A stretch of DNA of 42,150 nucleotides from an uncultured delta proteobacterium (GTDB lineage: Bacteria > Myxococcota > Myxococcia > Myxococcales > 40CM-4-68-19): assembly GCA_903911145.1 (NCBI GenBank), contig CAIWCD010000008.1, positions 1 through 42,150 on the forward strand, read 5' to 3'. The position numbers were made by a program, and so were the translations under genes. Of this stretch, positions 1 to 42,150 are shown one piece after another. How positions within the stretch are numbered: position 1 is the stretch's first letter; every line of letters begins with the position of its first letter. Below the pieces are notes generated by a model. That model made no database searches. It saw nothing but the letters and a program-made list of their open reading frames with translations, and was not told the DNA's origin.

Positions 1-312
1 GAACCATCGCCCGAGCCATCGCTGGAACCGTCGCCGGAGCCATCGCTGGAGCCATCGCCGGAGCCATCGCTGGAGCCATCGCTGGAGCCATCGCTGGAAC
101 CGTCGCTGGAACCGTCGCCCGAGCCATCGCTGGAACCATCGCCCGAGCCGTCGCTGGAACCATCGCCCGAGCCGTCGCTGGAACCATCGCCCGAGCCGTC
201 GCTGGAACCTTCGCCCGAGCCGTCGCTGGAACCATCGCCCGAGCCGTCGCCCGTCCCGTCGCCGGAACCATCGCCCGACCCATCGCTGGAACCGTCGCCG
301 GACCCGTCGGTG
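1..312 (-). repeat. 12-bp tandem repeats coding [S/G]DGS
   Basis: About 26 consecutive 12-base units with variants such as GAACCATCGCCC and GAGCCGTCGCTG. On the minus strand each unit encodes Ser/Gly-Asp-Gly-Ser inside the hub gene. Pairs of units form 24-base blocks that are nearly identical around 130-240, which suggests recent slippage or recombination. The array continues beyond the window edge. Confidence 0.95.
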
Positions 313-2063
313 GCGTCGTCAATGTCGAGTTCGAGCGTGTATTCACCCTCGGGAACATCGTCGAGATGGACGTGGCCGAGGATGTCGGTGGTGATCGAGC
401 GCGTACTGCCGTCGGAGAACGTGACCGTGCCGGAAACGGCGGCCATCGGCTGACCGTCGTCACCTCCGACGACGTCGAAGTCAATGCTGGTCAGCCGCGG
501 CCCGTCGCCCGAGCCGTCGCCGGAGCCGGAGCCCCCGCCGCAGCAGTCATCGTCGGAGAACGTGATTGTGTACGCGCCCTCGGGAACCTCATCGAGGCGA
601 ACGTTGCCAAACGCGTCGGTGATCACGTCGATCGTGCTGCCGTCGGAGAGCGTGACCTGTCCGGACGCACCGGCGATCGGGCGGTTGTTGGTCGCGTTGA
701 CGAGCGTGACCTCTATGAACGTCAGCGGCGGCTGCGCCTCGAGGATCTCGACGACGTAGTTGCCCTCGTCGACCTCGTCGATGTGAACGTGACCGTCGCT
801 GCCCGACGTCGTGTCGATCGGGTCCTTGCCCGGAATGTGGATGCGAATCTTCGCGTCGGGGATCGCGTTCCCGTCGTCGTCCTGCAGAATGAAATCGATG
901 TCCTGCTGGGGAGGACCGGACTGGTCGCTGTCACCGCTTGCGTCGTTGTTGGCGCCTGTCGGATCGGTGTCGTTGTTGTCGTCGTTGTCGTGGACGTCGT
1001 CGTTCGACGAATCGCCCCACTTGTCGCGCGCCACGTAGAAGACGACGACATATCCGGCAGCGTCGTAGAAGTGCTCGGCCTCGGTGACAACATACTTGCC
1101 CGAGTAGACGCCGACCTTCTTGATGTTGACCATCGCGCCGGGCTTGACAGCCGGGTCCCCGCGGACCTCGACCTCGGCGGTGATGAACTCCATCTGCGCG
1201 TGCGTCAGCGAAGCACCTGCGCAGGTGTCCGCGTGGGCCTGGTTGAGCACCTTCGCTTCAGCAAATGCGCGCTCGGCCTTCTCCGAGCCGAACCGGACCA
1301 TGTCGACGCCGGCCTTGCCTCCGGGGACGGTCCAGAACTCCTTGCCCTTGGCCGCGTTCCCCTCGAGGCCGGTCTTGCCCGCCGAGTCCCAGCCGAGGAC
1401 CTTGACCTTCGCGAGAGGCTTCCTGAAGTTCGCGACCGGGAGGAAGGTCTTGACCTCCACGCCGAAGGTGAAGACGCAGTCGTCCGAGTCCGAGAGGTGC
1501 GGGCGCTCGAAGTGGAGATCGTCGCCTTCGACCCAGAGGAGATAGCCCTCCTGCTCGGCGATGCGGCGCAGGAACGAGTAGTCGCTCTCGTTGGCTTGGA
1601 AGCGGAACGCCGAGACGGGATCGGGTCCGTCGCCCTTGTTGGTGTGGGGCGTGAGGCCTGCGTCGTTGCAGATCTGCTGCACGACGGTGAACGGCGTCGC
1701 GCCGGCATAGGTCTTGGTCTTGGTTCCGCGCATCAGCCGATGCGACTTGTCCATTCCGCGCAGGACGAGAACGACCGGACCGTTGCGCTCGAGTTCGCTG
1801 CGCCAGGCAGTGACTTCTCCCTCGAAGACGGTCTTGAGCTTGCCGACGGTGCCGAGGTCGATCTTGACCTTCGTGCAGTCCGCGAATGTGGGATCCGACT
1901 GCCACTTCAGTGCGGGATCAGAGACGACGATCTCAAATGCAGTCGCAGCGGTTCGCGTCTGGAAGACACGAATGGCGAGAACGGCGGCCGCCGCAGCCGG
2001 GTCCAGCTTCGTTCCATCGAGGTAGATGGCGAAGTCTGGTTTGTAGGAAGAGTCGTCGGGCAC
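1..2063 (-). CDS. Phage gpD/VgrG/Pvc8-like tail hub protein with repeat tail (partial)
   Basis: This reading frame runs off the left edge, leaving 687 codons in the window. Residues ~1-350 look like a late-control-D/VgrG-type hub: a beta-rich N-terminus, then [16 protein letters not shown] (~162-177), typical of the second hub barrel, and a late part around [22 protein letters not shown]-rich linker (~351-385) leads to three similar ~55-residue beta domains (~388-441, 448-503, 523-580) sharing a 'DG..T.(x)G.V.(L/I)(D/E).V.EG.Y' pattern, like carboxypeptidase-regulatory or Cna-B folds. A [S/G]DGS tail follows. The start is taken as GTG, because no in-frame ATG lies upstream; GAGG sits 11 bases ahead of it. 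Hubs of this family cap the tail tube of contractile phages and injection systems, and C-terminal additions often carry spike or cargo functions. A paralogue starts at 38835. The system type and the role of the tail are unknown. Confidence 0.75.
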
Positions 2064-2105
2064 CGGGGTTGGGACCTCGAAGCGGCCAGACTGCAGGGAG
2101 CCGCC

Positions 2106-2134
2106 ATCATAGCCCAGAAAGCTACTGGCTGGAA
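2106..2134 (-). promoter_or_regulatory. Candidate promoter of the left hub gene
   Basis: On the minus strand a TATGAT -10 box (2111-2106; 5 of 6 to consensus) lies ~43 bases before the GTG start. A weak -35 (TTCCAG, 2134-2129) sits 17 bases upstream. It would let the hub gene be transcribed separately from the ligA-acyP pair upstream. Sequence match only. Confidence 0.3.
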
Positions 2135-2196
2135 GAGCGTTCCGACTTGCGCGGGAAAGTCTTTGAAATCAATACGTTCCACGCCGAGGGCGATTT

Positions 2197-5136
<2,940 letters not shown>

Positions 5137-5154
5137 CAGCAACCTCCGTTCCCG

Positions 5155-5197
5155 CACGCCTCTTGCGCCCGATGTTTGTCGGTGCGCGAGAGGCGTG
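5155..5197 (+). terminator. Strong hairpin between the coiled-coil gene and rho
   Basis: Inverted repeat CACGCCTCTTGCGC / GCGCGAGAGGCGTG (14 positions, one G-T pair) with an inner CCGA/TCGG stem and a TGTTTG loop. It is followed by TTGACTTG, not a clean T-run. It may end the upstream transcript or form part of the rho leader. Confidence 0.55.
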
Positions 5198-5226
5198 TTG
5201 ACTTGAGCGCCCTTCCCGACTAGACG
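5198..5226 (+). promoter_or_regulatory. Candidate rho promoter
   Basis: TTGACT (5198-5203), a 17-base spacer and TAGACG (5221-5226), placed directly after the hairpin. The -35 is good and the -10 weak. A start here would give a ~110-base leader before rho. Confidence 0.3.
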
Positions 5227-5342
5227 CAGCCTTCTTCCACTCAAGCCGCACGCGCGCCGCTTCGGGCTTTCCGCCCGGCGAGCAGCGCTAGCGAGCGACC
5301 CGCACTCCGCGGGCAACGCTCCCCCAAACAAAGGCCGTGACG

Positions 5343-6587
5343 ATGAATCTGTCCGAACTGAAGGCGATGAAGATCACCGCGCTGGCGAAGCTCGCCAAGG
5401 ACCTCAACGTCGAGATGCCCGGGGCGTTGCGTCGGCAGGAGCTGATCTTCCACATCCTGCAGGCGCAGAAGAGCGACACGCTGATCGAGGCTGAGGGTGT
5501 GCTCGAGGTGTTGCCCGACGGATTCGGCTTTCTGCGCAGTCCCGATTTCTCCTTCAGCCCGGGCCCCGACGACATCTACGTCTCGCCCTCGCAGGTGCGC
5601 CGCTTCAATCTCCGCACGGGCGACATGCTCAAGGGACAAATTCGGCAGCCCAAGGATTCCGAGCGCTACTTCGCGCTGCTCAAGATCGATCAGATCAACT
5701 TCGCCGAGCCGATCGAGGGCGCGCCGAAGGTCCTCTTCGACAACCTCACGGCGCTCTACCCGACGCGCTCGATCAACCTCGAGCACAGCAAGACGGAGAT
5801 GAGCACGCGCATCATCAATCTGCTCAATCCGATCGGGTTCGGGCAGCGCGCGCTGATCGTCGCGCCGCCGCGTGCAGGTAAGACAGTCCTTCTGCAGGAC
5901 ATCGCGCACGCGATCGCGGCGAACCATCCCGATGCCTTCCTCATTGTGTTGCTCATCGACGAGCGGCCCGAGGAAGTCACCGACATGCAGCGCACGGTGA
6001 AGGGCCAGGTCGTCTCGTCAACCTTCGACGAACCTGCGACACGCCACGTGCAGGTTGCCGAGATGGTCGGCGAGCAGGCCAAGCGGCTCGTCGAGCAGGG
6101 GCGCGACGTGATCATCCTGCTCGACTCGATCACCCGCCTTGCGCGCGCCTACAACGCGACCGTTCCGTCGAGCGGAAAGATTCTCTCCGGCGGCGTCGAT
6201 TCGAATGCGCTGCACAAGCCCAAGCGCTTCTTCGGCGCCGCGCGAAATTGCGAAGAGGGCGGCTCGCTGACCATCATCGGCACGGCGCTCGTCGACACCG
6301 GCTCGCGCATGGACGAGGTGATCTTCGAGGAGTTCAAGGGCACCGGCAACAGCGAGATCGTGCTCGATCGCAAGCTGATGGAGAAGCGCATCTTCCCCTG
6401 CCTCGACATCAACAAGTCGGGCACGCGCAAGGAGGAGCTGCTGATGGATGACAAGCAGCTCAACCGCGTCTGGATCCTGCGGCAGCTGCTGCATCCGCTC
6501 AACGTGATCGACTCGATGGAGTTCCTCCTCGCCAAGCTGCGCGGGACCAAGAGCAACAAGGAGTTCCTCGATTCAATGAGTCGGTAG
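5343..6587 (+). CDS. rho: Transcription termination factor Rho
   Basis: A 414-residue Rho, the ring-shaped RNA helicase that ends transcription. It starts with a Rho-N domain ([21 protein letters not shown]). The cold-shock-like RNA-binding domain follows ([21 protein letters not shown], with [19 protein letters not shown]). The ATPase core has Walker A APPRAGKT (~174-181), Walker [17 protein letters not shown] and the Q/R-loop region [29 protein letters not shown] two codons upstream is possible, but the ATG has AAAGG at a good eight-base distance. No acidic or low-complexity insertion of the kind seen in actinobacterial Rho is present. Rho genes are often autoregulated in the leader, and here a strong hairpin lies ~150 bases upstream. 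Confidence 0.98.
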
Positions 6588-6593
6588 GTGCCG

Positions 6594-6995
6594 ATGCGCC
6601 CGGTCGAGATCGTCGGCGCGATGGTCGCGCTCATCGGCGCAGCGCGGCTCGCAACGGTCGAACTTCGCGACGTGCGCTCGCATCCAATCGACGAGCGCTA
6701 TGCGGGACTTGCAGAGCGGATTCCGCTCCACGCGACGGTCGGCTACATCGCAGAAGAAGGACTCGAGACGCTCGAAGGGCAGCGCCGCTTCAGCCAGGCG
6801 AGCTACTCGCTCGCTCCGCGCCTCGTGCTCCCGGATGACGGCGCGACCGCGCTGGTGCTGGTCGATCTCGACCACGCGGCTCAAACGAAGGCGCACGCAG
6901 CCTCCGCCGCGATGACCGTGGTGCTCACGCTCCCCTCGGGCGTCGCCCTCCTTGAACGATCACAGCCAAGCACCGCGCACCCCGCAAACAGATAG
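6594..6995 (+). CDS. Small membrane-anchored protein paired with the GT-C-like gene
   Basis: A 133-residue protein with an N-terminal hydrophobic segment (EIVGAMVALIGAARLATVEL) followed by a soluble, presumably periplasmic part. The pattern HATVGYIAE...RRFSQASYSLAPRLVLP resembles small proteins often paired with polytopic GT-C-like membrane proteins; this is from memory, not a search. It starts six bases after the rho stop (GTG in between, ATG preferred, AGG five bases upstream) and may be cotranscribed with rho. The last ~25 residues (SGVALLERSQPSTAHPANR) look unstructured. Function unknown; it may be an accessory subunit of the next gene's product. Confidence 0.65.
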   Translation: MRPVEIVGAMVALIGAARLATVELRDVRSHPIDERYAGLAERIPLHATVGYIAEEGLETLEGQRRFSQASYSLAPRLVLPDDGATALVLVDLDHAAQTKAHAASAAMTVVLTLPSGVALLERSQPSTAHPANR

Positions 6996-7028
6996 TCAGT
7001 ATTCTGTACTTAGAATTCGGTACTGACT
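6994..7028. promoter_or_regulatory. AT-rich palindrome between the paired membrane genes
   Basis: AGTCAGTA (6994-7001) is inverted as TACTGACT (7021-7028), with a nested TTCT/AGAA pair in the loop. It overlaps the upstream stop codon and is followed by TATTTTG. It is markedly AT-rich in a GC-rich region. It could be an operator or a weak terminator or attenuator ahead of the membrane glycosyltransferase-like gene. Confidence 0.5.
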
Positions 7029-7048
7029 GTATTTTGACGAATTTTACC

Positions 7049-8380
7049 ATGCATCGACAGACCGATCGACAGGCCGCCGCAACCTCCCGGGCGCTGGGGT
7101 TGGCGCTCGCGGTGGCGCCTTCGATAGCGACCAGCGCAGCGATCGGCTTCGCGTTGATGCTCGCGGGACACGGTCAACTGCTGCTCGGCTCGACGTCGTC
7201 GGCGAAGGCCGCGGCGACGCTGCTGTTGCTGGTCGGAGCAGGCGGCGCGCTCTTGCTTCAACGATCGCTCGCACCCTTGCTGGGCGCGGCCGCGCGCACC
7301 GAAGAAGAAGGAGAGCCGATGCCGCGGTGGCTGCAGTGGAGCATCGCGCTCGCGCTGCTGCTGCTGGTTGGCACGACGCTGCATGCGACCTGGCGCGCAC
7401 CCGACGGCGGCTGGGACGCCTGGTCGATCTGGAACTCGCGCGCACGCGCTCTTCTGCGCAGCGGCGGCGACGTGCGGCTGGCCTGCGCGGCTGGGCGCGG
7501 AGCGGCGCTGTTCACGCTCCACCCCGAATATCCGTTGCTGCTGCCAACCATGATCGCTCTTGGTTGGCGCTCGCTGGGCAGCGAGACACCACTGGTTCCG
7601 ATGCTCCTTGGCCTGGCGCCTGCGCTCTGGCTTGCAGCGATCGGCGCACTGGTGATCGCGCGCTCGTCGGCCAGGAGCGCGGGTTTCACGACGCTGCTGC
7701 TCTTGACGACGCCGGAGTTTGCGAGGATGGCATCCGCGCAATATGCGGAGCTGGCGCTCAGCGTCCTCGTCATGACCGCGCTGGCGCTGCTCCTGCTCGC
7801 TGACGAACTTGTCGAGACGCAACCGGGACGCAGGTGGCTCCTCCTGCTGGCTGGGCATTCACTGGGCCTCGCTGCGCTGGTGAAGCACGAAGGGCTGGTC
7901 TGGCTCCTCGCCTGCGCACTGGTGACGCTGGTTTCGCGGCGCCGCGATCTTCTCCCGTTCGCTCTGGGCGCGGCTCTCCCGCTCGTGCTGCTCGGCTGGT
8001 TCAAGCACTCCTTCGCGCCGCCCAGCGATCTCGCGAATGGCGACCTCGTGACGACGTTGGCGCACCTGCCGACGCGCATCGGTCAGACCGCACTCGGGCT
8101 GGTCCGCCGCATCGTCTATGTGCAGGCGTGGGGCGTCCATCTGCTCGCCGTCACTGCGATGCTCGCTCTGCGCATGCACCGCCGGGATCTGTCGCGACCG
8201 GCCCTCGCGCTTCTGTCGATCTGCGGCGTCGTGCTGGGCGGGTTTCTCTGCGCCTATCTCATCTCGCCGCACGAACTCACCTGGCATCTACATGCGTCGA
8301 TCGATCGGCTGCTTTTGCAGCTCTGGCCTCCTGCGCTGCTCGCGCTCGGACTGCCTCAGCGCGTCCCCGCGCGCGCATAG
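7049..8380 (+). CDS. GT-C-fold-like polytopic membrane glycosyltransferase
   Basis: About 443 residues and roughly ten or more hydrophobic helices in the inner membrane. The periplasmic-loop signature GGWDAWSIWNSRARALLRSG ... HPEYPLLLP (~residues 120-165) and KHEGLVWL further on resemble PMT/ArnT-like GT-C proteins, which transfer sugars from polyprenyl-phosphate donors. A TTG five codons upstream is also possible; no clear ribosome-binding site precedes either start. The 3' end overlaps the convergent deacetylase gene by 25 bases. The nearby O-antigen ligase, LptF and GT2 genes support a role in cell-surface polysaccharide, but substrate and acceptor cannot be read from the sequence. Confidence 0.7.
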   Translation: MHRQTDRQAAATSRALGLALAVAPSIATSAAIGFALMLAGHGQLLLGSTSSAKAAATLLLLVGAGGALLLQRSLAPLLGAAARTEEEGEPMPRWLQWSIALALLLLVGTTLHATWRAPDGGWDAWSIWNSRARALLRSGGDVRLACAAGRGAALFTLHPEYPLLLPTMIALGWRSLGSETPLVPMLLGLAPALWLAAIGALVIARSSARSAGFTTLLLLTTPEFARMASAQYAELALSVLVMTALALLLLADELVETQPGRRWLLLLAGHSLGLAALVKHEGLVWLLACALVTLVSRRRDLLPFALGAALPLVLLGWFKHSFAPPSDLANGDLVTTLAHLPTRIGQTALGLVRRIVYVQAWGVHLLAVTAMLALRMHRRDLSRPALALLSICGVVLGGFLCAYLISPHELTWHLHASIDRLLLQLWPPALLALGLPQRVPARA

Positions 8381-9123
8381 CCGACCAGCTCTTGCGGCGA
8401 GGTCTCTCGGTAGACGCCGATGCGATAGAGCGCCGTGCGGCTGCGTCCGCCATGATCCTGCCCCGCGACGGCAGCGCGGTAGCCCGCAGCAATCACCACG
8501 GGTTCGATCCGCGCCCGCACTGAATTGTAGGGATACGCGAACAGGTCGATCGGCGCGCCGAGTCCCGCCTCGAGCTCTCGCCGCGAACCGCGAAGCTCCT
8601 CGAGGAGCGCCTTGTCATCGAGTTCGGGAAGGCGCGGATGCGTGCGCGAGTGCGAGCCGATCTCCATGCCCGCCGCGTGCAGCGCGCGAACCTCTGGCCA
8701 GGTCAACACCGGGTGCGAACTTTCATCGGCACCGGCCGGATGAAGAGAACGATGCGCTTCGTCGTCGCCGATCCAGCTGGAGACGACAAAGAACGTCGCG
8801 ACCATCCCCCGGGCACGCAGCGCCGGCAGGACAACTCTGATCGCATCGGCTGTGCCGTCATCGAACGTGAGCACGATCGGCCGCTCTGGGAGAGGAGTTG
8901 CGCGATCGGCGTGATCGAGCAGTGCCGAGAGCGGCACGGAATGAAAGCCCGCGGCCACCAGCGCATCGAGCTGGGCGACGAACTGCGTCGGAGTCACATC
9001 GAGGCGACCGGGCGAGTCGACGACCGCGTGAAAGCCGAGGATCGGAACATCGGGCCGCCCACGGCACGCGGCCGCACACAAGACGAGCGCAACGAGAAGT
9101 AGCGAGCATCGCGTCGTGCGCAT
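8356..9123 (-). CDS. Polysaccharide deacetylase lipoprotein (NodB/CE4 family)
   Basis: A 255-residue protein with a lipoprotein signal: MRTTRCSLLLVALVLCAAAC, with the lipobox Cys followed by RGR. The NodB-fold motifs are present: a first strand ILGFHAV, motif 1 LTFDDG, the histidine motif SHSRTHP (H-x3-H zinc ligands) and AYPYNS late in the domain. CE4 enzymes remove N- or O-acetyl groups from chitin-like, peptidoglycan or exopolysaccharide chains. As a predicted outer- or inner-membrane lipoprotein it would act in the periplasm. It begins three bases after the lptF stop, so the two are an operon. The first Asp and both His are present, so it should be active. Substrate unknown. Confidence 0.88.
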   Translation of the reverse strand: MRTTRCSLLLVALVLCAAACRGRPDVPILGFHAVVDSPGRLDVTPTQFVAQLDALVAAGFHSVPLSALLDHADRATPLPERPIVLTFDDGTADAIRVVLPALRARGMVATFFVVSSWIGDDEAHRSLHPAGADESSHPVLTWPEVRALHAAGMEIGSHSRTHPRLPELDDKALLEELRGSRRELEAGLGAPIDLFAYPYNSVRARIEPVVIAAGYRAAVAGQDHGGRSRTALYRIGVYRETSPQELVGYARAGTR

Positions 9124-9126
9124 CGC

Positions 9127-10236
9127 TCAGACCGCTCCCGGTCCGCGGCGTAGGAAGCGCGCGCTCAAAGCCGCCCCCAGCAAGGTCGTGGGAAGATCAG
9201 GCAACAGCGCCGCAAGCCACACCGACGTTCCATGCTCGGCGAGTGCGACTCCGGCCCGCGAGAGCGCAAAGTAGATTGCGAAGACGAGCAGCGTGGTGAG
9301 GTAGGCGGCGCCCCGACTGCCTCCGGTGAGTGCAGCAAGAGGCACCGAGAGCAGAGCGAAAAGCAGGCAGGCCAGAGGCGCCACTGCGCGCCGGGCCTCG
9401 TCCAGACGCGCCCGCTGCGCCAGGCCCGGACGACCCGCCGCATCCATCTCGACAGCGCGCGCACGCAGCGCCTCGACCGAGAGCGCGGCCTCGTTGGTCG
9501 CGAAGCGATTCTTGTTCTCCAGCCATTCCCGCACGTCGATCGCGATCCGCGCAGAGGAGAAGCGGGCCACCGTCTCGCTCTGCGCATCGCTGCGATGCAG
9601 CTCGCCGCGCTCCATTGCGAGCGTGAGCGAATCCTGGCTGCGCTCGAGACTTCCCGCTTGCGCAAACGCCAGCATCGGCCCGCCCTGCTCCGTGCGATCC
9701 TCGAGGAGAACGCCCTTCCACCGCCGCCCTCGCGCCTGAACTTCGGACTGCTCGAAGAAGAGCATCAGCCGCGGAATCGGATCGTTGAAGACGCCCGGTG
9801 ACAGACCCGTCTCGAGATTGCGAGAGAGCACGGCATCGACAGTGTGATTGAGCGAGGCGAGTCCCTGCGGCTCGGCCCAACGAACCAGCGCAGCCGTGGC
9901 ACAGGCGAAGAGAAGCCCGAGCAGCAGCGGCACGCGATAGAGCGCAAGCGGCGAGCGCCCGACCGCAGCCAGAGCCAGCAGTTCGCGATCGGAAGCGAGC
10001 CGACCGACCGCGAGCTGGATGCCGAGCACATAGGCGATCGGCGCGGCCATGACGAGGAAGTGAGGGAGCAGACCGAGCGTGACGCGCACAAGATCACCGA
10101 GCGTCACTGCGCCGCTGAAGACAATCTCATTGAGCTGGAGGAGCTGGCCGAGCACGAGCAGTTGCAGGATCGCGAAGAGGCCGACCAGCAGAGGAAGGAG
10201 CGCTTCGCGCAGCAGCATGCGATCGAGCAGGGTCAC
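9127..10236 (-). CDS. lptF: LptF/LptG-family LPS export permease
   Basis: A 369-residue YjgP/YjgQ-family permease. The N-terminus (VTLLDRMLLREALLPLL) is the classic LptF/G start, and about six membrane helices flank a periplasmic beta-jellyroll (~residues 150-270, e.g. WKGVLLEDRT, FAQAGSLERSQDSLTLAMERG). LptF and LptG form the membrane part of the LptB2FG transporter that moves LPS from the inner membrane. The GTG at 10236 is chosen because it keeps the conserved N-terminus. A second copy (lptG) normally lies next to it, but here the next gene is the deacetylase, so its partner must lie elsewhere. F versus G cannot be separated with certainty by eye. Divergent from the O-antigen ligase-like gene. 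Confidence 0.88.
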   Translation of the reverse strand: MTLLDRMLLREALLPLLVGLFAILQLLVLGQLLQLNEIVFSGAVTLGDLVRVTLGLLPHFLVMAAPIAYVLGIQLAVGRLASDRELLALAAVGRSPLALYRVPLLLGLLFACATAALVRWAEPQGLASLNHTVDAVLSRNLETGLSPGVFNDPIPRLMLFFEQSEVQARGRRWKGVLLEDRTEQGGPMLAFAQAGSLERSQDSLTLAMERGELHRSDAQSETVARFSSARIAIDVREWLENKNRFATNEAALSVEALRARAVEMDAAGRPGLAQRARLDEARRAVAPLACLLFALLSVPLAALTGGSRGAAYLTTLLVFAIYFALSRAGVALAEHGTSVWLAALLPDLPTTLLGAALSARFLRRGPGAV

Positions 10237-10302
10237 CGGGGCGCAACATAGCAGCGGTGCGGGCGGCCCGACTTCGGCCAAGTGGCGTGATACGAAGCGG
10301 TC

Positions 10303-11574
10303 GTGTCCACGACGGAGAGAATCGGTCGCGCGCTCGCGGCAGCCGGCCTCGCCACACACGCGCTCTTTGCGCCGATCTCGATCGCGGCCACGCAGATCGG
10401 GCTCGGGGTTGCCTTCTCGGGATTGATTCTCTGCGCGCTCGCCGGAAGGCGCCCAGCGCGGACGCCGCTCGATCTCTCGCTCGCGCTCTTCGTCGCCGCC
10501 GCGCTCGCCTCCACGATCTTCTCGCGCGAAGGAACGGGCTCGGCAATCAACTTCACGCTCTGGCGCCACGCCGCCGGATTCTGGATCTGCTGGCAGACCT
10601 TCACTCTCGCCTCGGACGCAAGAGTGAGCGCCGCGCGGGTGCTCGCCCTCGCCGGCGTCGGACTCGCAGCCGCATCGCTCGTCGGGATCCTGCAGTACCG
10701 CACCGGCATCGACGTCGTGCACGCGCTGCATCTGCGCCGCGACGAGCGGCTCGTCGGCGCCCCTGGCGTTCCCGAGCGATTCGCCGCGATGGGCTTCTTC
10801 ATCTCGCGCCTGACATTCGGACACAACGCAATGATCCTGGTCGCGCTCCTCGTCGGCGCGGCGATCTTCGCGGATCTCTCGACGCGGCTGCGGGCATGGC
10901 AGTTGACCGCCAGCGCGCTCGGCCTCTGCGCGATCGTGCTCACCTTCGATCGCGCGGCATGGCTGGGCCTCTTCGCGGCCGCGCTCGCTCTCGGCGTCTG
11001 CTGGTTCGTCCGGCGTTCAAGCAGCGCGCACCCGGATAAGGATCGGGGCGGAGGACGAACGGCGCTGCTCATCGCCGCTGCATTTTCGCTCTTGTGCGTC
11101 GTCGCGGGCCTGGTCCCCTCTGTACGCGCACGATTCGCCTCCGCCTTCGATGTCCAGCAGAACAGCGACCGGATCTTCCTCTGGACGCGCGCGCTCGAAA
11201 TCATCCGCGACCACCCACTCCTCGGCATCGGCTTCGGCAACTATCCGCGCGTCTGCTCGCGCTACTACGATCTCGTCGACCCGAGCTTCCCGATGCGGAC
11301 CTGGGCGCACAACTCGCTGCTTTCGCTCACCGCGGAAACGGGCTTCGTGGGGCTTTGCGCAGTCGCACTGCTCGCCTTCGCGATCGTGCGCGCGCTACTC
11401 GTGCGTTTGCGCGAAGGTGGCCGATTCACGGCGGGTGCGATCGCGAGCGCATGCGCGCTGCTCGTGGTCGCGCAGATGCACGACGTCGTCTACGACAGCA
11501 AGGTGATGTATCCGCTCTGGCTGGCGCTGGTGGTCGGACTGCACCCGCGGCTCGGCGCGCAAACCAGGAACTAG
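10303..11574 (+). CDS. O-antigen ligase/polymerase family (Wzy_C) membrane protein
   Basis: A 423-residue polytopic protein of about 11-12 hydrophobic helices. The Wzy_C signature sits in the last periplasmic loop: NSDRIFLWTRALEIIRDHPLLGIGFGNYP, then WAHNSLLSLTAETGFVG (His and Asn typical of WaaL-type proteins). These proteins join O-antigen to lipid A-core, polymerise polysaccharide, or transfer glycans to proteins. The start GTG (VSTTERIGRALAAAG) has no strong ribosome-binding site. The end overlaps the convergent GT2 gene by four bases. LptF on the other strand supports an LPS role, but ligase and polymerase cannot be told apart here. Confidence 0.85.
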   Translation: MSTTERIGRALAAAGLATHALFAPISIAATQIGLGVAFSGLILCALAGRRPARTPLDLSLALFVAAALASTIFSREGTGSAINFTLWRHAAGFWICWQTFTLASDARVSAARVLALAGVGLAAASLVGILQYRTGIDVVHALHLRRDERLVGAPGVPERFAAMGFFISRLTFGHNAMILVALLVGAAIFADLSTRLRAWQLTASALGLCAIVLTFDRAAWLGLFAAALALGVCWFVRRSSSAHPDKDRGGGRTALLIAAAFSLLCVVAGLVPSVRARFASAFDVQQNSDRIFLWTRALEIIRDHPLLGIGFGNYPRVCSRYYDLVDPSFPMRTWAHNSLLSLTAETGFVGLCAVALLAFAIVRALLVRLREGGRFTAGAIASACALLVVAQMHDVVYDSKVMYPLWLALVVGLHPRLGAQTRN

Positions 11575-12347
11575 GCGACCGACTTGCCTTCAGCCGTGCG
11601 CGGCTCGACGCGAAGCTGCGCCGAGAAGAGCCCGTAGCGCAGAATGCAATAGACGGCGCGGAAGGCGTCTTTGAGGCGGATCTTCTTGCCCTCGGCGATC
11701 GAGCGCGGCTTGTACGAGATCGGCCGCTCGGCGAGGCGCAGACCGAACCGCTTGCGATAGTGACCGAGCAGCGCTGTCACCTCCGGCTCGAAGCCGAACC
11801 GCTCCTCGCGAAGCGGAAGCGCTCGCAGGACCTCGGCGCGGAAGAGTTTGTAGCAGGTCTCCATGTCAGTCACGCGCAGGCCCGTGGCGACATTCGACGC
11901 GAACGTCAGCATCCGATTCGCGAGCGTGTGCAGCAGCGGAAAACCCTTGTGCCCGAGGAGAAACCGGCTCCCGAAGACGACCTCCGCTTCACCGCGTTCG
12001 ATCGGCTCGAGCAGGCTCGGAAGCTCTGCCGGGTCGTATTCGAAGTCGGCGTCCTGAACGACGACGACCTCTCCGCGCGCCTCCGCAAAACCGCGATGCA
12101 GCGCCGCGCCCTTGCCGCGATTCTGCTCCTGCCGATAGCAGCGGATGGTCGTGCGCCCGGTCGGATCCGCGCTCGTCACCAGCGAAGGATCCGCGCTCAC
12201 TTTCGCGAGCACCTCCTGCGTGCCGTCGCGCGAGGAGTCGTCGACGACGATCAGCTCCTTCTCGAGGGGAACCCGCGCCACGCGCCGCAACACCTCAAGC
12301 ACATGCTGCTCTTCATTGTAGACGGGGATGATGATGCTGACCTTCAC
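11571..12347 (-). CDS. Family 2 glycosyltransferase (dolichyl-phosphate-mannose synthase-like)
   Basis: A 258-residue soluble GT-A enzyme. MKVSIIIPVYNEEQHVLEVL is the nucleotide-binding start, ELIVVDDSSRDGT is the first acidic motif, and VVVQDADFEYDP carries the DxD-type metal site. RGKGAALHRGF and SRFLLGHKGFPLLHTLANRML follow. It lacks C-terminal membrane helices, which fits a DPM1-like enzyme that charges polyprenyl phosphate with a sugar, the donor type used by GT-C proteins such as the one at 7049-8380. That link is inference. Overlaps the convergent O-antigen ligase-like gene by four bases. Confidence 0.85.
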   Translation of the reverse strand: MKVSIIIPVYNEEQHVLEVLRRVARVPLEKELIVVDDSSRDGTQEVLAKVSADPSLVTSADPTGRTTIRCYRQEQNRGKGAALHRGFAEARGEVVVVQDADFEYDPAELPSLLEPIERGEAEVVFGSRFLLGHKGFPLLHTLANRMLTFASNVATGLRVTDMETCYKLFRAEVLRALPLREERFGFEPEVTALLGHYRKRFGLRLAERPISYKPRSIAEGKKIRLKDAFRAVYCILRYGLFSAQLRVEPRTAEGKSVA

Positions 12348-12415
12348 GCGTGCGCTCCACTCCCCAAAAACGGCGCGCGCACCCTGCTGCTGCGGGGCTT
12401 TGAAGTCAAGCGCAC

Positions 12416-12444
12416 TTGACGTGGCGCGAATCCTCCGCTAGTGA
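12416..12444 (+). promoter_or_regulatory. Candidate rpmE promoter
   Basis: TTGACG (12416-12421), a 17-base spacer and TAGTGA (12439-12444), about 75 bases before the rpmE start. Good -35, weak -10. This 170-base gap between the divergent GT2 and rpmE genes must hold both promoters. Confidence 0.35.
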
Positions 12445-12518
12445 CCCGGCCCCATTTCGTCGGCCAGGACCCCGCCCACAACCGGGCGAGCAAGCGGCCC
12501 ACACAAGAGGCAACCACG

Positions 12519-12827
12519 ATGCGCTCGGATATCCACCCCGCCTACAACATCTCCAAGATCTCCTGCGCCTGCGGAAACAGCTGGGAGACCCGCTCGACCG
12601 CGACGGAGCTGCACCTCGACGTCTGCTCGAGCTGCCACCCGTTCTTCACCGGCAAGCAGAAGCTGATGGACACGGCCGGCCGCATCGATCGCTTCAACAA
12701 GAAGTACGCTGGCGCTGCAGCGAAGAAGGCCGAAGCGGCCGCCGTGGAGACGAAGCCTGCCGAGGAGAAGGCGGCGAAGGCGCCCAAGGCCAAGAAGGAG
12801 AAGGCCGAGAAGAAGTCGGAGGCTTAG
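12519..12827 (+). CDS. rpmE: Ribosomal protein bL31, zinc-binding (C+) type
   Basis: A 102-residue L31 with an unusual tail. The conserved core [20 protein letters not shown] ... [30 protein letters not shown] spans ~1-70. The zinc ligands C16, C18, C36 and C39 are all present, so this is the zinc-storing C+ form rather than the C- paralogue used under zinc limitation. AAGAGG lies eight bases before the ATG, and the longer in-frame upstream extension is rejected. Residues ~71-102 are an Ala/Lys/Glu-rich extension not found in E. coli L31, probably flexible and RNA-contacting. A strong terminator follows. Confidence 0.96.
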
Positions 12828-12859
12828 GCCTCACGCAGTCCACACTATCGAGCAGCTAC

Positions 12860-12905
12860 CGGAGCGCGGCCCGAGCATTACTGCTCGCCGCGCTCCGTTC
12901 ATTTT
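12860..12905 (+). terminator. Intrinsic terminator of rpmE
   Basis: CGGAGCGCGG pairs with CCGCGCTCCG, and inside it CGAGCA pairs with TGCTCG around a TTAC loop. TTCATTTTC follows. A strong Rho-independent terminator between rpmE and the convergent Crp-type gene. Confidence 0.9.
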
Positions 12906-12950
12906 CTGCGTCCCCGCACGCAATGCGCACGGCGCGGGGAACTTCCGCGA

Positions 12951-13649
12951 CTACGCCGACAACTCGGTGCGGCTGCCGTATGCGAGGAGCCCGTCGAGAT
13001 CCTTGAGCACGAGCATGCGCCCACGCGATTCGAGCAGCCCGTCGCGCTTCATCTCATTGACCAGCGTGCTGACGAACGAGCGCGACGCGCCGACGAGATC
13101 CGCCAGGTCCTGCTGTGTGATCCCGTGCAGCCGCCGCTCCGATCCCTCGTGCTCGCCCACCTGGTTCCAGAGAACGACCAGCGTCTCCGCGAGCAGCGCC
13201 GGAACATCCTTGCGCGTGAGAGCCTGCACGCGTCGCCCCAGCGTGCGCACCCGCGCCTCGAGCGTGCGGATGACATCGATTGCCAGCGCTGGCCGTCCCT
13301 CGATCAGCGTGCGGAAATCGCGCGCCTCGATCGTCCAGACATCGCACTTTCCCACCGCGATGGCCGTCTCGTCCGCGAGCGCCCCGTCCGCACGCAGCGC
13401 GGCTCCGAAGAACTCTCCCGGCCGAAGCAACGCATGAAGTTGACCTCGGCGCGCATCCCCATCAACGAGCCGCACGCGCCCTTCGCGGAGCAGATAGAAC
13501 TTTTCGAGTGCGTCGCCCTGGCGATAGATGCTCTGCCCCGTCGCGAACGTCTCGACGCGAAAGTAACCGCGAAAATCGATCACATCGGAGATGGGAAGGC
13601 TCGGCGCGGAGGCAGGATTGCGAGCAACGGATTGGAGCTGGGTACGCAT
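12951..13649 (-). CDS. Crp/Fnr-family transcriptional regulator
   Basis: A 232-residue regulator. The cyclic-nucleotide-binding-like barrel (~25-140) shows YRQGDALEKFYLLREGRVRLVD and LLRPGEFFGAALRADG. The C-terminal winged helix (~170-225) has ITQQDLADLVGASRSFVSTLVNEMKRDGLLESRGRMLVL, the Crp recognition helix. It lacks the Fnr-type N-terminal Cys cluster. The usual R-x-A-S-T phosphate-binding signature of cAMP receptors is not obvious, so the ligand may differ. GGAGG five bases before the ATG is a strong ribosome-binding site. Two nearly identical palindromes and a candidate promoter lie upstream. The target genes are not evident from its neighbours. Confidence 0.92.
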   Translation of the reverse strand: MRTQLQSVARNPASAPSLPISDVIDFRGYFRVETFATGQSIYRQGDALEKFYLLREGRVRLVDGDARRGQLHALLRPGEFFGAALRADGALADETAIAVGKCDVWTIEARDFRTLIEGRPALAIDVIRTLEARVRTLGRRVQALTRKDVPALLAETLVVLWNQVGEHEGSERRLHGITQQDLADLVGASRSFVSTLVNEMKRDGLLESRGRMLVLKDLDGLLAYGSRTELSA

Positions 13650-13763
13650 GACGTCCTCCAGGAGGTGCCTTCTGGAAAGCGACGGACGTGCCAGCAGGCA
13701 CAGCGCGCGGAAGGGCCGTGGCGCCCTGCTGCGTCTGGTTCAGGAAGCAGTTGGGCAGGAGCG

Positions 13764-13825
13764 TTGAACGAAACATTCAATGACGAAGTCGTCGATCAAT
13801 CAAACGACCTGAACGAAACGTTCAA
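13764..13825 (-). promoter_or_regulatory. Twin operators bracketing a candidate promoter of the Crp-type gene
   Basis: Two 17-base near-palindromes, TTGAACGAAACATTCAA (13764-13780) and CTGAACGAAACGTTCAA (13809-13825), are 45 bases apart centre to centre, and 15 of 17 bases match. Between and overlapping them on the minus strand is TTGATT (-35, 13803-13798), a 17-base spacer and TTGAAT (-10, 13780-13775). One site covers the -10 and the other lies just upstream of the -35, overlapping the ntrC-type stop codon. The TGAACG-AAA-CGTTCA core resembles the palindromes of TetR-type repressors in general, but no specific family is claimed. Confidence 0.6.
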
Positions 13826-15237
13826 TCCTCGATCCCGTATTTCCGGAGTTTCCGCTCGAGCGTCGGGCGAGAGATCCCGAGAATCTTGCAAGTGCGGCCC
13901 TTGTGTTGACCGGCGAGCAGATAAACGCGGGCAATGTGGCCCCGCTCGAGATCGTCGAGGGAGAGGGCGCCCTCAAGCGACGTGAGCTCCCCACCACCTG
14001 CTGTGCCGCGAGCAGGACGCGTGTCCCGGACAGGCGACATCTCGGCGGGCAGAGGCTCGTGTGGCTCGACCGCTTCGCGCAGATGCTCCTCGAGGAGAAT
14101 ATCGCCGTCGCTCAGCACCGCGGCACGCGTGAGCACGTTCTCGAGTTCACGCACGTTGCCTGGCCAGGGGCGATCCTGAAGCAGTTGCAGCGACTGGCGC
14201 GGCACTCGCCGCAGCCGCTTGTGGAGCCGCTGGTTGATGCGCGAGAGAAGGTGCTCGACGAGCTGCGGGATGTCCTCCCGTCGCTCGCGAAGCGAGGGAA
14301 CACGCAGGGTCACCACCTTGAGCCGCTGGTAGAGGTCGGCGCGGAAGAGGCCCGCGTTGACATCAGCAGCGAGGTCGCGGTGGGTCGCGGCCAGCACGCG
14401 CGCGCGCACGGGAATCGAACGAGTCCCGCCGACACGCTCGAACTCCCGCTCCTGCAGGACGCGCAGCAACTTGCTCTGCAGCGAGAGCGACAACTCGCCG
14501 ATCTCGTCGAGGAAGACCGTTCCGTCCTGCGCGAGTTCGAAGCGGCCCGCCTTGCTCTGCACGGCCCCCGTGAACGCGCCCTTCTCGTGGCCGAACAGCT
14601 CCGTCTCCAGCAGCGTTTCCACGAGCGCCGAGCAGTTGACGGCGACGAACGGCTTCGTCTCGCCCGGGGCCTGCCCATAGCTGTGCAATATGCGCGCGAT
14701 CATCTCCTTGCCCGTGCCGCTCTCGCCTTGAATCAGCACGGCTGCGCGGCTGGCGGCGACCTTGCCGAGCTCTTTGAAGAGGCGCTGCATAGGTCGCGAC
14801 GCGCCGACGAGATTTGCAAGCGAATCGCTGGTACCGACGGGGAGCGAATCGGGCGCGCGGGAGAGCCGACGCTGTTCGAGCGCGCGGGCAAGCGCCTGGT
14901 CGAACGCCTCAATGTCGATCGGCTTGTGCAGATAGTCGAACGCGCCCGCCTTCATCGCGAGGATGGTCGTCGCCATGTCGTGGTGCGCGGTGATCATCAG
15001 CACCGGCGATTCCGAAGCGCTCTCACGCAGCGCGGGAATGAGGTCGATCCCAGAGCCGTCGGGGAGTCGCATGTCGAGCACGATGGCGGAGGGCTGTGCC
15101 TTCGCCGCGAGCCGCGCGCCGTCCTCGGCAGACGAAGCCGCGAGCACGGAGTAGCCGCGCTCCTCGAGGTGCATGGTGAGCAGCTCGCGGATCGAGCGGT
15201 CGTCGTCGACGATGAGAATCGGCTCCACGGCGCGCAC
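13822..15237 (-). CDS. NtrC-family sigma-54-dependent response regulator
   Basis: About 471 residues. A receiver domain (~1-125) with the acidic pocket ILIVDDD and the phospho-acceptor Asp in [10 protein letters not shown]. The AAA+ domain (~145-385) has Walker A GESGTGKE, the sigma-54-contact loop [10 protein letters not shown], Walker [12 protein letters not shown] and the arginine-finger region RADLYQRL. The Fis-type helix-turn-helix at the end is [25 protein letters not shown]. Phosphorylation by a sensor kinase would switch on sigma-54 promoters; no kinase gene is adjacent, so it is an orphan here. The start is taken at GTG 15237 ([13 protein letters not shown]); GTG 15228 is also possible. 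Confidence 0.95.
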
Positions 15238-15364
15238 TCTAGCAGGCGGCCCGACCCGACTGGGTTGCGACGCGCTCCACAGGCCGGAAGGGCGAGATAA
15301 CCGATGCCTGTGGATCGGCACCAGATGCGCCCTGCAGTTTCGCGGGCATGGCTGGGGGCGAGGC

Positions 15365-15395
15365 TGTGGATAACCTGTGCCTCAACAGGTATAAT
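15365..15395 (+). promoter_or_regulatory. Promoter with DnaA box and palindrome, upstream of the DnaC-like operon
   Basis: TGTGGATAA (15365-15373) is an exact DnaA box in reverse. TGGATA (15367-15372) can serve as -35 and the perfect TATAAT (15390-15395) as -10, with 17 bases between. The spacer is a palindrome, ACCTGT-GCCTCA-ACAGGT (15373-15390), ending on the first base of the -10. A second, 7-of-9 DnaA-like site (TGTGGATCG) lies at 15309-15317. The layout suggests the operon is controlled by DnaA and/or another repressor. The sites are observed; the regulation is inferred. Confidence 0.6.
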
Positions 15396-15513
15396 TTATC
15401 ATGTATTGACGGCTGCTTAGACGCGAGTAGAACCCGCTTCCCCTCGCCGCGAAAGCCAGCGGGAGACAGCCTGATGTCGGAGGCTGGGCGTAGGGGTTGG
15501 AGTGGGAAGATCC

Positions 15514-16128
15514 ATGGACGCGCGAGCCTACATTGAAGCCATCGCCGCGGAGCTCTCCCGCGTGCGCGGTGCGGGGCTCTTCCTCTCGGCGAGCGACGCA
15601 AAGCTCGCCCTCGGCTGGCACGCGGCCGCTGTTCCACTCACGACCGTGCTCGAGGCCGTTCGCGATGGCAAGCGGCTCAAGGCGCGCAAGAGCGCACGCG
15701 GCGCGGGCGAGCCAGCGATCTCCCTCTCTGCGATCGCCCCCACCATCGAGGCGCGTTCGTCGAGCAAGCGCGGCAAAGCCGTGCGGGTGGTCACCGGGCG
15801 CGACAGCCTCCGCGATGAACTTCTCGCGGCCGCCGCGGTCTCAGGCCTGCGCGCACGGGCCGCCTGGATCGCGCTGGCGAACGACGCCGAGACGCTGCTC
15901 GCGACATCAGCAGACGCGTACTGGACGCGGACGATCGCGGCGCTGCGCGCTGCGCTTCCCGAGCTCTCGCGCGCCGAGAGGCAGACGCTGGTGAAGGCGC
16001 TTCGTGAGCGCATGCCGCGCCGGCCGGGCTCGATGACCCACCGGCGCTTTCGCCGCGCGCAGGCGCTCCATCTGCTGAAGACCGCGAGCAGCCTCTTTTC
16101 GCTTCCCCCTGCCCCATTTCTCCTCTAG
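15514..16128 (+). CDS. Unknown protein, first gene of the helicase-loader operon
   Basis: A 204-residue soluble, mostly helical protein. The N-terminus (MDARAYIEAIAAELSRVRGAGLFLSASDAKLALGWHAAAVPLTTVLEAV) has the pattern LS..D..L...W...(V/I)PL..VL, which I recall from small uncharacterised proteins upstream of DnaC-like genes in Deltaproteobacteria (memory, not a search). The rest is Arg/Ala-rich, with a basic region (RMPRRPGSMTHRRFRRAQ) that could bind nucleic acid. The ATG at 15514 is chosen over an in-frame GTG at 15502. The DnaC-like gene follows after 25 bases. A replication-related role is suggested only by context. Confidence 0.7.
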   Translation: MDARAYIEAIAAELSRVRGAGLFLSASDAKLALGWHAAAVPLTTVLEAVRDGKRLKARKSARGAGEPAISLSAIAPTIEARSSSKRGKAVRVVTGRDSLRDELLAAAAVSGLRARAAWIALANDAETLLATSADAYWTRTIAALRAALPELSRAERQTLVKALRERMPRRPGSMTHRRFRRAQALHLLKTASSLFSLPPAPFLL

Positions 16129-16153
16129 CGCCGTGCCTGAAGGTCGCCCTGCA

Positions 16154-17092
16154 ATGACCGAATCCGCTGCTGCCGCACCTGATCGCGCTCGCTGCTCCCG
16201 CTGCGCTGGAGAGGGAGCACTCCTGCTCGTGAAGGCGGGAAAAGTTGTCGCCGAGGCGTGCGAATGCACCCGCACCTGCCCTCGCTGCGAAGGCACCGGG
16301 CGGCTCTACGAGACCGATGTGCGCGGCTACAGCGTGCTGCGCGGATGCACCTGCGGAGCGGACCCGCGGAGGCTCGCCATGCTCGCCGGCCTCAAGCTTC
16401 CGACCCACTTCATCGACAAGACGCTCTCGAACTATCGACCGCGCAATCCACAGCAGATGAAGGCGCTCGGGCGCGCGGGGCGATTCGTGGATGAGCTCGT
16501 GCCGCAGACAGCAGGGACGCGAGCGCTCTGTTTCGTCGGGCCGCCAGGCACAGGCAAGACGCATCTGCTCGCGGCGATCCTGCGGCAGCTCGCTCTCGAG
16601 AAAGGCGTGCGCGGGCGCTACGCGGAATTCTTCCTGCTACTCAGCGACATCAAGGACGGCTACTCGAACGGCACGTCCGCGCGCGACTGGCTGGAGCCGC
16701 TGCGCGAAGTCGAAGTGCTCGCCATCGACGAGGTCGGCAAAGGAGGCAAGAACCGCGAGTGGGAGCAGGGAGTGATCGATGAGATCATTTCAGTTCGCTA
16801 CAACGCGGGCAGACCGACGCTGCTCGCGACCAACTATCCGCGGCCCGGCGCGACCTGGAAGTTTGGCGCCGAGGGAGAAGTCGGAGAGACGCTCGAGCAG
16901 CGCGTCGGACCGCGCGTCTATTCGCGGCTGCATGAGCATTGCGACTTCATCGAGGTGCTCGGCAGCGACTTCCGTCGTGAACAGCATGAGGAGCGCGAGC
17001 GCGCACCCGGCGCGGTGCAGGGACGTCGCGGGATTCCGGGAGTTGGAGACGCGCTGCCGCTGAAGTCGCGCACGGACCGGAGCGGTCGGTAG
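16154..17092 (+). CDS. DnaC/DnaI-like AAA+ ATPase with N-terminal zinc-finger region
   Basis: A 312-residue protein. The first ~70 residues carry eight cysteines in pairs (C14, C17, C36, C38, C42, C45, C65, C67), like a DnaJ-type or double zinc ribbon. An AAA+ domain follows with Walker A GPPGTGKT (~129-136), Walker B VLAIDEVGKGG (~188-198), sensor-1 ATNYP and an arginine-finger region RVGPRVYSRLHEHC. The AAA+ part matches DnaC/DnaI/IstB-type helicase loaders, which place the replicative helicase on DNA. No transposase is nearby, so an IstB role is unlikely. GAAGG precedes the ATG by ten bases; a GTG at 16133 is less likely. The gene overlaps the following DciA frame by a base at most. The C-terminal ~40 residues are Arg/Glu-rich. 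Confidence 0.87.
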   Translation: MTESAAAAPDRARCSRCAGEGALLLVKAGKVVAEACECTRTCPRCEGTGRLYETDVRGYSVLRGCTCGADPRRLAMLAGLKLPTHFIDKTLSNYRPRNPQQMKALGRAGRFVDELVPQTAGTRALCFVGPPGTGKTHLLAAILRQLALEKGVRGRYAEFFLLLSDIKDGYSNGTSARDWLEPLREVEVLAIDEVGKGGKNREWEQGVIDEIISVRYNAGRPTLLATNYPRPGATWKFGAEGEVGETLEQRVGPRVYSRLHEHCDFIEVLGSDFRREQHEERERAPGAVQGRRGIPGVGDALPLKSRTDRSGR

Positions 17093-17094
17093 TG

Positions 17095-17592
17095 ATGAAC
17101 AAGAACATGCACGGACTGCGCAGCCTGCTTGAGTTGGCGATGCACCAGGCGGGGCTCTCCTCGTCGCTCGCGCGGCGATTGCCAAAGCAGGTCTGGGAGG
17201 CAGCGGTGGGGCGCGAGATCGCGACGCGTGCGCAGCCGACGCATCTCACTGCGGGCGTGCTGCACGTACTCGTCGAGGATCACCGATGGAGAGACCAGCT
17301 CGACGCGATGCGCATGGAGCTGATCTCACGGGTCAATGCACGGCTGGGCAAAGCGCTCGTTCGCGAACTGCATTTTGGTCTCGCACACGCGGGGGCCTTG
17401 CCGGCACGAAGGCCGCTGGGGCGCGCCATCGGCGCAGCGGACAACTGTGCGCTGGAGCAGGCTGGGCGCGGCCGAGAGCATGATCTCCCGGAACATCTTC
17501 GCGGAGGCGCAAAGCTCGGCGGCGAACTCGGCGAAGCCTTTCTTCGCGCTGGGCGAGCGGCCCAGCGAAGCCGCGAAGAGGCGCGACAGTGA
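17095..17592 (+). CDS. DciA/DUF721-family protein
   Basis: A 165-residue protein. Residues ~10-90 match DUF721: LARRLPKQVWEAAVGREIATRAQPTHLTAGVLHVLVEDHRWRDQLDAMRMELISRVNARLG, with the W...VG..I, G.L.V.V and W...L..M...LI...N blocks. In most bacteria lacking DnaC/DnaI, DciA assists the replicative helicase DnaB. The C-terminal ~75 residues are Gly/Ala/Arg-rich and look unstructured. It begins two bases after the DnaC-like stop, and its own stop overlaps the next gene by four bases (GTGA), so the unit is tightly coupled. Having DciA next to a DnaC-like ATPase is unusual (see findings). Confidence 0.82.
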   Translation: MNKNMHGLRSLLELAMHQAGLSSSLARRLPKQVWEAAVGREIATRAQPTHLTAGVLHVLVEDHRWRDQLDAMRMELISRVNARLGKALVRELHFGLAHAGALPARRPLGRAIGAADNCALEQAGRGREHDLPEHLRGGAKLGGELGEAFLRAGRAAQRSREEARQ

Positions 17593-18911
17593 GCGCGCAG
17601 CGGCGTGCGAATCCGCGCGAACATCACTCGAAGGCAGCGGCGACGAGCGATCTCGCCAGGCCCTCGCGCGAGGCGTGGGCAGCGCTGGGGCCCTACGCGC
17701 GCACGCGCCTCACCGTGCACGCGCTGGGAAAATCGCTCGCGCTCGATGTCCCCGGCGACGTCTTCTCCACGCAGCGGATCGACGAGGGCACGCAGCTGCT
17801 GCTCTCGCATCTTCCCGCCGCCGAGCCCACTCGCCTGCTCGATCTCGGCTGCGGCTACGGTGCTCTCGGACTGCCGGTCGCGGCCCGTTTCCCCTCGTGC
17901 CGCGCGCTGCTCGTCGATCGCGATCTGCTCGCGGTGGCGGCCTCCGCGCACAACGCGCGCGCGCTCGGTCTGGTCAATGTTGAGGCTCGGCCCTCTCTCG
18001 GATTTCGCGATCTGCCCGACGCGAACGAGCGATTCGACTGGCTGCTCTGCAACGTCCCGGCGCGCATCGGCGCGACCGCGATCGGCCACTTTCTCCTCGA
18101 GGGGCGAGCCCTCCTGTCGCCCGGCGGGGAAGTTCGCGTGGTGGTGATTCGCGATCTCGTACCGGTCGTCCGCGCAGCGGCAGTGGCGCGCGGATTCGCC
18201 GATGAGGTGCGCGAAATCGTCCACGGTCCGCGCCACTCGGTCTTTGCGCTTGAGGCAAGCAAGAGCGCAGCGGCAGACCGCGCACCAACGCTCTCGGCCG
18301 CGCCAGGAGCCGACGGGATCGATTCGATCTACGCACGCGATGAAAGCCCGCTGCCGATCCCGCACGGTTCGCACGCCCCATCGATCTCGCTCGTCCGGCC
18401 GCACGATGCCTCCGAAGATCCGCGCCACGCCGAGGCGCTCGCGTTCTTCTTTTCTGCGTTCCCGCGCACCGCCCCCGCTCGCGTGCTCGCGTTTCGCTGT
18501 GGATTCGGCGGCGCAGCGCTCGCGAGTCTCGCGCTCTGGCCAGGGGCACACGTCGTTGCGCAAGAGCGCGATCTTCTCGACGCGACGTTCCTCGTGCGCA
18601 ATGCGCGCGCGCTGTCGATGCACCAGCGACTCGACGCGCGCACGACTCTCTTTCCTGGCGAGGCCGCGGCGAAGCAGGTGTTCGATCTGGTGGTCGGTGA
18701 GCTCTCATCGTCGGCGGGAGACCTCGTCGCGGCGCGCGAGCTCAAGGAGGCCCGCGCGATGCTCGCTCCGCGAGGGCAGGCATTTGTGCTCGCGCCGCAG
18801 AAGATGAACGAAGCGATCGCGCGTGCGAATGCAGGATTCTCGCTCCTGCTCGAGCGCGGAGGCTTCGCGATCTGGCGCGCAGGGGCTTCGGCCGCTTCGG
18901 CGCGAACGTGA
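17589..18911 (+). CDS. Tandem-domain SAM methyltransferase, RsmC-like
   Basis: A 440-residue protein with two methyltransferase-like halves. The first (~40-235) has FSTQRIDEGTQLLL, the SAM-binding LLDLGCGYGALGL (~83-95) and an acidic LLVDRD after strand 2, the order seen in RsmC/RlmG guanine-N2 methyltransferases. Motif IV reads CNVPARIG (~154-161) instead of the canonical N-P-P-[FYH]. The second half (~275-435) keeps the fold pattern but has FRCGFGG and no N-P-P-like motif, so it is probably non-catalytic. RsmC also has a dead and a live half, but there the C-terminal one is active. Whether the first half is active with NVPA is uncertain. Last-strand residues FAIWRAGAS end the gene. Confidence 0.78.
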   Translation: MSAQRRANPREHHSKAAATSDLARPSREAWAALGPYARTRLTVHALGKSLALDVPGDVFSTQRIDEGTQLLLSHLPAAEPTRLLDLGCGYGALGLPVAARFPSCRALLVDRDLLAVAASAHNARALGLVNVEARPSLGFRDLPDANERFDWLLCNVPARIGATAIGHFLLEGRALLSPGGEVRVVVIRDLVPVVRAAAVARGFADEVREIVHGPRHSVFALEASKSAAADRAPTLSAAPGADGIDSIYARDESPLPIPHGSHAPSISLVRPHDASEDPRHAEALAFFFSAFPRTAPARVLAFRCGFGGAALASLALWPGAHVVAQERDLLDATFLVRNARALSMHQRLDARTTLFPGEAAAKQVFDLVVGELSSSAGDLVAARELKEARAMLAPRGQAFVLAPQKMNEAIARANAGFSLLLERGGFAIWRAGASAASART

Positions 18912-18947
18912 ACGCGCGACGAGCTCGGCCCTGTTAGAAGCTGGCGC

Positions 18948-19751
18948 ATGACCGAGTACATCCACGGCGGCACCGACGAGATCGAAACGGCGCGACTCGA
19001 GAAACAGGCGCAGTACCTCTCGCGCTGGCTGCTCGACGGGATCGATGTTGGACCCGGTGCCCGCCTGCTCGATCTCGCTTGCGGCGTCGGCGCGATGGCT
19101 CGCCGCCTGCGCGCGCGGCTGCCCGACGTGCATCTCGTCGGCTGCGACCTCTCGCTCTCGCAGGTGCGGGCGGCAAGGCACTTCAGCGGACGCGGTGGCG
19201 ACGCGACCATCCCATTCGCCTGCGCAGACGCGGGCCAACTTCCCTTCCGCAACGGCGCGTTCGACGCGATCCACTGCTCCTGGCTGCTCGAGCACGTGCC
19301 GGGCGGCGCGACGGTCGGGATCCTGCGCGAAGCGCGCCGCGTGCTTGCAACGGGGGGGAGGCTCTGGCTCTGCGAAGTGGAGAACGAGAGCCTCCATTTC
19401 TGGCCGCGTCTGCCGCTGGTCGAGGAGTGCTTCGAAGCGCTCTGGACCGCGCAGGTCAAGGGCGGCGGCGATCCGATCGTCGGTCGCAAGTTGCACGGTC
19501 TCTGCACCGCGGCTGGCTTCTCGCAAGTGCTGGTGACCCCCACGACGGTGCACCAACACGCCGGTTCGCCAGTCGGCTTCTGGCGAGCGTCACTGGAGGA
19601 GTTCGCCGAGATTCTCGAGAGCGGCACCGATGCGCTTCCAGACGGTCTGCGCCCACGCGTCGCCGAAGCTGTCGCGCAACTGTTCGCTCTGCAGAGCACG
19701 CCTGGCGCGTCGTTCACTTACACGTTCTTCCGCGCGAGGGCTGAGGGCTAG
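18948..19751 (+). CDS. Class I SAM-dependent methyltransferase
   Basis: A 267-residue Methyltransf_11-type protein: SAM loop LLDLACGVGAM (~40-50), acidic end of strand 2 LVGCDLS, the CADAGQLPFRNGAFDAIHCSWLLEHV motif, and EARRVLATGGRLWLCEVE. The N-terminus contains YIHGG and the C-terminal half has a helical lid (HFWPRLPLVEECFEALW). Substrate cannot be read; candidates include quinone, lipid or secondary-metabolite acceptors. It starts 36 bases after the preceding methyltransferase, and the following SpoIID-like gene starts directly after its stop, so it belongs to the same unit. Confidence 0.88.
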   Translation: MTEYIHGGTDEIETARLEKQAQYLSRWLLDGIDVGPGARLLDLACGVGAMARRLRARLPDVHLVGCDLSLSQVRAARHFSGRGGDATIPFACADAGQLPFRNGAFDAIHCSWLLEHVPGGATVGILREARRVLATGGRLWLCEVENESLHFWPRLPLVEECFEALWTAQVKGGGDPIVGRKLHGLCTAAGFSQVLVTPTTVHQHAGSPVGFWRASLEEFAEILESGTDALPDGLRPRVAEAVAQLFALQSTPGASFTYTFFRARAEG

Positions 19752-20951
19752 GTGGCCGCGTTCCTGCCCCTTCAGCTTGCGCTGGTCACGGCCGCGCTGG
19801 TCAATCCCAACGTGCGCGTCGAAGTGCTGGGGTTGCTCCATCCCCACCGCGCAACGATTTCTGCGGGCCATCGAGAGTTGAACGTCCGCGCCGTCGGCGA
19901 CCGTCTGCATTTCGGCGTGGGGCCTGAACGAGTGCTGCTGCGCATTGAATCGCCCGCGGCGAACGAGCCTCCTGTGTCGATCAAGATCGACAAGCTCGCA
20001 CGGCGACGCTTCGCGGGCGCACTCGAGCTGCGTGCGCATGCTGGCGAGCTCGAGATCATCAACGAAGTTCCGCTCGAGGAGTATGTCGCCTCGGTCGTCG
20101 GAGCCGAGATGCCGCGCGCGCCGCTCGAGGCGCAGAAGGCTCTCTCCATCGTGGCGAGATCGTTTGCACTCAACACAATTCAGAGGAGCGCAGGGGGCGC
20201 AAATCCGGGCGCGCACGACTCCGCGCCGCTCTGCGATCAGACGCACTGCCAGCTCTATCTTGGGCTCGCAAGCAGTTCAAAATCCGCTCGAGCAGCGACG
20301 GCCGCGACGCAGGGAGTTGGACTTCTCCTCCCGTCGGGGCACGTCGCAGCAACGCAGCACCACGCGGCCTGCGGTGGTCACACTGCGACGGCCAGGGAGC
20401 TGTGGCTCCACGCGAGCGACGATGAAGAGCTGGCCTCCGCGTCCGTCGATGATCATCTCCCGAGCGGTGCAGCCGCATGTGCTGCCGGCCCGGGAGATCC
20501 GCCGCTCGAGTGGCAAGCGGAGATCGACGCGACTGCACTCGCGCACGCACTGGGCGCGGCTTCGCCGCTGTCGGTCGCCCTTGAACGCGCGCCGGAGGGA
20601 TGGGTCCGCACACTGTCGTTCAACGGCCACTTCGTCGGTGCCGACGAACTGCACCTGCTCCTCGGCCGGGCTCTGGGATGGAATCGAATCCGCTCGAGCC
20701 GCATCTTCTGGAGCGACGCCAATGTCGCGTCAGAGGCCTCCGATGACTCCGCGAAGAGCACCACTGCTCAGGTTCACGCAACTCCCCGCCGCGTCGTCTT
20801 GCGCGGTCTGGGGTTCGGGCACGGCGTAGGTCTCTGCCAGCGCGGAGCCTCGCGTTGGGCTCGCGCAGGAGAGACGTACGAACGGATTCTCGCGCACTAC
20901 TTTCCCAAACTCACCGTCGGGCGCTTGCCATTGACCCCCATTCCGGGGTAG
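19752..20951 (+). CDS. SpoIID/LytB-domain protein (peptidoglycan processing)
   Basis: A 399-residue protein starting with GTG directly after the preceding stop. The SpoIID domain is clear: [60 protein letters not shown] and the C-terminal [16 protein letters not shown]. SpoIID is a lytic transglycosylase acting on denuded glycan strands; non-sporulating bacteria have homologues (including LytB-like amidase enhancers) of unknown role. The N-terminal hydrophobic stretch ([14 protein letters not shown]) may be a weak signal peptide, so a periplasmic location is likely. The conserved catalytic Glu of the family would be the one in 'VVGAEMP'. Confidence 0.9.
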
Positions 20952-21031
20952 TGGGCGCGCCTTCATTTCCTGGGACTTCCGACGGCCACTGTGCGGCCCG
21001 AGGACCACCCCCAAAGAAGGGCAGAACCGCC

Positions 21032-23155
<2,124 letters not shown>

Positions 23156-23158
23156 TTC

Positions 23159-23189
23159 GCACTCAAACGATTATCGAAATTACCGATTC
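23159..23189. repeat. 31-base intergenic repeat, copy 1
   Basis: Matches 32272-32302 at 27 of 31 positions without gaps. Shared blocks are GCACTCAAA and TTATCGAAATTACCGA. Here it begins four bases after the fusA stop and contributes the left arm of a hairpin. Confidence 0.75.
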
Positions 23190-23199
23190 GGTAATTTTT
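23177..23199 (+). terminator. Intrinsic terminator of fusA (first)
   Basis: AAATTACCG pairs with CGGTAATTT around an ATT loop and is followed by TTC, giving a T-run at 23195-23199. It lies inside and just after repeat copy 1. A second terminator follows. Confidence 0.75.
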
Positions 23200-23207
23200 C
23201 GGTAACG

Positions 23208-23241
23208 CGGGTCGCTTCTCGAGAGGGGAGCGGCCCGTTTC
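23208..23241 (+). terminator. Intrinsic terminator of fusA (second)
   Basis: CGGGTCGCT pairs with AGCGGCCCG (one G-T), with a TCTCGAGAGGGG loop, followed by TTTCG. Typical of a strong terminator behind a highly expressed gene. Confidence 0.75.
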
Positions 23242-23317
23242 GCTTCGTGGTCGAGCGTCACGCATCCGCGATTGCCGCTTGCCCGTCGTGCGTGCGCGTG
23301 CTCTTCGTTCACGCGTG

Positions 23318-25162
23318 ATGATCCCGCAGAGCACACAGGTGCAGGGCGTCGGAGAGATCGTCAGCGGGCCCGCGCTGGCGCCGTTTGACGAGCAGAGCGT
23401 CGGCGCGATGATCGCCGAGCGCGCCGAGCGATTCGGCGAACGCGAGGCAGTGCGCTTTCGCGGATCGGATGGGGCGTGGAGTTCACTCACCTTCGCGCAG
23501 CTCAACGAGCGCCGCCGGAACATCGCGGCGGCACTTCTGGCCGAGCAACTCGTGCCCGGCGATCGCGTCTTCGTGCTCTCGCACAACTCGATCGAAATGC
23601 TCTTGTGCGAACTGGCCATTGTCAGTCTCGGTGCGATCAGCACGCCGGTCTTTCCCGACTACTCGCTCGATCTCCTGCGCCACTGCCTTCGTGACTCGGG
23701 CGCGCAACTCGCTCTGGGCGCGGGCGCCGTGCAACAGAGCCGACTCGCGGAGGTCTCCGGCGGGCAACTCAAACGAATCATCTCGCTCGAGTGCGAGGCA
23801 ATCCCAGGCGACGATCGCGGCACCTCTCTGGCGCGTCTCGAGGAGGCGTTCGCCGCGCAAAGCAGCCAGGCGCAGGCGCGCGCACTCGCCGAGGTCGATG
23901 CGCGCACAGCCGCGGTGGGCGCGGACGAGCGCGCATTTCTGCTCTACACGTCAGGCACGACGGGGCGGCCCAAGGGAGTTCCACTCACGCATCGCAACGT
24001 GCTCTCGCAGCAGGCCGCCATCGCGCAGGTCTGGTCGATCACGGCTGACGACACGTTCCTCTCCTATCTCCCGTGGCACCACTGCTTCGGCGCGCTCTTC
24101 GAGCGGATGATGGCGCTCTGGCACGGCGCTGTCCTCGTCCTCGATGATTCGCGCGGCCGCGATCTCGATCGACTGCTCGCGAACTTTCGCGAGGTGCAGC
24201 CGACGCTCTACATGAGCGTCCCGCGCGTCTATCAAGCGCTCATCGGCCGCGCCGCGCAGGATCCACCAGCGAAGGCAACACTGCTGCACCCTCGGCTTCG
24301 CTTCGTCTTCACTGCTGCGGCGCCGCTACCCGAGGGCTGCTATCGCTTCTTCGAAGAGGCGAATATTCCCGTTCACGAAGGTTGGGGCCTGACCGAGACG
24401 AGCCCCGATGCAACACTCACGGGCGCAGGTCCTCGACGCGCTGGCGCGACAGGCTGGCCGTTGCCGGGCACCGACGTGCTGCTCGATGCCGTCGAAGAAG
24501 CAGGCACGGGATTCGGAGAGGTGCTCGTGCGCGGGCCGCAGGTCACGCGCGGCTACCACGACGATCCGGAGGCAACCCGGCGTGTGCTGCGCGCGGATGG
24601 CTTCTTCCGTACGGGAGATCTCGGCACCTGGACTCCGCATGGACTGCGCATCAGCGGCCGCGTCGACGGCGTCTTCAAATTGCAGAACGGCGAGAAGGTC
24701 TCGAGCGCAGAGGCCGAGGCGCGCCTGCTCGCCGCAACGCCGCTCCTCGAGCAGGCCGTCGTGCTCGGCGCGGGCCAGCCGTTCGCCACCGCCCTGCTCT
24801 GGCTCAACCTCGCGGCCGCGCGCGCTTTCGCACAGGAGCTCGGCCTCGGTCCCGATGGCGACAGCGAGGAGGCTCTCACGCTCGTGCAACTCGGCCAGCT
24901 TCCCGAGTTGCGCCGCACGCTCACCGAAGCGCTGCAGGCCGCGAATCTGATGGCGACCATTCCCTACCAACGCGTGCGCACAGCCGCGCTGGTCGCGGAG
25001 CCGCTCACGGTCGCACGCGGAGAGCTGACGCCGACGTTGAAGATTGTTCGACGCGCAGTCATTGATCATCACGCGTCTCTGATCGCGGTGCTGCGCAGCG
25101 ACGAGCCGAACGGTGAACGGCTCGAGCTGCATCGCAAAGGCGATGCATTTCACAACGCCTGA
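23318..25162 (+). CDS. AMP-forming long-chain acyl-CoA synthetase-like enzyme
   Basis: About 614 residues, ANL superfamily (acyl-CoA synthetase). The P-loop motif LLYTSGTTGRPKGVPLTHRN (~208-227) is present. HHCFGALFERM, GWGLTETSPDATLTG (A5), FFRTGDLG (A7) and FKLQNGEKVSSAEAE (A8-like) follow; the late GELTPTLKIVR supplies the C-terminal Lys that activates the carboxylate. Best fit is a FadD/long-chain fatty acyl-CoA synthetase with a large C-terminal region, but acid specificity is unknown. The start is uncertain: ATG 23318 or the in-frame TTG 23279. It sits alone between fusA and a small membrane protein; the lone acyl-CoA ligase gives no pathway clue. Confidence 0.9.
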   Translation: MIPQSTQVQGVGEIVSGPALAPFDEQSVGAMIAERAERFGEREAVRFRGSDGAWSSLTFAQLNERRRNIAAALLAEQLVPGDRVFVLSHNSIEMLLCELAIVSLGAISTPVFPDYSLDLLRHCLRDSGAQLALGAGAVQQSRLAEVSGGQLKRIISLECEAIPGDDRGTSLARLEEAFAAQSSQAQARALAEVDARTAAVGADERAFLLYTSGTTGRPKGVPLTHRNVLSQQAAIAQVWSITADDTFLSYLPWHHCFGALFERMMALWHGAVLVLDDSRGRDLDRLLANFREVQPTLYMSVPRVYQALIGRAAQDPPAKATLLHPRLRFVFTAAAPLPEGCYRFFEEANIPVHEGWGLTETSPDATLTGAGPRRAGATGWPLPGTDVLLDAVEEAGTGFGEVLVRGPQVTRGYHDDPEATRRVLRADGFFRTGDLGTWTPHGLRISGRVDGVFKLQNGEKVSSAEAEARLLAATPLLEQAVVLGAGQPFATALLWLNLAAARAFAQELGLGPDGDSEEALTLVQLGQLPELRRTLTEALQAANLMATIPYQRVRTAALVAEPLTVARGELTPTLKIVRRAVIDHHASLIAVLRSDEPNGERLELHRKGDAFHNA

Positions 25163-25199
25163 CACGCGCGCACGCCCCATGCGTCGCGAGGAGATTTCG

Positions 25200-25370
25200 A
25201 TGAACATCGCGATCAACTTCTTCGTCATGATGACGCTCTTCTTCGCCGGCATGGCGCAGGCCCACGCGATGAATCCGCGCACCGCGTATGCGATCGCTGG
25301 CACGAGCGCGCTGGTCGCGATGGGACTCGCGATCGTCCGCTACTCGCAGCAGAAGTCGTCTCGCAAATAG
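25200..25370 (+). CDS. Small membrane protein (56 residues) of unknown function
   Basis: MNIAINFFVMMTLFFAGMAQAHAMNPRTAYAIAGTSALVAMGLAIVRYSQQKSSRK has one hydrophobic stretch at the start (possible signal peptide, AQA before HAM) and another near the end. GAGGAG at six bases before the ATG strongly supports this start. The end is basic (RYSQQKSSRK), as in a stop-transfer tail. It may be a one- or two-pass inner-membrane protein. No family is recognised. Confidence 0.6.
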   Translation: MNIAINFFVMMTLFFAGMAQAHAMNPRTAYAIAGTSALVAMGLAIVRYSQQKSSRK

Positions 25371-25451
25371 ACGCACGCAAGTCGCCGCGTCGCGCACCGG
25401 ATGCGCGATTGCCCGACGACGAAGCGGCGCATTTGCTACTCTCGCGATCAC

Positions 25452-26033
25452 ATGCAGAACCTGCGCGACAAGCTGCTCAAGGCGGGCCTCGTCACCGAGA
25501 AACAGGTGGAGAAGGCCCTCACCGACAACAAGCGAACCCACAAGGGTCCGCCGAGACCGCATGCGCCGCGCGTGCAATCGCCGGAGGAGGCGCAGCGTGC
25601 AGCCGCGTTTGCCGCGCGGGATGCCGAGGTCGCCGAGCAGCGGCGGCGCGATTCGGCGAAGGCCAACGAAGCGAAGCAGCAGTCGGAGCGGGCCCGCTCA
25701 CTTCGCGCGCTGATCGCCGAGCATCGGCTGCGGGAGACGCTCGGCGAAGTCTCGTTCCACTTCGTGCGGCGCAGCGGAAAAGTCGGACGCCTCGCGCTCA
25801 CACCCGCGATCGCGAAGATGCTCGAGGACGGCGAGGCCGCCGTGGTCGAGCTCCCTGGCGAGACAGACCCCGCGGTGCTGCCGGGTGACGCAGCGAAGCG
25901 AGCATGGACGATCGATCCGCGCGCGATCTTCTTCTGGGCCGGTCCGAAGAAGCCGATCGGCTTCGATGATCTTCCGGCAATCACCGAGTCGGGAGAGCCG
26001 CGGGACGAATCCGAGACGCCGTCGAAGTCGTGA
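25452..26033 (+). CDS. DUF2058-family protein
   Basis: A 193-residue cytoplasmic protein. The start MQNLRDKLLKAGLVTEKQVEKA is the DUF2058 signature (cf. E. coli YaiL), followed by a basic helical stretch of Arg/Glu/Ala (~45-95) and a C-terminal region VSFHFVRRSGKVGRLALTPAIAKMLEDGEAAVVEL, also typical. Described as nucleoprotein/polynucleotide-associated in older annotation, but its biochemical role is unclear. The gene stands alone between the small membrane protein and the DHH-like gene, without obvious promoter sequence. Confidence 0.85.
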   Translation: MQNLRDKLLKAGLVTEKQVEKALTDNKRTHKGPPRPHAPRVQSPEEAQRAAAFAARDAEVAEQRRRDSAKANEAKQQSERARSLRALIAEHRLRETLGEVSFHFVRRSGKVGRLALTPAIAKMLEDGEAAVVELPGETDPAVLPGDAAKRAWTIDPRAIFFWAGPKKPIGFDDLPAITESGEPRDESETPSKS

Positions 26034-26120
26034 TCGTCCGCGCCCACCAAGGCCTTTGCTGATTTCACTCCTCGCGCTTCCTTGACGCGCGACGGCTCTC
26101 CGTGCGTTTTGCCGCCTCCC

Positions 26121-27032
26121 ATGCGCGTCCTCTTTGTCGAGCAAGCCTCCGCTCTGCCTCCTGCACCCGAAGGCCGCGTTGCCGTGGTCGACGTCGCGTT
26201 CGCTGCCGGCGCGGGCTACGAGAGTTCGACGCTCCCGTTCATCGAAGCGCTCGGCGATCGTCTCGCGCTCTGGGTCGATCATCACGAACATCCGATCGGC
26301 TGGTCGCGCTACCGGAACGATCCGCGCTTTCTCCTCGTGCCAAACCGCGAAGCACACGCGTGCCCGGAGCTGGTCACGCCCGAGACCGTGCTGCGCGCGG
26401 GGCCGCTGGATGTCGTCGTCGCGCACGCGGATTTCGACGGGCTGATGTCGGCGGTGAAGTTTCTGCGCAACGGCGTCGCGCCCTGGCCGAGCTGCGATGA
26501 GGATGCGCGCGCGGCCGACAGCCCGGGCCGAGGACACACGATCAGCGCACGCGCGCAGGCGCTTTGCGATGCGCTCGGGGAAGCGCAATCCACGCTGCGC
26601 AGCAAGGCGCGCGAGCAGCTGCGCCAGGAACTCGTGCACGCGCTCGCAAGCACACCCGACGCGCTTCCTTCGGCGCTCGCGCAGCAGCTGGAGACTCTGC
26701 GCGCAGAGTTTCAATCCACGCTCGCGCCAGCGCTCACTCTCGCCGCGCAAGCGAAGATCGAATCGACGGGCGTGCTCGTCCTGCGCGTCGACAAGCCGCT
26801 CGCCAAGCCGCTCAAGAAGGCGGTGCTCTCGGATCTCGAATCGCGCGCGGAGATCGGCGTGGTCGTCGAGGGCAAGGCGATCACGGTCGCGACGTTCCGT
26901 GAAGATCTCGATCTGGCGCGTGTGGCGGCCCTCGGCGGCGGACGCAGCGATTATCGATTCTCCACGGTGGACGATGCGGGACGCGCGATCGTCGCTGCTC
27001 TCGGCGCGCTGGTGCGCGACATCCGCACCTGA
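26121..27032 (+). CDS. DHH-like phosphoesterase with permuted motif order
   Basis: A 303-residue protein. Metal-ligand-like motifs are visible: VVDVAF (~22-27), WVDHHEHP (DHH at 53-55) and VAHADFDGLMSAVKF (H-x-D-x-D at 102-106), with CDEDARAADSPGRGH behind. In classical DHH enzymes the H-x-D-x-D motif comes first and DHH last; here the order is reversed. The C-terminal half (~190-300) is beta/alpha with LVLRVDKPLAKPLKKAVLSDL and a Gly-rich GGGRSDYRF, compatible with a DHHA1-like end. It could cut phosphodiesters, nanoRNA or pAp, but this is by family resemblance only. The ATG at 26121 is chosen over a TTG 13 codons upstream. Confidence 0.62.
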   Translation: MRVLFVEQASALPPAPEGRVAVVDVAFAAGAGYESSTLPFIEALGDRLALWVDHHEHPIGWSRYRNDPRFLLVPNREAHACPELVTPETVLRAGPLDVVVAHADFDGLMSAVKFLRNGVAPWPSCDEDARAADSPGRGHTISARAQALCDALGEAQSTLRSKAREQLRQELVHALASTPDALPSALAQQLETLRAEFQSTLAPALTLAAQAKIESTGVLVLRVDKPLAKPLKKAVLSDLESRAEIGVVVEGKAITVATFREDLDLARVAALGGGRSDYRFSTVDDAGRAIVAALGALVRDIRT

Positions 27033-27040
27033 GTGACAGA

Positions 27041-27057
27041 GTTACAGTTTTTGTAAC
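27041..27057. promoter_or_regulatory. GTTACA-N5-TGTAAC palindrome upstream of nadA
   Basis: Perfect inverted arms GTTACA and TGTAAC separated by GTTTT. A further GTTACA half-site overlaps the likely nadA -10 at 27113-27118. It lies nine bases after the DHH-like stop codon. It could be an operator for a regulator of NAD synthesis; which one is unknown. Confidence 0.5.
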
Positions 27058-27114
27058 GATGTCGCATTGCAATCGAGCGGGACCGACGCCGCCCCAGTCG
27101 GAGCGCGCTCCCTG

Positions 27115-27120
27115 TTACAC
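27115..27120 (+). promoter_or_regulatory. Candidate -10 of nadA; mRNA may be leaderless
   Basis: TACACT fits the TAnnnT consensus and ends nine bases before the nadA ATG (27130), so transcription would begin within a few bases of the start codon. No Shine-Dalgarno-like sequence is present. No convincing -35 at 16-18 bases was identified. Confidence 0.35.
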
Positions 27121-27129
27121 TCCGTCGCT

Positions 27130-28113
27130 ATGTCTGTCCCGCTGATGCCCGCAACCGATGCCCAGAGGCGCCACCCGAACGAGCTGCCGCAAGGCGAGGC
27201 GCTGATTCGCGAGATCGCGCGCCTGCGCAAGGAGCTCGATGCGGTGGTGCTCGCGCACTACTACCAGGACGGCGAGATCCAGGACCTCGCCGACTTCGTT
27301 GGAGACTCGCTGCAGCTCTCCCAGGCCGCGGCGAAGACGAGCGCGAAGGTCATCGTCTTCGCGGGCGTTCACTTCATGGCCGAGACCGCGAAGATCCTGA
27401 ATCCGGACAAACAGGTCCTGATTCCCGATTTGGATGCCGGTTGCTCCCTAGCCGACCGCTGCCCTCCCGAAGCGTTCGCGCGCTGGGTCGCGGCACATCC
27501 GGGCCACAAGGTCATCAGCTACATCAACTGCAGCGCGGGAGTGAAGGCGCTCAGCGATGTCATCTGCACCTCGAGCAACGCAGTGCAGATCTGCAACAGC
27601 TTCCCGAAAGACCAGCCGCTCATTTTCGCGCCCGACCGCCACCTCGGCGCGTGGGTCGAGAAGCAGCTCGGGCGCAAGATGGTGCTATGGCCGGGCTTCT
27701 GCGTCGTGCACGAGCAGTTCACCGCGCGCCAGTTGCTGCGGCTCAAGGCGCAGCATCCGCAGGCGGAGATCATCGCGCATCCCGAGTGCGAGGCGAGCGT
27801 GCTCGATCTCGCCGACTACATCGGCTCGACGCGCGGGCTGCTCGACCACGTCAAGGCGAGCGCGGCGAAGACGTTCATCGTCGCCACCGAGGTGGGAATC
27901 CTCCACCTGATGGCGAAGGCACGGCCCGATGCCGAGCTGATCCCGGCGCCGCCGAGCTCGGGCTGCAACTGCTCGATCTGTCCCTACATGCGGCTCAACT
28001 CGCTCGAGAAGCTCTACCTCTGCATGCGCGATCGCACTCCCGAGATCACACTCGACGAGGAGCTTCGACTGCGCGCGCTCAAGCCGGTGCAGCGGATGCT
28101 CGAGCTGTCGTGA
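27130..28113 (+). CDS. nadA: Quinolinate synthase
   Basis: A 327-residue NadA, which condenses iminoaspartate with dihydroxyacetone phosphate to quinolinate, the first committed product of de novo NAD synthesis. Signatures: [47 protein letters not shown]-like [13 protein letters not shown] and [24 protein letters not shown], which supply the three Cys ligands of the catalytic [4Fe-4S] cluster. Length fits the compact bacterial form. ATG 27130 is preferred to an upstream in-frame start because conservation begins later and a good -10 sits right before it. nadB and nadC are not adjacent. Confidence 0.97.
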
Positions 28114-28282
28114 TTCGCGCCGCGACCCGCCGCGTGAGCGATCGTGCGCGCCGGCGGTCTTCCCGCAACAACCGATTGAATACGCATCCGCGCTCGGCGG
28201 CAGCAATCTTGGAGCAATCGGATTCACGAGTAGAGTTTCGGCAGGGCACACAACGTCGGCGTTACCGACGAGGAGCACGCGC

Positions 28283-28819
28283 ATGAAAACGACTCTTGCA
28301 GCGGCCGTCATCGTCGCCGCGTTGGCCCTTCCCTCCTCTGCGCACGCCGACAATCCGGGATGGGGAATCCGCGCTGGGCTTGAGGCTCCGCTCGTCACCC
28401 ACCGCAACGATGCTGGGAACAGCTTCAACATCGGGACCAGCTTCCAGCCCGCTGTAAACCTGCTTATCCAGAAGGGCCCGAGTGATCTGATCGCGTTCGG
28501 CGTCGAGGGCCACGTGAACTTCCTCTCGACGAATACGTTCACGCGCACGGGTACGTCGATTGGCCCGGAGGTGATGCTGAACGTTCCCGTCGTGCCGCTC
28601 TACCTGCGCGTCGCGCTGCCGATTCGCATCGAGCCCGCAGCTGCGGAACTCGGACTTCGCGTCGCGGCGGGCGTCAAGATCAACATTCCCTTCGTCGGCA
28701 TCTACATCGAGGGCGTGGCCGATATGCCGTTCGTTGGAAACGACGTGACGGGGAATGCAGAGACCGCATTCTCCAAACAGATTCTCTCTCTCGGCGCCGG
28801 CATCGAGATCCGCATCTAG
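28283..28819 (+). CDS. Small outer-membrane beta-barrel-like protein
   Basis: A 178-residue protein with a signal peptide MKTTLAAAVIVAALALPSSAHA and predicted cleavage before DNP. The mature part alternates hydrophobic and polar residues in short strands (GWGIRAGLEAPLV, AFGVEGHVNFLS, VAAGVKINIPFVGIYIEGVAD) and ends in LSLGAGIEIRI, compatible with an 8-stranded barrel. No C-terminal Phe is present, but an aliphatic Ile end is acceptable. GAGGAG is seven bases before the ATG. Function unknown; possibly a lipid- or membrane-stress-related porin-like protein. The next gene, a patatin, starts 18 bases later, so the two may be cotranscribed. Confidence 0.75.
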   Translation: MKTTLAAAVIVAALALPSSAHADNPGWGIRAGLEAPLVTHRNDAGNSFNIGTSFQPAVNLLIQKGPSDLIAFGVEGHVNFLSTNTFTRTGTSIGPEVMLNVPVVPLYLRVALPIRIEPAAAELGLRVAAGVKINIPFVGIYIEGVADMPFVGNDVTGNAETAFSKQILSLGAGIEIRI

Positions 28820-28837
28820 CCCAAGCAGGCACACCGC

Positions 28838-30067
28838 ATGGCCGCACCGCGCACGAATAGCAGTCCACTCGCGATCGTCCTCTCGGGCGGTGGCGGTCGT
28901 GGCGCGTACGAGCTTGGCGTACTCAAGCATGTGCTCTGCGAGCTCGTCCCTCGTCTGGGGCCCGAGGCGATTCCGCGAATCCTCTGCGGAACGTCGGTCG
29001 GCGCGATCAACGCGTGCTGCCTCGGCGCACTCGCGGCCGCACCTGGCATGGGCGTGGAGATCGTCATCGAGCGCTGGGAGCAGCTGCGGCTCGGAGACGT
29101 GTTTCGACTTGGCTGGACCGACATCGCGGGAGTGATGCGCTGGATGATCGGAAAGCAGACGTCGCTCGGCCCGCGCTCGCTGCTCGACGCCGGGCCGCTC
29201 GCGGAGTTGGTGCGCACGCTGGTGCCATGGCGCGCGCTGCACGAGAACGTCTCCAACGGCCTCTTGCGCGGCGTGACCGTCTCCGCAACCGATGTCGAGA
29301 GCGGCCGCACCGTCGTGTTTGTCGAGAGCGATCTGCCGACGCCGCCGCAGACAGACCCGGCGATGGAGTGGCTCTCCTGCCGCCTCACTCCGCGGCACGC
29401 GCTCGCGAGCGCGGCGATCCCGCTCGTCTTCCCGACCGCGCAGATCGCGGGCCGCGCCTACTCCGATGGCGGCCTGAGACAGAACACGCCGCTCGCGCCC
29501 GCGCTGCGCCTCGGCGCCGGACGCGTGATGGTCATCTCGCTGCGCGCGAAGACTCCCGAGCGCGTGCGCCGTCCGCGACAAGATGAGGAAGAGCAGGCCC
29601 AGCTCTCGCGCCCGCTCTTTCTCTTCGGCAAGCTCCTCGATGCGCTGCTGCTCGATCGCGTCGAGAGCGACTTGAACAATCTGCGCCGCGTGAACCAGGC
29701 GCTGCTCTCGCTGCAGAACGCGGGCGCCTCGGCGGCGCTCGGCGAAGAGAACGTCGCATTCGCGCTTGAGCGCGCGGGTGGCGGCCTGCGACCGGTCAGC
29801 GATGTTCTCCTGCGCCCCAGCGAAGATCTCGGTCGGCTCGCCGTCGAGGTGATGCTGCGGCCCGCGGTGCGCGCTCGCCTCACCGGTCCCGGCGGATTCT
29901 TCATGCGCCATCTCGCCGAGAGTTCAGAGAGGCAAAGCGAACCGAGCGATCTGCTCAGCTACCTCTGCTTCGACGGCGAGTACGCGCGGGAGTTGATCGA
30001 GTTGGGCCAGCGCGATGCGCGCGCGCGCGAGGAGGAGCTCGCGCGTTTTCTCCTCGGGCCGGCGTAG
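28838..30067 (+). CDS. Patatin-like phospholipase
   Basis: A 409-residue protein. The oxyanion hole is LSGGGGRGAYELGVL (~15-29), the nucleophile Ser53 sits in CGTSVGAIN, and the dyad Asp210 is in YSDGGLRQNTPLAPALRLGA. These Ser-Asp dyad lipid acyl hydrolases cleave phospholipids. There is no signal peptide, so the enzyme is likely cytoplasmic, membrane-associated or exported by another route. The C-terminal ~190 residues are extended, which is long for the family. The neighbour is an outer-membrane-like protein, a hint of an envelope role but not proof. Confidence 0.9.
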   Translation: MAAPRTNSSPLAIVLSGGGGRGAYELGVLKHVLCELVPRLGPEAIPRILCGTSVGAINACCLGALAAAPGMGVEIVIERWEQLRLGDVFRLGWTDIAGVMRWMIGKQTSLGPRSLLDAGPLAELVRTLVPWRALHENVSNGLLRGVTVSATDVESGRTVVFVESDLPTPPQTDPAMEWLSCRLTPRHALASAAIPLVFPTAQIAGRAYSDGGLRQNTPLAPALRLGAGRVMVISLRAKTPERVRRPRQDEEEQAQLSRPLFLFGKLLDALLLDRVESDLNNLRRVNQALLSLQNAGASAALGEENVAFALERAGGGLRPVSDVLLRPSEDLGRLAVEVMLRPAVRARLTGPGGFFMRHLAESSERQSEPSDLLSYLCFDGEYARELIELGQRDARAREEELARFLLGPA

Positions 30068-30070
30068 CGA

Positions 30071-30991
30071 TCACGCGGGCTTTGAACGACGTCGCGGCTG
30101 CGTCGCGCGCGCATACTCGCCAACCGTCGCGACGAGGTGATCGAACACCAGCCGAATGCGTCGCACGCGCCGCTGGTCTTCATGCATCACCACCCAGGTC
30201 TCGAGAGGAAACGAGATGGACGGCAGCACGCGCACCAGTCGAGGCTCGCGCGCCGCAATCGCAACCTGACAAGCGCCGATGCCGACGCCGGCGCGAATGG
30301 CGGCCAGTTGCGCGATGTCGCTGTCGGTTCGAAACGTAAAATTGCGCGGCGTCGCCTCGACCGAGAGCGACGACAGCGCATCGAGCATCACTCGCCCGCG
30401 GTCCGCGCCGACGAGTGTATGCTCGAGCAACTGGGATGCACGACGAGGCGCGCCGTGCCGCGCGAGATATTCCGTGCGCGCGAACAGCCCGACCGGGATG
30501 GCGCCGATCCGGCGCGCGACGAGCGCACGCTGCGTCGGCGCGAACATCCGCACCGCGATGTCGGCGTCGCGCCGGAGCAGATCCTGCGCTCGATTCGAGA
30601 TGGAGAGTTCCAGCTGCAGGCCGCGATGGGCGCGCAGCAGCGGCGCGAGCAACTCCGGCAACACCTCGCTCCCCATCACCTCGCTGCAGGTCACGCGAAC
30701 CGTGCCACGCGGTTCGTCCCGCCGAGCCGAGACCGATCGCACGAGGGCCCGCGCGGAGGCCGCCATCGCCTCCGCATCCGGTCGCGTGGCCAGCGCCAAC
30801 TCCGTCGGCGTCAGCCCGTTCGGTGCGCGCGTGAAGAGGACCGCACCGAGATGTTCTTCGAGCACCTCGAGCCTGCGCCGCACAGTGGGTTGCGCGACGG
30901 CCAACGTGCGAGCGGCGGCCGAGAGACTGCCTCCATCAAGCACGGCCAGAAAGGTCTCGTACAGCTCCCAGGATGGTTCTCGGGTGCTCAT
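30071..30991 (-). CDS. LysR-family transcriptional regulator
   Basis: A 306-residue regulator. The N-terminal helix-turn-helix (~8-65) has YETFLAVLDGGSLSAAARTLAVAQPTVRRRLEVLEEHLGAVLFTR; the effector domain (~90-295) includes GTVRVTCSEVMG and HTLVGADRGRV. It is of the AmpR/CbbR-like size. A TTG directly before the ATG is also possible. It is divergent from the DUF4260 gene; the 112-base gap holds repeated TGATGAGC motifs, so it probably controls itself and that neighbour, as is common in the family. The co-inducer is unknown. Its stop lies three bases from the patatin stop on the other strand. Confidence 0.92.
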   Translation of the reverse strand: MSTREPSWELYETFLAVLDGGSLSAAARTLAVAQPTVRRRLEVLEEHLGAVLFTRAPNGLTPTELALATRPDAEAMAASARALVRSVSARRDEPRGTVRVTCSEVMGSEVLPELLAPLLRAHRGLQLELSISNRAQDLLRRDADIAVRMFAPTQRALVARRIGAIPVGLFARTEYLARHGAPRRASQLLEHTLVGADRGRVMLDALSSLSVEATPRNFTFRTDSDIAQLAAIRAGVGIGACQVAIAAREPRLVRVLPSISFPLETWVVMHEDQRRVRRIRLVFDHLVATVGEYARATQPRRRSKPA

Positions 30992-31040
30992 CAAATCATG
31001 ATGAGCGCATCAACGCATTTGCACAATCGTGATGAGCACC
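30983..31040. promoter_or_regulatory. Candidate LysR operator array
   Basis: Three copies of TGATGAGC(A/G)C: one inverted at 30983-30993 (as GGTGCTCATCA), one at 30999-31008 and one at 31030-31040. The outer two are a perfect 11-base inverted repeat 36 bases apart, and the two direct copies are 31 bases apart (about three helical turns). The array covers the start of the LysR gene and precedes the divergent DUF4260 gene. Confidence 0.55.
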
Positions 31041-31103
31041 AAAGACGTGCACGCTCTCTCTTGTCGCTGTCACCACGGGCAGCGCGCGAACAAGAGGCTC
31101 TGC

Positions 31104-31487
31104 ATGACGACCGACAACGCTGCCGCAATGACGCCGCGCCTCCTGCTCCGCGCCGAGGGCCTCGCACTGCTCATCGCCATGCTGGTGGCCTGGCGGATCA
31201 TCGGCGGAACGTGGAGCACCTTCGCGCTCTGGTTCTTCGTCCCCGACCTCTCGCTGCTCGGATACTTCGCGGGACCAACGCTCGGAGCGCGGCTCTACAA
31301 CAGTGCGCACACGCTGATCGGGCCGACGCTGCTCGCGGCAGCGGCCCTGCTCCATCCAACGCCGCATGCACTCGAGGCCGCGCTCATCTGGAGCGCGCAC
31401 ATCGGCTTCGATCGCGCGGCCGGATACGGGCTGAAACACGCAGGCAGCTTCCGCGAGACACACCTCGGGCGCGTCGGTCGTGTGTGA
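31104..31487 (+). CDS. DUF4260-family membrane protein
   Basis: A 127-residue protein. The DUF4260 pattern is clear: RLLLRAEGLALLIAMLVAW, FFVPDLSLLGYFAGPTLGARLYNSAHT and ALIWSAHIGFDRAAGYGLKHAGSFRETHLGRVG. It has about three hydrophobic segments and is probably in the inner membrane. The function of the family is unknown. The start ATG 31104 is chosen because AAGAGG lies six bases upstream; an in-frame extension to 31029 without a ribosome-binding site is rejected. Divergent from the LysR gene, which probably regulates it. Convergent with the pseudouridine synthase gene, 15 bases away. Confidence 0.88.
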   Translation: MTTDNAAAMTPRLLLRAEGLALLIAMLVAWRIIGGTWSTFALWFFVPDLSLLGYFAGPTLGARLYNSAHTLIGPTLLAAAALLHPTPHALEAALIWSAHIGFDRAAGYGLKHAGSFRETHLGRVGRV

Positions 31488-31502
31488 ACCGCGCTCAGGC
31501 GA

Positions 31503-32234
31503 TCAGGCGCGCAGACGATCCAACAACGAAACGACGTCGGTCGGCATGGGCGCTTCGACGACGCGACGATCGATCCCGTTCCCATCGGGATCGGGAAACG
31601 CGAGGCGCGCCGCATGCAGCGCAGGTCGAGGCATCGCCGCGCGCACATCGAGTTCATCTGGAACGAACGTGCCATTCGCCGTCACGCGGTAGGTCGCGTC
31701 GCCAAGCACGGGAAATCCGGCTTCGGCGAACTGCACGCGGATCTGGTGCGTGCGTCCGGTGTCGAGTTGCACGCGCACCAGCGCAGCACCGACGAACCGC
31801 TCGACGAGCTTCCACGACAGGCGCGCGCGCCGCGGCGTCTCGATGCGCGTGGTGTGCCTGCGCGCATCGGTCGGATCCGGCCCGTAGGCAGTGTCGAAGC
31901 GCCCCTCGTCCGGCACGTCTCCGCGCACGACCGCGAGATACTCCTTCTCGATCTCTCCCTCGAGAAACCCCTGCGCCAGCGCCTTCTCGCCGCGCTGGTT
32001 GAGCGCGATCGCCAGACACCCGCTCGTCCCCGTGTCGAGCCGGTGCACCACCCGCGGCCACGCGCGCCCTCCCGGCGGCGCAAGCTGGCGCGCGAGCAAC
32101 TTCACCACGCAGTCAGGTCCATCACTCTCAACCGCGAGACCGGCGGGCTTGTCGACGACCGCACACGAACGTCCTCGATGCAGCACGGGGATCACCACGC
32201 TCGGTGTCGAGGGGAACTGCTTCACGTCGGCCAT
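31503..32234 (-). CDS. RluA-family pseudouridine synthase
   Basis: A 243-residue enzyme converting uridine to pseudouridine in rRNA or tRNA. The signature PRVVHRLDTGTSGCLAIAL contains the catalytic Asp, and LDTGRTHQIRVQFAEAGFPVLGDATY is the second conserved block. No S4 domain is present, like the short RluA/TruC-type members; target bases cannot be assigned. The start is uncertain: ATG 32234 (MADVKQFP) with GAGGA close by, or ATG 32243. An upstream extension to 32279 would run through a palindrome and is rejected. A hairpin or operator lies immediately upstream. Confidence 0.9.
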   Translation of the reverse strand: MADVKQFPSTPSVVIPVLHRGRSCAVVDKPAGLAVESDGPDCVVKLLARQLAPPGGRAWPRVVHRLDTGTSGCLAIALNQRGEKALAQGFLEGEIEKEYLAVVRGDVPDEGRFDTAYGPDPTDARRHTTRIETPRRARLSWKLVERFVGAALVRVQLDTGRTHQIRVQFAEAGFPVLGDATYRVTANGTFVPDELDVRAAMPRPALHAARLAFPDPDGNGIDRRVVEAPMPTDVVSLLDRLRA

Positions 32235-32246
32235 GTTCCTCATTTG

Positions 32247-32281
32247 CTTTGAGTGCCAACGATAATCGATGGCACTCAAAG
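32247..32281. promoter_or_regulatory. Perfect 11-base inverted repeat upstream of the pseudouridine synthase gene
   Basis: CTTTGAGTGCC (32247-32257) and GGCACTCAAAG (32271-32281) are perfect inverted arms around 13 bases (AACGATAATCGAT). It sits 12 bases before the ATG at 32234 on the minus strand, so it could be an operator or an RNA hairpin in the 5' leader. It resembles a CIRCE element turned inside out (GAGTGC before GCACTC), so a heat-shock role is not claimed. Confidence 0.6.
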
Positions 32282-32302
32282 CGTTATCGAAATTACCGAA
32301 TC
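32272..32302. repeat. 31-base intergenic repeat, copy 2
   Basis: Copy 2 of the repeat at 23159-23189 (27 of 31 identical, no gaps). It overlaps the right arm of the inverted repeat at 32247-32281 and ends 15 bases from the aminopeptidase stop codon. The hairpin partner seen in copy 1 is absent here. Confidence 0.75.
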
Positions 32303-32317
32303 ACACCAGACGTGACG

Positions 32318-34897
32318 TCAGAGCCCGGCGCGTGCGCGAAGCCAGGTCTTAAGCTCGATGCCCAGACGCTCCCGCAGAGCGACGTCCATCCGCATCCGCT
32401 CGAGTGTCTGCGCGATCGCCTGCTTGGCTCCCTCGACCGGATGCTCGCGGAGAAACAGCTCGACCGCCGTGAGGTGGCGCCGCTCCGGCAGACTGCCGAG
32501 CGCCTCGAAAATCCGGCGCAGGAGCATCGGCGAGTCACCCTTCTTATGCACCTCGTCCCAGCGCTCGCGAATGAGCGTGAAGGTAAGTTCGCGTGCCGCG
32601 CGATTGCCCAGCAGAGTGCCGAGGTAGGCCGCAAAGTCCTGCATCTGCACTGCATCGGTAAGCGCGAGATCGACCGCCTGCTGCACCAGATCCTTGCGCT
32701 CGACCATCGCGAGCGCGAGCAGGTAGCGACGCCGCGCGGCCGGATCGATCTCCGTCTTCGCACGGGCACGGAGCAGATCGAAGCGCGCCTGGTCCGCACT
32801 GCGCGCGGCCGCGGCCATCACGACGTCGAGCAGGTTCGGATCGACCTGGTGCGCGTGCGTGCCGAGCGCCGCGCGGAAGAGATCATCGACCATCTCGAGG
32901 GTGTGCGGATCGCGCGCCACCAGAGCCAGCGCGCGCATCACCGCCGCGCGCTGCAGCTTGCGCTCGTCGCTCTCTCCTTCACGCGGGAACCAGCCGAGCT
33001 CGCCGCCCTGCGCCGCGAAGATGCGGCTGACGAACGAGTGGAACATCGGCCGATCGTCATCGAGCAACGCGCGGTGCTCGAGCCACGAAAGACGCGCGAC
33101 CACCTCGTCGAGCACGACGTGATCCTCCTCTTTGCCCTGCCCCTTCATCAGCGTGAGGAACGGCGTCAGCGCGCCTCGCCCCGAGCGCACGAGCGCCCAC
33201 TGATCGGAGACGAGACCCATCCGCTCCGCGGGAGAGAGGTCGGGAAGGATCGCGATCAGCCGCCGAAGCTGCTCCTCCTCGTACTGCACGCGATAGAAAC
33301 CGGTCGCATCGACATTGGCGACGATCCAGTCGATCGGCCCGCCGCCAGGGCGACCGAGCTCGATCTTCTGCACGTCCTCGTTGACCAGCACCGCGAGCGT
33401 CCGCACGCCGAGGCGATCCGCGAAGCGAAGGACCATCGGAATCATCCACGTCGTCGCAGGGCCCTTCTCGAGCGCCGTCGGATCCGAGAAGAAGCGCGAC
33501 TGGCGAACCTTGGCCCACCCGTCCTTCTCGCTCAGCTCGACGATCGGATAGCCGACCTGCTTGATCCAACCGTTGGCGACCTGCTGGATCGGCAAGCCCC
33601 CGCTCGACTCCGCGAGTGCGCTCCAGAGGTCGTCGGCAGTCGCGTTGCGCTCGCGGTGGTAGCGCATGTAGCCGCGGATGCCGTCGCGGAAGCGCTCCTC
33701 GCCGAGCCACGCTTCGATCATGCGCAAAATCGCGCCGCCCTTCTCGTACGTGATGACATCGAACGCCTCGCCCGCCTCCTGCGCGTTCTTGATCTCTGCG
33801 CGAATCGGATGGCTCGACTGCAGCGCATCGAGATGGAGCGCTGCGCCTTTGCCCGTCTCGAAATCCATCCAGACGCGCCAGTCGGGCTTCCACGCATCGA
33901 CGATCTTGTAGGCCATCCAGGTCGCGAAGGCCTCGTTGAGCCAGAGGTCATCCCACCAGACCATCGTCACGAGATTTCCGAACCACTGGTGCGCAAGTTC
34001 GTGCGTGATCACCTCGGCCGCGCGCTTCTGCACGGAGAGCGGCGCGGTCTTCCCGTCGAGCAGGAGAACCACTTCGCGGAACGTGATGCAGCCGGCGTTC
34101 TCCATCGCGCCCGCCTCGAACTCGGGCACGCCGATCTGGTCGAGCTTTCCGTACGCGTAGGGTTGCCCGAAGTAGTTTTCAAGCAGCGGCAGCACAGCCG
34201 CGGCGCACTCCTGCGCGAAGGCCGTGAGATGCGATTTCGCCGGAACAGACCAGGTGCGAATCGGGATCTTGCTCGCGACGATCTGCTCGCTCGCAGCCAG
34301 TTCGCCGATGCAGAGCGCGATGAGATAGCTCGACAAGGGCGGCGTCTCCGCGAAGACGATCTGCCGCTCGCCCGCCTTCGCGCCAGCCGCGACCTCGTCC
34401 TTGATGATCTTCCCGTTCGAGATCGCCGCCGCGCCCTTCGGCACGTCGAGCAGAGAGAGATTCCAGCGCGCCTTGAACTCCGGCTCGTCGAAGCAGGGGA
34501 AGACGCGGCGAGCATCGGCCGCCTCGAACTGCGTGACGGCAGTGGGACCGGCGCGATAGAGCCCGCGCAGACCGGGCGAGAACTTTCCGTTCCACGCGAG
34601 ATCGAGCGTGACCTTGCCCGCAGGAAGCTCTTCCGCGAACGAGAGCGTCACCGTCTCGCTCTCGACATCGATCGTGCTCTCGGCCTTGACCGCCTTGCCT
34701 CCCGCGAGACGTGCGCGCGCACGCTGCAGATTCAGCTCGATGGCGTGCAGCACGATCTCCCGCCGCGGCTTCGCCAGTTCGATTTCCAGCTCGAGGCGCC
34801 CTTCAAACAGCCCCGCCTTCAGATCGGGCGCGAGGTGCGCGTTGTAGCGATGCGGCTTGACGTCGAGGGGCAGGCGGAAATTCTTGCCGAGCGCCAT
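32318..34897 (-). CDS. pepN: M1-family aminopeptidase (PepN-like)
   Basis: An 859-residue zinc aminopeptidase that removes N-terminal residues from peptides. GAMEN (263-267) recognises the free N-terminus, and HELAH (299-303) plus the downstream Glu322 in LNEAFATW give the zinc site HExxH-x18-E. The long C-terminal region (~420-859) is alpha-solenoid, as in ERAP/PSA-type M1 members. The gene starts at ATG 34897 with GGAG seven bases upstream; the frame continues further upstream without conservation. No signal peptide, so it is cytoplasmic. The symbol is by family; E. coli-type versus eukaryote-like subtype was not resolved. Confidence 0.95.
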   Translation of the reverse strand: MALGKNFRLPLDVKPHRYNAHLAPDLKAGLFEGRLELEIELAKPRREIVLHAIELNLQRARARLAGGKAVKAESTIDVESETVTLSFAEELPAGKVTLDLAWNGKFSPGLRGLYRAGPTAVTQFEAADARRVFPCFDEPEFKARWNLSLLDVPKGAAAISNGKIIKDEVAAGAKAGERQIVFAETPPLSSYLIALCIGELAASEQIVASKIPIRTWSVPAKSHLTAFAQECAAAVLPLLENYFGQPYAYGKLDQIGVPEFEAGAMENAGCITFREVVLLLDGKTAPLSVQKRAAEVITHELAHQWFGNLVTMVWWDDLWLNEAFATWMAYKIVDAWKPDWRVWMDFETGKGAALHLDALQSSHPIRAEIKNAQEAGEAFDVITYEKGGAILRMIEAWLGEERFRDGIRGYMRYHRERNATADDLWSALAESSGGLPIQQVANGWIKQVGYPIVELSEKDGWAKVRQSRFFSDPTALEKGPATTWMIPMVLRFADRLGVRTLAVLVNEDVQKIELGRPGGGPIDWIVANVDATGFYRVQYEEEQLRRLIAILPDLSPAERMGLVSDQWALVRSGRGALTPFLTLMKGQGKEEDHVVLDEVVARLSWLEHRALLDDDRPMFHSFVSRIFAAQGGELGWFPREGESDERKLQRAAVMRALALVARDPHTLEMVDDLFRAALGTHAHQVDPNLLDVVMAAAARSADQARFDLLRARAKTEIDPAARRRYLLALAMVERKDLVQQAVDLALTDAVQMQDFAAYLGTLLGNRAARELTFTLIRERWDEVHKKGDSPMLLRRIFEALGSLPERRHLTAVELFLREHPVEGAKQAIAQTLERMRMDVALRERLGIELKTWLRARAGL

Positions 34898-35004
34898 GAG
34901 CGATCTCCGAGGAAAAATGGATCCGGGACCGTACTCGATCTCTCGACGCACGCGCGCCTGTTCTTCGCTGGCCGCTCCCTGTGCAATCGCCGATCGTGCC
35001 GCGC

Positions 35005-35550
35005 ATGCCCATCGACGACGAGCGCGCATTCCAGATCGTCCGCACCGCCATCTCGCGCACCCGTCGCGGCTTGCTCATCGTCGGTCTCGGCATGCTCGCA
35101 TTCGGGGGCCTCTTCGCGTCCATGCTGGTCCGGCCGGACGCGGTCGGCATCGCTCCGGGCATCGGGGGCTTACTGATCATCGGCAGCTTCGCGCTGTTCT
35201 TCGGCCTGATCGGTGGCGCGATGTGCTGGACCGCGCTGGTCAAGCAGCGTCCCGATCGCGCGCCTCTGATGATTGCATTGCGCAACCGTCCCGAACTCGT
35301 CGTCTGGATCTACGCGCAGGACGTCGAGGTGATCGTCGAAGGGATCCGCGCCCCCGTGGGCGACCGCAACGTGATCGCCAAGTTCGCGGACGGGAGCACC
35401 ATCGCGCTGACCGTCAAGAAGGAGCAGGCCGATGAGCTGCTCGCGGCGCTCGCACAGTTGGCGACCGACGCGACCACGGGATTCACGCCCGAGCGCGAGG
35501 AGCAGTTCAACAAGGAGCCACGTTCGCTCGCGCGCTCGATGCAGACGTGA
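35005..35550 (+). CDS. Two-pass membrane protein of unknown function
   Basis: A 181-residue protein. Two adjacent hydrophobic segments (GLLIVGLGMLAFGGLFASMLV and GIAPGIGGLLIIGSFALFFGLIGGAMCW, ~25-85) form a helical hairpin, followed by a soluble C-terminal ~95 residues (VWIYAQDVEVIVEGIRAPVGDRNVIAKFADGSTIALTVKKEQADELLAAL) with a beta-then-helix pattern, perhaps PH-like. The ATG 35005 is chosen; GTG codons at 34981 and 34996 are in frame. No clear ribosome-binding site and no family recognised. It is divergent from the aminopeptidase gene. Confidence 0.65.
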   Translation: MPIDDERAFQIVRTAISRTRRGLLIVGLGMLAFGGLFASMLVRPDAVGIAPGIGGLLIIGSFALFFGLIGGAMCWTALVKQRPDRAPLMIALRNRPELVVWIYAQDVEVIVEGIRAPVGDRNVIAKFADGSTIALTVKKEQADELLAALAQLATDATTGFTPEREEQFNKEPRSLARSMQT

Positions 35551-35558
35551 TCACGGCG

Positions 35559-35577
35559 GACCGCTCTGGGAGCGGTC
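35559..35577. terminator. Hairpin between convergent genes
   Basis: GACCGCTC-TGG-GAGCGGTC, a perfect 8-base-pair stem with a three-base loop, lies between the stop codons of the membrane protein and sucA. There is no T-run on either side, so it may act with Rho or as a processing or stability hairpin. Confidence 0.4.
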
Positions 35578-35595
35578 GCGCGCGAACTTCCGGAC

Positions 35596-38460
35596 TCAGC
35601 TCAGCGCCTGATCCACCAGCAACTGCTGCTCGAACTTGTGGCTCGCCGTGCTCCCCGTCGCGGGGCTCGCGCTCTCCATGCGTGCCACGCAGGAAGGCTT
35701 CATCGCCGCCAGCGACTGCGGCCAGCGCGCACTGAGGAAATACCAGGCGCCCATGTTCCACGGCTCTTCCTGCACCCAGACGAGCGACGTGCCCGGCTTG
35801 TAGGGCGCAAGCGCTTTGAGCAGATCCGCCTCGGGCAGCGGATAGAGCTCCTCGAGACGGATGATCGCGACGTCCTGGACCTTCTTCGCTTCGCGCGCCG
35901 CGTGCAGATCGTAATAGACCTTGCCCGAGCAGAGCAGGACCTTGCGGACGCTCGCCGGCGAAACCTCCGCGTCGGGAATCACGCGCTGGAAGCCACCTTC
36001 CGAAAGATCGAGCAGCGTCGAGACCGCCTGTTTGTGACGCAGCAGACTCTTCGGCGTCATCACGATCAGCGGCTTCCTCCACGGCCGCACGATCTGCCGA
36101 CGGAGCGCGTGGAAGATCTGCGCGGGCGTGGTCAGATTGCAGACCTGCATGTTGTCCTCGGCGCAGAGCTGCAGGAAGCGCTCGAGGCGCGCCGAGCTGT
36201 GCTCCGGTCCCTGCCCTTCAAACCCGTGCGGGAGCAGCATCACCAGACCAGACAAGCGCATCCACTTGTCTTCGGCCGAGGAGATGAACTGGTCGATGAC
36301 GACCTGCGCGCAGTTGACGAAGTCGCCGAACTGGGCTTCCCAGATGGTCAGCCACTCGGGCGTGTCGAGAGAGAAGCCGTAGTCGAAGCCGACGACCGCC
36401 GACTCCGAGAGCGGGCTGTCGAAGATGTCGAAGCGCGCGCCGTTGGTGCCGACGTTCGTGAGCGGGACGAAACGCTTGCCCGTCTTCATGTCGGTGAGCG
36501 CGGCGTGACGATGGCTGAAGGTTCCGCGGCGCGCGTCCTGTCCGCTGAATCGAATCGACGCGCCATGGTTGAGCAGCGATGCGAACGCGAGGTGCTCGCC
36601 GACGCCCCAATCAAACGGCGTCTTCTCGCCACCGGGCTCGGCGAGGCGCGCACGCATCTGCAGCATCGCCGTGATCTTCTCGTGCGCCGCGAACCCATCC
36701 GGCACTCGTGAAATCCCGAGAAGAAGCTCGCGCAGCTTCTCGAGCGGCACCGCCGTCGAGAGGTCCGGGACCGTCCCTTGCGGCCCGCCTTTGTAGTGCG
36801 ACCAGAGGCCGCTCATCGCCGAGTAGACCCGCTTCGCGCCCGTCGAGCGCGTATGGTCGAGCTCCGCCTCGAGCTTCTCCTGCGCGCGCGCCACCAGCGC
36901 GTTCGCCTCCGCCTCGGTGACCGCGCCTTCGCGCACCAGCGCCCGCGCGTAGATCGATCGCGGCGGCTCCTTCTTGCGAATCACCTCGTACATCAGCGGC
37001 TGCGTGAAGCCGGGCTCGTCCTGCTCGTTGTGCCCCCACTTGCGATAGCAGACGAGGTCGATGAACACGTCCTGCTGGAAGGTCTGGCGGAACTCGACCG
37101 CGAGTTTCACCGTCCAGATCACCGCCTCGGGATCCTCGCCGTTGACGTGGAACACCGGCACACGCAGAGCGCGCGCGAGGTCGGTGCAGTAGGGCGTCGA
37201 GCGATCATCCTCGGGGTTCGTCGTGAAGCCGATCTGGTTGTTGACGACGATGTGCAGCGTGCCGCCCGTGCGGTAGCCCTCGAGGTTGGCGAAGTTGAGC
37301 GTCTCCGCGACCGGCCCCTGCCCTGCGAACGCGGCGTCGCCATGGATGAGCACGGGCGCCACCTGAAGCCGCGCCGAATCGCGCGCGAGCCTGTCCTGCT
37401 TGGCCCGCACGCGCCCCTCGACGACCGGGTTGACGATCTCGAGATGGCTCGGATTGAACGCGAGCGAGAGGTGCACCTTCTTGCCGGCCCGCGTGGTCCG
37501 GTCGCTCGAGTAGCCCATGTGGTACTTCACGTCGCCGCGGCCGATCAGCTCCTGCGCGTCGCGATCCTCGAACTCGGTGAAGATCTCGCCCGTCCTCTTG
37601 CCGAGGATGTTCGCGAGCACGTTGAGACGCCCGCGGTGCGCCATGCCGAGCACGATCTCCTCGACGCCACGTGCGCTGGCCTCTTCGATCAGCCAGTCCA
37701 TCGCCGGGATCAGGCTCTCGCCGCCCTCGAGGGAGAAGCGCTTGTAGGCGCCGAAGCGCTTGTGCAGAAACGTCTCAAGCGTCTCGCCGTCGGTGAGCCG
37801 CTCGAGGATGCGCGTTTTCTCCTCGCGCGAGAGCGAAACCTGGTTCTGCGCGGGCTCCATTCGCTCCTGCAGCCAGTGGCGGATCGCCGGCTCGTCGCAG
37901 TGCATGTACTCGACGCCGATCGAGCCGCAGTAGGTCCGCTTGAGCCGCGCGATCAGTTCGCGCAGAGGGATCTCCCCGAGCTGCGGAATGTCTCCTGTCG
38001 CAAAGCTCTGGTCGAGATCCTGCTCGGTGAGACCGAACTGCGCGAGCGTCAGTTCGTCACCTGGCGGCGGAACGCGCACGCCGAGCGGATCGATCTGCGC
38101 GGAGAGATGGCCGCGCGAACGATAGGCCTCGATGAGATCCGAGACGCCCTGCATCGTCGTCGCTGCGCGCTCGCCCTGGCGCAGCTCGTTGGAGGAGACG
38201 AGCGGCCGCGCGCCGACACTCTGCGTCGGCGGAGGAATCGAGAGACCGCGCAGGTCGAACGCCTGCGGGAGAGGATGAACGCCGTTCGTCTCTCGGGGCG
38301 CGCCGTTGCCGTTCACGCCCCGCGCGTGAAACGTCCCGCCCGACAGCTGTGTGAAGTAGCGATCCCACTCTTCGTCGACGGCGATCGGGTTCTGCCGCCA
38401 CGCTTGGTAGAGATCCTCGACGAAGACCTGGTTGATGCCGAAATCGCGATCGAAGTCCAT
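35596..38460 (-). CDS. sucA: 2-oxoglutarate dehydrogenase E1 component
   Basis: A 954-residue TPP-dependent E1, which decarboxylates 2-oxoglutarate in the TCA cycle. [36 protein letters not shown] is the E1o N-terminus that binds E2. [17 protein letters not shown] (~300) precedes the TPP core. [60 protein letters not shown] and [30 protein letters not shown] mark the pyrimidine-binding half. The C-terminus [14 protein letters not shown] is typical. ATG 38460 is preferred over ATG 38478 because AAAGG precedes it and it begins the conserved region. sucB and sucC/D are not adjacent; the next downstream genes face the other way, so the complex is encoded at split loci. Confidence 0.96.
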   Translation of the reverse strand: [954 protein letters not shown]

Positions 38461-38633
38461 GTTGCCTTTGTCGCCCATCCTGCGGACGGGCCGCTCTCGC
38501 CCCCGCGAAAATTCTGCAGGGCGCGGAAGATAACGGACAGGGGGGGGTCCGGGCCACTTCTGATGAACGCATGGCTTCCCTGGACGGGACCTTGTGTGGC
38601 AAGACCGCTCCCGAGAATGGCGCTTGAGCCTCT

Positions 38634-38717
38634 GGGGTCGTGGCGGAATTGGTAGACGCGCGGGACTTAAAATCCCTTTCCCGAAAGGGAGTCCGGGTTC
38701 GATTCCCGGCGACCCCA
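38634..38717 (+). tRNA. tRNA-Leu (anticodon UAA)
   Basis: A class II tRNA of 84 nucleotides including the discriminator A. The acceptor arm is GGGGTCG/CGACCCC. The D-loop region is TGGCGGAATTGGTAGACGC, the anticodon loop CTTAAAA gives anticodon TAA (reads UUA), the long variable arm is CCC-GAAA-GGG, and the T-arm has GGGTTCGATTC. CCA is not encoded. A run of seven T (38723-38729) follows and probably ends transcription. Confidence 0.97.
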
Positions 38718-38743
38718 CTCTGTTTTTTTCTTCGATCGCCACA

Positions 38744-38794
38744 AACCGGTTGTTGCGGAAGCTGCGTGGGCGTAATCTGCACCGGCTAGCCGGT
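38744..38794 (+). promoter_or_regulatory. Candidate promoter flanked by palindromes, upstream of the right hub gene
   Basis: TTGTTG (38750-38755), 17 bases and TAATCT (38773-38778) make a plausible promoter 57 bases before the TTG start. AACCGGTT (38744-38751) overlaps the -35, and the perfect 14-base palindrome ACCGGCTAGCCGGT (38781-38794) covers the expected start site. Both share a CCGG-centred core and would be well placed to bind a repressor. Confidence 0.5.
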
Positions 38795-38834
38795 TACTCC
38801 CGCAGAGTTGCTTCCTTTCGTCGCTGAGGCGCGT

Positions 38835-41800
38835 TTGGCCGAATCCGCCAGACTGGTCCCAAACTGCAAGGTGACGGTCGACGGCCAGGCCCTCGACCCG
38901 GCGCTGCAGGCCGGTCTGGTCCACCTCTCGGTCGACCTCGACTCGGATCTGTTTGCGCAGACGACGCTGCTCTTCGCCGATCCGCAGATGAAGCTGATGG
39001 GCGGCGACACCTTCGCGTGCGGCGCGACGGTCAAGATCCGCCTCGGCTACGGCGCCAATCTCGAGACCCTCTTTGACGGCGAGGTCGTCCGCCTCGAGTC
39101 GCAGTTCCGCAAGGACCAGCCGATCGCGCTCCAGATTGTCTGCCAGGAGCCGCTGCACCGGCTCGCGCTTTCGCAGTCGACTCGCTCGCTCAACAACGTC
39201 GACGTCTCGGAAGTGGTCAAGCAGATCGCGCAGGACCACGGCTTCTCCTCGGACGCGCCGAGCGGCACCAAGCAGCACATCATGCAGGGCAACGTCACCG
39301 ATGCCGTGATGCTGCGGCGCCTCGGGTCGCGCCTCGGCATGCGCGTGCGCGTCGAGGGCAAGAAGTTGATCATGGGGCCGCCGCCGAGCACGCAGTCGAT
39401 CGCGCTCGCGATGTCCGACGGGATCCGCAAGATCAAGGTTCGCGTCAAGTCGGGCGGGCAGATCAGCGAGATCGCCGTCCACGGCTGGGATCCGGCGAAC
39501 AAGCGCGACGTGGTCGGCAAGGCCAAGGCTCCCTCGGGAGACGTCGGAAAGGGCGCCAAGGATCACGGCGACGGCGCGAGCCTCGCGGACTCGAGCGGCG
39601 ACAATCTCCCGCCTGACGTCTCGACGGCCGAATCGATGGCCAAGGGCCGCATGCAGAAGATGGCCGAGGGGTTCATCAAGTCGCAGACCGACATGATCGG
39701 CGACCCGCGGATGGTGCCCGGCCAGACCTTCGACTTCGACAAGTTCGGGCCCAACATCGACGGGACCTGGCGCATCGAGCGGGCGCTGCACGACTTCAGC
39801 CGGCGCGGATATTTCGTCAAGATGGAGGCGGTTCGCGTCTCGGCGAAGAAGCCGCAACCGCCCGCGGCGCCGGTCAAGAAGAACGAGAAGAAGGAGGACA
39901 AGGACGGGCAGCTGGTGCGACCGCGCTGGAAGCGGCGCGACAGCGGGCAGAACGACGTCGCCGACATGGCGGTCGATGCCTCGAAGGCGCTCGACGGCAA
40001 GTCGGTCAAGTTCACGCTCGAGACGAAGGTCAATGGCAAGTGGAAGCAGGTCGCCGAGGCGCAAGGTTCGGTGAACTCCGGAACCGCCACCGCGACAGCC
40101 AACCTCGACAAGCTCGACGCCAGCGACTTCTCCAATCCCAAGTGGACGGCGGCGAAGAAGTCGGCGCACACGCACGGCGACTCGGGCGAAGTTTCGATGA
40201 AGGCGAAGGCCAAGGACGGCACGCAGGTCCGCATCATCCTCGAGCAGCAGAACGGCACAGGCTGGGAGCGGGTCGCGCAGAAGATTGCAAGCGTCAGCGG
40301 AGGCGAGGTCAAGGCCGCGTTCACGCTCACGCATCCGTTTGAGGCCGAGGCGAACAAGCCGGACAACAAGCTGCTCAAGCTGCCGACCTGGACGGCCCAT
40401 CCTTCTGCTCACGGCTCGAGCGGCACGCTCCAGGTCCGCGCGCCGGGCCTGCCCGATGGCCGGATGGTCCAGTTCGACGTCGAGAGCCAGGGCGCAGACG
40501 GCAAGTGGAAGCTCGTGCGCTCGGTGCAGGGCAAAGTCGATCATGGCACCGCGACCGTCTCGCTGCCGGACTTGCGGCACCCCGCGAACAACGCGCAGCC
40601 TGCACACGCCGACGTGCTGAAGAATCCGCTTTGGGACAAGAGCGATCTCTCGCACGGCGATGCGGGCAAGTTCAGCGTCGAGGCGCCCGACCTTGATGGT
40701 CGGACTGTGGCGTTCATCCTCGAGCGCAACGACAACAACCAGTGGGTCCAACTCCTGCGCACGATGGCGAAGGTCGCGGGAGGGAAGGCCTCGGCGACTG
40801 CCTCGATCTCGCATCCGACCACTGTGGCGCGCGGCGCGAATGCAGAGGGCGCGACCGAACGGCCCAGGTTGACCAATCCTCGCTGGGGCAGCAAGGCACT
40901 GTTCCACGGCAATCAGGTGAAGGCGCTCGTGGATGCCGCCGGGCTTGATGGGGCGACCGTGCAGTTCCTCGTCGAGCGGCTTGAGGAAGGCGGTTGGCTC
41001 GAGGCCGGACGCGGGACGGCGCCCGTGGTGAGCGGCAAAGCGGTTGGCCTGATCACGGTGCAGCATCCCGGCGCAGATGCGTCGCTGCGCAAGTTCCGCT
41101 TCCGCTCATCCGTGATTGCGAATCCTGGCGAAGCGCTCGAAGCGCCGCTCGATGCGAAGTACGACGAGGAGACCGGAAGCGTCACCGCAACCACCGTTGG
41201 AGCCAACAACGGCCGCACCGTCCGCTTCACGCTCGAAGAACAAAAGGCGACCGGATGGAGCACCGTCGGGTCTGCGATCGGCAAGGTCGCCAAGGGTATC
41301 GCGCGCGCGAAACTTCCGGTGCACCACAAGGCGGGCGCGAAGCTCTCCTCTCCGCGGTGGGGCAAGGGCGATCTCGCGCACGGAGACAAGGCCGAGCTGA
41401 TCGTCGATGCGCGTGGGCTCAATGGGCACCGCGTGACGTTCTCGCTGGAGAAGTTCGCGAACCAGCAGTGGACGTCGATCGGAACGGCCGTGGCTACCGT
41501 GGTCGGCGGAACGGCGACGGGCAAGATCACGGTTCGGCACAGCGACCCAACGACACCGCGAAGCAAGCTGCGTTTCTCTGCCGCGCTCGCGAACCCGCCG
41601 CAGATTCGTGCGCGTGCCGAGCTGGTCGCGGACACCGATGCTCGCAGCGTTCGCTTCCGCGCCGAGCTGGTTCCCGATCACACGAAGCAGAAACTGCGCT
41701 TCACCGCCAAGCCCGTGCCGGACCTGAACGGGACCCGCATGCGCTTCCGCGGCGAGGTTCCGGTGCCGCTCGATCCTGCGCTCACCCGGATGCGCGCGAG

Positions 41801-41855
41801 CGTAGTCGGTGGCGGCGCAGACGATGTGCAGGCCGGCGGCGCAAGTTCGAGCTGA
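38835..41855 (+). CDS. Phage gpD/VgrG-like tail hub with seven Ig-like repeats
   Basis: A 1006-residue protein. Residues ~1-335 form a gpD/VgrG/Pvc8-type hub (VPNCKVTVDGQALDPALQAGLVHLSVDLDSDLF, FFDGEV-like LFDGEVVRLES, then LGSRLGMRVRVEGKKLIMGPPPS and MVPGQTFDFDKFGPNIDGTWRIERALHDFSRRGYFVKMEAVRV). A charged linker (KPQPPAAPVKKNEKKEDKDGQ) leads to seven ~65-residue repeats at ~361, 434, 517, 598, 682, 762 and 840. Most follow the pattern P-x-W....(L/A)xHG(D/S/N) ... (L)(D/N)G..V.F.(L/V)E....W ... V..G.A. The tail (~911-990) has four short RF.A.LVPD-like units. The TTG start is chosen because GAGG lies five bases before it. The repeats suggest an extended, perhaps surface-exposed or cargo-binding fibre. 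The partner system is outside the window. Confidence 0.8.
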   Translation: MAESARLVPNCKVTVDGQALDPALQAGLVHLSVDLDSDLFAQTTLLFADPQMKLMGGDTFACGATVKIRLGYGANLETLFDGEVVRLESQFRKDQPIALQIVCQEPLHRLALSQSTRSLNNVDVSEVVKQIAQDHGFSSDAPSGTKQHIMQGNVTDAVMLRRLGSRLGMRVRVEGKKLIMGPPPSTQSIALAMSDGIRKIKVRVKSGGQISEIAVHGWDPANKRDVVGKAKAPSGDVGKGAKDHGDGASLADSSGDNLPPDVSTAESMAKGRMQKMAEGFIKSQTDMIGDPRMVPGQTFDFDKFGPNIDGTWRIERALHDFSRRGYFVKMEAVRVSAKKPQPPAAPVKKNEKKEDKDGQLVRPRWKRRDSGQNDVADMAVDASKALDGKSVKFTLETKVNGKWKQVAEAQGSVNSGTATATANLDKLDASDFSNPKWTAAKKSAHTHGDSGEVSMKAKAKDGTQVRIILEQQNGTGWERVAQKIASVSGGEVKAAFTLTHPFEAEANKPDNKLLKLPTWTAHPSAHGSSGTLQVRAPGLPDGRMVQFDVESQGADGKWKLVRSVQGKVDHGTATVSLPDLRHPANNAQPAHADVLKNPLWDKSDLSHGDAGKFSVEAPDLDGRTVAFILERNDNNQWVQLLRTMAKVAGGKASATASISHPTTVARGANAEGATERPRLTNPRWGSKALFHGNQVKALVDAAGLDGATVQFLVERLEEGGWLEAGRGTAPVVSGKAVGLITVQHPGADASLRKFRFRSSVIANPGEALEAPLDAKYDEETGSVTATTVGANNGRTVRFTLEEQKATGWSTVGSAIGKVAKGIARAKLPVHHKAGAKLSSPRWGKGDLAHGDKAELIVDARGLNGHRVTFSLEKFANQQWTSIGTAVATVVGGTATGKITVRHSDPTTPRSKLRFSAALANPPQIRARAELVADTDARSVRFRAELVPDHTKQKLRFTAKPVPDLNGTRMRFRGEVPVPLDPALTRMRASVVGGGADDVQAGGASSS

Positions 41856-41962
41856 CGACGGAGCCAGAAGGCTCTGCGCCAGACGACCTGGACGGGCGGC
41901 GCGCACAAAGCTGACAGCGCGCGTAGGGAATCGCGAAGTGAGCAGCACGCAAGGAGATGGCG

Positions 41963-42150
41963 ATGGGCGAAGAATCGACCTCAACAGACGACCCAACGCC
42001 TGCCGCGCCTGCGCCGGAATCCTCGCAGCCTGACGCGCCCGCGCCGGAATCCTCGCAGCCTGACGCGCCCGCGCCGGAATCCTCGCAGCCTGACGCGCCC
42101 GCGCCGGAATCCTCGCAGCCTGACGCGCCCGCGCCGGAATCCTCGCAGCC
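41963..42150 (+). CDS. Ala/Pro/Ser/Glu repeat protein (start only)
   Basis: This frame begins 108 bases after the hub gene and runs off the right edge: MGEESTSTDDPTPAAPAPESSQPD, then repeats. AAGGAG lies six bases before the ATG (an ATG six bases earlier would leave no spacing). Every 10 residues the motif APAPESSQPD recurs, so it is an unstructured linker in a longer protein. Same orientation as the hub suggests one operon. Possible roles are a tether or a spike or effector loader, but the functional domain lies outside the window. Confidence 0.65.
   Translation, partial: MGEESTSTDDPTPAAPAPESSQPDAPAPESSQPDAPAPESSQPDAPAPESSQPDAPAPESSQ
42001..42150 (+). repeat. 30-bp exact tandem repeats at the right edge
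   Basis: Five consecutive 30-base units: the first a variant, the next four identical at DNA level, coding APAPESSQPD. The array continues past the edge. Perfect DNA identity indicates recent expansion or gene conversion. Confidence 0.97.

What the first reader, a model, noticed from the sequence alone, without database searches (positions are those of the whole stretch)
38835..41855. Tail-hub protein extended by seven Ig-like 'HGD' repeats
A gpD/VgrG-type hub (~335 residues) is fused to seven repeats of ~65-85 residues with the common core W....HGD ... G..V.F..E ... W ... G.A, then a second, shorter RF.A.L repeat series. Hubs normally end after the barrel or carry one effector or Ig domain. 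A seven-repeat fibre of this kind is, to my knowledge, not a described hub architecture. It could expose binding modules or hold cargo.
Basis: partly seen in the sequence, partly recalled or inferred. Interest (0 to 1): 0.75.

Follow-up and report, generated by a model that had tools for sequence, protein, structure and literature searches.

The report
Injection-machine hub with seven Ig-like beads
In an uncultured myxobacterial lineage, a spare copy of the hub of a phage-tail-like injection machine carries seven Ig-like beads and sits directly in front of a large candidate cargo gene; sister hubs carry other modules at the same spot, so this looks like one of several exchangeable loading ends for a single machine.

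Summary
Window 38835-41855 (+) encodes a gp27/gpD-type hub (about 330 aa) followed by seven units with a W....HG[DSN] core. AlphaFold2 folds one unit as a seven-strand Ig-like sandwich; the units sit as beads on disordered linkers. The 'second RF.A.L series' is the last strand of the same unit, repeated. The domain has no Pfam or PDB sequence match and was found only in one GTDB family of Myxococcales. The hub is closest to eCIS/CIS hubs (Streptomyces, AlgoCIS, Anabaena), not T6SS VgrG. The genome holds one eCIS-type cluster and one spike gene on another contig, no VipB, TssK or Hcp, and at least four hubs. Related orphan hubs carry unrelated C-termini: transthyretin-like, Ig, amidase, phosphatase, protease-like, helical rods or nothing. 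Downstream, across a repeat-broken contig end, lies a ~960-aa candidate cargo whose Ig domain and C-terminus recur beside a one-unit HGD protein elsewhere in the genome. In relatives, some HGD genes flank orphan Hcp or gp19 tube genes. Best explanation: a 'specialised' orphan CIS hub whose HGD array docks co-encoded cargo. Identity is well supported; docking is inferred. New variant of a known kind.

The parts
38634..38718 (+). tRNA-Leu(taa), ending 116 bp before the hub start codon at 38835
   Evidence: ARAGORN; no tRNA found in the other hub loci scanned
38835..41855 (+). orphan hub gene, TTG start with GAGG upstream (38808 TTG is the alternative)
38850..39842 (+). gp27/gpD-type hub domain (residues 15-345)
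   Evidence: pLDDT mostly 80-95 outside a loop near 210-290; Z 28.9 to 9gtr
39912..40112 (+). HGD Ig-like unit 1 (residues 369-435)
   Evidence: HMM
40128..40337 (+). HGD unit 2 (441-510)
   Evidence: HMM
40374..40586 (+). HGD unit 3 (523-593)
   Evidence: HMM
40617..40817 (+). HGD unit 4 (604-670)
   Evidence: HMM
40869..41069 (+). HGD unit 5 (688-754)
   Evidence: HMM
41136..41333 (+). HGD unit 6 (777-842), degenerate, no W/HGD signature
   Evidence: HMM
41343..41543 (+). HGD unit 7 (846-912); a 104-residue fragment around it was folded: seven strands, pLDDT 79, pTM 0.70
41583..41852 (+). C-terminal tail with repeated 'RFxAxLV' last-strand motif (residues 926-1015), largely low confidence
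   Evidence: sequence
41963..42150 (+). 5' end of downstream candidate cargo gene (ATG after AAGGAG), running into a 30-bp tandem repeat that breaks the contig; inferred to continue on contig C1:3-2849

Best explanation
The gene encodes a spare (orphan) hub of an eCIS-type contractile injection machine. Three copies of its gp27-like domain would replace the resident hub on top of the single spike made by the C24 cluster. Where fused hubs run on into the OB-fold and needle, this one runs into a flexible string of seven Ig-like HGD domains. I propose that the string is a docking arm: it captures the protein encoded directly downstream (low-complexity arm, Ig domains, ~520-aa C-terminal domain) so that this cargo is fired with the hub-spike. 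Other hubs of the genome and family, with other C-terminal modules, would load other cargo on the same machine. Shown: hub identity, seven Ig-like units (predicted fold), absence of T6SS markers, one CIS cluster and one spike, several hubs, exchange of C-termini, position of the downstream gene. Inferred: use of the C24 machine in trans, docking, secretion and the target.
For: Hub. Ig units. One CIS cluster (sheath x2, gp19 tube x2, CIS_tube+LysM, baseplate J, Tail_P2_I, Pvc16_N) and a single Phage_base_V spike. No VipB, TssK or Hcp. At least four hubs in the genome. Exchangeable C-termini on closely related hubs: and tree (L057 with ~900-aa extension and L058 without are sisters, 100/100; the two HGD hubs are sisters, 100/99). 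PAAR-hub-DUF4123 order in a relative. Downstream gene. Its Ig domain matches the Ig domain of an HGD-carrying protein on C39 (z 9.2), whose next gene weakly resembles its C-terminus (z 5.7). HGD proteins beside orphan Hcp or gp19-like tube genes. T6SS precedent: a VgrG C-terminal TTR domain binds Tle1 (PMC10433429, PMC7043769).
Against: No interaction or secretion could be tested. The C35 HGD hub is followed by different proteins, with no sequence match to the C1 protein. HGD domains also occur in proteins without a recognised hub or tube gene nearby (C2, C14 and the conserved loci of L120, L122, L126, L129), so the domain is not strictly tied to hubs. The C8-C1 join rests on a shared 30-bp repeat and orientation. 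The C1 protein has no Pfam or PHROG match, so 'effector' is a guess.
Confidence: 0.5

Rival explanations
1. The HGD array is itself the delivered effector or a target-binding adhesin: the hub carries seven Ig-like modules into, or presents them to, the target cell.
For: Other hubs of the type end in enzyme-like domains (amidase, DSP phosphatase by Pfam, HExxH by reading); some good structural matches of one unit are adhesin repeat domains (8f90, 8fha, Z 9.1).
Against: No catalytic signature seen in the repeats; a separate large candidate cargo follows the gene; adhesin matches rank among many unrelated Ig-like domains.
Confidence: 0.2
2. The array is only a spacer or stabilising stalk of the hub with no binding role.
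For: Units diverge (29-40% identity to unit 7) and linkers are disordered; hub reading frames vary widely in length between genomes.
Against: The same unit occurs in other proteins with other N-termini, five times in one C35 protein; seven folded units are costly as a spacer.
Confidence: 0.15
3. The hub belongs to a degraded prophage or tailocin and the repeats are decoration.
For: The hub domain matches phage tail profiles and phage hub structures; it lies beside a tRNA gene.
Against: Read by eye, the neighbours look like sucA and ffh, with no phage genes; no phage record matches by tblastn; the closest hubs are CIS hubs; orthologues recur as orphans across the family.
Confidence: 0.05
4. The hub works with another, undetected contractile system, not the C24 cluster.
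For: The assembly is in 53 contigs; the hub differs strongly from the C24 hub (28% identity).
Against: Genome 99% complete; only two sheath genes, both in C24, and one spike gene.
Confidence: 0.1

Closest known systems
Specialised ('evolved') T6SS VgrGs with C-terminal adaptor or effector domains, e.g. EAEC VgrG with TTR domain binding Tle1 and P. aeruginosa VgrG2b (PMC10433429, PMC7043769)
   Same: gp27-type hub with an extra C-terminal module; orphan hub genes next to candidate cargo; in a relative, PAAR and DUF4123 genes beside the hub
   Different: No OB-fold or needle in the chain, no T6SS markers in the genome, module is seven Ig-like HGD units
eCIS/CIS hubs: S. coelicolor CIS (9gtr), AlgoCIS Alg8 (7aef), Anabaena CIS All3320 (7b5h), Pvc8, Afp8
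   Same: Hub domain fold and nearest sequence profile; genome has an eCIS-type cluster
   Different: Those chains are 529-643 residues long and Alg8 is a gp27-gp5 fusion (PMC8894135); here hub and spike are separate genes, and this hub is an orphan with a repeat arm
Ig-like domains of GH2 enzymes and bacterial adhesin repeats (by fold only)
   Same: Ig-like beta-sandwich, Z 9-11
   Different: No sequence relation found in Pfam or PDB

Membership tests
gp27/gpD-type CIS hub | gp27-like fold of the N-terminal domain | tested here: met
   AlphaFold2 residues 15-345; Z 28.9 (2.6 A over 325) to 9gtr_q, 26 to 7b5h and 7aef
gp27/gpD-type CIS hub | profile match over curated cut-off | tested here: not met
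   Phage_GPD 23.8 bits against 30.1; NF033848 96.6 against 275. The orthologues L048 and L049 do pass Phage_GPD
eCIS hub (Afp8/Pvc8/Alg8 type) | hub fused to gp5-like OB-fold and needle | tested here: not met
   No Phage_base_V match in the protein; the only one in the genome is a separate gene, C24:244391-245068
eCIS hub (Afp8/Pvc8/Alg8 type) | encoded inside the CIS gene cluster | tested here: not met
   The window hub is on another contig; the hub next to the sheath genes is the 4339-aa one
T6SS VgrG | T6SS core genes in the genome | tested here: not met
   No VipB/TssC, TssK or Hcp match in the genome
Specialised (evolved) hub with extra C-terminal module | extra C-terminal domain after the hub | tested here: met
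   Seven Ig-like units
Specialised (evolved) hub with extra C-terminal module | module acts as effector or adaptor | not testable with these tools
   needs binding and secretion assays
Known Ig-like Pfam families (Big_14 and others) | match at curated cut-off | tested here: not met
   Best Ig-type hit Big_14, E 0.058, 13.8 bits against 27 in the whole protein; one of 21 units at E 0.073
Phage hub | phage genes alongside or a close phage relative | tested here: not met
   neighbours by reading of the ORFs are not phage genes; no tblastn match in 50,697 phage records

The most novel reading that the evidence does not exclude
A non-T6SS, eCIS-type machine that uses one spike and several interchangeable hubs, each with its own cargo-docking end, and a new Ig-like domain family (HGD) that serves as the common docking unit on hubs and on proteins encoded beside orphan tubes in one myxobacterial family.
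Probability: 0.35. Interest if true: 0.7.

Novelty: new variant of a known kind. Interest (0 to 1): 0.5.

Why it matters
Several hubs with swappable cargo ends on one machine are known from T6SS (for example ten vgrG genes in P. aeruginosa PAO1, PMC7043769); the paper searches made here found no such description for an eCIS-type system. A one-machine, many-hubs arrangement would show how such machines diversify cargo without changing the machine, and would give a natural multi-unit docking arm to study.

Tried and rejected
Pfam, NCBIfam, PHROGs, PADLOC and PDB profile searches found no known family for the repeat; single weak hits such as DUF7161 and MarR_2 match one member each and are taken as chance. 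Foldseek matches of one unit spread over many Ig-like folds with none at E 0.001 or below, so the fold says nothing about function. Prophage origin was rejected. Eye-based similarity of the C1 protein to the C35 805-aa protein was not supported (z 2.2; no phmmer match). L048's C-terminal Ig domains are not detectably related to the cargo Ig (z 0.9). A tRNA-linked island was considered; no tRNA was found in the other hub loci scanned. My first cut of the repeats by eye gave eight segments, one of which (751-789) is not a repeat unit; the HMM boundaries replaced it. Paper searches for orphan eCIS hubs or Ig-like hub extensions found no description, but the library lacks most subscription papers.

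Full report
What is there. The window is a whole contig (C8, 42,150 bp) of a 5.3-Mb genome in 53 contigs, 99% complete. Close hub homologues are named as Myxococcales or Deltaproteobacteria MAGs. The ORF 38808-41855 (+) codes for 1015 aa; 38835 is the likelier start. Residues 15-345 are a gp27/gpD-type hub. The nearest PDB sequences by profile are 9gtr (E 6e-40), 7aef, 9rce and 7b5h, then Pvc8 and Afp8; T4 gp27 (0.03) and a T6SS VgrG (7q5p, 0.32) are far weaker. By structure the best matches are the hubs of the S. coelicolor CIS (9gtr, Z 28.9), the Anabaena CIS (7b5h, 26.4) and AlgoCIS (7aef, 26.2); phage and T6SS hubs follow at about Z 23.

The repeats. An HMM finds seven units and no more. 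In a pairwise test that I cut by eye into eight segments, the seven segments that carry repeat units score z 5 to 21 against shuffles with each other; the remaining 39-residue segment, lying between units, stays at background in six of its seven comparisons and reaches z 3.2 in one. One unit with its six siblings as alignment folds as seven strands, pLDDT 79, pTM 0.70. VIA-align gives Z 9-11 to the Ig-like domain of GH2 enzymes and about 9 to Brr2 and to adhesin repeats, so Ig-like is supported at the level of fold. In the full-length model the units are islands of moderate pLDDT (about 60-80) between stretches under 50, so beads on flexible linkers and not a rigid fibre; unit 4 is poorly modelled there. 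The full unit, clearest in the C35 paralogue, runs from 'L.NPRW....HG' to 'LRFxAxL'. The domain has no Pfam family and no PDB sequence match, and was found in 7 of 195 genomes searched across the phylum, all in one GTDB family.

The machine. The genome has an eCIS-type cluster on C24 with baseplate J, Tail_P2_I, Pvc16_N, two sheaths, two gp19 tubes, CIS_tube+LysM and a Phage_base_V spike; a gp25-like gene is assigned by reading. It has no VipB, TssK or Hcp match, one spike gene, and sheath genes only on C24. It has at least four hubs: the 4339-aa hub in the cluster, this one, a four-unit HGD hub on C35, and another at window 1-2063 with transthyretin-like domains.

Exchangeable ends. Orthologues of this hub (46-55% identity) occur as orphans through the family. 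Their C-termini differ completely: CarboxypepD/transthyretin-like domains (L052 by Pfam; L050, L051, L054 by reading), Ig-like by reading (L048), an OmpA+amidase fusion (L053), HExxH-containing ends by reading (L049, L054), a long helical rod (L056), ~900 aa without a known family (L057), or only a short tail (L055, L058). More distant members of the order (34-38% identity) end in a DSP phosphatase of the polymorphic-toxin type (L059) or at the hub itself (L060). In the hub tree L057 and L058 are sisters with very short branches though one has a 900-aa extension and the other almost none; L048, L051 and L053 are close with three different ends; the two HGD hubs are sisters (100/99). One relative has PAAR-hub-DUF4123 in a row; DUF4123 proteins are known T6SS effector adaptors (PMC10433429).

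The neighbour. A gene starts at 41963 after AAGGAG and runs into a 30-bp tandem repeat where the contig ends. The same repeat, same strand, opens contig C1 and was found nowhere else in the genome. There the frame continues for 948 aa: repeat arm, Ig-like region, about 520 aa with a hydrophobic stretch, no Pfam or PHROG family. Its first Ig domain matches that of a C39 protein (z 9.2) which has its own low-complexity arm and one HGD unit, and the gene after that C39 protein weakly matches the C1 C-terminus (z 5.7; not found by phmmer). So the same kinds of parts meet HGD units at two loci in different order. In three relatives' loci HGD genes lie beside Hcp genes, and in a fourth between two gp19-like tube genes. 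In the C35 operon two proteins after the HGD hub share an N-terminal domain by test (E 1e-9), and by eye others do.

Mechanism. I take the HGD array as a docking arm of a specialised hub that uses the C24 machine in trans. What is shown and what is inferred is listed under the best explanation. The T6SS precedent for docking on a hub extension is the TTR domain of EAEC VgrG (PMC10433429). Against it: HGD domains also occur in proteins with no recognised hub or tube nearby, and nothing here tests binding.

Verdict. It is a new variant of a known kind (specialised hub), with an undescribed Ig-like domain and, for an eCIS-type machine, a one-spike, many-hubs arrangement that I did not find described.

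Noticed in passing
G000 C24:220361-233380 (L009/L016): The hub next to the sheath genes is 4339 aa: hub plus about 3,400 Ala/Lys-rich, apparently helical residues and a low-complexity tail. A long hub next to Pvc16, sheath and tube genes recurs in L062, L064 and L067 (1372-1822 aa), and incomplete long versions in L063, L065, L066. Possibly a hub fused to a tape-measure-like rod.
   Followed up: partly
window 1-2063 (-): A further orphan hub with CarboxypepD/prealbumin-like domains, running into a 24-bp tandem repeat that ends the contig.
   Followed up: partly
L125 7817-9812, L127 6829-8846, L123 6341-8051, L119 7270-9522: HGD proteins beside orphan Hcp genes or between two gp19-like tube genes; an 'RFRV' N-terminal segment precedes an Hcp domain in L125:9186-9812.
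   Followed up: partly
L007 4394-8440 (+) and L008 670-8291 (-): C35 operon and neighbour: large proteins with an apparently common N-terminal domain; one has a phosphodiester glycosidase (NAGPA) domain.
   Followed up: partly
L056 (G001:C18): An orphan hub of the window type in the same genus carries a long helical extension similar in look to that of the C24 hub.
   Followed up: no
L012 9123-11975 (G000 C14) and L118, L120, L122, L124, L126, L129: Proteins with a conserved 'SRPLKTG..F.LVLP..R' N-terminus plus three to six HGD-like units, next to a conserved short gene; no hub or tube gene recognised nearby.
   Followed up: no
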